From Coniochaeta sp. PMI_546 (lineage: Eukaryota; Ascomycota; Sordariomycetes; Coniochaetales; Coniochaetaceae): a DNA stretch of 64,000 nucleotides. Shown in pieces: positions 1 through 64,000 of the stretch; within the stretch, counting starts at the first letter, position 1, and every line of letters starts with the position of its first letter. The DNA is taken from the NCBI GenBank assembly GCA_021432605.1, contig MU271145.1, forward strand, positions 806,001 to 870,000, given 5' to 3'. The notes beneath the pieces are model-generated. The model searched no databases, was not told the origin of the DNA, and saw only the letters and a program-made list of their open reading frames with translations. The position numbers and the translations under genes were made by a program.

Positions 1-3000
1 CAGGGCGGTGGCTAGTTACTGAGAGTATGCCGCCTGTCGGTGTCGTCGTCCACAAAAGCTTCGTGGCCTCGTCTGTGTCTGGGCGACAAGACGGGACAAG
101 TCCTGTGGGCTGAAAATCCAAGACTCCAAGGAAGCCAAGTTGCGTTTGGCTTTCTCTGCCCAGACCCTAAAACGACAGGTTTTGCTGTCGCACATCACTG
201 TTGGGAACCTCAGATGATCAGCGACGCTGCCAGGGCAGCATTCCAGTCAATCGGTATCATGGTGCCTGGTGCGAGGCTTTTACTACACCGCAGTACACTA
301 GTACACTGCAGATCGTCACCAAAGGCCCCAAGGTGAGGTATTCTGGCATTCAACTTCCAACACGCGCATCACGACTTGGTCAGTTCACTTAGCCTTTGAT
401 TTGCGAACGACTCGTGATTGGTCGAATAGCTTTCCCGCACGGCAGCAATTAGCGGGGCTGGAGGGGCTAGTCTGGCAGTTGCGGAGGGGCTCGAAGAGGG
501 GGGGGGCGAACTGCGATCCTGAGGCCGTAAGTGGCTTCGGCGATACTTGGACGCGCTAACCCCCATATCAGTGCCTGCCGCGGTTCCCCATTCGACGCCA
601 GCACTATCCTTGTTCACATTTGCTGGGCGCTGATAAGCCGCGACCCAATCAGGAAGGTCTTTACCAAGATCCTTGCGAGTAAGTCATTTTAGTACCGCCT
701 TCTTGCACAGTGCTCTTGCCTGTTTCGACCTCTCTTCTTGGCAGAGGTATCTGCCTGTTCGCGCCTGTGAGTGTCACAGCTTCCTCATAGCCCAATTCGG
801 TCTCAATAACGCCGCTTCTTGAATATTTTGACTTGGGGATGATCGACGGTTGAGAAGTCGAGCATAAGCAACAGGAGCATGAGTATGAGCATGGGATAAA
901 GGTTTGAAGCAAACGCGATTTCCCCAGGAGACCTCGGTTACCTTAGGTACCAGGGCCCGAGTGTGTCCAGATTGATACTCGCCACGGACAGAGCTGAAGA
1001 GGGAAGGAGTGCCCGTCTGCACATCAACATATTTGACCTGCCATTGCCTGTCCATAAACACCTTCGTGTAGTGTAACAACGATTCGTCAAGTTAATCAGA
1101 GATCTGGTTACATCGAAATCCTCCACTCTGCACTACCTAAATTACGAGAGCGAACCGAATACTCTACGACAATTACTCCTCCATCGCGGTATTTGCGTAT
1201 ACGGGAGACAATACCTGTAGCTCAGTAGGTAGTCAGTGTCGGTAGATTGCACAGTGCGAGACGGTGCGCCGCATTCCTCGAACTGCTGTTGAACTCTCTG
1301 TATGGGCTGTATGGTCTCTTTGCCATTAGTTCGGAACGGTGCGCTTCGTCCTCAACTCAAAAGCCTTGATTGATTGCCACTATCGTCAGCAGCTGCCCCC
1401 CATCATAACATGTATGATTCCTACAACTTTATCATGTACGTGTACATGTGCACACTACACTAGTGTCGATGGAGTTGCATCTGCGACATGCAATTGGCGG
1501 CAGCACGCGTTTCTTCCTCTGGCCCTCTATCCTTCTAGAAACTCGATGGAATGTTCGGACGCAAGGAGACCCACCACACCTCTCGCGGAACCAACCTCTT
1601 GTCTTCAGGTCTTCCAAAGGAAACTGGGGCGGCACAGCCCTGGGCCTTCCAACGTGTATGTATACATTTAAGATGGAAAAGGAAAAAAAAAACAAAAAGC
1701 CGCGAGAAGCTCGCGCAGAGTGCTTATCGACAGCGAGTACCGAAAGACTGCGATTGCAGGCCGTTTTGCAATACCGGTAACTCATTGGTGCTTGGTATAC
1801 ATACTACGCAGTACACGTACTATGGTAGGTGTCATGACTCGAGGATAGGTACTCTTGCCAAGCCGAAACCGTTTAAGCCGCAGCGCATGGGCAAGGTGCA
1901 CCGATTTGTGACGTCGAAACATGCTGTGGGCTATCTGGCGCTATCACTATGGCCCTCCCTGCGCAGTGTGTTGTGTACGTATACTATGTACTGTACTGAA
2001 TTCGCACGTATTTCCCTAGTTCACCGCATTGACAGTCACACTTACAGGTCGTAGGACATAGTGACGCCTGCGTACCTGATGCGCTTCTAGGGACCTTCCG
2101 AAAGGTTATACCATAGTCTGTAACAATAGACCTTGACCTTGCCCTTGGCATCGCCTTCGGTTTTTTTCTTTACCTCCTAAGAGGCGGCCCCAATATCCTC
2201 GGCTAAGGAGCGATCGCCTGATTGATGTGACGAAACGCGAAATTTTCGCAAAGCTTATCAGTAGCATCACGGACGAAACGAACGAGATGTTGACCCTCGC
2301 CTTGGTCTGACTTCATTGTTGATTCGTTTTGCCATTATCAATGACAACGGGTTATGGTTGTCTCGTGATTTGCTCGGCCACGCCGACTTACAAGAGATGG
2401 CGGCTGTTGATTCGCCATAGCATCGCTTCCCTATCTAACGCAAGATCAAACGCTAGCACTTTTTACGGGGGCCGCGATTCCGCTTCGAGACACCATTTCC
2501 GCGAAACTTCTGGCCTCTGAGCACTGTGCAAGATAAGTGCCGACCACCTCTTGTTCTTAGTGTAGTGTAGCTGTGGTGGCTCGAAGCTTCAAGATGAGTT
2601 CGCCTCACATCCAGCTGCACTCCCGCATTATCGAGACACTTGCAAGCTCTCAGCTGCATGAGCCGATGGTAACCGTCCTGAGGCATGGCATGTCGGTATC
2701 CGCCAACTGTCGCACTTGGTGTGTAAAGGCGTTAAGTCTCTGTCAATTCAAACATTGTAGTAGATCCTTTCCAATCGACTTGCATCTATCTCTATTGCTT
2801 CAAATCCACAGCCCACAGGCTCGTGGATCCTGTGCGGATACGTAGTGTAACTGTGTTTGGTCATTGACATATCCATAATTGCTGACGAGAGACGGGAACT
2901 TGTCGATTGCAGTTGTCCCTCGAGCCGCACCGCCGTGTTAGCGGGAGCCACCCAGCGCAAAACTGGGCCACAATTAACCAGCCGTAGTGTAGGACGCCAG

Positions 3001-4264
3001 GGTGCTCACCGCCTGGGCAAGGCTCTCGGCTGATCTCACTATGACCTTTGCTCTCCTTCAGGTGAGGCTCGCATGCAAGCAGGTCTGCTGTGAGATGATA
3101 CTTTAAGAAGCACTTCGATGTCCGAAGATGCCCGTCTGGCCGGGGTACCAGTTGAATGACCGTTATCCTCGACGAACACAGACCTCTGGAGGTGAGGCTC
3201 GACTTCCGCTTGGGCACCCTGCGCATTATCGCAATCGAACCACGACACGACATTCAGCTGAGAGCAACTGAAATCAGCTAACAAGCAACGCCTCACCAGA
3301 ACCTCGACACGTACCCTAGTTCGATTGTCGGGCATTATGTCGATTATGGCAGCTGTTAGCGCTACCCGATAATCTGAGTGGTTCCTTGGCGCGCATTAGG
3401 AACCATTCCGTGTTGGATGCCTTGGCCGACCGAATCCTACCGTGATACTGCATAGCTAGTAAGTTTACGACGCCCAACATGGGATCCTTCTGGAAGTATT
3501 CTAGCCTTCCCGTACCCCGCACAAACACGACATCTCACCCTGCCCTGGTCGCATACGTCTCACGCGACTGTCTCCCCACCTACCTTGGCGTCTCAAGCCG
3601 GTCCACAGCTCGGTGAGCGCTTGGGGCGAGTGATGAGGCGACCCCTTTCCCCAAACAACCAGAACAACGAAATGAAGTCGAAAGGAGGGTCGAAAGGTGG
3701 AATCTTTCTTGCGGGGGCGGAGCACCTGTCCCGCTCGTGAGGTCCATAGTTCGATACGTAGTAGCACCTATCTCTGTGTTTGTACGTAATAGCGACCGAC
3801 ATCCTGCGACGGCCAGTCTGGTCGGTAACTAAGGCTTGTGAGAGTCTGTCACATGTGGAGGCCGGACCCTCGAGTTGAAACGACTTGGACAATTGGCGCT
3901 ATCCGTCACCGTACCTTAGCATGCGCGTTTACACTAGTGTGTACTGGAATGCCACGACGGCAGCAAGGACGTGCGAGCCTGCTGCTGTCATTCCCCACTT
4001 TCACCTTGACATTAGAATCAGACTGATATTGTTGGCTCGCGCTGCAGTAGCATATCATATCTCTTGATACGATGCAAGACGATGCACCCTGCATGTGCCA
4101 GGTCACCGAACAGGCGGTCCACATACAAACCTTGCAGTAGTTATTCAAGGGTATCGTAGACAACGAGATTGCAGCTGCACAGAGCTACTGGTAAGAGTAT
4201 CACAACATTAACTAGCAATGCAAGAGTCTACCGACGCCAGCAATAGTATGCTCTCCTTCCCTGC
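1..4264. other. Gene-poor left flank
   Basis: I see no supported gene here. Short open frames occur on both strands, but none shows a recognisable domain, credible splice structure or sustained coding bias. Small palindromes are scattered through it, for example arms CATGTAC/GTACATG at 1433-1448 and ACACTAGTGT near 1458 and 3930. The last part is presumably the 3' flank of TTI1. No tRNA, long repeat or transposon terminal repeat was recognised by eye. Confidence 0.5.
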
Positions 4265-7200
4265 CTACCGAACACGAATCAACGGCACGAAATGCACCCC
4301 TTCCATGGACGGGGCAGTGATATCACTGATGTCAGCCAGACCTCGTTCGTAGAGTGCCAACCAAACTGCATCGGCATTGACATCCTCCAAAGCCTGCCGC
4401 ACATCCCCCATCGACGCTGCAACATCAATCAACAGCTCCAGAATCTGATCAAAAATGCTGTCGTCGAGCCGCACATACGACACGATACTCGTGAGCAGCC
4501 GCACGACAGCAGTCCAGACCTGCGACGCTTGCGAAAACCTGCCTAGGCCAGACGAGGTATCGCCTGTAACCCGCGAGGCTATGACGCCGTCGCTGCCGCT
4601 CGGTACAAGCTGTAGATCCTTCATAGGCGTAGACGATAGCTTTGCCGGCTCAGCCGCCGTGATGCCTCCTCGCATGGGAAGGAGGATATCTGCCCCACCA
4701 GCCCTAGGTTGACCGACGCCGACGCCGTAAGAGCGGCTGAGCGACGCCGAGGCTTGACTTCTACGGTCGCCAGCTTGAGCCTTCCGTTTCTCCATCGCCT
4801 CACCCCCAGCCTGCTCTTTAACTCTGGCGCACCACCGGCCCATCCGCTCACCCCACTCAGTCTTGATCCGACTAGCGAGAAAATCGCCTGCGCTCTCGCA
4901 CAGGCTCGCCAGCGTGTCGCACGCGGCGATCACGACGAAGGGCTCACCGTCGCGAAGTCGAGAGACCACAACGGGCCAGACGGCGTTGACAAGTGGTAGA
5001 AAAGAATCTTCGTCTGCCGATAGAGCCGGTGCGGCCCGCGATAAGAGGTCAAGCAGGCGGCGACGCAGGGTTGGGGATGGGGAGGTGAGGTGGTGCTGGG
5101 TTAGGGTTGTTATGCGTGAGAGGAGGGTATAAGTCGGTGTAGGGGGCGGTTTGGGAGCTTCCACTTGTTGGTCTTGTTCTGGGGGCGATCCTTCGTCATC
5201 GGATGCAGACGGATGTATTTCATCGAATGTTTCAAGGAAGGACTTGGGTTTGCTGTCCTTGGGAGGACCCCATGGTTCTTTGGGATGGGGATATGAGAAG
5301 TCGCCGTCGTTTGCGCTGTTATTATTGCGCTCGTGATGTTTGTCAAGAAAGGATATCATCCCTTCTATGCCCTCCGACCGCGGAGGCCTCTTCTTGTGAT
5401 CGAGGCTCTTTGGCCTGGAGGTGTCACCGAGGAGCAGCAAATCGGACTTCGCACCCTGCTCGACAACTTCCGAAAGCACGGAAAACAGGCTCTCAACGAA
5501 CACTGGGTAGCCGTGGTAATTGTCCAGCGCAGCGAATATGGAGGCTACAACGTCGTCTAGGAAGGGTAAGAGCTTCGGTCCGCTTAGCCGGATCATCATG
5601 TTTAAAACCCGTACTGAGGCAGGGGATATGTCGAAGGTGTTCAATCGCAACGACAGTGAGTTAACCATATAGTCGACGTTGTCGATAACCAGGTCCGATA
5701 CGTTCGTGTAGCCACACGAGGCGGCCATGATGTTGAGGGTTGTGATAGCGTGGCTGCGCAGCTGACGGTTTTGCGAACCCATGAATGTCGTGATCGGGTA
5801 GAGGACGTCTATCAGCTCGGGCCGGAAGTCCTTCTGCAGGCGTGTTGCTGCGAAGGCTGCGGCTTCTAGGGCAATGGCCTCTAGTCTCCAATCTACCTCG
5901 TCTATGTCAGAATGGGAGGCGATGATGGTAGCGGAAAAGTCGTAGAGCTCGTGGAACACAGTGTCTTGTTGTACGGAGCCGGCCGTCGCGCCAAGATCCA
6001 GGAAGCTGTCCAGCTCATCCGCGGCCGAGCTAGTGTAGCTGGCTTTCATGAGCTCGAAAGAGAGCCAAAAGGATGCGATCTGGTCCACGCCTTCCACGTC
6101 TCGTAAGCCACTGAGCAGCTCAGACGCAAGCTTGACCTGCTGCGCCGGAGACCCAATGTTGGTGATTAGAGACTCCATCTCCTTCGTCGTGTTTCGCTGG
6201 CCATCCAGGGCAAAGATAACCGGGCGATACTCATGTACCGTCAGTTCTGATGTTGTCATGACGACGGCTTTCATCGGATTCTCGTCCATATCGTCGTCGA
6301 CAACACTGGGCTGTTTTGAGTTCTTGATAAGCACTACGACGCTGTCCTTGAGAGCATCTGCGATAGAGTCCTCCAGGATCGACGAGTCCAGCTGAAGCGT
6401 TGCAATGAGTTTGCTTCCATTGAGAAAGTTCCGAATGGCCTGCTTCCTGAGTCGCTCTTCGCTCGACTGCATCAGTCGAGGAAGTCCGGTAACCCAGTTA
6501 TACATGACTGATCTGATAGTGTCTCCCAGTTCTGGGTAAATGCTGGCCATGTCCTCAAGAGTGGTCTCCTGGTTAATGACACCAACATCGTCCTGCTGCG
6601 TTGTCATTGCGGTCTCAACCAAGATGGTCTTGCACTCCACAAGAGATTTGTGACATTCGTCTAGTAGCCCAATGCATAGCCTGTACAGCTCGCCACGTAC
6701 ATTTTCCGAGTCATGAGTGCGCAGCTTAAGGATGGATGCTAATGCTATCTTAATCTGCGAGGCGGTTGCTCTTAGCCATGCTGGGGTCAAGACCTTGCTG
6801 GCGCCATTGGCTTCCGGCTCCGTCTCCTTCGGCTCAACGTAAGCCGCGTCCTCGCGGCCATGCGTTAGCTGGACATGTTTGATATCATTCAGAATGTGAC
6901 GCGTCTTTATATCACTTAAGACACAGACCAAGATAGTATTGAGCGACCGCACAGCCTTGATAAGTAGCCTCGTCGGCGTCTTCAGCGATGTTGGGGGAGC
7001 TAGAGTCCGAGTGAGTGATGAGACCGTCCCTGGTAAGAAGGACGCGAGAACCGCGTTGTCCTTGATACTCTTGTAGAGGGCATCGAGACATTCGAGTGCT
7101 GCTAGCTGTATCTCGGGGGTCGTCCCATCGGTGACGCCGTCAAGAATAAGCGATACGGCATGGCCCAGTGTTGGGATCATCTTATCCTCAAGCAACGCAG

Positions 7201-7760
7201 TGACTGCGGAACCGGTTCCGCTGATTAAAGTACTGAGAGTGCGATAGCCCTCCAGTATTGTCTCCTCTGGTACTGCCCTCTTCCTTGGCTGGCCAGGTAC
7301 GCCGCCGATAATGAACGTGAGGAAGAGGAGGAGCTGCTGTGACAAATCCTTCGAAATCTTTGACCTCCACCCAGCCTGGATAAGAACTCTCAACAGCTTG
7401 ATAGTGGTCTCGATGACCATCATAGAATAGAGGTCCTGGCTCCGTAGGACATGAGACACGGGGAAAAAAACATAGTCGGCTAGCTTGTCGTCAAGGACAG
7501 CAGCATCTTCTCTAACTTGAGTCTCCCATATTGAGAGGAGTGATGCCAGCAGACGCTCTATCTCTTTGGAATGGGAGGCTTTATCTTCTGAACGAATGGC
7601 CAGCTGGCTTAAGGGAATACATAGTGGTTTGAGCTATGACAAATATCAGCACATGCCGCATGTTCAACAAGGTGCATCATCCAAATCCAGGTCGCGAAAG
7701 GGAGGCTCGAACCTTCTGAAAGAACTCAGTCCTCGTGGACGTTGGACCTGGTGAGGCCAT
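4265..7760 (-). CDS. TTI1: TEL2-interacting protein 1 (TTI1), HEAT-repeat PIKK cofactor
   Basis: Predicted 1138-aa protein of the Tti1 family. Tti1 joins Tel2 and Tti2 in the TTT complex, which stabilises PIK-related kinases (TOR, ATM/Tel1, ATR/Mec1). Exons on the minus strand are 7760-7713 and 7633-4265, separated by a 79-nt intron with a GTTCGA donor and CATAG acceptor. Splicing joins FFQK to LKPLCIPLSQLA, the N-terminal motif typical of fungal Tti1. The ATG at 7760 gives MASPGPTSTRTEFFQK. The rest is a long run of helical repeats with an acidic, proline-rich insertion around residues 790-850, as expected for a HEAT protein. It lies alone between the gene-poor left flank and a divergently transcribed Zn2Cys6 regulator. 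The family call is firm; the small first exon rests on similarity and splice signals. Confidence 0.88.
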
Positions 7761-8282
7761 AATAACAGAGAGCCTAGCATAATACGATGGTAAAATGTGT
7801 CCTGAGTTATGACCAGTCAATATTCAGGGCGTTCACTTCTGGTCACTCCTTGACAGATGTCGCTGTCGAGGTCATGGAAGTTGAACTCGCTGGCCAGAAA
7901 CTGTGATTGACTTTGATAATGGATCACAGTGATCTAAAGACTTTCGACTTGATGCAGGACGGCCTAGTGTAGCGTCAGCCTAAAGTGATGCCCTATAACC
8001 CACGTCTCACAGCGCTGTTGTCGCTGAAGCGAGGGCTACCTAAAATGAAGGTTACTATGTAGTAATCTGACTCAGCGAGAAATCACGTGCTTGAAAGGCA
8101 CAGGGACTTTGGAGGATCGGACTTAGTTGTTGTAGTTCCGGACCGGCCAGGAAAGTAACGGTTAACGACCAAACTCAAGACCCCGGCTGCATCAAAACGC
8201 GAATGTCGTCGTACTACCTAGAACTGTGATATAAATGCAGTGGTTAATCCTTCACTATTTTGCTTTTAGGTAATCCAATGTC
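7761..8282. promoter_or_regulatory. Divergent intergenic region, TTI1 / Zn2Cys6 regulator
   Basis: This 522-bp spacer lies between the start codons of two divergent genes and should hold both promoters. A TATA-like ATATAAATG lies near 8229, about 50 bp before the regulator's ATG. An ATCACGTG E-box-like hexamer lies near 8084. Neither is proven functional. Confidence 0.35.
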
Positions 8283-10676
8283 ATGGCTTCAGCCAGCAGC
8301 CCGTCTGTTGCGCAAGGCAACGGAACGGATCCGTCGGCACCGATACGCATAAAGAGAAACACGGCCTGTATTCGGTGCCGTGACGCAAAGGTCAGTTAGA
8401 TTTACCTAGTCCTGTCTACAGACGCCTTCCAAAAAGTCACTTGCCAGCAGCCATGTCCGGCTTGACGTAGAGTACACCAAACTTCCCGTTTGTCCGACTA
8501 ATACTTTCTCAGGTAAAATGTAATGCAAGCCTCAACCCAACTCAGCCATGCTTGCGATGTTCCAAGCTGGAGTTGGAGTGCGTTGTTGACAAGGGTCACA
8601 AGCGAACAAGCAGAAGAAGGTATGTTAGGCCCCTAGACCCTTCAATGACGCTGTATACTAAGCAAATTACAGCAAACTGGAGGAACTTGCAGCGGAGGTC
8701 CGCAACATCAAGGAGGCTGTTGTGGCATCAGGGCCGGTATCTGCCATCTCACCAGCTGTGGCGCCCCCGCTACGTCCAATCCAGGTTCAAAGCCCGGCTG
8801 TTCGTGAGCTGCCGTATATCAGCACCGGAGGTGTGCCGCCGACTTACTCAACTCCACCCACGAGTAATCCGTCCTTTGGGGGCGGGCCAATGTCTGTAGA
8901 TCCCCGCACAGAGTCACCGAGTCTATCGAATGCCACCTCGCGGCCACGAGCTACCGGCCAGGCAGCCGAGCCGAGAGCTCTGGCGTCAAGTGTTTTCTCC
9001 GGGGAGGATATTGACTACTACTTCGACAAGTAAGTCAGTCCGCTCACGTGCACAGAACGAAGGGATGTAGTACTAAGTGAAAAATAGATACTTTGAGCAT
9101 TTCCATCCGTTCATGCCCATTGTTCGAATCCAGGACCCAGATGCCTGCTACAAGGCCGCCCCGGTTCTCTTTTGGGCTATTATAGTTACAGCCTGCCGCC
9201 GGTATGCAAAGCGTGAGAGCACGTTTCAGTTCCTGGTCAATGCCATCTCCTCAGAAGTGTGGAATGCCGTAGCTCCGGTACCGGTTCGTCCGCCTGTGAT
9301 CACCGCACTTCTAATCCTTTCCACATGGTCCTTGCCAACGATACGGTTCATGGCCGATCCAACATATATGTACACAGGAATAGCTGTGAACTCGTGTCTG
9401 TATCTGGGGTTACATACCGGTAAAGGTAACTATCTGGAGTTCGGTGCGAGATATGATGTGCGCACAACGGACGAGGAAGCAACTTACACATGGGCGGCCA
9501 GCAACATTCTCTCCCAACGGTCCGTAATATGGCACTATCCAATTTCTTCTACCTTGTAGGGCAGCGACTGACGCTCCTGCAGGACGTCCTCCTATCTAGG
9601 CTTTCCACCCACGGCGCCTTTCACAGGCAAGGCTTTGCATGCTGTCATGGATGGCACCAGCCCTTATTCCATACCCCGAAGTTTCTCGATCAATCTTGCC
9701 GCCGCGAAGTTTTCGAATGGGCTTCTAAAAGTAATGACGGCAGGTCTAGAGGACGGGCCTGGCATTTCATATCACCTCATGGAGCAAATGGAGGAAGACT
9801 TTGTCAAGCTTCAGCGATCCTTACATGACGGGAGTCCAGGTAAAGCGACTTTTTCTTTTCGTCTACAGTCTTGCCAGATGGTAGCTGACAAAAGCAGATG
9901 TCGATGATTTCATGCTTCGCTCCACACTACTCGAGGTACAAGTACTCTATTGGATGCCTCTTCCCGGCCGCAGTGACGAAGCACTGCAGAGACTCCTGAT
10001 GAGAACATACAACACCTCCGATGGCTTGATCAAGTTAGCTCTAGACCTCGACCGCAAGTCCGGGTTCCTATCACACGCACCTCATTACGCGTTCCGGTCG
10101 TTACTTTTAGCAGCGTGCACCATCATTTCATACGTGCGCTCTCCCTTCCGGAGTTCGAGCTTGGTCCCTGTTGGGGGAGAAGACCTTGTGGTACAGAACG
10201 CAATATTCGCGCTGAAGTCATGCTCTGTACAAGCAGACGATCTACCCATTCGCGGGTCCAATGTGATGGAGGCATACTGGAGTGTTAAGGACCGCCTGCC
10301 ACCGTGGGATACCTCTCAGCTACGTACTGTGAACTTCAAGCACCGGCTCGGGGCAAGTATTGTGTACGATTGTCTTGGGAGGTGGAAGAAAGATCTTGAG
10401 TGGACGCGTGCTTCGGCGGGTGATCCTCCGCCTACAGGAGCTCCGTCAGAGCCGTATAGCAGTAGGTCGCCTCTCAAAATGCTCTGCTATTGTGTAATCA
10501 ACGGGCGCTAACTGTATATGTCATAAGATGGCACTACTCTGGCTCCTGAACAAAACGCGGACCTTGCCTTGTCCGATCCGCTATTCCGCGGTATTGACTG
10601 GGGCTCTTTTATGGACGACTTCGAGTGGAATTATCCTCCATCGTTAGCAGACCTCGAGAGACATCCGGCGCGATGA
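8283..10676 (+). CDS. Zn2Cys6 transcription factor, Leu3/PrtT-like
   Basis: Seven exons: 8283-8390, 8513-8619, 8673-9029, 9088-9519, 9583-9839, 9898-10461 and 10528-10676, giving 657 aa. The binuclear cluster spans C29-x2-C32-x6-C39-x9-C49-x2-C52-x6-C59, the spacing found in yeast Leu3. A basic linker (HKRTSRR) and a short predicted coiled coil (about 62-80) follow, as in a dimeric DNA binder. The middle region contains YFEHFHPFMPIV and, after splicing, SQRTSSYLGFPPTAPF, both typical of the fungal-specific transcription factor domain. The C-terminus is acidic and aromatic (GIDWGSFMDDFEW), a plausible activation region. The first intron interrupts the zinc cluster. The gene is convergent with the PEBP-like gene, with 106 bp between stop codons. 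The target genes are unknown; Leu3 or PrtT kinship rests on the cluster spacing and domain look only. Confidence 0.85.
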
Positions 10677-10782
10677 TGATTATTATGGCAACTACTAGGT
10701 ATCTAAGAACATACGGGATGAATGCGCGCTGGCTACGGAGAAGGAAGCTCACGATACAGACCGGGATATCACTTCGACCACT

Positions 10783-11516
10783 TTAAGACCACTTCCGCTC
10801 ACAGCTTCCAACCCACAGCCCCCAGCCCAGCACCTTGCCTTTGATTGCCTCCGCTACCTGCTCCCTCGACGGCTTCGACTTGAGCAGCTGCTTATCCAGA
10901 GGCTCGTTCAGAGCTACGATCTGGAAGAAGTCTACGAGTGCTCGTTAGCCATGCATGTTCTGTAGAAACACTTGGAGTTGAAGCCCTACATCTATGCGGT
11001 CCGTGGTTCATTAGCGGCCGAGGGGGGATGTACACCTTGCCCCTCCGCGGCAGGTAGTGGAAACCGCCCTTGACGAGACACTGGCTAGCGTCTTGGACCT
11101 CGAAGTCCGAGTTGTCTGCTCTAGTCTTCTCGGGGGGGATGCCCATGTAGATGCTCGAATCCAGTCAGCCTCCACGTACATCATGACAAGTCGTTCTAGA
11201 CTTAGTATCTAACTCACCCATGCGCAATGGGACTAGGTAGCGGCGCGTCCGGGTCCTCGGACACAAGGAGCCACTCCTTTACGGAGCCGGCAATACTGGC
11301 GGGTGCTTTCCACTCCAGACTAGGGATCTTGCCGGCGCCGTCGTGGGTGTATTCAACAGAGAGTGCCGCGGGCGAGGGCCCACAATCAGGCGAGGTGATC
11401 TCGATCGTCTGCTCCTTATGGTTTTCGAAGGCTGGGTTGGTGTAAAAGCTCTTTGCGTCTCGGCCTTTTTGGTTCTTGAAAAGCCAAGACAGAGTCACCT
11501 CTATGTAGGCCGTCAT
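10783..11516 (-). CDS. PEBP-family protein (YbhB/TFS1-like)
   Basis: Three exons on the minus strand (11516-11218, 11153-10990, 10931-10783) encode 203 aa. It carries the two signatures of phosphatidylethanolamine-binding proteins: DPDAP at residues 88-92 followed by AHG, and GPHRYFF at 151-157, split by the second intron. Length matches the family (about 180-210 aa). PEBPs have a small-molecule or anion pocket. Fungal members include the carboxypeptidase Y inhibitor Tfs1 and proteins of unknown ligand. No signal peptide is seen, so a cytosolic location is inferred. The intron donors are GTGAGT and GTAGGG. It is convergent with the Zn2Cys6 gene; no functional link is shown. Confidence 0.85.
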
Positions 11517-13029
11517 TGTGGCGCTACGGGACTGGTCTTTAGCTAGGACTCTCGTGGACTTTGATTACTGCCTGCTCTGAAATGAGAATGAATTGAAGGT
11601 TGTTCTTCGTGAAGGATTGAGAAAAGATTGGGGTGCTTACTGTAACGTTAGTGGTATGATAGATATAGCTGATTTCCTTGATATATGACTTGGTCTCGGT
11701 CTGTCGGTGCCGGTTCGGCAGGCAGGAAGCACAGATATCGACACCAGATCGTCACTTATCCACGATAAATCCACCGGGCCGCAGTTACGGTGATAGGCAC
11801 GACGGCGAGAAAACTGCAGTGACATTTCGGAAGCACACCTACCACGACTTCTGACCAGAATATGGTGTCGCTCTGGATATCAGTCTGCCTCGAGACATGG
11901 TCCTTTCTCGATACAGACCATGCCTAACCGTGCCACATCAACCGCCACTATATCTGGCTTATACGAACTCCCAGTCGTACTAAGCTGTCAAGTCTCTCAA
12001 TGTTGACTTCCTTATAGATCGCCGCGAAATCTTACCATCATAGTACTAGACAAACACCCTCCCCCCCTACTCCTTGAAAGCTGATGCTCCGCGACTTTAT
12101 TTCACGCGTCTAAAACCCACTGCTTTCCAGGACCTATATCAGGTTCTTCTTCAATCGTGACTGGAGGCCATGCGAGCTAGTTGATGCTGTACGCCATTCG
12201 GCTAAGCTCTCTTCCCAAATGCTGGCTTTGCTCTCACTGTTGGGCTCGCCATTGAGTAGGATGCCAGTCACAAAGTGGCTGGTGAATAAATGGATCCTGC
12301 ACTTATCCCATCCCTCTTGAATTGTCGACGTGGGTTCTGTGCGTTTCTTGCACTCCTTTTTGCCAGTAGCAAGCGTGCATTGCGCGAGAAATTTCCACTT
12401 CAGCTTCATGGCCGTCATATTCTGTTGGAAACCAGGAGATGATAACGAGGGTTAGGGTTACCTGCGGCAACACCCCCTGTAGTTGTGCAGTCAATAACTT
12501 GAAGCACGGACAATGGTAGCGTCGAAATCAACATGGCTAATCGGTGTCATACAGCAGATTGGAGCATCAACCAGCTGATGTTGTAGGTGACTCCAGGATC
12601 GGCTTACCAGGTATCCGAAAGTGCCAACATCCAATCTTTACGACATACAGGCTCGTTATGCTCGACTCTTCTCGCAAGGACATCAGGGGCACAAGGTGCT
12701 AGTGACAGCAACTCGTGCATGTACTGAAGGAGGAGAAGACACAATCTAGGGCGAAGACCCAACCTTATCTCGCTACACGAAAGGCGTCGTGAGTTTGCTC
12801 CTGTATCGGGGAGAGTTACAAGCACTGTGGACCATTATAAGGTGTTGAGCATTTTGTTGTTCCCCGTGAGTATTTGCTCAGGCTCCGGGCCTCACCTCCC
12901 ACCGGCCCCTTATCCCCAAACCTCTCAACGCAACAAATATATAAGATCATATTGTCTCTAACTACTGACTTTGGGACTAATTTAAGTGGTATTCGCGTAG
13001 ACTCGTCATTGCGCAATTCATCCGTTGAA
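11517..13029. other. Intergenic region, PEBP-like gene to sterol isomerase gene
   Basis: About 1.5 kb with no firmly supported gene. It contains a weak minus-strand frame at 12134-12418 (listed separately), a short telomere-like run AGGGTTAGGGTTA at 12448-12460, and a TATA-like AATATATAAG at 12936-12945, some 90 bp before the sterol isomerase ATG. Confidence 0.4.
12134..12418 (-). CDS. Doubtful 94-codon frame, unknown
   Basis: This open frame on the minus strand begins at an ATG and is rich in tryptophan, lysine and histidine (WDKCRIHLFTSHF, IWEESLAEWR). The composition looks somewhat protein-like. Possible intron signals lie upstream on the same strand, with a donor after GCCGCAG near 12460 and an acceptor CAACAG near 12423. 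I do not recognise a family. It could be a degraded gene, the last exon of a short orphan gene, or chance. Confidence 0.15.
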   Translation of the reverse strand: MTAMKLKWKFLAQCTLATGKKECKKRTEPTSTIQEGWDKCRIHLFTSHFVTGILLNGEPNSESKASIWEESLAEWRTASTSSHGLQSRLKKNLI

Positions 13030-13968
13030 ATGTCACAGGCCGTCGACACCAGCCACCCCTACTTCCCACAGGATGCCTCGATCCCGAATTACATACCTAA
13101 CACGGCCTCGCTGGAAGTCATTCTGCGTGATTTTGGGACTTTGATTGTTGTGATCGTCACTTCCGCTTTAAATCTGGCCAAATATCTTGAGCCTGACCTT
13201 CATACAAACGAGCTGGCAGCCATTGCCTGGTTCCTAATCTGTAAGTCCGACGCAGCTCGAGCAACACATGTGTGCTCACAAACGTGGCCTGCTTTGTCTA
13301 GGCTTCTTCCTCCACGCCTTCTTCGAAGGATACTTTGTGCTGTATCATGACTCGCTTGCTGCATCACAAAGCTTGTTCGCTCAGCTATGGAAGGAATATG
13401 CTCTGTCCGACTCGAGGTACATGACCTCGGATCCTTTCATGTTATGTATCGAGTCTCTCACGGTGGTAAGCTAGTCACAAACCTGCAGACCTCGAGTCGA
13501 AGCCCTTCAAGACCATGCTGATGAACAGTAGCTGCTATGGGCTCCCCTCTGCTTTGCGATTGTCATGTGCACCATTCGCAGGCATAAGATGCGGCATCCC
13601 CTTCAGATCATCATGTGCGTGGGGCATCTGTTCGGAGTCGCCTTGTACTATGGTACCTGCTTCTTCGAGTACCGCTACAAGGGTATCTCCCACAGTCGAC
13701 CCGAGTTTCTGTACTTCTGGGTCTACTACCTGGGTCTAAACGCCGCGTGGGTTATCCTGCCAGCCTGTGAGTGCCCATCTTCGTGTCTGACTCGATGTCA
13801 ATTGGTCTAACGCGATCATTGGCAGTGTATCTATTCAACAGTGTTCGGAGCGTTGGCTTCGCCATGGGGCAACTGGCTTCACCGAGTTCAATCACTCGAA
13901 CTTCGCTCACACCGCGGATGGAAGTTCTACTGTCGCATGAGGCCGTTGAGGAACCCAAGGAATTATGA
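13030..13968 (+). CDS. EBP-type sterol delta8-delta7 isomerase (EXPERA domain)
   Basis: Four exons (13030-13240, 13302-13465, 13532-13766, 13826-13968) encode a 250-aa multi-pass membrane protein. It closely resembles emopamil-binding protein, the animal and plant 3-beta-hydroxysteroid-delta8,delta7-isomerase of the endoplasmic reticulum. The catalytic set is present: H75 and E79 in LHAFFEGYFV, E121 and T124 in IESLTVLLW, and N195 and W198 in LNAAWVILP. These match the human order H76/E80/E122/T125/N193/W196. QLWKEYALSDSRY is also EBP-like. The start at 13030 was chosen because the open frame upstream lacks similarity. Most fungi isomerise sterols with the unrelated Erg2, so this may be a second activity or act on another terpenoid. 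Family confidence is high; substrate is inferred. Confidence 0.88.
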
Positions 13969-14886
13969 ATGAACATAAATAGCGCTCGAGCGCGATATAA
14001 ATAGCCTAGAACGTAGGCTTGTTCAAGAGGGCATGTTCGTTAAGCAGCCTAGAGTCTGGAGTACCATGACGGGCTGTACGACCTGTGCAGAGAGCTCAAA
14101 AGCATCATGCGGCCAGAAATTGTGCAAAAGGCGGGAGACATCTGAAAAGGTTCTTTTTTGGCACAGATTACCTAGATATACATGGACCAAGGCAAGAGTT
14201 CTGATCTGGAACAGGCGGGACTACCTAGACAGGAGAGAAACAACCTGGGAGACGTGGTGCCCTTAAGCGTGGATTGCCAGCCGGAGGTACCTAGAGAAGA
14301 TGAATGCCGAAGAAAACTTGCTCGACACGCAAGTGTGATTGTGTCCGGCACGTCTGTGAATTCCTCACTACAAGTCAGGTCAGAAGCACAGTAATGCTGC
14401 CATTGAGGTCGTCTCGATGACGGACCGAGGCCCGTATGTGGGGACTTACCGTAGCGGGCATGATCCGTGCGCCAGGCTTGCGTCGTCATGGCCCGGGCTG
14501 CTGCTTTGGCCAGCAGCAACGACCCACCCCTCCAGACGCCGATAACCTTCAAGCTCCAGTCAGCTTCAACGTCACGTCCTCCTAAACACCTTAATGATCA
14601 CACCAACCAACCTTGTCGATACCACGACTGCGAGACTCCCAGCATTTATACAGCATAAGATGGAGTAGCTTCATCTCTACTATAGTGAATAAATTCTGCC
14701 CTTGGCCGATATCAGGCTGCAGACCCCGAGCGCTGCCGTTGCGCCCCTCCCCCGCCTCGACTTGTCGTGCTGCTCGTCCACAGATTCACCATTAGGGTTG
14801 CTATCAAGCTCACCCAGTCCAAGTTCAGAGTCACTGCGGCCCGAACAAGAGTCACTTAGACTTTTGGTCAGATTTCACTTGCAACC
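13969..14886. other. Intergenic region before SNX41
   Basis: About 0.9 kb holding the 3' flank of the sterol isomerase gene and the promoter and leader of SNX41. Open frames on both strands between 14030 and 14800 show no domain. I see nothing else. Confidence 0.4.
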
Positions 14887-17095
14887 ATGTGGAACGATGA
14901 GGACAACAACCCTTACGGCGGAAGCTTTGATCGCCGGGACTCATTCGCTTCGTCCACAGCACAAGCTACATCTCCCCGTGAGTGTGCCTCTTGCTCTGCG
15001 TTTCACTGTCCTTTATATTAGTCCTTTTGCGTTCATTCGCGATCTGCATCTCTGCCCTTGCGACCGGAAACATGGACGACTCCGCAATGATGCAAACAGT
15101 AGAACTCGGGCACTCGGATGATGATTCTGACTGGGAGAAACTAGACTACGATGTACCCGCCACGCCTTCCTCTACCAGCGAAGAGGCCCCGCCTCTGCCC
15201 AGTCTTGCTAAGGGGTCCAGTGATGCAGAGAGCGACGAGGAAGCCGAAGCCCATGCTCATGGCGAGCTCGTGCCGCGGAGGAAGCCCGGTGGATATGATA
15301 GTCGCATCGAGCAGATGCTATACGAGAACCCAGAGCTGCCGATCCTGATCACGGATGCCGGAAAGAGCCAAGAGAGCGGCGGTAGATACATTGTCTACAC
15401 GATCAAGACGGCTGTAAGGTCCACTAAACCTTGACTTTCGGCAACGTCTTACTGACTACTCATAGGAACTTGTCGTCCGTCGACGCTACTCCGAGTTTGC
15501 GTCATTACGGGATGCTCTCACCCGCCTTCACCCGACCCTCATCATTCCGCCAATACCGGAGAAGCATACAATGGCCGATTATGCTGCGAACCCGACCAAC
15601 GCAAAACAGGACCAGCAGATCATCGACTTGCGGAAGCGCATGTTGGCTGTCTTCCTGAACAGGTGTCGCAGGATGGAGCAGGTTAGAACGGACGGCGTAT
15701 GGTGGAGGTTTCTCGATCCGAACTCCAGCTGGGTAGGCAAACAACTTGGTAATCACCGCATGACACCTACTAATGGTATAACAGAATGAAGTCTTGCATT
15801 CACACCCGGTCGCTTCGATACCGAAGTCTATCCTCAAGGCACCTCCACTGGACCCTTCTAATCCGACACCTGCGCACAGCTACCTCCCAGTACCTGCGAA
15901 CTCGGCCAAACTGAAGACACCAGCCACTGTGGCACCACATACCGGGTATGAGACTCAAGGGAGCGGCGGACCGCAGGCGCTCAGCAGGTTCCCTCCAGAA
16001 GGAAGTTCTCTAAGCGAACAAGAACTAGATCCTTATTTCTCCGCCTACGAGGCATCGATCAAGGAGCTTGAGGCGCTTCTCACAGGACCCATGGAGAAGG
16101 TCAATCGAAGGACACTCAGCCACCTGTCATCACTGGCTACTGATCTCTCAGAACTTGGGGCAAGATACAACGCTTTCGCACTCTCTGAGCAAGCGCCGTC
16201 TCTGGCCCCTGCGATCGAACGGGTCGGCCAGGCAGCGGACTCGTCCTACATAGCCACAGAGGAGCTGTCTGCCTCGCTTGGAGCCAGCTTCGCCGAGCCT
16301 ATGCGTGAGAATGCGCAATTTGCTGGTGTCGTGCGTAGCGTGCTTCGATATCGGGTGTTGAAGCGCGTGCAGCAGGAGATGACGACCGAAGAGCTGAACA
16401 AGAAAAGAGCACTCTTGGAGTCACTTGAGCGGAGTGAGGCCGAGGCTCGGCGCATCGATCAGTATCTCAGCGGCAGCCAACAACTACCCGCACCCCGCAG
16501 GTCGGCTAGTGTCAAAGAACCTGCATCGTCACACCAGCACCGCCGAGAAGGCAGCGCAGAAGATACGGCATCCATCGACTCCGACTTCCCTCCAACCCAC
16601 GGAGACCTCTCGTCGGCACCGTCCGCTAAGATCGGGGCGCCGGAGCGATCGAATTCATCTGGCGGTCATAAGAAAGCCGCTAGTGGAAATTCTATCACCA
16701 ACAAGATCTTTGGACCCATCCGTCACGCCGTCCAGGGAGTGGTTGACGTCGATCCGGAGAGGACGCGGAGAGACCTGATCGGGAAGACGAGGGAGTCCAT
16801 CACACAGCTGGAGCAGGCGCAGGTAGCGGCGGCGCAGGACGTCAAGGATGCTAGCGCGAGTGTACTGAAGGACCTGAGGCGGTTTCAGAGGGAGAAGGAG
16901 GATGATCTGAAGCGGTACATGGTATGTCCTGTCGATGTTTTTCTTCTTTTTCTTCTTCATTGATATGCAGTAGAATACTCACTGACGTCGTGACAGCTCG
17001 CCTACGCAAAAAGCCAGATCGAATGGGCGAAGAAGAACAAGGAGACGTGGGAAGAGGCCAAGGCCGAAGTGGACAAGATTGACGAGACATACTAG
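14887..17095 (+). CDS. SNX41: Sorting nexin SNX41 (PX-BAR, Snx41/Atg20 group)
   Basis: Five exons (14887-14977, 15103-15413, 15466-15732, 15785-16921, 16997-17095) encode 634 aa. The N-terminus MWNDEDNNPYGGSF is diagnostic of filamentous-fungal Snx41. A PX domain covers about residues 100-230 and includes RRRYSEF, the phosphatidylinositol 3-phosphate-binding motif, split from the preceding strand by intron 2. A proline/serine-rich linker is followed by a long helical BAR region (about 330-634) with a low-complexity basic loop. Family members act on endosomes with Snx4 in recycling of cargo such as v-SNAREs and in selective autophagy; in filamentous fungi Snx41 and Atg20 roles can be combined. 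The first intron (125 nt) is the longest and its acceptor (ACAGTAG) fits phase and frame. Confidence 0.9.
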
Positions 17096-17134
17096 AAGGC
17101 TGGACCGGCTGGAGCCACTCGAGAGGGGCGTAGG

Positions 17135-17362
17135 ATGGCAAAGTCGAAACAGAAGGTCAAGCCCCAGCCCAGACGGTTGGAAACCTGGACTGTGGTGCAA
17201 GTCGCAGAGTCCCGCCATGACCCAGCCTCCGCTGGCCCAGATGATTCCGGCTGGGAGGAGGTGAAGAAGGATGATGGACAGGCCGACGACGAGGATCTGG
17301 AGGACGCGGTGTCAAACGAGTTCATGGATTGTTATTGGCCGGGCGACGAATGGAATTGTTGA
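17135..17362 (+). CDS. Doubtful 75-aa acidic small protein
   Basis: An ATG-initiated frame 39 nt behind the SNX41 stop on the same strand. It begins with a lysine-rich stretch (MAKSKQKVKPQPRR) and continues acidic and tryptophan-rich (DDSGWEEVKKDDGQADDEDL, ending CYWPGDEWNC). Composition looks more protein-like than random and it has no intron signals. I recognise no family. The tight spacing means it would lie in the SNX41 3' untranslated region or have its own promoter inside SNX41. It may be a real small protein, the end of a decayed gene, or chance. Confidence 0.3.
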   Translation: MAKSKQKVKPQPRRLETWTVVQVAESRHDPASAGPDDSGWEEVKKDDGQADDEDLEDAVSNEFMDCYWPGDEWNC

Positions 17363-18244
17363 TGCGGCGCAAGGCGTTGTTAGTGAAAGCCTTGCAGTTG
17401 TTTCGAGGCTGTAAGTGTATGAGCGGATAGACGACCCACGCAGGAGCATGTTGGTGGTCTCATTGGTAGCAGGTAGCCTTACATCAAGCTTGCCACAGCG
17501 AGAGGTCGTTTGGGCCCATCCGAATAGATTTGGTAATTATCAATGGACACTCTGCACGGGGGTTCGGGGCTACAGGTCGGGTTCAGTATTCCAGTAGAGC
17601 TGGTCCATTTGAGCATAGCTGCCCGCATGATTTCCGAGAGTCATTAAAGCTTTAAAAGGGGAAGCAGGAGGGTACTCTAGAGCAGAGATATGTAACAGAT
17701 TGACCATACATCGTACATGAAGCTACACAGTAAGCAAATAAACCAGGCTTCCTGCGGCTGGAACTTGGCCCTTACCCACTGCTGGTAGACTCTATGTGGT
17801 TCATACAACCATAGATGAGGCAGCTTGAGCAGTCGAGCCTCCAGACATCTGAAGAAATTGCTTCTACACAACCTTACATACATGAGAGATGCATAGAATT
17901 TTATGTCTTGCTGTGGAACTAAAGCCATGCTTGGACGGTGTTACTATATACACAAGCACCCGGTTCGACAATGGTTTGACAGTTTACAATGAGCTGTGCG
18001 AAGGCACTGCAGCCTGCAGCCCGTGCGATGGTAAAAAGCCCCACATAGTCATATGCTGTACTACCTATGTACCTACACCTAGTAAACACAGTAAGCCACC
18101 AGTATGGCAGAACGGGGGACTGTGGTAGGCTACCTTGGCAGCTTGGGTATCATGCTTAACCAAGGATAGTCTAGACCAATCGCCTTAGCGACTTCCAATC
18201 ACATAGTGCATTACACGTAGTATGTCGATGGCTCAAGCCAAAAG
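17363..18244. other. Intergenic region, SNX41 to GT90 A
   Basis: About 0.9 kb, somewhat AT-rich, with only short unsupported frames. It should contain the promoter of the downstream glycosyltransferase. Nothing else is seen. Confidence 0.4.
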
Positions 18245-20095
18245 ATGGTATCAATTGGCAGTTTGACACAGGGAACGCGCTTCTATCGGCTGGCTGCCGG
18301 ATTCTACGTCGTGCTGCTTGTGACCACGGGCCTGCTTATATACTTCGACACCTTGAATCTCGAGGTCGTAAGGCTCGTGTACAATCACTATACCCAGCCT
18401 TCAACAGCAGACGACTATTCCTCTCTGCTCGGACCCTTCCGCTCAAGATGGCATCCCATCGATCATCTCATAGCGGAGGCGAACACGACCTTCAACACCC
18501 TCCTGCTGTCCAGCTCGACTAGCCTGGGCGACGCTGCGGCACGCTACCGCTCGCGACGGGGCCGACACCCCCCACCAGGCTTCGATCAGTGGTTCCGATA
18601 TGCGCAGAACCACAGCGCCGTCATCGTCGAGGAGTTCTTTGACCGCATCGAGCACGATATCCGACCCTTCTGGGCGCTCAACGCGACTGTCCTGGCCACG
18701 CGCGCCGCCGCCTGGCACCATCGCGTGCGCGTGCGCAATGGCAATACAACTATGGAGGGCGACGTCACAGGCAGGGTGCCCTGGTTGGAACTGTGGGGCA
18801 ACCTAGTGATGGAGGCTGGAGAGTGGCTGCCCGACCTGGACATGCCCATCAACTATATGGACGAACCCCGGCTACTCGTGCCATTCGAGGCCGTGGCCCA
18901 GCTGGTGAAAGAAGCAGACCGGAAGAGGCGCATCACGCCGCTCAACGAGACAAAGACGGGGTACAGCGGGCCAGTCAGAGCCGACGCAAACGGTTCCAAG
19001 CCATACGAGCCGGAGTGGTTTCATGCCCCAACCAGGTACTGGGACTACACCCGGCAAGCGTGCCCTCCGGACTCGCCCGCCCAGAACTTCTCCGCCATCG
19101 TCGACTTCTCCGCACCTCTGCCCTTCCCGGCTGAGCCCTGGCGGCCGCCGTACTCGCAAGACGGCTACGTCCGCAATTTCACGGCCGCCTCGGACCCGTG
19201 CCTGCAGCCGCACCTGCGCGGCCTGCACGGCACCTTCATCCATCCCCTCAGCATGTCGACGGCGATGGAGCTGATACCGCTCTTCGGGGGCAGCAAGCTG
19301 CCGGTCAACAACGAGATCCTGATCCCGGCAGCCATGTACCTCCCGACGGACGAGTTCTACTACGGCGGCGACGACCACGGCCCGCCGTGGGCCAACAAGT
19401 CCGACGTCGTCATCTGGCGCGGCGCAGCGTCCGGTGGCCGCGTCACGCCCGACAACTGGCGCGGTCTCCAGCGGCACCGCCTCGTCGAGATGCTCAACGG
19501 CACGACGGTCGCGGCCGCCGAGAAGAACGGCACCGCGCCGCCGACCTTCGACCTGCCGCCGCTGGCCGCGTACGACTTCCCGCGCCGCCGGGAGGGCCGG
19601 ATAGGCGAGTGGCTTGCGCAGAAGGCAGACGTGGGCTTCAACAACCTCCTCTGCTACGACGACTGCGGCCACGTGACGCCGTACTTCCGAGAAGTGGAGG
19701 GGATGCCGATGAAGGAGCAGTTCAGGTTCAAGTTCGCGCCCGACGTGGACGGGAACAGCTTCAGTGGGCGGTTCAGGGGGTTGCTGCTCTCGACGTCGAT
19801 GCCGCTCAAGGCGACCATCTACGCCGAGTGGCACGACGACCGGCTCAGGCCTTGGCTGCACTTTGCGCCGATGGACAACACGTACAGAGATCTGTATGGA
19901 CTGTTGGATTATTTCACCAGAGACAAGAAGGGCGATGCGGCGGCCAAGTTCATCGCTGAGACGGGACAGAGCTGGGCGGCCAAGGTGCTCAGAAGGGAAG
20001 ATATGCTGCTGTATGTCTGGAGGGTGTTGCTGGAGTTTGCAAGGGTTTGCGACGAGGAGAGGGAGGTCCTCGGGTTTGTGGATGATTTAATGTAA
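18245..20095 (+). CDS. GT90 (CAP10-like) glycosyltransferase A, type II membrane protein
   Basis: Single-exon gene of 616 aa. A short cytosolic tail is followed by one hydrophobic segment at about residues 13-33, as in a Golgi type II enzyme. The C-terminal half carries features of the CAP10/DUF821 family: WRGAASGGRV, the acidic FKFAPDVDGNSFSGRF stretch, a YAEWHDDRLRPWLHF segment, and the tail LLLEFARVCDEEREVLGF. CAP10 relatives include cryptococcal xylosyltransferases for capsule and glycolipids. The sugar donor is inferred to be UDP-xylose or similar; acceptor unknown. The coding sequence is very GC-rich at third positions, which creates long shadow frames on the other strand. A second family member lies 9 kb downstream. 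Confidence 0.85.
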   Translation: MVSIGSLTQGTRFYRLAAGFYVVLLVTTGLLIYFDTLNLEVVRLVYNHYTQPSTADDYSSLLGPFRSRWHPIDHLIAEANTTFNTLLLSSSTSLGDAAARYRSRRGRHPPPGFDQWFRYAQNHSAVIVEEFFDRIEHDIRPFWALNATVLATRAAAWHHRVRVRNGNTTMEGDVTGRVPWLELWGNLVMEAGEWLPDLDMPINYMDEPRLLVPFEAVAQLVKEADRKRRITPLNETKTGYSGPVRADANGSKPYEPEWFHAPTRYWDYTRQACPPDSPAQNFSAIVDFSAPLPFPAEPWRPPYSQDGYVRNFTAASDPCLQPHLRGLHGTFIHPLSMSTAMELIPLFGGSKLPVNNEILIPAAMYLPTDEFYYGGDDHGPPWANKSDVVIWRGAASGGRVTPDNWRGLQRHRLVEMLNGTTVAAAEKNGTAPPTFDLPPLAAYDFPRRREGRIGEWLAQKADVGFNNLLCYDDCGHVTPYFREVEGMPMKEQFRFKFAPDVDGNSFSGRFRGLLLSTSMPLKATIYAEWHDDRLRPWLHFAPMDNTYRDLYGLLDYFTRDKKGDAAAKFIAETGQSWAAKVLRREDMLLYVWRVLLEFARVCDEEREVLGFVDDLM

Positions 20096-20834
20096 AGGAG
20101 AAGCACATTGTACGGATCCTGGGTAAGGTAATCATTTGGGTTTTGGGTAGGCGTTTGAGGATTCTGGCTCAAAAGGATTTTGAGTTTAAGGGACACATGG
20201 GCTTCAAAATGGACTTGGGATAGAATGTTGGTTGGACAGTGTAATGTAATCGTTTTGTGATGCCAGAACCGAGTTAGTGGAGGGACAAAGTGCATCTTCG
20301 AGGCGCGTGGCAACAGAACTGGCAGCTTAATCAAGTGTATGGATACATGGGTATCTACTACGTGTACTCCTTCAATCGAGATTTGGTATTTCATCATGTG
20401 GTACACTGACGACAGTGGTTTGAGCTCGAAAGAGGACGGGAGGTGTTTGATCTTGACTTACAAGGAATCCATAATCATACATGTAATGTATCGACAACTT
20501 ATCCCACAAATTTAGCGTGTCGTCCACTAGCAGGGAAGTAGGTATGTACAGTACCTATTCAGGCTATTCATGTCCCCGCTGAAAATATACCTTGCCTTAG
20601 ACCTACCATTAGGTGCAAGGTACAGTACCTTAGGTGCATATACACATACTATGTACACAACCTTACCTCAGTTTGGTTCGACCGCATCGCGCATCCTTTT
20701 GTTCAATTCCCCATCCTTGCTTCTGCCTCTTCTTTTCCCGATGCCATACCATAACGTCGACCTCATACTTGTCAGGATACAGCTCAGTTTACTCTATTAA
20801 AATAACCAACGAGGCAATCATTCGAGCGGCCACC
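20096..20834. other. Intergenic region before the capping enzyme gene
   Basis: About 0.74 kb. It holds one copy of the TACCTTAGGT-type palindrome at 20626-20637, pyrimidine-rich stretches at 20690-20760, and a CCACC preceding the ATG at 20835. No gene is supported. Confidence 0.4.
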
Positions 20835-22091
20835 ATGGCCGAACCAGAACCGAGACTGCTGGAACCGCTCCAGTCGATCGATGAGCCAGGCATCTTAGCC
20901 AACGAGAAGATCACCAGAACCCTAAGCTCAGAGGTAGCTGAACTTCTAGGAAGAGGAAATAATCGCGGCTTCCCGGGTGCTCAACCAGTCAGCTTTGTGC
21001 GAAGACACCTTGAAGAATTACGACAGCAAGAGTAGGTTTACCCTCTCCCATGATTGCCGTTCTCCACGAATGCTGCGACGAGGTGCTAACCTACGCTATG
21101 TAGCTATTATGTTTGCGAAAAATCCGATGGCATCCGCTATCTGCTATACCTGACCCATGACGAACAAGGCGGAGAATCGCATTACCTGATCGACCGCAAG
21201 AACAACTACTGGTGGATCCCAACCGGCCGTCTGCACTTTCCCCTGGCACATAATCCGGACGGATTCCACGTCAACACCTTGATAGACGGCGAGCTGGTAA
21301 TGGACGACCTGGGCGGTGGTCATAGAGAACCGCGCTTCCTTGTATTTGACTGCCTCGTACTCGACGGCAAGGCCGATCTGCGGTCCAGGCCGCTCGACAA
21401 ACGGCTCGGATACTTCCAGGAGCACATCATGAAGCCCTACAAGAAACTGTTTCGGCAATACCCCCACCAGATGGAGAGGCATGCCTTCAAGGTCGAAATG
21501 AAGCAAATGCAGTTCAGTTACGCCATTGAGACCATGTTTCGGGATATTCTTCCCAACCTGAAGCACGGCAACGATGGCCTGGTCTTCACCTGCAGAACTA
21601 CCGAGTATCACCACGGAACGGACGAACATATATTGAAGTGGAAGCCCGTTGAGGAGAACACAGTTGACTTCCGTCTGGCTCTCCACTTCCCCACGGTTGA
21701 GCCGGACGAGGTTGACATCGCCGAGGGGATCACCGAACCTTACGTGGACTACGATTCCGTGCCCGACGCCGATTTGTTAGTCTTCCGCGGCAACGTGCGT
21801 GAGCCCTACCAGTTCTTTGCGAAGCTCTACATGACCGAAGATGAATGGGAGACGCTCAAGAGCCTCGGAGACCCGATTGATAATCGCATCGTCGAATGCG
21901 GAATCGATTCTGAGGGACGCTGGCGGCTCCATCGCTTCCGTGACGACAAAAGCGAGGGTAACTACATTACTGTTGTTAACAGCGTCATGGAGAGTATCCA
22001 GCAAGCAGTTAGCAAGGAAGAGCTGCTCGCAGCGGCCAAGTCAATCAGAGAGCACCACAAGATCCGCAACTCGAAGCCTCAACAGAAGTAG
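20835..22091 (+). CDS. CEG1: mRNA capping enzyme, guanylyltransferase subunit
   Basis: Two exons (20835-21031, 21104-22091) encode 394 aa of the yeast Ceg1 type. This nuclear enzyme transfers GMP from GTP to the diphosphate end of nascent RNA polymerase II transcripts through a lysine-GMP intermediate. Motif I is EKSDGIRYL with the nucleotidyl-lysine at K72, directly after the intron junction. Other motifs are visible: LIDGELVMD (III), [11 protein letters not shown] (IIIa), NDGLVFTC (IV) and ILKWKP (V). The C-terminal OB-fold region ends [22 protein letters not shown]. Length fits fungal homologues, which lack a fused triphosphatase. The intron has donor GTAGGT, a GTGCTAAC branch and acceptor TATGTAG. 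Confidence 0.95.
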
Positions 22092-23354
22092 GAGAGCTTG
22101 AAGCTGCTGATAAGGAATTCCTCGAAGCTGTGGGGAGAGAAATAAGTGCCACCACTCCACGGCCAGATCATGCACCGTAGGCAAGAGACGAAATCATGCC
22201 AGGAGGAGTTGCAACAGAAGTAGACGCAAGACGGCGCCAGCCTTTGAACAGCATTTGAAGTCATTGTGCGCGACGTCCGCGTCCATTCATGGATCCTTAG
22301 GCGGATTCTTAAGGTAACGAAACCCCTAGGCATGCGAGACCTGGAGCTGCGGGCTGCGGTTGCCCTTCCGGATGTTTCACAGACGGATTTGACCAACTCG
22401 AAATACTGCGCGGTATAGTAATGCCTCTGTGACAGAGACTATTCCATCGCCCAAAGCATGGCGATGATTTGCAGAAGGACGGGAAGATACGGCGAATATC
22501 GTCATCCCACCTTTACAACGAGATCTGCACCCGGATTGCAATGCTTCAGAACACCACGATAATGAGTGCCAGGTTGGAGAGGAACGGCAATTGGTGTGAG
22601 CGGACTGGAGCAGGAAGTGAAGAGGGAAACTTTGATATCACCTCCGGGGGCGCTGATTACCTTAGGTCGCCGAGGTTATATTCAGTCTTGCAGCGTTAGA
22701 AAAAGAGACGAGGAGCTGATCATCTAGGTTTGTTCACATGACAGCGTACCCTGATATAGGCGCAGTGGGCTGTGCGGCGTTGGTACGGACGGGTTTCGAT
22801 AGGCATGTCTATCTTCTTTGGGGGTCTTGCCCGGAAGATGAGGGACAGTCAGTTAATAGTATTGCTTGTATGAAGCTCAAGAGGCATGACCAGCTACTTC
22901 TTTTCGGAATGGCCCATCCTCCTGCCTCTTCCAGCTTCTTTGGAGTACATGCGACATGCGAAGTGATGATTGAGAATATAACGAGTATCACACAACTGCC
23001 CGCAGGAGGATGAAGTCTTGCTCTGTCATTTCTCACGTCGGAAAGTCCCCTGCTCTCCTTGAGACTTTTCCATACTCTAGCTAGGTACCTCGCCTACCTT
23101 ATCTTGTAAGGTCATCCGGGATAATATGAAATAGAAGCAAGAACAGGAAGGAGCAGATATGGTAGGTAAGTCGAGGAAAGACCATGGCTGTGGCCCCTCT
23201 GTCTCTGGTGTACTTTCTCCAGTGTCACAGTCATCCAAGAACTTCGGTCCAGCGAGGACAGTCAAAGGCTAGTTATTTCATCAGCTTACGCGATATATCG
23301 CCTCTAGACGTCAATTTCCATTCTCTCGGCGGTAGGATTCGTTCTGGCACAGCC
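22092..23354. other. Intergenic region before the SRA-YDG gene
   Basis: About 1.26 kb with no recognisable gene. It includes a TACCTTAGGT palindrome copy at 22658-22668 and a related AGGTACCTCG at 23080. Open frames at 22738-23036 on both strands overlap each other and show no domain. Confidence 0.4.
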
Positions 23355-25633
23355 ATGTGGTTTTCCGTCGGCTCAAGACGTCCAAGTTTGAATGCCTCGC
23401 TTGGCTACGACTCTCGGGCACAGCTCAAGGATGGCATGAAGGGTCTCTTGTGCCAATGTTTCGAAACGTCTTCCGACAGGGCGACAGCGGGTAGCATGCG
23501 AGAAACAGACAAGTCAAGCCCATACGTTCCCTTGAATCCTCGAGAAAAAGAGGTATGCTGCCAATATTTGCGGTCATAGATGTCGCGTCTATTGATACCG
23601 AACAAAACAGCGTCGGAAAACAGCACGCGGACCGATCGACCCCCATCAATTCGAATCCAAACGGTCAGTGGATTCTTCTTCCGATTCTACGGAAGACCTG
23701 TTCAAGGAACCGTCGCCGCCTACCCAGATGAAACTCTCGGCAAAATACTCGTCCGCGCGAGGCTCACCGTTCGAGAATCCCCAGACTTTGTCAAGTCGGT
23801 CGTCACGCGGAGACCGGACCGCGGAGTCGTACATCATACACGACAGAGATCAGGCGGACAGACGAATGCTTAGGGGCCAGGAGACCAAAGAAGAGGAGGA
23901 CGAGGATGGCGAGTACAATATATCATCAAATGCATCAATAACATATCTCCTGCAACAGAAAGATATGTCACGCCGACCAGAAAATCCTTCCTCCCGTCAA
24001 GGCAAGGGCACCAAATATAACGAACCTGCCCCATTCCGTAAGAAACCTCCGCCCATGCACTCCTTCGAGAAGCACCCCTTTTCCAAGCCGCAACCGCAGG
24101 AGAGCAGAACTCGGAGAAAGTCAACTTTCCACCTCCTCCGAAGCAGAGAGTACGGCTCGAGTTCAAAGGACTGCGGCACAGGCGAGGACACCGCGTCCGC
24201 GGACCTTGAAGAATATCTCAATATCAACCCTGTGATTCGACAGCTCAAAAAGCAGCTAGACCCCCTGAATTATACAGAATTTTGGTTTACAGCCGAGCAA
24301 GTCGACGGGGCGCTGGACTTCAGCAACTCGGTCCGCAAATGCATTGCTCAGACCGAGACTTTCGGTGAAGAAACAGAGAGGCTCGACAGATGGCTCAATA
24401 TCATGTTACTAGAAGCAAGGGAAGGGCCCCATCGTCTCGAGTTCCAGCTCATCAAGTACGCCCACCTGGACAAGATGATAGAGGAAATCGTCGCGTTCAA
24501 GACTAGGCCACCTACCTTGCCTTTCAAGGAACTTCAGATGGTCGAGATAGCAAGTGACCTCCTGAGGTACTGGAGGCACCGGTTCGGCAACCGGTACTAC
24601 CTCCTTGATCGACATCGGCAGGAGATCCTGATGGCCACGCTGCTCGATGGCCTGGGATTCAAAACCCCGACGCCTGCCACACCGACAGGCTGGGTGCCCC
24701 TAAACATCAACTGGATGTCTGAGCGCGAGGCGGAAGATGAGTTTGAAGAAGGCCAGTGGTAGGTGAATCTGGCCGCTGCTCATCGAGATGGCATGGTTGG
24801 GACGCAGATCGATAAGCCAACAAAAGGAAGATTCGGGTACACAGCCATACCTCTCATGACTGGTAAGGAGGAAGACGTCCAGGACGGCAGAGTCACGTAT
24901 GTCCGGGAGGAGAATGAACAGCGCAGAGCCCCGAGCTTGGGTGAGGTCTCAATGCTATCACTTCTTGGGGCGAAGGTCCGGTTGTTAAGAGGAGCTGGGT
25001 TGCAAAGTGCCTATGCTCCTGCAGCCGGAGTAAGATACGACGGCGTGTAAGTTCAAATCTACATCAAGGAATAGCATCCTGTTCTGACACTCATGAAAAA
25101 TTTTCAGTTGGACTGTCAAACAATACGGCCACAGTTCCATCCCAGGCACCGGGGTGCGTCGCCTGACCCTGACTTTCGAACGAACAAACCCGCAGCGACC
25201 GATGAGTGAACTAGCAGCAATACCAACTCCGGCAGCGGTAGATTACTACCGTCTGTTCGAGAAGATGGATACGCTCCTGAGAGAGCGGGCGGTAACGGCG
25301 TACGCATACCAAGACTGGCATCACAGAAGAGCACGGTTGAAGCTGGCGAGAGAGCAGTGGCAGAGACTACGTGTGTTCCGAGAGGGACTCGAATACCGTA
25401 GGCAGAGAGACTGGGCACTCGCGGCGAAGGCGGCAAGGGCCAATAATGTCCTAGGAAAGGTGTCCTCTGGTATCTAGGAGAAGAAGGAGTCCATTAAGGA
25501 GTTTGCAGCGGCGAGGAAACGATCCAAGGAGCCTAGCGTAACGGCAACGGATACGAGCCAGTTCGCTTTGGCGCCGGACAACAAGATTTATCCTGGGTCG
25601 TGGGAGCGGAAGACGATGATGAATGCCGTATGA
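23355..25633 (+). pseudogene. SRA-YDG domain protein gene interrupted by two in-frame TAG codons
   Basis: Exons 23355-23552, 23611-25046 and 25108-25633 make one continuous 719-codon frame except for TAG at 24760-24762 (codon 450) and at 25475-25477 (codon 668). The N-terminal part is low-complexity and basic/acidic; residues about 240-430 form the helical region that precedes the SRA domain in fungal relatives, ending FEEGQW. The SRA-YDG domain begins directly after the first TAG (VNLAAAHRDGMVGT) and includes EEDVQDG, GAKVRLLRGAG, YAPAAGVRYDGVW and LTFERTNPQRP. SRA domains bind hemi-methylated or otherwise modified cytosine. If the first TAG stops translation, the product lacks this domain entirely. 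The frame continues protein-like past the second TAG to TGA at 25631. Both TAGs fit single CpA-to-TpA transitions. Alternatives are sequencing error or read-through. Confidence 0.68.
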
Positions 25634-25838
25634 GAAAACATCCAACTACGTCAATGTTTATGGTTCCATGTATTAGAACCGGTGACAGAAGCTTAGTAGT
25701 CAACGTCAGTGTATTTTGATCGTAAGGTCTGGTATGAATGGCACGTGCACAAGCTGTCAGGGCCTCGATTTGGTGGGGTGTGTAAATGGAGGGGCCTCAG
25801 AAATTCCACGAGGTAGTCAACACCCTTCACTGATCAAC

Positions 25839-26391
25839 ATGGGCAAAAACAAGCAGGACACCAAGTCTACGGACAAGGGATCCGGTGGCAAAGGTGGGAA
25901 GGGAAAGGGGAAGGCCGATGATGAGAAGGATAACAAGAGCAGCAAGGGAGCGCAATCCATCAACGTGCGCCATATCTTGGTGAGTTCCTCGACCATCTTG
26001 TCTTCCTTACTTGCATAAGACCCGTGTGTATGGCCACTGCTCATGCTCTGAACCTCGCCCATAGTGCGAGAAGCACTCGAAGAAAGAGGAAGCTCTGGCA
26101 AAACTAAGGGACGGCGCAAAGTTTGACGATGTTGCTCGGGAATACTCTGAAGACAAGGCACGACAAGGTACGGAATAACACATGTCACTTCTATGTTTCA
26201 TTCGTCATATTACATATACCTGCTCACATTTGGTAGGAGGCGCACTCGGCTGGAAGACGAAAGGAAGTCTTGACCCCCAATTTGAAGCGGTGGCATTTGG
26301 ATTAGAGGCAAGCACAACGGGCAATCCGAAGTATGCCGAGGCAAAGACAGGCTTCGGATATCACATAATCATGGTCGAAGGGAGGAAATAG
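25839..26391 (+). CDS. Parvulin-type peptidyl-prolyl isomerase (PAR14/PIN4 homologue)
   Basis: Three exons (25839-25979, 26065-26167, 26237-26391) encode 132 aa, the usual Par14 length. The first 40 residues are a lysine/glycine-rich basic tail ([18 protein letters not shown]), which in the human protein supports DNA and preribosome association. The parvulin domain follows: [28 protein letters not shown], and the C-terminal [12 protein letters not shown], matching human Par14 closely. It catalyses cis/trans isomerisation of peptidyl-prolyl bonds and lacks the WW domain of Pin1. The homologue's nuclear and ribosome-biogenesis role is known from other organisms; here it is inferred. It lies 205 bp after the SRA-YDG gene and is convergent with eS12. 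Confidence 0.93.
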
Positions 26392-26624
26392 AAGCCATGG
26401 TGCTCGTGGACAAAATGCAGGAGAACAATATGGCCGATTTGTGAACTTTTTTTCCCTCTCGTGCCATATGCAAAGGTGACCAGGAGAGTCTGGCCACCGG
26501 TTCCATGCCAGCCAATGAAGCTTGGAGTACACCAGAGGAGTCGGAGATGCGACTGCTGATAACCTCATCCTCTATAGATATCCCTTCCCCCCATCAGAAC
26601 GCCGATATGCCGCCCGAAAGACAT

Positions 26625-27290
26625 TTATTGCTCGGTCTGGAAGTAGTTGAGCAGGATAGAGCGCTCCTGTGACTCCTCGCCCCAGTCCTTAACAACGACG
26701 CAGGAGCAGTTGACGACCTTGCGCGCATTGCCCTCACGATCGAGAACGCCTGATGGAAATCGAATTAGTATGTGTGTCCACTAGCATCCACAAGACCCTT
26801 CAATCCAGCACGGGTCTACTCACAGAGACCAGCCCACTCGCCAAGCTGCTTGCCATCGGGAACCTTGATCAGGGGGATCTTGTGCTCGGAGCAAAGAGCG
26901 ATGACCAGCTTCTTGTAGGCCTCCTCCTCGCAGGACTCGTTCAGGACACACATGTGAGCCTGGCGGCGGTCGAGGGCCTTGGAAGCCTCACGGAGACCAC
27001 GGGCAAGACCATCGTGCATGAGAGCCAGCTTCAGGACACCCTTGAGGGCGTCGAGAACGGACATCTGGCCCTTGGAAGCGGCATCGGCGGAAACCTCGAC
27101 CTCGTCGGCGACGGAGGGGGCGTTGTTCTCTTCTACGTCCGACTAATGAAGCATCTATGTCAACGAGTGCTCTCCGACTCAATTTAAGTTCTAGCGATGT
27201 GTTCGCGATAAGGCGTTGTGTGACAGCATCGGCGGACGTCGGCTGAGGAGAAATGTGCCAATTTCAAACACGAGAAAGAGAGCTTACCAT
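26625..27290 (-). CDS. RPS12: 40S ribosomal protein eS12
   Basis: Three exons on the minus strand encode 148 aa: 27290-27288, 27142-26824 and 26749-26625. The first coding exon is only the ATG, followed at once by a 145-nt intron (GTAAGC...TTCATTAG). The second exon then begins [10 protein letters not shown]. The body contains [17 protein letters not shown] and [19 protein letters not shown], and the last exon [19 protein letters not shown] ending NYFQTEQ, all classic eS12. It is a component of the small ribosomal subunit head/beak. It is transcribed away from the uS8 gene with 634 bp between start codons, so the two ribosomal genes may share regulatory DNA. Confidence 0.95.
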
Positions 27291-27470
27291 CTTGACTGTT
27301 GATTGACGTTCAAGTACTTGCCGGCGATCCTCGAAGAGTATTCGGAGTGTGGTATTGTTATGTAGTGATCTTAAGAAGTTGGAGACTGGGCGCTATCGTG
27401 GAATTTTGAAGCAGGAGCAATCGAGCCGCATCTTGTGTGAGGTCTTGATTCGACAGTTCTCTGCAGCGTG

Positions 27471-27475
27471 ATTGG
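27471..27475 (-). promoter_or_regulatory. CCAAT box
   Basis: ATTGG on the plus strand reads CCAAT on the minus strand, within GTGATTGGCCAACG. It lies about 180 bp upstream of the eS12 start codon and would suit binding by the HAP/CBC complex. Position is sensible; function is not shown. Confidence 0.35.
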
Positions 27476-27640
27476 CCAACGTTTTTTGTTGTGGGTCGCG
27501 GGCTTAGGCCCTTTCGAAAATTTCCCACCACCGCAAAGAATATTTCGATGGAGCTATCTTGAACATCTTCCCTCCCGTCCTCATCCTGCATCTGCCAAAC
27601 GGAAGTTCACGTCACCGCCAATTCAACGACCTAAACAGAG

Positions 27641-27874
27641 GTATGTATACAATTATTCACAGGAATATGACTTGAGGAAGATCAAAACAGGCAATGCCCT
27701 CCACGATGGCTGGGGAGAGCAATCACGGGTAGCGCCGATTCTGATTCAGGAGGATGCAATACTCGCGATACGCTTCTCCCTATGACTGAGCGGGCAGAAC
27801 CCTCTTTGAGCTTCCAAAGAGGGCACTCTCCATGCTCATGGCCTCGGAAGGCTAACGTACGACTCATCTGGCAG
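27641..27874 (+). other. Putative 5' leader intron of the uS8 gene
   Basis: GTATGT at 27641 is a consensus donor after ACAGAG; GCTAAC at 27851-27856 is a consensus branch site; and the acceptor GGCAG ends at 27874, 50 bp before the uS8 ATG. The implied intron is 234 nt. Removing it eliminates the ATG at 27782, which opens a frame overlapping the true start. A 9-bp hairpin lies inside it. Yeast RPS22B is also known to carry a leader intron. Confidence 0.65.
27800..27823 (+). repeat. Perfect 9-bp inverted repeat (RNA hairpin) inside the uS8 leader intron
   Basis: Arms CCCTCTTTG (27800-27808) and CAAAGAGGG (27815-27823) are exact reverse complements around the six-base loop AGCTTC. As RNA this forms a stable stem 28 nt upstream of the branch point. 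The flanking bases do not extend the stem. The loop begins AG, which recalls, but does not equal, the AGNN tetraloops cut by yeast RNase III. Confidence 0.7.
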
Positions 27875-27924
27875 ATACCTCACTTCATCTCACGATTTGA
27901 GAATCTCCACCCCAAACCGCCAAA

Positions 27925-28538
27925 ATGGTCAAGACTTCCGTTCTCCACGATGCTCTCAAGAACATCAACAACGCCGAGAAGGCCGGCAAGCGTCAGGTTA
28001 TGATCCGCCCTGCCTCCAAGGTCATCACCAAGTTCCTCCAGGTCATGCAGCGCCACGGTATGTCACAGCTCCTGCCCCATGATGCACCGCAGGGAGATTC
28101 CAGTGCCACAAGATCAAATTCGGCATGATAACTGGACGACGGTCTCTACAACCAACGACCCTAGTCTTTTAAGTTGCCGATAGATGATACAGCGAGGGTC
28201 TTACACGTTCTCGGAGTCTCCCAATGATGTACAATGTTTAAACGCTCGCAACATTCCGCTGACAAGTTTTGTCTCCAGGCTACATTGGCGAGTTCGAGGA
28301 GGTCGATGACCACCGCTCCGGCAAGATCGTTGTCCAGCTCAACGGCCGCCTGAACAAGACCGGCGTCATCTCCCCCCGCTACAACGTCCGTCTCGGCGAT
28401 CTCGAGAAGTGGGTTGTCAAGCTCCTTCCCGCCCGTCAGTTCGGCTATGTTATCCTGACCACCTCGGCCGGAATCATGGACCACGAGGAGGCTCGCCGGA
28501 AGCACGTCTCTGGCAAGATCATCGGCTTCTTCTACTAG
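27925..28538 (+). CDS. RPS22: 40S ribosomal protein uS8 (S22/S15a)
   Basis: Two coding exons (27925-28057 and 28279-28538) encode 130 aa, the exact length of eukaryotic uS8. It begins [19 protein letters not shown], contains [20 protein letters not shown] across the splice junction, and ends [14 protein letters not shown]. It is a core small-subunit protein binding the central domain of 18S rRNA. The coding intron is 221 nt, long for this window, and a further leader intron is supported at 27641-27874. The two-intron layout matches yeast RPS22B, whose introns host an RNase III target and a snoRNA. I could not find a convincing snoRNA here by eye. Confidence 0.96.
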
Positions 28539-29420
28539 AGACCGGTGCGGTGGACAGTGGGGCTTTTGGATCTCTGGTCAGGGGCATGCTCGGCGTTGCG
28601 GAAATCATGGAATGGCGGATACAACATCATGCCGATGGGTCAAAAGTGCATATTTCTCGTATTGCTGAAGATACCCTCAACAAATGTGGCTGTTTACCGG
28701 TCTTGTCCCGGGATACATGTCTCGCTATGAATCCATGTTGAGAGTCCCAAAACGTGTTTCTGACTGCATGTGAGGCCCTGTCTTCGATATCATTGACGTT
28801 GATGCGCACTGTGCGCCCCGAAATGCAAGTAATATTGTACAAGACAGAGCCGGAGGTACATAGTGTACCTCTGGCCGTCAGACTGTTCGTCAACTGCAAC
28901 CTTAGGGCCACTAAGTTGGGTGGCAGAGAGAGAAACAATACTTATGGGCAGAACTCAAAAGACTGTGGAAATACGCGTAACGGCTTCTGATTTGCATGTG
29001 GAAAATGGAATGGGTCTGGTACGAGAGCTTGAGCGGTACTTGGACTCTCTGCGTCTTGCCGTACAACCTAATGTATCTCCCAAGGTGCGACCCCTGTATG
29101 ATAAGGTAACTTTCCGGGTCGTCTAATATAGGACGTGGGGGCATTCGTAAAAGACCCTGCGACGAGTCCAGTTAGTTCCCCAATTGCCAAGCCTTTTGGA
29201 GGGCGTGTGCAAACCTCCTATAGACCTTATACCATGCCTACTCCTCACCTTGCCGTCATATCTTCGACCAAACACTTTCCTTAACCCCCTATTCTTCGTT
29301 ATATTCTCCTTACCTTATTCTAGTTCAACCTGGTTCGGAAACAGTCTTAACGATTGCTTGGCCTTGAGAGGCCGTCAACAAGCAAGTCGCGTCGAGCGAC
29401 TTGCACTTCTAAGAGCAACC
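28539..29420. other. Intergenic region, uS8 to GT90 B
   Basis: About 0.88 kb. The first part is uS8 3' flank. The region 29200-29340 is pyrimidine-rich and is likely promoter and leader of the glycosyltransferase. An open frame runs in phase into GT90 B from 29184 but lacks an ATG before 29421. No separate gene is supported. Confidence 0.4.
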
Positions 29421-31289
29421 ATGATGCGGTCTCGACAGAGGATAGCCTTGGGCGGCGTTTTGTTTCTATTATTTTGGTCGTTTTACATCCTCCACTCATC
29501 ATATATACCGCCAGCTCCTACACCGAGGCCCAAGCCACCGATAGGACCGGTCGATGGGCCCTCATTCGAAAAGTCCGCCTCCCCGCTGGAACCCAAACCG
29601 AAAGCCCCGCCGCGCGGCTCGCACCCGATATGGCACCTCGTCAAGGACGGCGAGAGCGAGCTGCAGGCGTTACAAGGGCGGCAGTCGAAGACCCTGTCGG
29701 AAGCGGTGGCCGAGTACACGCGGCGCTATCGGGTCCCTCCGCCGCCAAACTTCGACAAGTGGTTCGGCTTTGCGCAGGCGCGGAACGTGCAGTTGGTTGA
29801 CGAGTTCGATACCATTTTCGACTTGCTCACGCCCTTCTGGGGACTGAAACCGAAGACGATACGCGATAGGGCGAAGGAGGCCCTGGGATACGATAATAAC
29901 CTAATGGGTGTTCAGATCAGGAAGGGAAAGGTGACCAATATACAAGGAGCTGGGGAGTGGCAGCAGAATGCGACGCAGGGGATGATGAGGCATTTCATCC
30001 AGTGGTTGCCGGACATGGACCTGGCGTTCAACATCCACGACGAGCCTAGGGTTATCGTCCCGCACGAGGATATGGTGAGGCTGGTCGACCGGGCCAAGAG
30101 GGTCAATATGCCAGCCGCGATGGCTGTGGCGACACCCAGGAACTCCTGGGGCAAGAACACGGGTTCCAACGAAGGTGCCCGGTTCGACGAGACGAAACTC
30201 ACGCTGTTCAATGTCTTCGCTCACCAGCCGACTTGGACGCATAGCAGGATGAGCTGTCCGCCGGACAGTCCCTCGCGCGCCCTCGAGGAGGATGAAAGGG
30301 TAGACGACCTGGGCAAATACGCGCTTGGCGAGCTGGGGTTTGTGTACAACGAGAGTGCCATGTCAGACATCTGTCTCACGCCTTCGCTAGCCGAGACATA
30401 CGGCTTCTTCGACCGGCCCAACGCCTTCAACATCGTGCACGACCTGTTTCCGATCTTCTCGCAGAGCAAGATCTCAAGCTACTCGGACATTCTGTACCCC
30501 AGCCCGTGGTACTGGTACGAGAAGGTCGCATACGACGAGAGTAAGGACATGCCGTGGGAGCAGAAGGAAGACCTGCTTTACTGGCGGGGGTCGACTACGG
30601 GGGGTTTCAGTCGGAATGGAGGGTGGAGGAGACAGCACCGGCAGCGATTTGTGGCGAAGATCAATGCTGCCGACCAGGCCAAGATCCTGGTCAATCGTGG
30701 CACGGAGACGGATCCGCAGTGGGAGGTCAAGGAGGTCGCGAGGGGAGACTACAAGGGTATCATGGACGTGCACTTCTCGCATGTCGGCCAGTGCGATGAC
30801 GGCGACTGCGATGCGCAGAAGGAGTTCTTCGACATCAAGGACCGGGCCGAGCAGCAGGACGCGTGGAAGTACAAGTATCTGCTTGACATTGACGGCAACG
30901 CATTCTCGGGCCGGTTCTATGCCTTCCTCAAGAGCAGGAGCCTGGTGTACAAGTTTGCGATCTTTCGCGAGTGGCATTTCGAGTGGCTCAAGCCGTGGGT
31001 GCACTACATCCCACTCAGCATCCAGGGCGAGGACTGGCTCGAGGCCGTGCGTTACTTTGGGGATGGGAGTCTAGGGAAGCGGGAGGCTCAACGGTTGGCG
31101 ATGCAGGGCAGGGATTGGTCTAACAAGGTGTTGAGGAATGAGGACTTGGAGGTTTGGTTCTTTCGGCTGTTGTTGGAGTACGCAACTTCCCTTCCCGCTC
31201 TTGTGATTTGAGTGATGACTGCTAACGCGAATGACAGATACGGCCGGGTCATCGACGATGATCGGGAGATTATTGGATTTGCCGTATAG
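29421..31289 (+). CDS. GT90 (CAP10-like) glycosyltransferase B, type II membrane protein
   Basis: Two exons (29421-31177, 31238-31289) encode 602 aa. The chosen ATG gives a basic tail (MMRSRQR), then one hydrophobic anchor at about residues 9-30 and a proline-rich stem, a Golgi type II layout. CAP10-family features are YWRGSTTGGFSRNGGW, DVHFSHVGQC, YLLDIDGNAFSGRFYAFL and FREWHFEWLKPWVHY. The last intron (GTACGC donor, GCTAAC branch, GACAG acceptor) must be removed: reading on gives a stop after ten codons, while splicing yields LLLEYGRVIDDDREIIGFAV. The paralogue at 18245 has no intron at the matching site. Sugar donor and acceptor are not evident from sequence. Confidence 0.87.
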
Positions 31290-32026
31290 AAGTCAGAAAC
31301 GTTTTGGCAAGTACCCAGAACTTTTTTGATATTGGAATCAGGTGGTCAAGTGGAGCTATTTCGGATTGGAGTATCGCCTGGTGACGCCGACACACCTTGG
31401 ACGACTCTAGTGAGATGTACATTACCGCGACGCCATTGTGTCACCGTCCATATATGTAACAGTAGGTAAGGATGGATGCGAGTCAAGCATTCTGGATGGC
31501 GTTTCTCTTGGACTACCAAGGGAGTATAATCACTCGGTGTCGGTATCCAGTGGTATCTGTTTCAATCATCCATGGATCTGTCTTGTAACCGGGCAAAAAG
31601 AGGCTGCGCAGTTGCACAGTCGGGCAGTTAACGTGCTGCCGTCCAGTTAATCTTGAAATTCCGCCTCACTCAACTCATTGATCAGGGTATCAGAGGACGG
31701 ACAGGTACGTACCCCATGCTTGCTCAGCCCATGCAGTTTGCAGGTGGCATCTGCGCCAAGATTCAGGTTCAAGGTTCCAAAAGTACCACAAAACGGCAAG
31801 CGGGTGCCCCACCTAGCGTCATCTGCCTGCGTAACTGCAGCGGCTGTGCCCGCCAGCTCGGAACTGATCACGACTCGAGACGAAGGGACAAGCATGACAG
31901 CCTTCCCTAAAGTTCCATACTTTCCACTCCTCATGTCCATCTGCAAGAGGATCCTACATTCTCTTGAGTCTACCCTGTTTTCCCCTACATAATCCAAACG
32001 TTCTATTCCAAGAAGCCAGATCCAAG
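31290..32026. other. Intergenic region, GT90 B to unknown gene
   Basis: About 0.74 kb. Overlapping short frames on both strands at 31640-32050 show no domain. The 60 bp before the ATG at 32027 are typical leader sequence. Nothing else is seen. Confidence 0.4.
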
Positions 32027-33586
32027 ATGCTCGACGAAAACCTACCCACATTCCGCCTAAAACCCTCGACGGACAACCCCTCCACCTCGATCCTCTTCCT
32101 CACTGCACAGGGCTCCGACCCGTCACCAGAATACCTTTTCCGCCGCGCCGATCCCACGACTCAACCGGCCAGCAGAAACAAGTACGCGGCGGCCCTATGC
32201 TCCGCCTACGCCGGCGCCGATGTCGTCTACGCCGAAGTCGTGGTTGAGCCGGAATGGACGCAGCCCTCCCTCTCGGCAGCCGAGATCCGCAACGCCGGCG
32301 GCGCCACCCCGGCTCCCGTCCCGGTCGTGCCAGACTCGTTCACCGTGCAGCTGTACAACCCGGACCAGAGCGTGACCTTCAAGACGCTCACGAGCACCTG
32401 GACAAAGAGCGACAGCTGGGAGTTTGAGATGCCGACGCAAAGCTTCCGACTGCCGAGTTCCAGCGCGCTAGACCGCGAAAGAGAAGACGCGCGTGCGTCG
32501 CCGGACGGGACCTCGGTTGGCGCGAGCCTGGCGGTGCCGAGGATTGTGTTCAGGTGGAAGCGCGACGGAAGGCTGAGCAAGGACATGACGTGCTACTTGG
32601 TTGGCAAGAACTTGGGCGGCGGGAAGAAGAGTAAGGAGCCTGATATCACTGTGGCGCTGTTCAAGGCCGGGAAGGACAGTGCCATCACCATATATGAGCC
32701 GAACCTACAACGGGTCGAGGTTGAGGATCGCAAGGGGCTTGAGGTCGTCCTGTTGCTTGGTGCGGAGGTGATTAGGGACTTGTATCTCGTTCCGAGGCAG
32801 GATGTGTTCAATGTGTCTGGCGGAGCGGCGGCGGCAGCGAATGGAGGCAGGAGGAAGAACTCAAGACCCAGTCCGTCCCCGCCCGCTGCTATGTCCGGTG
32901 CGTTGGGGAATATTCCTCCGCAACAAACGACCGCTGCATATGCTGCTCGACCACCACCAGCAGGTTCATCGCCACCACCCAGCACCGGCGCTGATATCGA
33001 GGCCGAAACCCGGCGTCTCCAAGCAATGGTCGCACAGGAAGAACGCGAGCGCGAAAAGCGCGAAAAGGCCGAGCAGAAGCGCATCAAGAAGATGCTCGAG
33101 GAGGAAGAGAAGGAGCGGCGGCGGCGCGAGGCCGAAGTTGCCAAGGAGACGGAGAGGCTGAAGAAGCTGTACGGTGTTCAGGGGCAGGACCTGCCTTCCT
33201 CCAGTCCGCAATTACCGCCACGACGGACGCAACAGAGCCCCGGCGCGGCGTTGTATCCTCCGCCGCAGGGGGCCGGAGCTTGGTATGGGCCGGGAGTGCC
33301 GCCGCCACACCTGCCGCCGAGGCCAGTTAGTGTCGGGCCCGTGCCGCAGCAGGGTCCCGGGCCGTTTGCTAGCGGTGCTTTGAATTCCTGGTGGAGGGGA
33401 CCAGGGGCGGCTGGTCCGCCACCACAACAATCGTTCGATGGGAGGACGCAAAGGAGTGGCTCTGGTGGTGGGGGAGCCGGACTAGGAATATTGAACCCCG
33501 CTGCGGCGAGTAGTGGCTTCTTTGGCGGTGGGCGGGAAGATAAAGAAAGGAAGAAGGTACAGAAGAAGAGGAGTATGCATTGGTGA
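32027..33586 (+). CDS. Conserved fungal protein of unknown function, 519 aa
   Basis: A single-exon frame. The open frame begins at 31964, but the ATG at 32027 (MLDENLPTFRLKP) has the better context and starts the folded part. Residues 1-260 look like a mixed beta domain with conserved-looking segments (FRWKRDGRLSKDMTCYLVGK, ITIYEPNLQRVEVED, LEVVLLLGAEVIRDLYL). Residues 320-390 form a highly charged helix or coiled coil (EEREREKREKAEQKRIKKM). The remainder is proline/glycine-rich and disordered, ending with a basic tail KKVQKKRSMHW. I know of similar hypothetical proteins in filamentous fungi but cannot name a Pfam family; the beta domain might be tubby/LURP-like, which is only an impression. 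Confidence 0.75.
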   Translation: MLDENLPTFRLKPSTDNPSTSILFLTAQGSDPSPEYLFRRADPTTQPASRNKYAAALCSAYAGADVVYAEVVVEPEWTQPSLSAAEIRNAGGATPAPVPVVPDSFTVQLYNPDQSVTFKTLTSTWTKSDSWEFEMPTQSFRLPSSSALDREREDARASPDGTSVGASLAVPRIVFRWKRDGRLSKDMTCYLVGKNLGGGKKSKEPDITVALFKAGKDSAITIYEPNLQRVEVEDRKGLEVVLLLGAEVIRDLYLVPRQDVFNVSGGAAAAANGGRRKNSRPSPSPPAAMSGALGNIPPQQTTAAYAARPPPAGSSPPPSTGADIEAETRRLQAMVAQEEREREKREKAEQKRIKKMLEEEEKERRRREAEVAKETERLKKLYGVQGQDLPSSSPQLPPRRTQQSPGAALYPPPQGAGAWYGPGVPPPHLPPRPVSVGPVPQQGPGPFASGALNSWWRGPGAAGPPPQQSFDGRTQRSGSGGGGAGLGILNPAAASSGFFGGGREDKERKKVQKKRSMHW

Positions 33587-34405
33587 TACCCAGAGGATGT
33601 GCATGGCCTAGCGTTGAGTGGATTTCTTACATGTCTAAAGGCGTTACTTATGGTTTTATTTCTAGAGATACCTATCAAGGACAGTGAGGGCGACATAGTG
33701 GAACTGACATCTTGCGAACGTCCATTTTGTATTCAATGACGTGTTTGTTGACCAGATCGAAGGACTAACTTGCTTGATTGAATATCTATTATACGACGCC
33801 CGTAGAAGCACTCGGTCACGTAGATTTGTTCTCTGTGTCATTGTGGACAATGGACTGAAATGCATATTACACCAAAACGCAGAATTGCCTATCCCATCAG
33901 CCGTCGACTGCTAAGGTCTCTGGTCTCGAGTGATCCTCGTGTATGTGTTAATTCATGGAGTAGACTTAGTCGAAAGATCTCCAAAATTCGCGTCTAAGCA
34001 CCAGACTTGGAGATTCGAGATTCTCATCCAAGGACCGTACGTGGCTTGCTTGAGACCTGACAGTCATTTCTTCGAAAACGAGGTGTATTGGGCCGCTACT
34101 ATACAACTACAAATACTGATTAACAAGTATGCCATTCAATGTCAAGGATGCTCATCAAGGGTCGAGATTTCGGATTTGCGTCTGTTTCGGTTGTGGTAAA
34201 CCTTTTCCGGTGCCTTGGAAATGGTTTCTCCGCAATGACCATATAGAAGGCAGAGGGTGCCTCATGCTTTTATAGCAGTTGTTCGACATCTCTAGTCCTT
34301 CCAAACAAGTCAGTCTCATTGTTTAGAATAAAGCCTTTGGATTCGTGCCATCTCGTCAATTTGCCAATACTTTCAAGAAGTCCACACAGGATCAGCACGT
34401 TTGTC
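33587..34405. other. Intergenic region, unknown gene to ABM-like gene
   Basis: About 0.8 kb of AT-richer sequence with short unsupported frames on both strands. It contains the 3' flank of the 519-aa gene and the promoter of the small monooxygenase-like gene. Confidence 0.4.
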
Positions 34406-34879
34406 ATGGCCATTGTAGATCTCACGGCTGTTCTGACACTGAACCCTGGAAAGTTAAAGCGAGTAAGTGTCCCTGATTCTCGATCTGCAATCACCAAGCT
34501 CACTCTGATGTCCACAAAACTGATAATGATTCCCTGTCTAGTTTTTGGAAGAGTTTGACAATATCTCCAGGTTCGTCAAGGCCAATGAGCCAGGGGTCCT
34601 GCGCTATGAGTTGCACAAGGGCCTACCTGAAAAGAATGGCGGGGCAGATATCGTCGTTATCAGGGAGATGTTTGTGTCCCCAGTCTACGTGGTCTAGACA
34701 TAGCAGTTGTACTGAATCGCTCGGCCAGATACGCTTCGGAAGATGCCCAGAAGGCCCACCTTGAGACGGCGCAGTGCCAGGCCTTCATAAAAGCAATGGA
34801 AGAGGAGAAGTTTTGTTCAGATGCAAAGATAGTGTTCACAGCCACCAAGGCCGACTTTGGGTTTGCATCACGGCTGTGA
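34406..34879 (+). CDS. Antibiotic biosynthesis monooxygenase-like protein (ABM, dimeric alpha-beta barrel)
   Basis: Three small exons (34406-34462, 34542-34669, 34729-34879) encode 111 aa. The gene is easily missed because no exon exceeds 151 nt. The spliced product reads MAIVDLTAVLTLNPGKLKR, FLEEFDNISRFVKANEPGVL, RYELHKGL, then YASEDAQKAHLETAQCQAF, the beta-alpha-beta pattern of ABM domains. The second intron uses a GTTTGT donor with a TACTGAAT branch and CGGCCAG acceptor; phases agree throughout. ABM proteins include cofactor-free monooxygenases and many uncharacterised small enzymes. Substrate and role are unknown, and no biosynthetic cluster surrounds it. Confidence 0.72.
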
Positions 34880-36040
34880 GAACGGTGAAGATGAAAGATG
34901 AAGACAGGAAAGCACTGAGAAAATTGTAGGGTAGCCTCAAACCCACTTCGAACACAGGATCACGATATCACTCTCCATCTGTGACTTGTTTTGGGGGTTC
35001 CGATCGAAATGACAGGACTGCTAAGGTAGACTTTGCACATGAGGGCAAGTACATACCAATAATCATAACAAGGGCAGTTGAAAGAGACGAACGGTAGTGG
35101 CTGGTGAATTCCCTGTACTCATCCTGGGAACATTGCACCCAAATACAAGTCTCCAAACGGCTATACACTATCAGAAGGCAGAGTCTGATCTGCGTGTGGC
35201 CTACATAAACACAAGATTGGAAACATGGGGACTGGATTTGGCCTGCCATATGAGAGGAATCAAAGCATGACCGTGTCCCTTGGTTTTATCCAAAATCAAC
35301 CCAGAAGACAGAATGCAGTTTTCCCCATCTTGCGGAAAGCGATTGAAATGGGACGAGCCACCAGGATCGTCCAATAAGCGTGCGCACCGCAATGCAAACC
35401 CTGGTAGGGCTGATTCCAGCTGAGGCCCAGTGCGGCAACCGTTGGTGAATTCAGCAATTCAGCAAAAGACCCTTGAAAGGCGGTGTGTTTGCCCCGCGAT
35501 CAGCTCGAGTTCTGCCGGTGGGCCGCAATTATTTCAAGCGGCCCGCCGTCGATATTTACTTTGGCCTTCGTCACAACCTTACTCTCGACGAAGGCAGACT
35601 TCCTTTCCGACGTTAACAGTTGTCTTTTACAATCATTCTGAGAGTCCTTACCGCCCTTTCTCTCATTGCTTTCGATTTGAAGCACTGAGATAATCGTTCG
35701 CGGTACGGCGCTGTCTCTGCTTTGCGCCTTTGCCATCCTCTCTTTTTGTCGAGGAGCTTGAAGCAAGCACTCTACCGACAATCGTCTCTTCAAAGGGCTC
35801 CCTATTCCATACACCTTCCTTCACTATTACCACTATTACACCCATACCTCATTTCGGTGTCATCTCTACTTCCGCCTTCAGACATTCCTTCATCATCGGT
35901 CACATGGTCGATTGACACCCTGCTACGTTCTCACCTCGTCGCCGCCGTGAGATATTCATCCAGCAGCAAGCTTTGATACAGCCGTGTCGAATATTCCTCA
36001 TCTTAACATTACGTTGGAGTACGCCAAGTAACAATTCATC
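34880..36040. other. Intergenic region before PUS7
   Basis: About 1.16 kb. The stretch 35690-35960 is strongly pyrimidine-rich (CT) on the plus strand and is probably core promoter and leader of PUS7. Apparent frames there are compositional. No gene is supported. Confidence 0.4.
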
Positions 36041-38971
36041 ATGACACACCACGCTCGTAAAGGCAACCACGTGCCTGCTGAGCGTGTCGCATCAGAATAC
36101 CTCCTCGGCATTACTGAACGCACTTCTCCCATTGACTTCGGCTGGGCTGCCGACATTCGCAAGCGGTAAGCACTTGATTTAAATCTCTGTTTCTACTGCT
36201 TGTTTGCTCTTTATGCCTGATCAACATCGATCACTCTATCAGTTCTCGTCCACTAATTCCAAGCCAGATACACCGACTTTTTAGTTTACGAGGTCGGCAA
36301 AGATGGAACAGTCCGCCACCTGAATGATTTCGAGGAGCGCGAGGTAACTAGCTCTCTCCAGTCTCGGAGCTTTGAAGTAACACGAACTAATCACCCACCG
36401 TCCAGGCGCCCAAGCAAGCCAACAACGAGCCCACTCAGCGTGCTCCAAGCCAGCGTGTCCCAAGCACAATTGGGCCTTCAAGGCAACAGGAGAATATCCC
36501 AGCCGCTGTGATGCATATAGTCGAGGCTGATCGCATTATCCTTGAGCAGTTGCTTGGCCAGGACGCTGCAGCTCACCTTGTGGACCTGGATGAAGCTATC
36601 CAGGCCAAGAAGCCCATTGACAGCACGAGTCCCCCTCTGATGTTGGGCGTCATTTCTGACCGCCAGAAGCGTGGAAGCATTCACCAGGTTAGTCTTCGTC
36701 TACATGTACAACTCCTTCACCCAACCCACTGACAATTCTGGGATACAGGAAATTCGACGCATTTTCTCATCACGCATCGAGACGAGCACTGACGGTAGTG
36801 GTAACATGACTGCAGTGCCATTTAAGCCTATGTCTTCGAACTGGCGCGGCCAGTCCCAAGGCCAGGGTCGTCGCACAGACAACCGGAACACCCAGAACGA
36901 TAGTCGTCGCGATACCAACCGCAATAACGGCCACAAGTCCTATACTCAGCTTGGTGGAGAGTACCTTCACTGCACTCTTTACAAGGAGAACAAGGATACC
37001 ATGGATGCCTTGAACCTGATTGCTCGAATGCTCAAGATCAAGGTTTCAAACTTTGGCTTTTCTGGCACAAAAGACCGACGTGCTGCAACTGTCCAGCGCA
37101 TCAGCATTCACCGCCAGCGCGACACGAACGTCATTTGGCTGAACACCCGCCTCCAAGGAATCAAGCTCGGTGACTTCAAGTACTCGAAGCACCCAATCCA
37201 GCTCGGGCAGCACGGCGGCAACGAATTTGTCATTACGCTCAAGAATGTCGAGCATTCCAGAGGAGCCAACTGCTCCACTGCCGTCCGTCTGAAGATGATT
37301 CGCCAGTCTGTCCATATCGGCCTGCGTCACTTGAGCGACTGTGGCTTCATCAACTACTTCGGCCTCCAGCGCTTCGGAACACACAACATCGGCACCCACG
37401 AGCTCGGAATCCGCATTCTCAAGGGCGACTTCGAAGGCGCCGTCAACGACATCCTCTTTGTGGAGAAAGAACTCGCTCAAGCTGCCCACGGCATCACCCC
37501 GGCGCAGCACCACCACCAGGGCATGGACCAGAACGGCCACAATCAGGGCACCGACGACCAAATGAACCGTGCCCGTGCCTTGGGACTGTGGTTCATGACA
37601 AAAGATGCATCGACCGCTCTTGAAATCTTGCCCAAACGCTTCAGTGCTGAGACTAGCATTATCAAGCACCTAGGTCGTGCGGGTCAGCAGCGCGATTACA
37701 TGGGTGCACTACTCACCATCACCCGCGGTTTGAGGATGATGTACATCCATGCGTACCAGTCATATGTGTGGAATCATGTCGCCTCTTACCGGTGGGCCAA
37801 GTATGGCACCAAAGTGATTCCTGGCGATCTTATCCTTCTTGATACTCAGCCTCAGGTCAAGACTGGAGGTCCCGACGATGACATCCCCGATATGAATGGA
37901 GAATGGGAGGCTTTCTATGCTCAAGTCCAGCCTCTCACTGCCAACGACATCGCTTCCGGCAAATACACCATATTTGACATTGTTCTGCCTCAGCCGGGTT
38001 ACGATGTCACGTATCCCGAAAATGATATTGGCGAGTACTACAAGACGTTTATGCGTAGCCAGAAAGGAGGTTGTCTCGATCCTTACGATATGCGACGGCC
38101 CCAGCGGGAGTTCAGCATGAGTGGAGGATACCGCCATTTCATTGGAACTTTCATCACCAAGCCAGAGTACCTTGTCCGAACATACTCTGATGACAACGAG
38201 CAGATGTACCCCACTGATCTGGATCTCATCATGCAGAGAAAGGCAGAGGAGGCGAAGGCCGAGAAGCTCGATCGCGAAGCTAAGGGCCATAGTGTTGCGA
38301 ACTGGAACGATTTCGCCCAGAACATCAAGACCTACGATGCCGCCGATGATGCGGAACTCAAGCGTCGCCGTTCAGAGGAGCCAGCTCCTCCTGTTGTTCG
38401 CGTCAACGAGACTTGGGTCGAGACCACGCGCGACGGCAGCCTTAAGCGGGCTAAGATCGCAAAGCACCATAACACCGAGGTTCTCAACAATGATACAGAT
38501 ATGAAGATGGAGGTAGAGAACTCGGATTCAATCAACCTGAACTCATCCCCTGTCACACCAACCGTGGCATCGGCCAATGACCTAGCAGGCCACGACTTTC
38601 TTCTCAAGCGTCTCCTGGAAGCGGCTGGTCCGACACCTGTTTCCCCGCTCACCTGTTCTGCCACACCGATGATGGCGAGCTTGAGCGCGCATGGACATGA
38701 TGACGCAGCTGCTACAAAGGGCAATAACAACAATGGTACTTCGGCCACTGCACCTGCGCCTCGAAATGCCTCGAAGCCAGAGTTCGAGAACATTGATGCG
38801 GATGTGATGTCCAAGTTCTCGCCGGCGAACTATGTCTATGACGAGAAGGTCGATGGCGACAAGATTGCTGTTGTTCTGAAGTTCCAGTTGCGATCTAGCA
38901 GCTATGCGACCATTGTGCTGCGGGAGCTCATGGGCACCCTCGAGGGTGAGGGCAAGACGGTCTCGCCTTAA
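36041..38971 (+). CDS. PUS7: Multisubstrate pseudouridine synthase 7 (TruD family)
   Basis: Four exons (36041-36165, 36268-36343, 36406-36687, 36749-38971) encode 901 aa. Pus7 isomerises uridine to pseudouridine in U2 snRNA, 5S rRNA, tRNAs and mRNAs. The TruD signature GTKDRRA contains the catalytic aspartate (D270), and INYFGLQRFG is the second conserved motif. The N-terminus includes FLVYEVGKDGTVRHL, typical of the family. There are low-complexity insertions: an Arg/Asn/Gln-rich stretch near residues 191-222 and a Ser/Ala/Thr-rich segment near 780-850, before a final conserved NYVYDEKVDGDK and LRSSSYATIVLRELMG. Location is expected to be nuclear and cytosolic. The call is firm. Confidence 0.94.
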
Positions 38972-39872
38972 GTAGCCTGTGTGGATGAGCAGGAAAGATC
39001 GCTAATGTACAACCAACCTTAATTTCCCTGTCGGTACGACTCTAGCAGTAGAGTTTTGGGTCACCTCGCTGCTCATTCGGAGACTATAATGTCACCTTCC
39101 TCTTGTTGTCCGACTTGTCACCGGAAAACCCCGATCATCGAGCTTTGTGTCAATCCCCTTGCGTTCTCACGACTTGACCGGGCTGCTCGTACTGGTTCAT
39201 GTATAAGTAATGCTGCTGAGCAGGGGTAGAGAAGAGGGAAGGAGGAGAGATAGACAAGGAAAAATCCGGACCAGGCTTGGTCCTTTTATGTCGCCTGTTT
39301 GAACGGCATCATGTGGACATGGCAGGGCGTTGGAGGTATTCTGCTAAATGGCAACAGCCTGGCATGGATGATTATCGTCGGCATCTGCTTGATGACTGCA
39401 GCCAAATGTATTGTAGGATTAGATACCCAATGAGCCGTCACTCGAGTTGATTTGCATTGTGTCTATTGTGTGCCTTGCATCATTTGAAGTTTGACGTAAC
39501 CCGGAATTAACAAGTTGTGATAATAGCAATCACAAGTCTGCACTTTGCGTTGCACAGTGCCGACAGCAGAGCCGGGCCTCCAGTGCTGGCCAGTGCTGCC
39601 AGCTGCATAATTCCGGTGAGGCGGGGACGCGATCCGGTGCCGGACCGTTCACTTCATTTGCTAATAGCACAATTGTTAGCGAGGAACAACCTTTTGGTGA
39701 GGTGACGGTGCCCTGTGGATGCAGTGATGGGGTGGCCCGTGAGTTTTGCTATCGGCGGTGCAATCGCCGTATGCTAGAACCCCTCCCACACTACGACTTC
39801 TAGATAGACGAAACAACAACACTTTCAGCTTCAATCGTGCTTGTTAGACTCTCCTATGTGAGCCTCGAGAGC
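38972..39872. other. Intergenic region, PUS7 to LAMMER kinase
   Basis: About 0.9 kb containing the PUS7 3' flank and the kinase promoter. No supported gene. Nothing distinctive beyond a purine-rich run near 39225-39260. Confidence 0.4.
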
Positions 39873-42084
39873 ATGTCAACTCTGGCAGAAGGCCCTCGTG
39901 GCCTCAATCACCTTTTGAGCCATCAGGGCTACCAGACAAACGGTGTGCACCATCCGGCCCGTCCGCTATCCCATCACCAGACCCAGACCCAGCCGCCCCA
40001 GACGCAGACACAGACACAGCAGACCGATTCTCCGCTATCGTCTTCGGCCGCGACCTCAGATGCCAATCAAAGCCGTATGCTACCACAGCCAGAGGGCAGA
40101 CAGTTGAGGTCATCAAGGAGACAGCAGAAGGCTCCTGATTGGGGCTCGTTCTACAAGAATGGCGTCCCTAGAGCCACCGAGATCATTGTGATCGATGACT
40201 CTCCAGAACCGCCAGCACCTCCGCCTCATGCTCGGACAAAGGTCAACGGCCACAACCATGCCCTCCCAGACTCTGCGACTGCTGGATCTGCCAGCAAAAA
40301 GCGGAAATTCGACGATACGGCTAGTCAAGCTAGCTACAAGAACGGACAAAACATTCACGAATCGTCCCAGAAGGATTCGACTTCTAGCTCCTATCAAGAC
40401 CGCGACACGCTTCCGGCACCCTCTGCCAATACTTCGACCGACGATTCAAGTATCAGAGCAGGCACAAAAAGGAAAAGAGTCACGAAGGCTCCAGCTACCA
40501 ACGGCGCTGGCTTCAAAAGACAAGATACCAGAGTGCTGAGAGGCGACCAAGTTGAATACCGAGGTTTGGGCAGGAAGGCCACAAAAGCTTCAGCAGTGTC
40601 TGTCCGGACAATACATGTTCGTCAGCCTTCTGATCTGATGTCGATATTGCTCATGTCGCTAACTGATATCTCTATAGGACTCGCATAGGGACAAGAAGGT
40701 TAAGATTGACGATGACGATGGCCATTACATCATCATTCCGGACACGGAATTGGCAAGCCAGTGTGAGTTTCGTCACTCTGCCTTGCGAATATACGCATAT
40801 TGACCAATGATACAGACCGTATAACGAACCTCCTTGGGCAAGGCACCTTCGGGAAGGTAGTCAAAGCCTTTGACCGCCGTGCCGGCGAGTTTGTCGCCGT
40901 AAAAGTCATCCGGGCCGTGCAGAAGTACCGCGATGCCGCAAAGATCGAGCTTCGGGCTTTACAGACACTTCGGGACCACGACTCTGACAATCGATACCGG
41001 TGTATCCATCTTCGGGACTGTTTTGACTTCCGTGGCCATATCTGTATTGTCACGGATCTCCTGGACCTGAGTCTGTTCGATTTTCTCAAAGGCAACAGCT
41101 TCGTCCCGTTCCCGAATTCCCACATCCAGAGCTTTGCTCGACAGCTCCTGACTAGCGTTGCTTGTAAGTGATATACAACCCCTTCTGTCAGTTACACGAT
41201 TCCTAACCGCCAACTAGTCCTCCACGACTTAAACCTCATCCATACAGACTTGAAACCAGAGAATATCTTGCTCTGCGACGCCAGCTACCAGACCTACACG
41301 TACAACAAACGCATTCCGTCGTCCCAGATCTCGACGACGCGGCAAGCGCCAGGTCAAAGGCGGGTGCTCCTCAACTCGGAGATCAGGCTGATCGATTTTG
41401 GCTCCGCAACGTTCCAAGACGAGTACCACTCCTCTGTCGTCTCTACGCGCCACTACAGGGCACCTGAAATTATCCTCGGGCTGGGCTGGTCCTATCCCTG
41501 CGATATCTGGAGCATAGGCTGCATCCTAGTCGAGTTTTTCACCGGAGATGCCCTCTTCCAAACACACGACAATCTCGAGCACCTCGCTATGATTGAGGCT
41601 GTTCTTGATGCCAGGGTAGACGCTCACTTGGTCCGACAAGTCAATCAAATGTCCAATCGGAGTGGGAGTTCCAATAGTGCCTCGAAGTAAGTCCCCGCCT
41701 CCCTTGTTTGGCAGTCTTTTCCGGGTCTTTGTACGTACACTTGTACAATTCAGAGCATGCCTTGCTAATTGCCTGCTCCTTAGATACTTCAGACGTGGCA
41801 GGCTAGACTATCCGACCGCGGAGACGACGCGCGCCTCTCGACGATTTGTGAAGAACATGAAGAAGCTAGCGGACATCATCCCCCACGAGCAGAACTCGTT
41901 CTTCCGCAACTTCCTGGACCTGCTGAAGAAGATCTTTGTCTACGATCCGGCGGCCAGGATAACTGCTCTCGAGGCATTGCAGCACCCTTGGTTTAAGGAG
42001 GTGCCGGAGAAGGACGACGGCACCGCCGCAGCGCAGATCCGCGAGGAAAAAAGGGCTGCCTCCGCGCGGTCTGAACATGGATGA
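39873..42084 (+). CDS. LAMMER (CLK-type) dual-specificity kinase
   Basis: Five exons (39873-40616, 40678-40762, 40816-41163, 41218-41686, 41784-42084) encode 648 aa. The first 275 residues are disordered and rich in Gln/Thr, with basic nuclear-signal-like clusters (KKRKFDD, GTKRKR). The kinase domain starts [26 protein letters not shown] gives the catalytic K306, and [22 protein letters not shown] and [18 protein letters not shown] follow. The family signature reads [10 protein letters not shown], a variant of EHLAMMERILG. Homologues (Lkh1, Kns1, AfrL-type) phosphorylate SR splicing factors and affect growth, conidiation and cell wall. It is convergent with the MAP kinase kinase gene. The chosen ATG follows an in-frame upstream leucine start codon that I disregard. 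Confidence 0.92.
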
Positions 42085-43437
42085 GCTAGCGGCTGGTTTT
42101 ACAGAGCTATACTACACAAATCAGACATTCAGGGTGGGATTGGAGAGGCTGTCGAGTCGACTCTTTCCTTCAAGCCCGAGAGACGAAGTATTCTTCTCCT
42201 TGTCTCGAAAACGCTCCAGTGTCGGTGGCACAGTCGCCGTCACTGTGATTTCTTCAGGCCCCTGCCAAGGACATGCCGTTTCTCACAAGTCCCTGGCAAC
42301 TTGCAACCTCAACGCAGCCAACTTTGACCACTACCGAGCCGCCAGTCACGCCGAGCGAGTGGAGGAAAAAGCAGGCAAGCTGGTAGTGCCAACAGAAGGC
42401 TTGTTGTCAAATAAGGCAGCCATGGGAAGACAAGACAAAACACCATCAACAGATATGCTGCAAGTATCCGAGCCGACTTGGGTTTTTGGAATGCCTCGAA
42501 TAGCGCTATGGTGGGGAGGTTTAGGGGAATGGGGATTGGAAGTTGGAGTCGTTGAAGCTAGGGTCGTGGGAGAAGGCCCATTCAACATGTATTCACTTCT
42601 TGGTGCTGTATTTATCATCAATATGCATCCCGGTGCTGGGGTTCAGAGACGATCCTATCCATCTGGCATTCGTAAATATGGCCACGACAGGAGCTCATGA
42701 GCTCTATACAAGAGACTGCCATTACTTGCCATTCGATCACTCTCAGCAGTGGCTTCACTTCCGCTACCCAAAACGCCGTGGTTATTTTGGCCTAAGCCCA
42801 TGACAAGATCTGCCGCACGTTCAGGAGGTAGAGGTACCGCGAACTTATTGATATACGCAAGATTGCTTCCTGCCGATGAAAACCAGGTACAAGCCTTAGC
42901 CAGAGAGCCCCTCGCATGGGTAGACTGACGATGACGATATCACCTTGGAGGAACGACATACTCATGTTGTGAAGTAGATTGATTTCTCTGTTCTCTAGAC
43001 CAATTTGACATAAATGGCAGTGCCGCCGTAGACCCAAGAAGTAGATAGAAGATCACTCATAGAATCATATACACCGAAAGGATAGTAGATGGCCGCAATA
43101 GGTTCCCCCCCATCTGCAGCCAATAGGTCCTGCCTTTTCCAGGATGGAATGCACAACAACATCAGCCCCCGAGTCGCTTCAATTCGGGTGTCATGTAGCT
43201 GTGCAGTAGGTATCACGTAAAGTACGTCTCAATATCCGCTGTCTCCGTGCAGCTTGCAGCCTCGTACCGTGTAGAAGCAGATTCTCAAGACGCCACTTGC
43301 TCAAAGATGGGTCGTTCGGTACACATCTTTCGTCCTGGATATACCAACGACATTTGATGTTTATGATGGGACCTCCAGGCAGTTTCTGTTTCAGCTTCAT
43401 GCCTTGAGGGGAGGGAGGTAAGGATAGCTGGGCGTTT
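42085..43437. other. Intergenic region between convergent kinase genes
   Basis: 1.35 kb between the 3' ends of the LAMMER kinase and the MAP kinase kinase. A 207-codon frame begins directly at 42077, overlapping the kinase stop, but lacks domains and is probably untranslated. No terminator-like structure was picked out. Confidence 0.4.
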
Positions 43438-45119
43438 TTAGGCCGCAGGAGCCGGATTTCCCGCCTCGTCCCAGCCCCATACTTGGGACAGGTATCGGCC
43501 CATGTTGACGCGCTTGCTCCGCATCTCCACCATCCACGGGTGGTCCAGCATGCGCCATGGACTGGCTCGCCGGCTAGATTCCTTTTCGAGGCTGAGCTAC
43601 GGGTTAGCAGGCTGTAAAATATATAAGAGGAAGACGTGGTCAACTCACCAGCACTCGATGAAGTACTTGAAGTTGTCGCTCCAGAAGATATTTGCTGCCG
43701 GTTCGTCCTTCAGCTTTGGAATCGGCTGTCTGACGATATAGGTGAGAAGATCGATCAATCCTGCACGAGGTTGATCGATGGTGCCGTCAGCAGGGAATGG
43801 AAACCTGTGTTGGGCAACTTCGAGCAAGGTAACGCCTGTGGACCAGACGTCCGATGTGATGGTGTATGACTGGCCGGTGATACGCTCGGGAGCCATGTAG
43901 TACGATGTGCCGATAAACGTGTTGGCCTCCCCCTTTGTCCCGAAATCACCCGACACCCCGAAGTCGCAGAGCTTGACGTCTCCGTTCCGGCAGATCAGAA
44001 TGTTAGATGGCTTGATGTCCCGATGGATGATCTTCTTGCTGTGAAGGTACGTGAGACCGCGCAGGACGCCCTCGGCGATCTTACCGAGGACTTTCTCCCC
44101 TGTCCGGCCGCCTAGTCGCTTGACCTCCTTGTAGATGCTGTCTAAGGAGCCGCCTTCACAGAACTCCATGGCAATGGAGATGGTAGCCGTAGCTGGGTCG
44201 ACGAAAGCGCCATAGTATCGACAGATGTGTTCTGATGCGCACTCTTTGTTGAAGTTAATCTCTCGGACAATCTGTTTCTTGACGTCTGGATCGGGATTCG
44301 TAGTGATGACCTGGTGCTGTTGTTAGTTTCATGCTATTGAGCAGACATCGAGTGCCGATGTAGGCAATGTACCTTGAGGGCGAAGATCGTCTTTCCACCT
44401 CGCAACTTGCACTTTGTCACAGCACCGCCAGCACCCTCCCCTAGGCTCCCTATCTCTTCAATTCTCTTCTCCGCGCTTGCAATGCGCCACCCCTCGTCAT
44501 CCAGGTCTTCAACATCGGCCGCCATCGCTCTCTCCAAGCTGAGTTTGTCGAAACCTTCTAAGCCGGGTAAACTGCCTTCCCTCTCCATGCTCGCACCGCC
44601 AGGTCCCTCACTCGCATTCGAGTATAGTGACCCCACAGCCGAGACTGGGTCGCCTTGGTTCTTCGTGCTGCCAATCCCGTACTGGCTTGCAAAAGACAAG
44701 GCGCTGAACTGAGAGCCGGCACTAGTAGGGTTGCTACCGCGCCCATCCAACGGTCCAAAACTGCCGCTACGACTGTGAGCGGCAGAGCTCTCGCTCCCGC
44801 CGCTGGCACTATAGCCTTGTTGCGTTGGAGGGCGTCCTGGAGGTTGCTCGTGGGGTGTGATATTGCTGCCCATCGGCGTAGCCAAGTGTAGCACGGGGAG
44901 AGCTGGCCTCGATGATATGGCAGCCGAGTTACCCAGCGGTTTGACATTTGGCGAAGGTGGAATGGCTAGACCAAGGCGCGGCGGTCCGCGCGGCCGTTGG
45001 CCTGGAAGAGCTGGACGGAGCAGAGGCGCTGGCGAGGACATGGTTGGTACGGAGAGGGCGGGCGTCGTGTTGACTTGGAGCGGTGGCACGGAGGTGCCGG
45101 AGTCTGATGGATGCGCCAT
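43438..45119 (-). CDS. MAP kinase kinase of the cell wall integrity pathway (MKK1/2 type)
   Basis: Three exons on the minus strand (45119-44373, 44310-43649, 43591-43438) encode 520 aa. A proline/serine-rich regulatory region of about 215 residues precedes the kinase domain. Motifs are GEGAGGAV (glycine loop), IFALK with the ATP-binding K249, [21 protein letters not shown] and [14 protein letters not shown]. The activation segment [13 protein letters not shown] is the filamentous-fungal Mkk1/Mkk2 form. In the known pathway it is activated by Bck1 and phosphorylates the Slt2/Mpk1 MAP kinase in response to wall stress. The last exon joins ECC to [15 protein letters not shown] and ends with [13 protein letters not shown]. 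It has a long upstream spacer and is convergent with the LAMMER kinase. Confidence 0.93.
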
Positions 45120-47577
45120 GATCTGTAGTAATGACGAGTAAGTAAGGCTGATCTGTCTGACTACGACATAGCTCCTGGATGAGGAATGCTGGTCTTCACG
45201 CCAAGATGAACCGGCGAGGAAGGGGTAGAAGAAGGTAGATGCATACTATGTGGTGATTTCAGGTGCTGCGGGATTCTGATTTATTTTGCACTTGAAGATA
45301 TGCGGCTGCCGGCAGCTCTGCAGGATGCTGATGCAGGATGATAGACAGCAGGCGGTGTTGTATGGGTGGTGGTCGATAATAGGGCCGAAGCGGCAACAGT
45401 ATGAGACTGGTGTCCAGGATACTCCGCAGATGGCTCTTTTTCAGAGTGGCCGCTCACCGACCGTGAGTTGTCGTGACCAGGAGATCGTCTGCTTCTCGAC
45501 ACCGAGAGGCGAAGTATCTGCAGCGGCAGCTCGGTAGATGAAATTATCGAGGACCGGAGGGAGAGCTGACGCAAGTCAGACGCAACGTTCAAACCGTAAG
45601 CTGGTGTAACCGACACCACTCATAGAACGTCCTCGTTTTGATACGGACTGTTCGGAGACCGGAAAGGGCTTCCAGGGAAGAAATCGAAAACAAAAAAGAA
45701 GCCAAGGACTCCCGTCGGCGTGCAAAAGCAGTTGTTGTATAATAAAAGAGAAAGAGAAGCGATGAGTTGAACGAGCGGGAAGCGATCGTCCTAGGCCTGC
45801 GGGGCCGCCTGGACAATTGGACTGTGGTGGCAGCACTGCCAGGGGGTCCTTCCACTGCTTCCCCTTGGCTTGTTGGTGGGCGCTGGTGTTGAAAGGCGGG
45901 GTGAGCACGGTAGCAGCTTCGATCTAAGCGGAGCAGCAGTGCTACGTACACCTGCTAGCGCCAAAAGGAGAATACTTCTCCTCCTCAGTGGCCAGACCCT
46001 TAAGACCAGGAGATATCCAAGCAGCTTTAGCGTCGGCAAGTTGGACAAATGCGTGGATGCAAGACAGGAGTTGCAAAGAAAGTGTTAACATGCGCGAGGA
46101 GGGAACGAGCTAGGGCTTATGTGTGGCTGCCGACGAGATGAAGGTGCCAAAACACAATATCATGGCACCTGGTGCCCTGCTGTCAGTTGTAGTGCCATCT
46201 CAGTTCCTGACAAAATCGGGGACGGGGACCCCAGGGGCGAACAGGGAACGCACTACTTGAGAGTCCCCACTATAACGCGCTGATGGACTCAGGGTCTGTC
46301 CTGTTACTCCTGTACTGTTGGCGCAGCGAAGTCCTACAAAAGTTCCGTGCATCCCCAACTTGGCCATGGCCCAAGCTTCTCGAGCTTCCAGTCGGTACCT
46401 TTGTCATCCCAACTTCGAACTTCAACACTCTGGCCAACCGCTGGAGTGATAAACACCGTCTCATCCCGACAAGATACCTCCAACCGAAGAAGTGCGCAAG
46501 TACAGGCTCATCATATTGGGTGTCGGCTCACTTCTTCAATGCATCCCGGTCTCAATACTGCATCTAATGGTCAACTTGCAGGACTCGGTAGGCCGTTCAG
46601 GTCCACAGCTTGGAAAGCAATGCAATGCAGCCACTGAGGGGGCGGCCAAGCGAGCTTCGTTGGGGTCTAAAGCACCACCCTTCATCACAGACGTGGCCCA
46701 TTCAAGTGTGACGAAGCTCATCTGGCAAGCATTGGCGTCAGCCGAGCGTCCACTTGTATGCAGTGATTTGACATCTCCAATTTCACTCCTCGATAGAGGT
46801 GTGTTTGACCCATCTTGCCTCAAATTCTTAACGCTGCGCGATGTCAGTCGAATAATGGCCCCCTTAAAGGTCAGTGGGGTTGGACCATGCCTTCGTATCT
46901 GATGCTCACCATGGTGTCCTCATCTCAAGGTGCAACGTCATGGCTGTGTGTGACGGGCAGCGGGTCGAATCATGCTGACCCTCGAAGGCGCAAAAAGACC
47001 CGACGCTGTTGGACGCCACCGAATGGAGGTCCGGGTGACAGAGCCAGGCTTGCTGCACCGCTCCTGAACAAGCCTGTCTGACGTATCCAGGCCCCTAAAC
47101 CCGGTAATATCAGACCTTCCCAGGACCGCTGACATGGAAGACCGGATGAAAGCAGCCTTTTCTGCAGCAGGCAGTTATTAGCCCAGTGCAAGCAAACATC
47201 CCTGAACGACCCCTACAGGCTAGTGAGGCTACCCTACTTCACAGCTTCTTCCAAGCGCGCGTCAAAGGTCGGTCCACTTAAAATCGCGCTTCTTATAGGC
47301 TTCCCCAACCTGTGGGTCGGTGTTTCAAGCTTGTGGGTCCCAGCCCGCACGATCTGGTTGGTTGACTTCGACGCGGCCCTGTCCGCTAGCCCCACCCTGC
47401 TAGCATTGATCGAACTTTTTTTTTCTTTCGTCTTGGTTATCAACAGCGTCAAAGGCTACTGGACTGTGCCATGCCACAATTTCATGCAGATTAGCCCAGC
47501 TCCATCAGACTGATACAGTCCTAAACGAGCCAGTCTAGCCACAGGCTGACCATTTACCGACTCTCAAAGGTTTGACC
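45120..47577. other. Long intergenic region, MKK to DBP8
   Basis: About 2.46 kb between divergent genes, holding both promoters. Frames at 45576-45951 (-) lie where the MKK leader should be and have low-complexity Arg/Ser content. Frames at 46283-46902 on both strands overlap each other and show no domain. No gene is supported. Confidence 0.4.
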
Positions 47578-49307
47578 ATGCCGTCATCTACAGGCCACAA
47601 ATCAGGAGCTCGGCTCAGTGAGCCGGACAGTGAGCCGACGATATCAGATGAGGTTGAGTCTCAGAGTGCCGATTCCGGCTCCGATTCCGACTCGTACTCA
47701 GATTCCTTGGACAGCACAGAACCCCGGAAGAGGCGTAGGACTTCATCGGATGGCGCTGTAGAGAGCGACGACGACGACGACGACGATGACGATGACGATG
47801 CAGGGCCTGCCGACGGTGCTAAGCCCCTGCCTTCCTTTAGTGTGCCCTCACGCATAAAGCGTGGTCCCTTAGAGAAGAAACCACCCGCTCAACCAGAAAA
47901 TCCAGGCCAGCAGTTCCACAATCCATCAGCAAAAGTGCTAGCACCGACGGACCCAAACACGAGCTTTGAGTCTCTCGGCGTGCGGCCATGGCTTGTCCGA
48001 TCTCTCGCTAATATGGCTATCAAGCGGCCTACGGGGATTCAGAAGGGTTGCATCCCGGAAATCCTCAAAGGAAGGGACTGTATCGGTGGCAGTAGGACCG
48101 GTTCCGGTAAAACGGTGGCGTTCGCCGCTCCCATCTTGCAGAAGTGGGCAGAAGATCCGTCTGGCATTTTCGCCGTTGTACTGACACCGACACGGTAAGC
48201 ATTCCTTACGACTTACAGCCATTTCAAATGCACTAACATGCCCATAGTGAACTAGCACTGCAAATATACGAGCAGTTCAAAGCCATATCTTCTCCACAGT
48301 CACTGAAAGCGATCCTTGTAACTGGAGGTTCTGATATGCGAACCCAGGCCATCGCCCTGTCACAACGGCCTCATGTCGTCATTGCAACCCCTGGCCGCTT
48401 AGCGGACCACATTCGAACCTCGGGCGAGGACACGATATGTGGCCTAAGACGAGTCCGGTTCGTGGTCCTCGACGAAGCCGATCGCCTTCTTTCCGCGGGA
48501 CTAGGCAGCATGCTGCCGGATGTAGAAGAGTGCCTGAGCGTGCTCCCCCCTCCAGCAGAACGACAGACGCTGCTATTCACAGCTACCGTTACGCCTGAGG
48601 TGCGAGCTCTGAAGGACATGCCCCGAAAACCCGGTCGTGAGCCGGTTTTCGTCTGCGAAGTGGACACCCAGGCGCTGGCGATACCCGCCACACTGCGTCA
48701 GATGCATGTGCAAGTACCCGTCACGCATCGAGAGCACTACCTACATGTCTTCCTCTTGACGGAGGAGAACAAGGATAAATCAGTCATTATCTTCTGCAAC
48801 CGCACCTCGACGGCGGATTACCTGCACCATCTGCTCCGTCTCCTCGAGCACCGCGTCACATCCCTACACTCCAAGCTGCCGCAACGCCAGCGCATCGACA
48901 ATTTAGGCCGATTCCGCGCCTCGGCAGCGCGTATACTTGTCGCTACGGACGTGGCTGCCAGAGGTCTGGATATTCCCGAGGTCAGTCTCGTGATTAACTA
49001 CGACGTTCCTCGCGATCCGGACGACTACATCCATCGCGTCGGTCGTACTGCCCGTGCGGGCCGTGAAGGAGACGCCGTCACATTTGTGGGGCAGAGAGAC
49101 GTTGAATTGGTGCTGGCAATCGAAGAGCGGGTCGGCCGACCGCTCGAGAAGTGGGAGGAGGAGGGTGTCAACCTTGAGACGAGGGTCATCCGCGATGCGC
49201 TCAAGTTGGTCAGCGAGAAGAAGAGGGAGGCGCTCCTCGAGGTTGAGGAGAAGAGGGAGGTGGGTGGTAAGAGGAAGCGGACGAAGCAGAAGTTGAACCG
49301 TGCTTAG
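47578..49307 (+). CDS. DBP8: ATP-dependent RNA helicase DBP8 (DEAD box)
   Basis: Two exons (47578-48194, 48248-49307) encode 558 aa. The N-terminal 120 residues are acidic and disordered, including eleven consecutive aspartates encoded by a GAC/GAT run at 47767-47799. The helicase core shows [14 protein letters not shown] (Q-motif region), GSRTGSGKT (I), TPTREL (Ia, completed across the intron), TPGRL (Ib), VLDEADRLL (II), FTATVT (III, with TAT for SAT as in Dbp8), [11 protein letters not shown] and [13 protein letters not shown] (VI). A lysine/arginine-rich tail ends [10 protein letters not shown]. Dbp8 acts in the nucleolus in 18S rRNA maturation with Esf2. The call is firm. Confidence 0.94.
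47767..47799 (+). repeat. Trinucleotide (GAC/GAT) run inside DBP8
   Basis: Eleven aspartate codons in a row, six GAC then alternating GAT and GAC. A run of this kind is prone to length change by replication slippage and lies in a disordered acidic region. Confidence 0.85.
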
Positions 49308-49474
49308 GTCTTGACGGCGTCTAGAACGTGTTCGCACTCTGTCAAGCAAGCGCTGCGCCTGTGCTGTTGGATATGTGGAGGAGATATCTCACAACTTAAC
49401 GACCAAAAATAATACAAAACTGTCCAATGCATTAGAGTTTCTTTTTGAAGACCCGTTCTATATGGATATATGAT

Positions 49475-50629
49475 CTACTCCCCGACCAGTCTCAAAACCC
49501 TAATCGCATTCCCTCCCATAATGCCTTTGGCCTCCTCGCTCCCCTCGCCCACGGCCTTGTTGACTGCCTCAGCATTGAGCGTGACACTCTCCCACAGTCC
49601 CTCCTCGTCACTCGTCAGCGGCGGGAAGAAAGGGTGGTCAGTTCCAAACATGAGTCTATCTGCCGCGCCAGCCGCGTCAACAGCCGCCTTCAACCCGACA
49701 TCAGAATAGATGACCGCATCGAGGTAGATCTGCTCCCTCAGCACGTCCCACACCGTCCTCCGCTCGGCAGTGACCTTGCCCTCCCTAACCAGATGGCCGT
49801 CGTGCAGGACGCAGCTCTCTATGCGCCCGGCCAAGAACGGCAGCGTCCCGCCGCTGTGGGCCAGGATCATGCGAAGGTCGCGGACAGCGTCGAACACGCC
49901 CGCGAGATACATCCTCGTCACGGCGATGGTGGTCTCCATGGGAAATCCGAGGGCCAAGGGCAATACATGGCCGTAGTTGGACGAGGCCAGGGGACCCCAG
50001 ACTTCGTTGGGGAGGCCGTAGTGCGGGTGCAGGAAGATGGTCATGTTGGCCTTTGCCAGAGCCGAAAAGATGGGCAGGAGATCCGGGTCGTCAAGGCCTT
50101 TGCCTAGGCCTGAGGTGCCGAGGATCACGCCGCGGCAGTAGGGCAGTTTGGAGGCTTCTGCGATGGAGGAGAGCACTGTGTTCAGCTCGGCAGTGAGGGG
50201 CAGGGTGGCGAAGAAGTAGAGACGGCCTGGGTGCTCGGCGCACATTGCGCTGAAGGAGGCGTTGATGCTCTCTGCCTGAGGGCCGGACTCTTCTGCCGAC
50301 AGGAAGTCGAGCCAGGGGTTGGCGAGGGAGATGACCGAGATGGAGATGTTGTGCGTGTCCATGAAGTGGATCTTTTGGGCGAGGGAGGAGTAGTGTTTTG
50401 TCAGGGGCCGGCCGGGGACGTGTGTTGACGTTGTGGTCGAGGCATTGTCTGTCACTGCTGCTACGCCCAGTGAGGGCACTTCGGCCTCGAGTAGAATCAG
50501 ACGCGGGTCTGGCGAGCTGGGAAAGCTGCGGACGAGGGGGATTGTGCTGCGTGATTCTAGGATCTTGACATAGGCTGGAGGGTACATGTGCGTGTGGATG
50601 TCCACTATTTTTGGTCTTGAGTCTGCCAT
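49475..50629 (-). CDS. Amidohydrolase-family protein, ACMSD-like
   Basis: Single-exon gene of 384 aa in the amidohydrolase 2 group that includes aminocarboxymuconate-semialdehyde decarboxylase and related non-oxidative decarboxylases. The N-terminal VDIHTHMYPP gives the HxH metal pair (H12, H14); FLHPHYGLPN, ILAHSGGTLPF and FGTDHPFFPP supply the further metal and catalytic positions. The barrel-type core seems complete and there is no signal peptide. The substrate cannot be read from sequence; decarboxylation or hydrolysis of an aromatic or muconate acid is inferred from the family. It is divergent from a 2OG-Fe(II) oxygenase gene, with 747 bp between the start codons. Confidence 0.86.
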   Translation of the reverse strand: MADSRPKIVDIHTHMYPPAYVKILESRSTIPLVRSFPSSPDPRLILLEAEVPSLGVAAVTDNASTTTSTHVPGRPLTKHYSSLAQKIHFMDTHNISISVISLANPWLDFLSAEESGPQAESINASFSAMCAEHPGRLYFFATLPLTAELNTVLSSIAEASKLPYCRGVILGTSGLGKGLDDPDLLPIFSALAKANMTIFLHPHYGLPNEVWGPLASSNYGHVLPLALGFPMETTIAVTRMYLAGVFDAVRDLRMILAHSGGTLPFLAGRIESCVLHDGHLVREGKVTAERRTVWDVLREQIYLDAVIYSDVGLKAAVDAAGAADRLMFGTDHPFFPPLTSDEEGLWESVTLNAEAVNKAVGEGSEEAKGIMGGNAIRVLRLVGE

Positions 50630-51376
50630 TGTGAGGGTTCCGGCGATGAGACTGAATGGGTGTAGAACCGGAATATGGCAAGAATAGCTATAGGGGGTTC
50701 AATATAGAAAACCGAGAGTTGTGAGAGTTGTCCCTTATATCACGAAATAATCTGTGCGTGACGTTTTGCGCAGGTGTAGTCGTAGCTCTAGTGAACACTT
50801 CGCTCCGAATGAAAAGCTGTATCTGATGGCTACGGTACCTCGTGCTTTAGAGATGTATCATTCCGCTAGCTAATATCATCCTCCAACGGTCGTGATACGT
50901 AAAGACCGGGACCGTAGCTCCCGACTTACATGGCGGCGGGGTCATTTTCCGACTTAGACTGACCACAGTAAGGTAGTCTAGACCCCGGGACCCCACCATC
51001 CCCGCTCTCGTTATCTTGCAGAAGGTATCTTATCAGTTACACTGACCGCGAAACCGTAATAAGTGGCGGATCAGGAGAGAGATACATGCTGCACCGTAGG
51101 TGGCTCTGGGTGGCCAATTGCTGCTGCATTGATTGACCTGCTGAGGTTGGGCACGGCCAGTGGAGGCACATGCCTGCCTTGTTCGGGACAGGCTCGGCTT
51201 GCCGTTGAATATTAAATCCTCGGACGTCGCCGCCAGTCGTCTCACATTCCAGTTAGATATCAGCCTCACGACCTTCCTCTCTCACTTATGACAAGTTCAC
51301 TAGATCCTCGAGTCACTCTTAAAGCGAGATCCAGGATTTCTAAGTTTGGCAGTGGAAAAGAGATACCGGCTCAAAC
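50630..51376. promoter_or_regulatory. Divergent intergenic region, amidohydrolase / 2OG oxygenase
   Basis: 747 bp between two start codons of divergent catabolic-type enzymes. It probably contains both promoters. CGG-containing stretches occur (for example near 50936 and 51065), but no clear paired CGG operator was seen. Confidence 0.35.
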
Positions 51377-52511
51377 ATGGAGAAAGCAGCCGTGAAAGAA
51401 GACGGGCTCCTGATCCCGGTACGCGATAGATAATGCGCCGATATTGGATGCTCAACGGGAACGATTGGTGCTGACAAGTGAACACAGTTGATTGACTTCT
51501 CCAAGTTCCTCCATGGCGACGAAGCCCAAAGGCAGGAAATAGCGAAAGCTATCCTCCATGGCTTCCAGACGGCCGGCTTTATTTATTTGTCCAACATCCC
51601 CATCACCGAGGAGACACGGACTCACGTGTTTGGAACCTCGGCCAAGTTCTTCGACCAGCCGCTCGACGACAAGATGGCGAAGTGCTGGACCACCCCCGAG
51701 GCCAACCGGGGCTACTCCGCCCCAGGAAGGGAGAAGGTAACGCAGTTAACCGATCCGGCCGAGGTCGAGCGTGTTCGCAACTCGGTGCCTGATATAAAGG
51801 AGAGCTTCGAGATCGGCCGCGAGGGCGAGCCAGACCATCCTAATCAGTGGCCCGAGGAGAAAGATGCTCTGGTCGGGTTCAAGAGCACCATGCTCGACTT
51901 TTTCGAACAGTGCAAGGCGCTGCATGTCGAGGTTATGCGGGCCATTGCCGTGGGCATGGGCCTTGATCCAGGATTCTTTGACGGATTTGTGGATGTTGGC
52001 GATAACACGTTGCGCCTGCTGCATTACCCGGCTGTTGACAAAAAGGTGTTCAAGATCAACCCTGGACAGGTTCGTGCTGGAGAGCACTCGGACTACGGCT
52101 CCATAACGCTGCTGTTCCAGGACTCCAGGGGCGGGCTGCAGGTCAAGAGTCCGAATGGGAAGTTTGTCGATGCCACTCCGATCCCCGGCACGTGTGTGGT
52201 TAATGCCGGCGACTTGCTGGCCAGATGGAGCAACGACACGATCAAGAGCACCATCCATCGTGTTGTTGAGCCTCCTAGTGCCGACGGTGACGTCCATCCG
52301 CCGAGGTATAGCATCGCGTAAGCATCTCCGTGGTAGTCTCCGGATGGAACTGTAGCAGCGACTGACCACCTGTAATAGGTACTTCTGCAATCCCAACTTC
52401 AAGAGCCATATCGAAGTCCTGCCCGGAACATACGCAGCCGAGGAGGAGAAGAAGTACCCGGGCATCAACAGCGGGCAGTACCTGGTACAGCGGCTGGCAA
52501 CAACATATTAG
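51377..52511 (+). CDS. 2-oxoglutarate/Fe(II)-dependent oxygenase, isopenicillin N synthase-like
   Basis: Three exons (51377-51418, 51488-52317, 52379-52511) encode 334 aa. The first exon carries only 14 codons (MEKAAVKEDGLLIP) and joins LIDFSKFLHGDEAQRQ, the DIOX_N start. The C-terminal oxygenase domain has the iron triad HSD in AGEHSDYGSITLLF and the distal His in KSTIHRVV, followed by RYSIAYF with the 2-oxoglutarate-binding Arg-x-Ser. QSNIPI-like entry residues (FIYLSNIPI) are typical. Fungal members hydroxylate, desaturate or cyclise varied small molecules. Substrate is unknown; pairing with the divergent amidohydrolase suggests, but does not show, a shared pathway. Confidence 0.9.
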
Positions 52512-53006
52512 ATGTTAAATTACCGTGCCAGTAAACGGCATCCAGTGAAACCCGGTAAGGTTGGCTGAGGTTGAGCGACCAAGGAATGGGGCATGATAGC
52601 CTGGCTTGCCTGGCAGGTTCCTTTGCAGTTCCCTCATGTACGCAACATTGTCCACGTGTTCATAGTTGGTATTCAGATCCACGGATGTATGTAGCACTTG
52701 ATATCTCTCCGCTTCTTCTCTGCAATTAGTGAATCATCAATAATGATGGAAGCAAAGGCCCAAAGAGGCGCTGTGACGACTGAAAGGAACAGTGGAGGAG
52801 GATGGATCCACACTGAATGTGGCTTGGCATTGGCGCCACAGTAAATGAGCCACAGTCAAGAATAAACCCTGGGTCAAAACATCGTCACTTCTTCCACTTA
52901 ACACAACCCAAGGCGCATTAACATCTACTGTCTGCTCGTGCTCGAAACAGAGGAAGAGCGTCCAGTCTCTACCGCTAAAGAGTCGCAAGCCACAGAACTA
53001 TCTAAA
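52512..53006. other. Intergenic region before the J-protein gene
   Basis: 495 bp with no gene. It holds the 3' flank of the oxygenase and the promoter of the downstream J protein. Confidence 0.4.
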
Positions 53007-54086
53007 ATGGCGCTGGACAGCACCGAACTGGTGCAATATGCCCGCGACGCCGCCACCCGCGGCGACGACCTCTACGCCCTCCTCAACGTTGACGCGACGA
53101 CACCTAAGGAGGACATCCACCGCGCATGGCGGCGAGCCGGTCTCAAGTACCACCCGGACAAAGCCGGAGCTAACTACGACGCCGCAAAGTATGAGTCCTT
53201 CGAGCGGGCGCGTGACGTGCTGGTCGACCCAGCGGCGAGGGAAGCTTACGACAATGGACTGAAGGCGGTACTGCAGAAAAGGAAGCGGGTGGAGGAGATG
53301 AGTTCCGACAGGAGACGCTTTGTGGAAGAGCTCGAACGTGCGGAGAGGGAGGCTAAGCGAGCCAAGACTGGCGAACGGGAGGCAACTGGACTCAGCCTGG
53401 CGGAGAAGAACAGAGCTGCCGAGGCCGGTAGACGGAGGATGGAGGAGCGGGCGAGGCTGATGAGGGAAGCGGAGGAGAGGAGTCGGATGAGGGAGAAAAG
53501 CCGGGATAAGAGTCAGGAGCCGAGTGCGCCTGCTACTCCTACACCTACGGCAACTCCCAATCGACCCATCCCAGACATTGCGGCAAAAGAGGGGGTGGCA
53601 GAGACAAATTCAACAAACGCAGACACATCATCCACAAACGGTGACGAATACGAAGCAAAGATCGCGGAGCTCGAGCGAAAATTGAAGGAGAAACGTGAGA
53701 GGAAAGCAGCCAAAAAGGCTAGCAGGAAGAGCGACGTATCTGGCCTCTCGACACGGTGGTCGCCGTCTGCTGAGGGAGATCCTACCAAACCCCCCGATGG
53801 TGAGAAGGCAGAGTCAAAAGCTGACGGAGACAAGGGTACCCCCGATCGAGCACAACCAGCCAAAACTGCAACCTCGTCATTCGCTTTTCGGCCACCGTAC
53901 GCCGCCTCTGCTCCGACTTCGCCGGCCGTTGGAAAGCAGACACCCTCAGGTGGCGGCTCCACGCCGTCGTTCGCGGCTACTATGGCGAGGTTGAAAGCTG
54001 CGCAGATGAAGAGGGATGAGGAAAAGAGGAAAAGAGAGGCTGAGGCTGCTGCCTCAGCTCCTGCCGGTGAGCAACAAGCAGTGTAG
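53007..54086 (+). CDS. J-domain protein, CWC23/DNAJC17-like
   Basis: Single-exon gene of 359 aa. The ATG at 53007 (MALDSTELVQYARD) is preferred to an upstream in-frame non-ATG extension. The J domain covers about residues 18-80 (DDLYALLNVDATTPKEDIHR, then KYHPDKAG with the HPD triad). A long charged helical region (about 95-165) follows, then a Pro/Thr/Ser-rich linker, a second short charged helix (AKIAELERKLKEKRERKAAK), and a C-terminal FAATMARLKAAQMKRDEEKR. This order resembles fungal Cwf23/Cwc23 and animal DNAJC17, spliceosome-associated J proteins that stimulate Hsp70. No clear RRM is visible. The spliceosomal role is inferred from family resemblance. Confidence 0.82.
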   Translation: MALDSTELVQYARDAATRGDDLYALLNVDATTPKEDIHRAWRRAGLKYHPDKAGANYDAAKYESFERARDVLVDPAAREAYDNGLKAVLQKRKRVEEMSSDRRRFVEELERAEREAKRAKTGEREATGLSLAEKNRAAEAGRRRMEERARLMREAEERSRMREKSRDKSQEPSAPATPTPTATPNRPIPDIAAKEGVAETNSTNADTSSTNGDEYEAKIAELERKLKEKRERKAAKKASRKSDVSGLSTRWSPSAEGDPTKPPDGEKAESKADGDKGTPDRAQPAKTATSSFAFRPPYAASAPTSPAVGKQTPSGGGSTPSFAATMARLKAAQMKRDEEKRKREAEAAASAPAGEQQAV

Positions 54087-54342
54087 CTCGGTTTTCGGCT
54101 TCCTTCACTCCATTTGATACACTTTTGCGTTTTCCAGTGATACCACAGCAATAGCATGAGGGGAATATAACTTGATACCCATTTCTTGGCACAAGACGGT
54201 TTACCCACCCTGAGTGCATCTACAGATGAGATACACGTAATGTACATGCAAAATTGCTTCCGTTAAAGCCTCCCGTCAAGACATCCAGGGGAGCTGAGAG
54301 TGCTTCGTCAACAGCGGCATCCCTGTTCGCCCACACCCACAT

Positions 54343-55602
54343 CTAAGGGTGCGATATCGCCCCGTCTAACCCCTGCCTCAGCCACAAAGGAACAAAGGCC
54401 TTCACCCGGGCTTGACGGCCAACTCCCTCTTGGCCATCTTCAAGCTTCTCAGCTAACTCGAACTCGTCGGTGGAATTGAACGCTGATGAGTTCGCCTCCC
54501 CAGGCAAGACAACGTCGGTCATAATTTCCAGCCTGCATAGCGCGAGGCCGACATTGCCAACTCCCCTTAACCACTTGCCTGCGCTGCGGCCCTTCTTCCC
54601 TACCCGTCCTATGCTTGTGCCAGCGGGTATCTCGTCCGCGCTTCTGAATGTCTTGTCTCCCGTGGGCGTTATGGCGGACTGATACGCCAACTCACGATCC
54701 TGCGGCTTCACATCCCCATCGCCATCACCGTACACGACACACGGCAATATGCGCTTCCTCACCACACCCCGGTGCTTAGTCCGGATGGTCAATTCCTGCC
54801 CAACATAGCAACCTTTATGAAAGTCAATACCTCCCATGACATCCATGTTGCTCTCCAACGGCAGCGCCGTCTCGTACAGAATCTCCGACTGGCCCTCCGG
54901 TATACCATGCAGATACCTCCGTATCTGATACTTCTTCTCCTCCACCTCATCTAGCTCCATCCCAAGCTCCGGCGGCGCAGCGGACGACGCGGTTGAAATG
55001 ACCCTGTACCCCAGCGTTGGCGACCTCGGGTCACGCAACACGATATTCCCCCGCCTCACCTCTCCCTCGGCAGCGAACGATTCCAACCCACTTCCGGCGT
55101 CATCCCAAGCATGCCACACCCGGCCTTCCTCTCCATCTAGCAACCGCACGGCGAACTTGGCGCGGAGCTTGTACCGCTTGATGTGCCGCACCAGCCTCTC
55201 CGCCTCGGCAGCGTCGACCTCTACCAGGAAACTCTCTGCCGGGTTCGTGCCGCCGAGCACGTCCGGGTAGACGAAGACGTCGTGCAGAACCCTCCCCTGC
55301 GCATTGAGGAAGGCGGAGTAGAAGCCTGACGTCCGGGCGGAGCCGTTCGGTTGCGAGATATTGGAAGTTATCACGCCTTGCAGGTACTTGGCTGCATCCG
55401 GGCCGGAGACGGATATCAGACGTCGTGTAGATAGGCGGGTGTAGGCTGCTTTCGGGGACGTCGTGGCCGAGGAGAAGGGGCGGCGGGAGGTGAGGCAACT
55501 GCGACAGACAAAAACCGGTCGGGAGGACAACGGCGTCCGGGTTGCTGCTGAGGCGCGGAGAGACGGCGGTAGGCGCACAGCGCCTGAGGTGAGCGCTGAC
55601 AT
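54343..55602 (-). CDS. IBA57: Mitochondrial iron-sulfur cluster assembly protein IBA57 (CAF17)
   Basis: Single-exon gene of 419 aa. The N-terminal 55 residues are rich in Arg, Ser and Ala without acids (RPFSSATTSPKAAYTRL), a strong mitochondrial targeting presequence. The folate-binding, GcvT/YgfZ-like signature DFHKGCYVGQELTIRTKHRG lies near residue 265. ISVSGPDAAKYLQGVITSNI opens the domain, as in the family. Iba57 works with Isa1 and Isa2 in the matrix to build [4Fe-4S] clusters for aconitase-type enzymes and lipoate synthase. The C-terminal part is longer than in bacteria and contains a low-complexity insertion. It is convergent with the J-protein gene, with 256 bp between stops. Confidence 0.94.
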   Translation of the reverse strand: MSALTSGAVRLPPSLRASAATRTPLSSRPVFVCRSCLTSRRPFSSATTSPKAAYTRLSTRRLISVSGPDAAKYLQGVITSNISQPNGSARTSGFYSAFLNAQGRVLHDVFVYPDVLGGTNPAESFLVEVDAAEAERLVRHIKRYKLRAKFAVRLLDGEEGRVWHAWDDAGSGLESFAAEGEVRRGNIVLRDPRSPTLGYRVISTASSAAPPELGMELDEVEEKKYQIRRYLHGIPEGQSEILYETALPLESNMDVMGGIDFHKGCYVGQELTIRTKHRGVVRKRILPCVVYGDGDGDVKPQDRELAYQSAITPTGDKTFRSADEIPAGTSIGRVGKKGRSAGKWLRGVGNVGLALCRLEIMTDVVLPGEANSSAFNSTDEFELAEKLEDGQEGVGRQARVKAFVPLWLRQGLDGAISHP

Positions 55603-58600
55603 TCCAGAAGTATATGATAACTAGATAGGATTCGATGTTAGGTCATGGCTCTGCTGAATTGGCGAGCTCAATGTTGACCTGTCGCGGACCACGACGGGAT
55701 TCAGTGACGTCGATGCTCAAAGACGCAACTTTTTCGCTCGGAGTTTAGGCCGGAGATGGCCCAAGCTCCCGTCACTCAAGCTCTCCCGCAACTGGGATCG
55801 CGGCTCCCGTCACTCAGTGTCGTGCATCGCCCACGACCCAGACCGTTTCGCGCCGGCAATAGTCGCGGAACGCCGTTTTCTGATCACTAAACGTCTCACA
55901 GTGGAGAACCTTACAGTGAACCCCCACCCCCACAACTCTAGGTACCTTATTCCCTTCGGATGATGGATGCACGAGGCACCACGTCTCATCGAACAAGCTC
56001 GGTAACCCGCAGAAAAGTCAGTTGACTCATCATGGCAGGCATCGCTGATTTGCAATCTTGTAGCCGGCCCGCCGAGGGTGTCGCTCTTGGGAATCAAGAG
56101 GTTCTTCAATTCTATGCACCCTGGGCTAGCCGTTTAAACCCGAGGGGATGTGTCTACCTTGCTACGAGTATCTGCAACATGCACTTGTATCGCCAACTCA
56201 CAATGGAGGAGTCAGAGCTTGACCGCCAATTTCCCATGTGTGGTCGCACATTCATGCTGGGTGACTCGAGTACAGATAAAGTAGTTCTGAGTACCTCTGT
56301 GGTGTATCGATAACTGGGATCCAGTGATGGCCATCCGAGATTGAACTTGAACTCATATCAGATGAGCAATCACTGATGACGGCCTCCATGAGATACCATA
56401 GAGATGATGGTCAGATGATTCCTTCACCCCATAATCTTGAATCTGGTATTTTATAGATGGTTGTGGGGGATAGGACTTTAAGCCCACGGCGATAACGGTG
56501 TTGCTCCGACTGAGTAAGGTACCGGGCCAAGCAGGCCCTTGACGAATCGTAGATGTGCGGACTAACAAACAAGGTCGAACACCGGCGACCATCGCCAAGT
56601 TCAGTCTCGATCGTAGTTCGTACAATATTACTGTGCCTGCTAAGGATGGTTCGTCGGAAAGAATGTACGGAACAGCACTAACCACGTCTCACATAACGTC
56701 AGCTCCAATGATCGAGCTGAACTGAACTTCCGTCAACTCCTTACACAGTATTCCTCAGGCTGTCTGTGGATGATAATAAGGCTGCATCTCAGTGTCAGAT
56801 CATCACGCAGACGGGATCCGTGAAACCCGTCGGTAGACAAGGGACTAGCGCTGCAAAAAGGCGCCGAGTAATCCGGCCAGATCGGTGACTTGCCAGACCC
56901 GACAGCGAGGCGGCCAGGAAGAAGTCGCCGGTAAGTCGACGAGGCCCTAGACTAGCAACGGCACCCTTAGCGGTCGCCTGGCCGAACGTTGGGCCGTGCT
57001 CCCAAGCCTCACCGGAGCAACTAAGACTCCTCAACATTCTATGTACAAGGCTCGAAACAGGCTTTGATCAAATTGACCGCTTTGCCTATTGTTGGAAGCC
57101 CGTGAAACACATTGTCACCTCAATGATGGGGAAGGACCTTTCTTCTGCCTTCTGCGCCTCTCTCATCATTGCACCCTGAAACTTGTCCTCATTAAAAGTG
57201 CCAGATCTTCGCGAACGCTTCATCAATTCCAGGCTCCCAAATACAATCCAGGGTCCACAAATACACTTAGGTAAGGAACACGCGTATACTCGTAACCAAG
57301 CCGAGGCGTTCACTCATCTCAATACGTCTCACTTCTTACCGCCTTGGTAGACACTCGACATAAAAAGCCTTGGCGATGTCAGCCCGCCCGCGTGCCCAGC
57401 CCCTTACTCCTCCGCTCATTTAAAACCTGAGCACCGCCATCGCGGCGCTGCGGTTGGGTGGTTTGCGAAGTGAGCGGCATGCCGAAGGATCCTAGGAGTG
57501 GACTTCAGGGCGTCCCGCGTTCGTGTGTTGGTTGGTCGACAGACGCAAATTGGATCGCCTACGCAAACAAATACGACGAGCCCTGGGCCTGAAACTTGCA
57601 GCCTGCTGTTATAGGTATTCATGTAGTCCTGGTTAGGCAGATAAAATCGAGTCACCAGGTCGCAATGCATTCGCCGACTTGACGGGGATGGTGCAAAAAG
57701 CAACAGAGACGGATTTTACAACAAATCCGAGGGCCATCAGTAGCCTCATCCGTTCCCAACGGGCTTCGTAATTCGCATTCGAGTCTCAGTGAGTCAGGCG
57801 GCAGCGGAGAGCCATCTGAAATTGATGATGAATCGCCCTTTCCTAGCTCCGTATCCACTTCCCGAAAGGGAATGCAAAAGAATTTCACATTTTGCCAACA
57901 AGGGGGCTCATGTAAGCGAGAGCGAGACAGCGAGACAAGAGCCAAAAGGCGGATCTGCAACCGCTCCGCGCGCGCCCTTGTCAGCAGCCCAACCGTGGCC
58001 CGGCGGTCGGCGTTTGTAATCCAGGCACGAAGGGGGTGGGGGTGTAGAGATATAGCTGAGTGGGGTGTGGCTAAAGATGATTCATACCGGAGCCTTGGGA
58101 ACGATCGACCGATTTCGGGTCGGTTCCCGCACATGCTGTTATCACGAGTTTAATCGTGACGTCGAGTTTGGCAGTAATGATGTGATAAGGCGAATTTCAA
58201 CGGTTTGAGATGCAACTGAAATGCAAAACAATGTAGTGATCACCACGTTGCAATGGGAACGGTTTGTAGTATGAAGATGATCTTCGTTTGCTATACTAAA
58301 TTGTTTCAAAGCTCCGAGAGGAGCTGAAGATCCGTGGATACATCTCGGTATCGAGGCATCATCGCCGGATTCCATCACTAATCGCTCCTCACTCAACCTC
58401 ATTGACGCAATCTTGTTGCGCACCTGGGAGCGAAGAGCTCATTGTGTCCACCCAATTTATATGTCCATACCGGTATCCATCTAATATCCTTTCCAACCCG
58501 ATATGAAAAAGAAAAATCCCCAAAGAAAATGTGAGTGGTGACACTTCATGACGCTGATGTAGAAAACTGAACGCTTTTTGTGGTATATGCAAACGCCGGC

Positions 58601-58653
58601 CCATGCAGGTTCCCAGTAAAGTCGCAAGAAACAAGTCGATCGATAAACAGATT
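55603..58653. other. Long gene-poor region after IBA57
   Basis: About 3.05 kb without a supported gene. It holds the IBA57 promoter (55603-55750) and the 3' flank of the acidic protein gene. Short frames on both strands, such as 56032-56313 (+) and 57652-58134 (-), show no domain or splice support. A TACCTTA-type motif occurs near 55943. No transposon or RNA gene was recognised. Confidence 0.45.
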
Positions 58654-59496
58654 TTAGTAAACTGATATCGCAGAGACAAGCCTAGCCGGATTCCGCGCCG
58701 GTAGGTAGAAGCCCTCATCGTAGAAGGCGTCCTTGTCTTCTTGTTCTTGCCTGGAGTCGTAGTACGCGGCGGAGCTAATCGACTCCCTCTGCTTCTCTGA
58801 GAATGTGGGCAGGACGGCGGTTGGCGGACTGGGCGGCATCGACTCGTCCTCTGATGAGTCCGAGTCGTGGTCGAGCTCTGGTGGTGATGCGGAGTGTGAG
58901 TGTGTCCGTGTGAGAGTGAGCTGTGCGTAGTCCTCCTCCTCGTCATCGTCCTCCTCCATATCGTCGTACTGCGAGTCCGTCTTCAACAGGGTTGGTACCA
59001 CGGACTTGGCCGGCATCCTCCTCAGCGACATGGCATCAGCCATCTCGATATCTTCGTCGTCATCAAGGTCGCTGTCGGAATCGGAGGAGTCCGAGTCCGA
59101 ATCAGCATCCTCGACTCGCCAGTCCTCCTCGGGCTCTTCGATAACGGTATCTGCCCATTGGATGTGCTTCTCTTCGCTCTTCGGTGTGGCTCCGCGGACG
59201 GAGTGGTTGAACCAAGATTCTTGCTCTCGCTCGGCATCGGCAAGGTCAAGCATCAGAGAATCAAGCAGGTTGGCGTGGCCGACAAGCAGCCTCAGGTTGT
59301 GGTCGGGCCGGGCAGCCTCGTGAGAGAGCTTGCCTCGTGCCTTGTGGGCAAGGAAGTATGTTTGTGTGAGAGACATCTTCTTGCTCTTGAATTGAGAGGC
59401 CACTAGTGGTGATGATGGTGTTGCAGCTGTCTTTGACTGCGAGGTTGAGAGGTAGAGAGGACCAGATGTGGTTGTTGTTGTGGTTGTGGAAGACAT
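58654..59496 (-). CDS. Conserved acidic fungal protein of unknown function, 280 aa
   Basis: Single-exon frame from ATG at 59496. A Thr/Ser-rich start is followed by one well-structured helical segment at about residues 42-95 (LTQTYFLAHKARGKLSHEAA, then RPDHNLRLLVGHANLLDSLM, then LDLADAEREQESWFN). The rest is acidic and disordered, with Asp/Ser repeats and a Glu/Asp run. The end FYDEGFYLPARNPARLVSAI looks conserved. It suggests a nuclear or regulatory protein but no catalytic motif is visible. A distant tie to yeast Ecm13-type proteins is only an impression. Coding status is supported by the ordered segment and codon pattern. Confidence 0.75.
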   Translation of the reverse strand: MSSTTTTTTTSGPLYLSTSQSKTAATPSSPLVASQFKSKKMSLTQTYFLAHKARGKLSHEAARPDHNLRLLVGHANLLDSLMLDLADAEREQESWFNHSVRGATPKSEEKHIQWADTVIEEPEEDWRVEDADSDSDSSDSDSDLDDDEDIEMADAMSLRRMPAKSVVPTLLKTDSQYDDMEEDDDEEEDYAQLTLTRTHSHSASPPELDHDSDSSEDESMPPSPPTAVLPTFSEKQRESISSAAYYDSRQEQEDKDAFYDEGFYLPARNPARLVSAISVY

Positions 59497-62400
59497 TGTG
59501 GTGAATAAGGCAGCAGGACCGACTTTAGAACTTTTAGATCCAAGGTGGAATTGCTAGTGATGACTCAAGGCAGAAAAGCCGATTCCGGCAAAGGCGCGGT
59601 TAGAGGTGGGGCGTGGGGCGTGTGCGATGAAAAACTTCCGGTGCTCTTGTCATGTAGGTACCAAAGTATCTTTCCTTGTTGGGCGGACGGTGGTGATGTT
59701 TTGAAGTTGCTGTGCCTGGTAGTTGAAACAAGTGTAATGATGTTTCTGGTCTTTGTTTATCTCGTTGTGCTATTGTCAGAGATGTCAAGAATAGTGAGGC
59801 TTGTGTGATGATGTTGAAAGAGAGGTTTCAATCATGCTCGGAGGAAGGGGATGCCGGATTCTTTTAACTTCAAAGGCTGACTGACCGTCTTTTCCAAGGA
59901 CTTCGTCTCGTGGAGATGTCGGCCTTGAGATGATGGTCATCCGTGCAAGGGTTGTGGGTGCATGCCATGGATGGTCCGCAGCAGCTGACAAAAAGCGAAA
60001 ATCCGAGAGACTCCTCCGCTCCTTTCTGAACGTGGGTCCCGCGGCTTGCAAAGTACCTGGACCCCTGTAACTCCTACCGTATTGCCCGTGGTTTGCAGTA
60101 AAGTGACCTCGGCCGGTCTCTTATGCCCGCGCCCTTGGCTGCCCTTGCGTGCCTGTTGTTCGGCGGTCAATGGGCTCTCTCTTTCCTCCGATGGTCATCT
60201 ACTCCATGCATGCGGGTTCGTCGTGCCTCCGTTTCCCTCCATGATACACGTATTACCTTAGGTACACGTACCTTCCATCACTTTTGTACCGCAAGCCACC
60301 GCTATGGCGTTCTGTCCCTGTCATTCAGATACCCGTTTCGGATGCGCATGCGTGGCCCTTTTCGCTTTCCTCGCTCCCGTTTGTCGCTTTCGTTTGTGCA
60401 GCCCAGGTGGGATACCTTATTTGGCAATACCTTACCTGCTGTAATTCCAGTGATGTTCGTAGCACAGCCAGCCGCCAAACTTGCGTATACCTCAGCACTC
60501 ATTAATGACACGATGCAACAACCTGACGCAACCAGCTATAAGGTAACTATCTGATCATCAAATTCTATCAATCGTCTAATGCCATCCAGTTCGCAGACGG
60601 TGCAGGCCACGCTCCGTATGCAGTCGGAGCCACATTGTCTTTGAAATGCTTGGAAATGGTGTCGTACTGGGAATCGTCATGAATGCAAGACAGGTAGCTC
60701 CCTCATGATGATTACAATTACTGTGTTGCAAGCAATTATCGTCCATCAGGTTGATGGTTTTCTGCCCTCTGATTTGTCCATCGGCATTCGTGATTCATAA
60801 GCCCGTCCTTGGCTTTGCAAGCGTTTCCGGTGCTAGTACCTTAGTCCTTCACATGTACACGCGTAAGGTACCTCTGGGGCTTTATCTAATCTCCAACATC
60901 TTAACTCCAGTGCTGCCCTCGGCCGATAGAATTCCAAAGAAACTGAGAAATATGTCCTCGGCCGCCCGGTCGCGGATTAGTCAAACCATGCTTACCACAC
61001 CCTAGCTTCGTGAACGCAAGCACTTTATGAATGTCACCTCGGAGACTTGACGATACCGAGGTGCCCCGGAACGTATTTCTGGTTCTTGAAACTGATATAC
61101 ATCCCTATACGGACATGCATGAGGCACTCTTTAATCCCAGGCAGAGAATCTAGGAAGTAACGTTTTGGATATTGTCGCAGGGTGTGTACGTGATTCCGCG
61201 TCATTTGCATTCGACATCGTGAGGCGCTTCAAGCCTCATCTTCATTGCTACGTAGGGGATAGAGCCGGAGTGAGCGCGTGACTCGATTAGGGGACGCGCC
61301 GCGCATACAATGCAATCGTCGCATATTGCGAGCAGTAGTACGGCGTGATCACCGCAGTATAAGTGCACCGCCTCACAGACTCGTACGCGAGGGAAACGAG
61401 CATGGCTTGTTGTCGCGACGACAGCACAGCAGATTGGGTCGACGCCGCGTGGCCCGCTTCGGTGTCGCATGCCTCCGTCAGGCCGAAACGCTCTGCGCTC
61501 CGCGGGGTCCATCTTGGATCCGTGGCGTTTGCGAAAGCGAGTGCGGAAGGACGGCCGCTGCTGTTGGCGATTGGTCGGGCATACGAGTGGTGCTTAGATT
61601 CCCCAACTCCACCTCTAGGGCTGACAGCCTGCCAGTGATCGCCCAAAGCAATAGCCTGCCGTCGCTTAGAATCCGAGAAGAGTCACTGCTCAAACAGGAA
61701 GGAAGCCCCCAGCCACGATTCAATTTCCCATCATACATCGCAAATATCTGTGCGACTAGTGTAGTATCGTCGTAGGGCAGTGATGCTCACAACAACGATA
61801 CAATATGATTGCCAGTGAAGGACAACAATACGCACACTGGTGTACACCACATACATAAGCAACGTAACATTTTCGTGCTGTGGTGGTCGGTAGGTATGTC
61901 CGATGTCTAGGTGCCTGGGGGTTGCCTAATGTGGTAATCGAGTGCGTTTTCCAAGCACGCCAACCACCAAACTCGCCATACTTCACAGTGACATCGATTC
62001 TCACGGTTGAAGATACTCGATGACGAAGGCACGAAACTAACAGCACTCGACAACAAGAGCTACAGAGGAGTTTCGATCGATTACCCGGCCTCCCGTGAAT
62101 GTATCGCAGCGGATTCTCGAAGCAGGGCACCTGACCGCTCTAACTCCGGCAGCCGGAGCGGACAGTCGGGGCCGACAACGAAGATCCATGCACTACCTAC
62201 TACTGTTGTCAGGGCAAGTGCACAGTCCACGAGCTTAAACCGGTGCCGCCAATCCCGACGCAAGTCCATCGCTTCCGAGTGACGGGAACAACAGGCGGGT
62301 TACGGCATGTTTCGGAATGTCAGTTACTCATGACCTGCGTCGACGCAACATGCAAGTTTCGCGCCTTGATCTCTACAAGATGGACAGGTTTGTTTCCCTG

Positions 62401-64000
62401 TCATGGTGCGCTCGGGTTTCATCACGCTCTGTACACGTAGACAGCGACTGACGCCGGTGACTCTTTCTTGGCGACGGTGTGTCAAGGCAGTCCGGGGTAG
62501 TCATCCATGTGTTAGGTAGTCGTGGGTTTGTTTCCTTATTGGGCTAAGCTCACGGGATCAGCGAAAGTGCAGAGGTGGAGAGCTGCGAGATAGTTTCCAG
62601 AAGACTTCTCTGCAGCCGTGACGCACCTGCTCAGACCAAGCCACCACTGGTACCAGCGTCGTTGAAGGTCATCGCCTGCACTCCACGCATCGTGGGTCAT
62701 TAAAGGTTAGGCTCGTCTCGTCAGTCGCCTACAATGAAGCAAGCCACTTCATGCCAAGAGTACGTGTAGTGATAGTGGCCTTGATACCTACCTTCTACGT
62801 TCTCTTCGTTGTTCTCCGGGCACACTCGGTCTCAAAGTCAATGGCATATCTTGTGCGTCTAGCACCAACCAGCAACAGATATGTCTATGCATCACGCACA
62901 ACCTCAAGGCTACCAGCGAATGGAGGTAGATAGGTGCGAGCATGTCCGTCATATCCGCCATTAGCAGCCACAGCGCCGGCTGATGTAAGCGGATTCCCGT
63001 TTCTGTACCTGTTGATGCGAGAGAACTCGAGTCCGTACCTCTCCTTCTAGTATAGAACCAGCCCCTGGTGACTTACTACCTTGGTTGGACTTGCTCCGTT
63101 TGCATTTCCGTTTCGCTAGCACATAAGCTATCACCATATAATGGAATGTGGTATAGTGTTACGGACGGTGGCTAGAGGCGTTAGCCCTAGCACAATTGTG
63201 GTAGGTTGAAGCAGAGACCCTAGCCAGATCCAAGGGGACTGCAACGTGCATGCATGCCGGCGGATGACGACCGGAACCTCGGGACATAGAGCATCGTCCT
63301 AAAGCCGCGTGCTGTGCTCGCGCTCTGTCTATCCCTGCACAAGCGATGCGTACCCGACTGATGACAAGCGGTCGAACAGATATGAGGGCACCTCGAGCAT
63401 GTTCTGCCACGTACGACCATAGACATCTGAATACTTAGGGTCCCGTCCGCTCTCCCACAGATAAGCAGATATCGTTAGGCTGTGGAAGGGAGCACTTATT
63501 CGATCACTCAAAATCGACTGCTTACTAAATCCACGTCTCCATGGCGTATCGCTGGGGAGGGATGGGGTTGGTGAAGGTTGGACAACTGAAGGGCGTGTGC
63601 CGATGATATCTCCAGCTGCAGTACAGTGTTCCGACCTAACCTCGCGCGCCCGTGGAATGATCAAAATACTGCGCGGACATGCGTCATCATGCTACGTCCG
63701 GGTGACAGGACAGACCTCGAGATTCCTTCCCACCTCAGGCTGCCGGTTCCAGGGAAGACAGGTCATGTTGACCAGAACCTCGGCCGATTAGCGGATAGAC
63801 CATGAAACAGAATTTCAGTTGGGTCGCATACTGTACCCAGGTCGGCGGTGTACTCATTGGGCCTCCGGGATTGGATCTTGGACCGGCGCAGCCAACGCTT
63901 ATGAGCTGAGGCTGTTGGGTTTCGGAATGTTGCCTTGTTGCCACCAACAGCGATAAGACTACTTTGTTTAAGTTCAAGGTGAAGTCTTCAAGCCTGCTTG
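59497..64000. other. Gene-poor right flank
   Basis: About 4.5 kb without a recognisable gene. It contains a TACCTTAGGTAC palindrome at 60254-60265 and related GTACCTTAG and AAGGTACC near 60835 and 60868. Overlapping frames on opposite strands at 61200-61775 and a 111-codon minus frame at 63329-63664 show no domain. No tRNA, rRNA, long inverted repeat or mobile element was found by eye. Confidence 0.5.

Follow-up and report, generated by a model that had tools for sequence, protein, structure and literature searches.

A gene for a YDG-like protein in Coniochaeta sp. PMI_546 contains two in-frame TAG codons, and it is likely (with a probability of roughly 0.7) that the gene is not decaying and that both TAGs are corrected in the mRNA by A-to-I editing, most likely by Tad2-Tad3 together with Ame1 during sexual development. 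The editing itself, its timing and the enzyme are deduced here from sequence. In Sordariomycetes, the tRNA deaminase Tad2-Tad3 and its cofactor Ame1 edit mRNAs of fruiting bodies, with a preference for U at position -1 and for hairpin loops, and correction of UAG to UGG is described for 70 Fusarium genes besides PUK1, FgRID being among those studied (passages in PMC11156358). In the Coniochaeta gene, an A-to-I change would convert each UAG to UIG, which would be decoded as UGG (Trp). The unedited transcript would yield a protein of 449 residues with the helical domain only; editing of the first stop (site 1) would add the YDG-like domain, and editing of the second (site 2) would add the conserved C-terminus. 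Editing, named in the initial annotation only as a point to be checked, appears to be the best explanation because of the continuous frame, the conservation around the stops, the end shared by the proteins of relatives, the Trp found in homologs, a predicted hairpin and the presence of an Ame1-like gene with an MV signature. This arrangement may act as a switch controlling a protein similar to DNA-methylation readers.

Gene structure and the YDG-like domain

The window, i.e. the whole stretch of 64,000 nucleotides that was analyzed, is located on one contig (C3) of the host genome, which comprises 24 contigs and 33.5 Mb. The upstream neighbor of the gene codes for an mRNA capping enzyme and the downstream neighbor for a PPIC-type isomerase; the features of the gene itself are listed in Table 1. 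When two introns are taken out, a single frame runs from the ATG at 23355 to the TGA at 25631, with stops only at codons 450 and 668; the N-terminus encoded from this ATG (MWF..RRPSL) is common to the homologs P0002 and P0004. The 719-codon reconstruction confirms the initial annotation in that both TAGs lie within one frame, and protein-like sequence indeed continues through them to the TGA without any other stop. The intron that had been recognized is present; however, the gene has two introns rather than one.

Table 1. Features of the interrupted gene; positions are counted from the first nucleotide of the window
Feature	Positions	Strand	Remarks
Complete gene, 719 codons (both TAGs counted as residues)	23355..25633	+	three exons, TGA 25631-25633
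Exon 1	23355-23552	+	
Exon 2	23611-25046	+	
Exon 3	25108-25633	+	
Intron 1 (GT..AG, 58 nt)	23553..23610	+	model of P0002 (C. ligniaria) joins EKE|RRE at the same point
Exon 2, upstream part to site 1	23611..24759	+	final ~180 codons form a helical domain resembling the TFIIS N-terminal domain
Hairpin (predicted), GGCCAG / 12-nt loop containing UAG / CUGGCC	24751..24774	+	
Site 1, in-frame TAG, codon 450	24760..24762	+	second Trp of conserved GQWW
YDG-like domain, first part	24763..25046	+	also conserved in relatives (8 downstream-only ORFs)
Intron 2 (GTAAGT..TTTTCAG, 61 nt)	25047..25107	+	within YDGV|W
YDG-like domain, remainder, and long C-terminal helix	25108..25474	+	
Site 2, in-frame TAG, codon 668	25475..25477	+	covered by homologs P0001, P0002, P0003, P0031, P0032, P0034, P0035, P0036
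Conserved C-terminus	25478..25633	+	ends KIYPGSWERKTMMNAV, then TGA

The deposited model BR93DRAFT_975798 (P0008, 186 aa; 100% identity to the window gene) begins at Met 24856 and ends at the second TAG. Its start at this Met would suit two separate genes, one for a short upstream protein and one for a YDG-like protein with its own start, but such an arrangement is extremely unlikely: a start at Met 24856 would leave out conserved residues, P0001 and P0003 each form one protein, and the same misannotation is described for the Fusarium gene CHE1 in passages of PMC11169179.

The SRA-YDG label given to the gene in the initial annotation is tentative. The protein has an RYDG motif, and Foldseek matches it to SUVH6 (E 4.7e-3), SUVH5 (E 1.5e-2) and TagI (E 1.6e-2) at a probability of 1.00, but phage tail and baseplate barrels rank equal or higher; the pLDDT of the predicted barrel ranges from 34 to 85 by blocks of ten. 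Support from the sequence is weak, as the window protein reaches 15.8 bits (E 0.013) with Pfam SAD_SRA (PF02182), below the cut-off of 30.7. P0030 scores 18.3 bits with this profile, and P0001 and P0003 have no match at E 0.1. A Pfam RXLR match in exon 2 (E 0.27) is below the cut-off and was taken as chance.

Conservation at the two stop codons

Homologs were collected in three sets: at least 7 proteins out of 7998 scored candidates, 9 of 118 when the sequence beyond the first stop served as query, and at least 29 with a profile (7994 scored). Among the 29 profile matches listed, 21 reach site 1 from upstream, seven hold later parts only (P0008, P0012, P0031, P0032, P0034, P0035 and P0036) and one (P0033) ends earlier. 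Fourteen of the 21 listed proteins reaching site 1 group with the window gene in a Coniochaeta clade of 15 rows (branch support 100/100; the tree was rooted at the midpoint for drawing only), and 12 of these 14 end exactly at ...GQW or GLW. Trp after GQW, which had been expected in fungal homologs, is indeed found: P0001 and P0003 read WW and the Daldinia protein P0030 reads GHWW, so the stop occupies a position where TGG is expected. P0001 (Coniochaeta sp. 2T2.1) reads GQWWVN at site 1 without a stop, which counts against editing.

The event had been regarded as young, which is at odds with the identical end residue in 12 of the 14 listed clade proteins, whose pairwise identities are 56-90% apart from one nearly identical copy. 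This copy, P0017, comes from another source, shares 99% identity with the window across 177 columns and is one of the 12 proteins ending at GQW or GLW; an assembly error as the cause of the TAG at site 1 is therefore unlikely.

Conservation continues beyond the stop. Besides P0008, eight downstream-only ORFs of 84-109 residues are 72-86% identical to the window protein after the stop (9 matches of 118), and three of them (P0009, P0010 and P0016) begin at the codon directly following it. P0026 and P0016 probably represent the two halves of one gene, since they come from the same source and both lie on an 8842-base contig. Compared with P0001, identity is 55% over residues 1-249, 79% (158/200) over residues 250-449, 78% (170/217) over residues 451-667 and 73% (37/51) over residues 669-719. 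The corresponding values before the stop (residues 250-449), between the stops and after the second stop are 69, 74 and 69% for P0002, and 60, 60 and 32% for P0003. The similar identity of the window gene to that of strain 2T2.1 before and after the stop indicates that the tail is not released from selection.

This bears on the possibility that the gene is a pseudogene in early decay, in which C-to-T changes, by repeat-induced point mutation (RIP) or by chance, produced stops at two CpA sites. Both stops are compatible with CpA to TpA changes, and the stop at site 2 is absent from the eight homologs listed that cover it. Decay is nevertheless unlikely, given a tail as conserved as the front, the common end of 12 of the 14 clade members listed and a single-copy gene with ordinary RIP indices. 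The only DNA match of the gene in the genome is the gene itself, and a search with the protein finds only its own exons. The RIP product and substrate indices are 0.67 and 1.12 for the gene, compared with 0.73 and 1.18 for the window and extremes of 0.95 and 1.02 over 2-kb pieces of the window. RIP, which the initial annotation had favored as the cause, is not supported because the gene is single-copy and these indices are ordinary.

Judged from the proteins, the common end of the relatives at GQW or GLW would correspond to TAG codons; a search for the DNA of the gene in these relatives gave 28 pattern matches in genome_contigs and 142 in viral_contigs, none of which was confirmed. In principle, the GQW ends could also be read-through intron donors. 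Such an intron seems to exist in the outgroup, where, among the seven rows listed, P0003 and P0030 read WW and GQ is the end of P0006, P0007, P0020, P0021 and P0025, which is what translation of CA|GTRAGT would give. P0012, likewise from the outgroup, has an opening stretch unlike the family followed by RWWVN, and MRNGPFTNCYAR precedes its WWVN, as expected of an intron end. An outgroup intron between GQ and WW would mean that the GQ-ending proteins need no TAG; given P0012, a TAG at these ends was dropped in favor of the intron. The outgroup intron apparently lies immediately upstream of the Trp-Trp at which the Coniochaeta stop occurs, so that both share the same spot.

It could be argued, then, that the common end in the relatives reflects an intron at an ancestral GQ^WW, and that only the species of PMI_546 lost this intron and subsequently gained a private TAG; site 1 would then lack conservation, and either editing or decay could follow. 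We consider this scenario distinctly unlikely. It requires that in the Coniochaeta clade the intron be displaced downstream by one codon, and that the private TAG happened to fall on the very codon at which 12 proteins end. Moreover, in the model of C. ligniaria (P0002), EFKE is followed directly by DGVVG, which skips 12 residues at site 1 and is no splice to WW, and three downstream ORFs begin at the very next codon. A shifted intron could produce the GQW ends in the Coniochaeta clade, but it is less likely, because VNLAAAHRDG directly follows the TAG in the window, the codon coincides with the 12 ends and residues are skipped in the C. ligniaria model, as has been described where false introns were called across edited stops (passages in PMC11169179 and PMC4817773).

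Site 2 differs from site 1 in its conservation. In the order of the homologs in Table 1, its residue is R, Q, R, Q, Q, K, S and R (the first three determined by program, the other five by eye), and none of these eight listed homologs has Trp there. The position is thus best described as variable, tolerant and non-Trp, and among the matches listed the TAG occurs in the window gene only, the eight homologs covering it having no stop; both points count against editing at this site. The initial annotation had proposed a change from CAG to TAG, which is possible in view of Q in three of the eight homologs; however, three others have R, one K and one S.

Context of the stop codons and candidate editing machinery

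According to passages in PMC9600606, editing favors Y, U, [A], R, G, R and R at positions -2 to +4, and more than 62% of the edited sites of Fusarium are located in a hairpin loop within +-30 nt. In both stops of the Coniochaeta gene, position -1 is U and positions +1 and +2 are G. Site 2 agrees with that study at all six preferred positions, as do 30 of the 1246 TAGs in the window, and site 1 fits four of six, with a disfavored G at -2 and U at +3; at least four positions are matched by 713 of the 1246.

Structure prediction places the UAG of site 1 in a hairpin loop for five of the six flank sizes tried: with flanks of 15, 20, 30, 50, 75 and 100 nt, the loop probabilities are.98,.07,.97,.98,.95 and.71, and the hairpin is lost at +-20. 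The structure predicted at +-30 adds an outer helix, in which 24736-24742 pairs with 24778-24784. When structures at +-30 were predicted for 1244 TAGs on both strands of the window, 405 TAGs were in a hairpin loop and 47, site 1 included, were in one at least as stable as that of site 1. An ungapped flanking stem of at least 7, as found at site 1, occurs at 92 of the 1246 window TAGs, and among 2000 synonymous recodings of site 1 the A was in a loop in 540 and as stably so in 11. For site 2, the predicted loop probabilities at the same flanks are.80,.91,.01,.23,.24 and.04; unlike that of site 1, its A falls outside any hairpin loop at +-30 (P.01). When codon usage was scanned across the window to find interrupted frames, site 2 came at rank 3 and site 1 at rank 20 of 417, so that site 1 was not singled out. 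As a control modeled on PUK1, the host genome was scanned for kinases, which gave 141 matches, 14 of them with a single internal stop (8 TAG, 5 TGA, 1 TAA), a count confounded by introns.

The stops could also be bypassed without editing. Alternative splicing that removes them is very improbable, although there are in-frame GT..AG pairs (45-150 nt) whose excision would eliminate the stop and introduce no new one (8 of 10 for site 1, 24 of 24 for site 2) and FgBUD14 employs splicing besides editing (as described in part of PMC11156358). At site 1, all eight pairs have poor donors and each deletes conserved residues, and the sole good donor (GTAGGT at 24759, two pairs) creates a TGA; moreover, VNLAAAHRDG or a similar sequence is retained in P0001, P0003 and the downstream ORFs. 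At site 2, one pair with a consensus-like donor and acceptor (25371-25508, GTGTGT..TTGCAG) is a possible intron. Readthrough by ribosomes is favored by contexts that start with C after the stop. Programmed readthrough of both UAGs would likewise keep both halves of the protein under selection, but it is extremely improbable, as both are followed by G (GTG and GAG) rather than by such a context, and it leaves the hairpin and the Trp unexplained.

The genome contains three DUF726 (Ame1-like) genes, on contigs C7, C11 and C2, which have KN, MV and LD, respectively, at the key position. In Fusarium Ame1, MV (ancestrally KN) decides binding to Tad3, and the switch is described for Ame1 of Sordariomycetes (passages in PMC11087585). 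The C11 gene is identified by sequence comparison as Ame1-like with the Sordariomycete MV signature; by a hand count back from the serine of GYS, its MV deviates by one residue from the published numbering, but KN and MV align together. The third gene (G000:C2:732335-733397, LD) has matches that contain stops (TAG, TAA), which may be introns.

Relation to known systems

The Coniochaeta gene resembles PUK1, AMD1, FgRID, FgAMA1 and FgBUD14 of Fusarium graminearum, all of which are edited by Tad2-Tad3-Ame1, in its in-frame UAG, the U at -1 and the open frame beyond the stop. The expected Trp and the hairpin loop of the F. graminearum genes with premature stop correction are shared by site 1 only, site 2 being non-Trp. 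PUK1 contains two tandem UAGs that are edited to UGGUGG (as described in PMC11156358, in part), whereas the Coniochaeta gene is YDG-like and its editing is proposed from sequence. Fusarium CHE1, which is edited in hyphae, has a stop that is conserved among related species, similar to the ends at site 1 in the Coniochaeta proteins. For this stop, passages in PMC11169179 describe three annotation outcomes: an end at the stop, a start at a downstream Met and a false small intron. All have counterparts here, in P0004 and other ORF calls (end), P0008 (Met start) and P0002 (false intron). CHE1 is, however, a zinc-finger gene with one such stop, whereas the Coniochaeta gene has two stops and a YDG-like domain.

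With UHRF1, SUVH5/6 and TagI, which are SRA-YDG readers of modified cytosine, the Coniochaeta protein shares the RYDG motif, and Foldseek lists SUVH6, SUVH5 and TagI among its matches; it differs from them by its score below the Pfam cut-off, a reduced domain and an extra helical front and tail. It is possible, but tentative, that throughout Coniochaeta a conserved UAG holds off a protein resembling such readers, that editing gates this epigenetic reader in the sexual cycle alongside FgRID, and that the unedited helical-domain form is a separate isoform. Correction of stops by editing is documented for a few model Sordariomycetes. Searches of the open-licence literature found no report of A-to-I editing in Coniochaeta (Coniochaeta and RNA editing returned a taxonomy revision only) or of such editing with SRA-YDG in fungi (YDG, RNA editing and fungi returned cephalopod work only). 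If many Coniochaeta lineages have retained the stop ahead of a reader-like domain, this would imply long-term selection for an editable state. Editing would then be tied to the biology of DNA methylation and genome defense, at which the editing of FgRID already hints (passages in PMC11156358), and Coniochaeta gene models would be split or falsely spliced at such sites.

Another type of editor, the OTT_1508-like deaminase, acts in the OLD-ZAO system of Neurospora crassa (described in part of PMC12754623). This module differs from the situation in Coniochaeta, where the window contains no OTT_1508-like deaminase gene adjoining the gene and the target is not a zinc-finger factor. Five OTT_1508-like deaminase genes are found in the genome. 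Two of the five have C2H2 zinc-finger genes within a few kb, resembling the OLD-ZAO pairs of Neurospora; these are located in L019 (G000:C15:21000-30900) near 6936-7154 on the plus strand, and in L022 (G000:C3:10500-20400) on the minus strand, at offsets 7684 to about 7876 counted on the reverse complement. Judged by eye, the frame that probably encodes the N-terminus of each of these zinc-finger genes contains an in-frame TGA in a CTTGAG context rather than a TAG.

The genome also has cytosine-methyltransferase matches on contigs C14 and C5 and, weakly, on C17. The sole SRA match in the genome above the Pfam cut-off, L001 (G000:C22:289249-292689, minus strand), has an intact frame of 468 codons and scores 112.6 bits.
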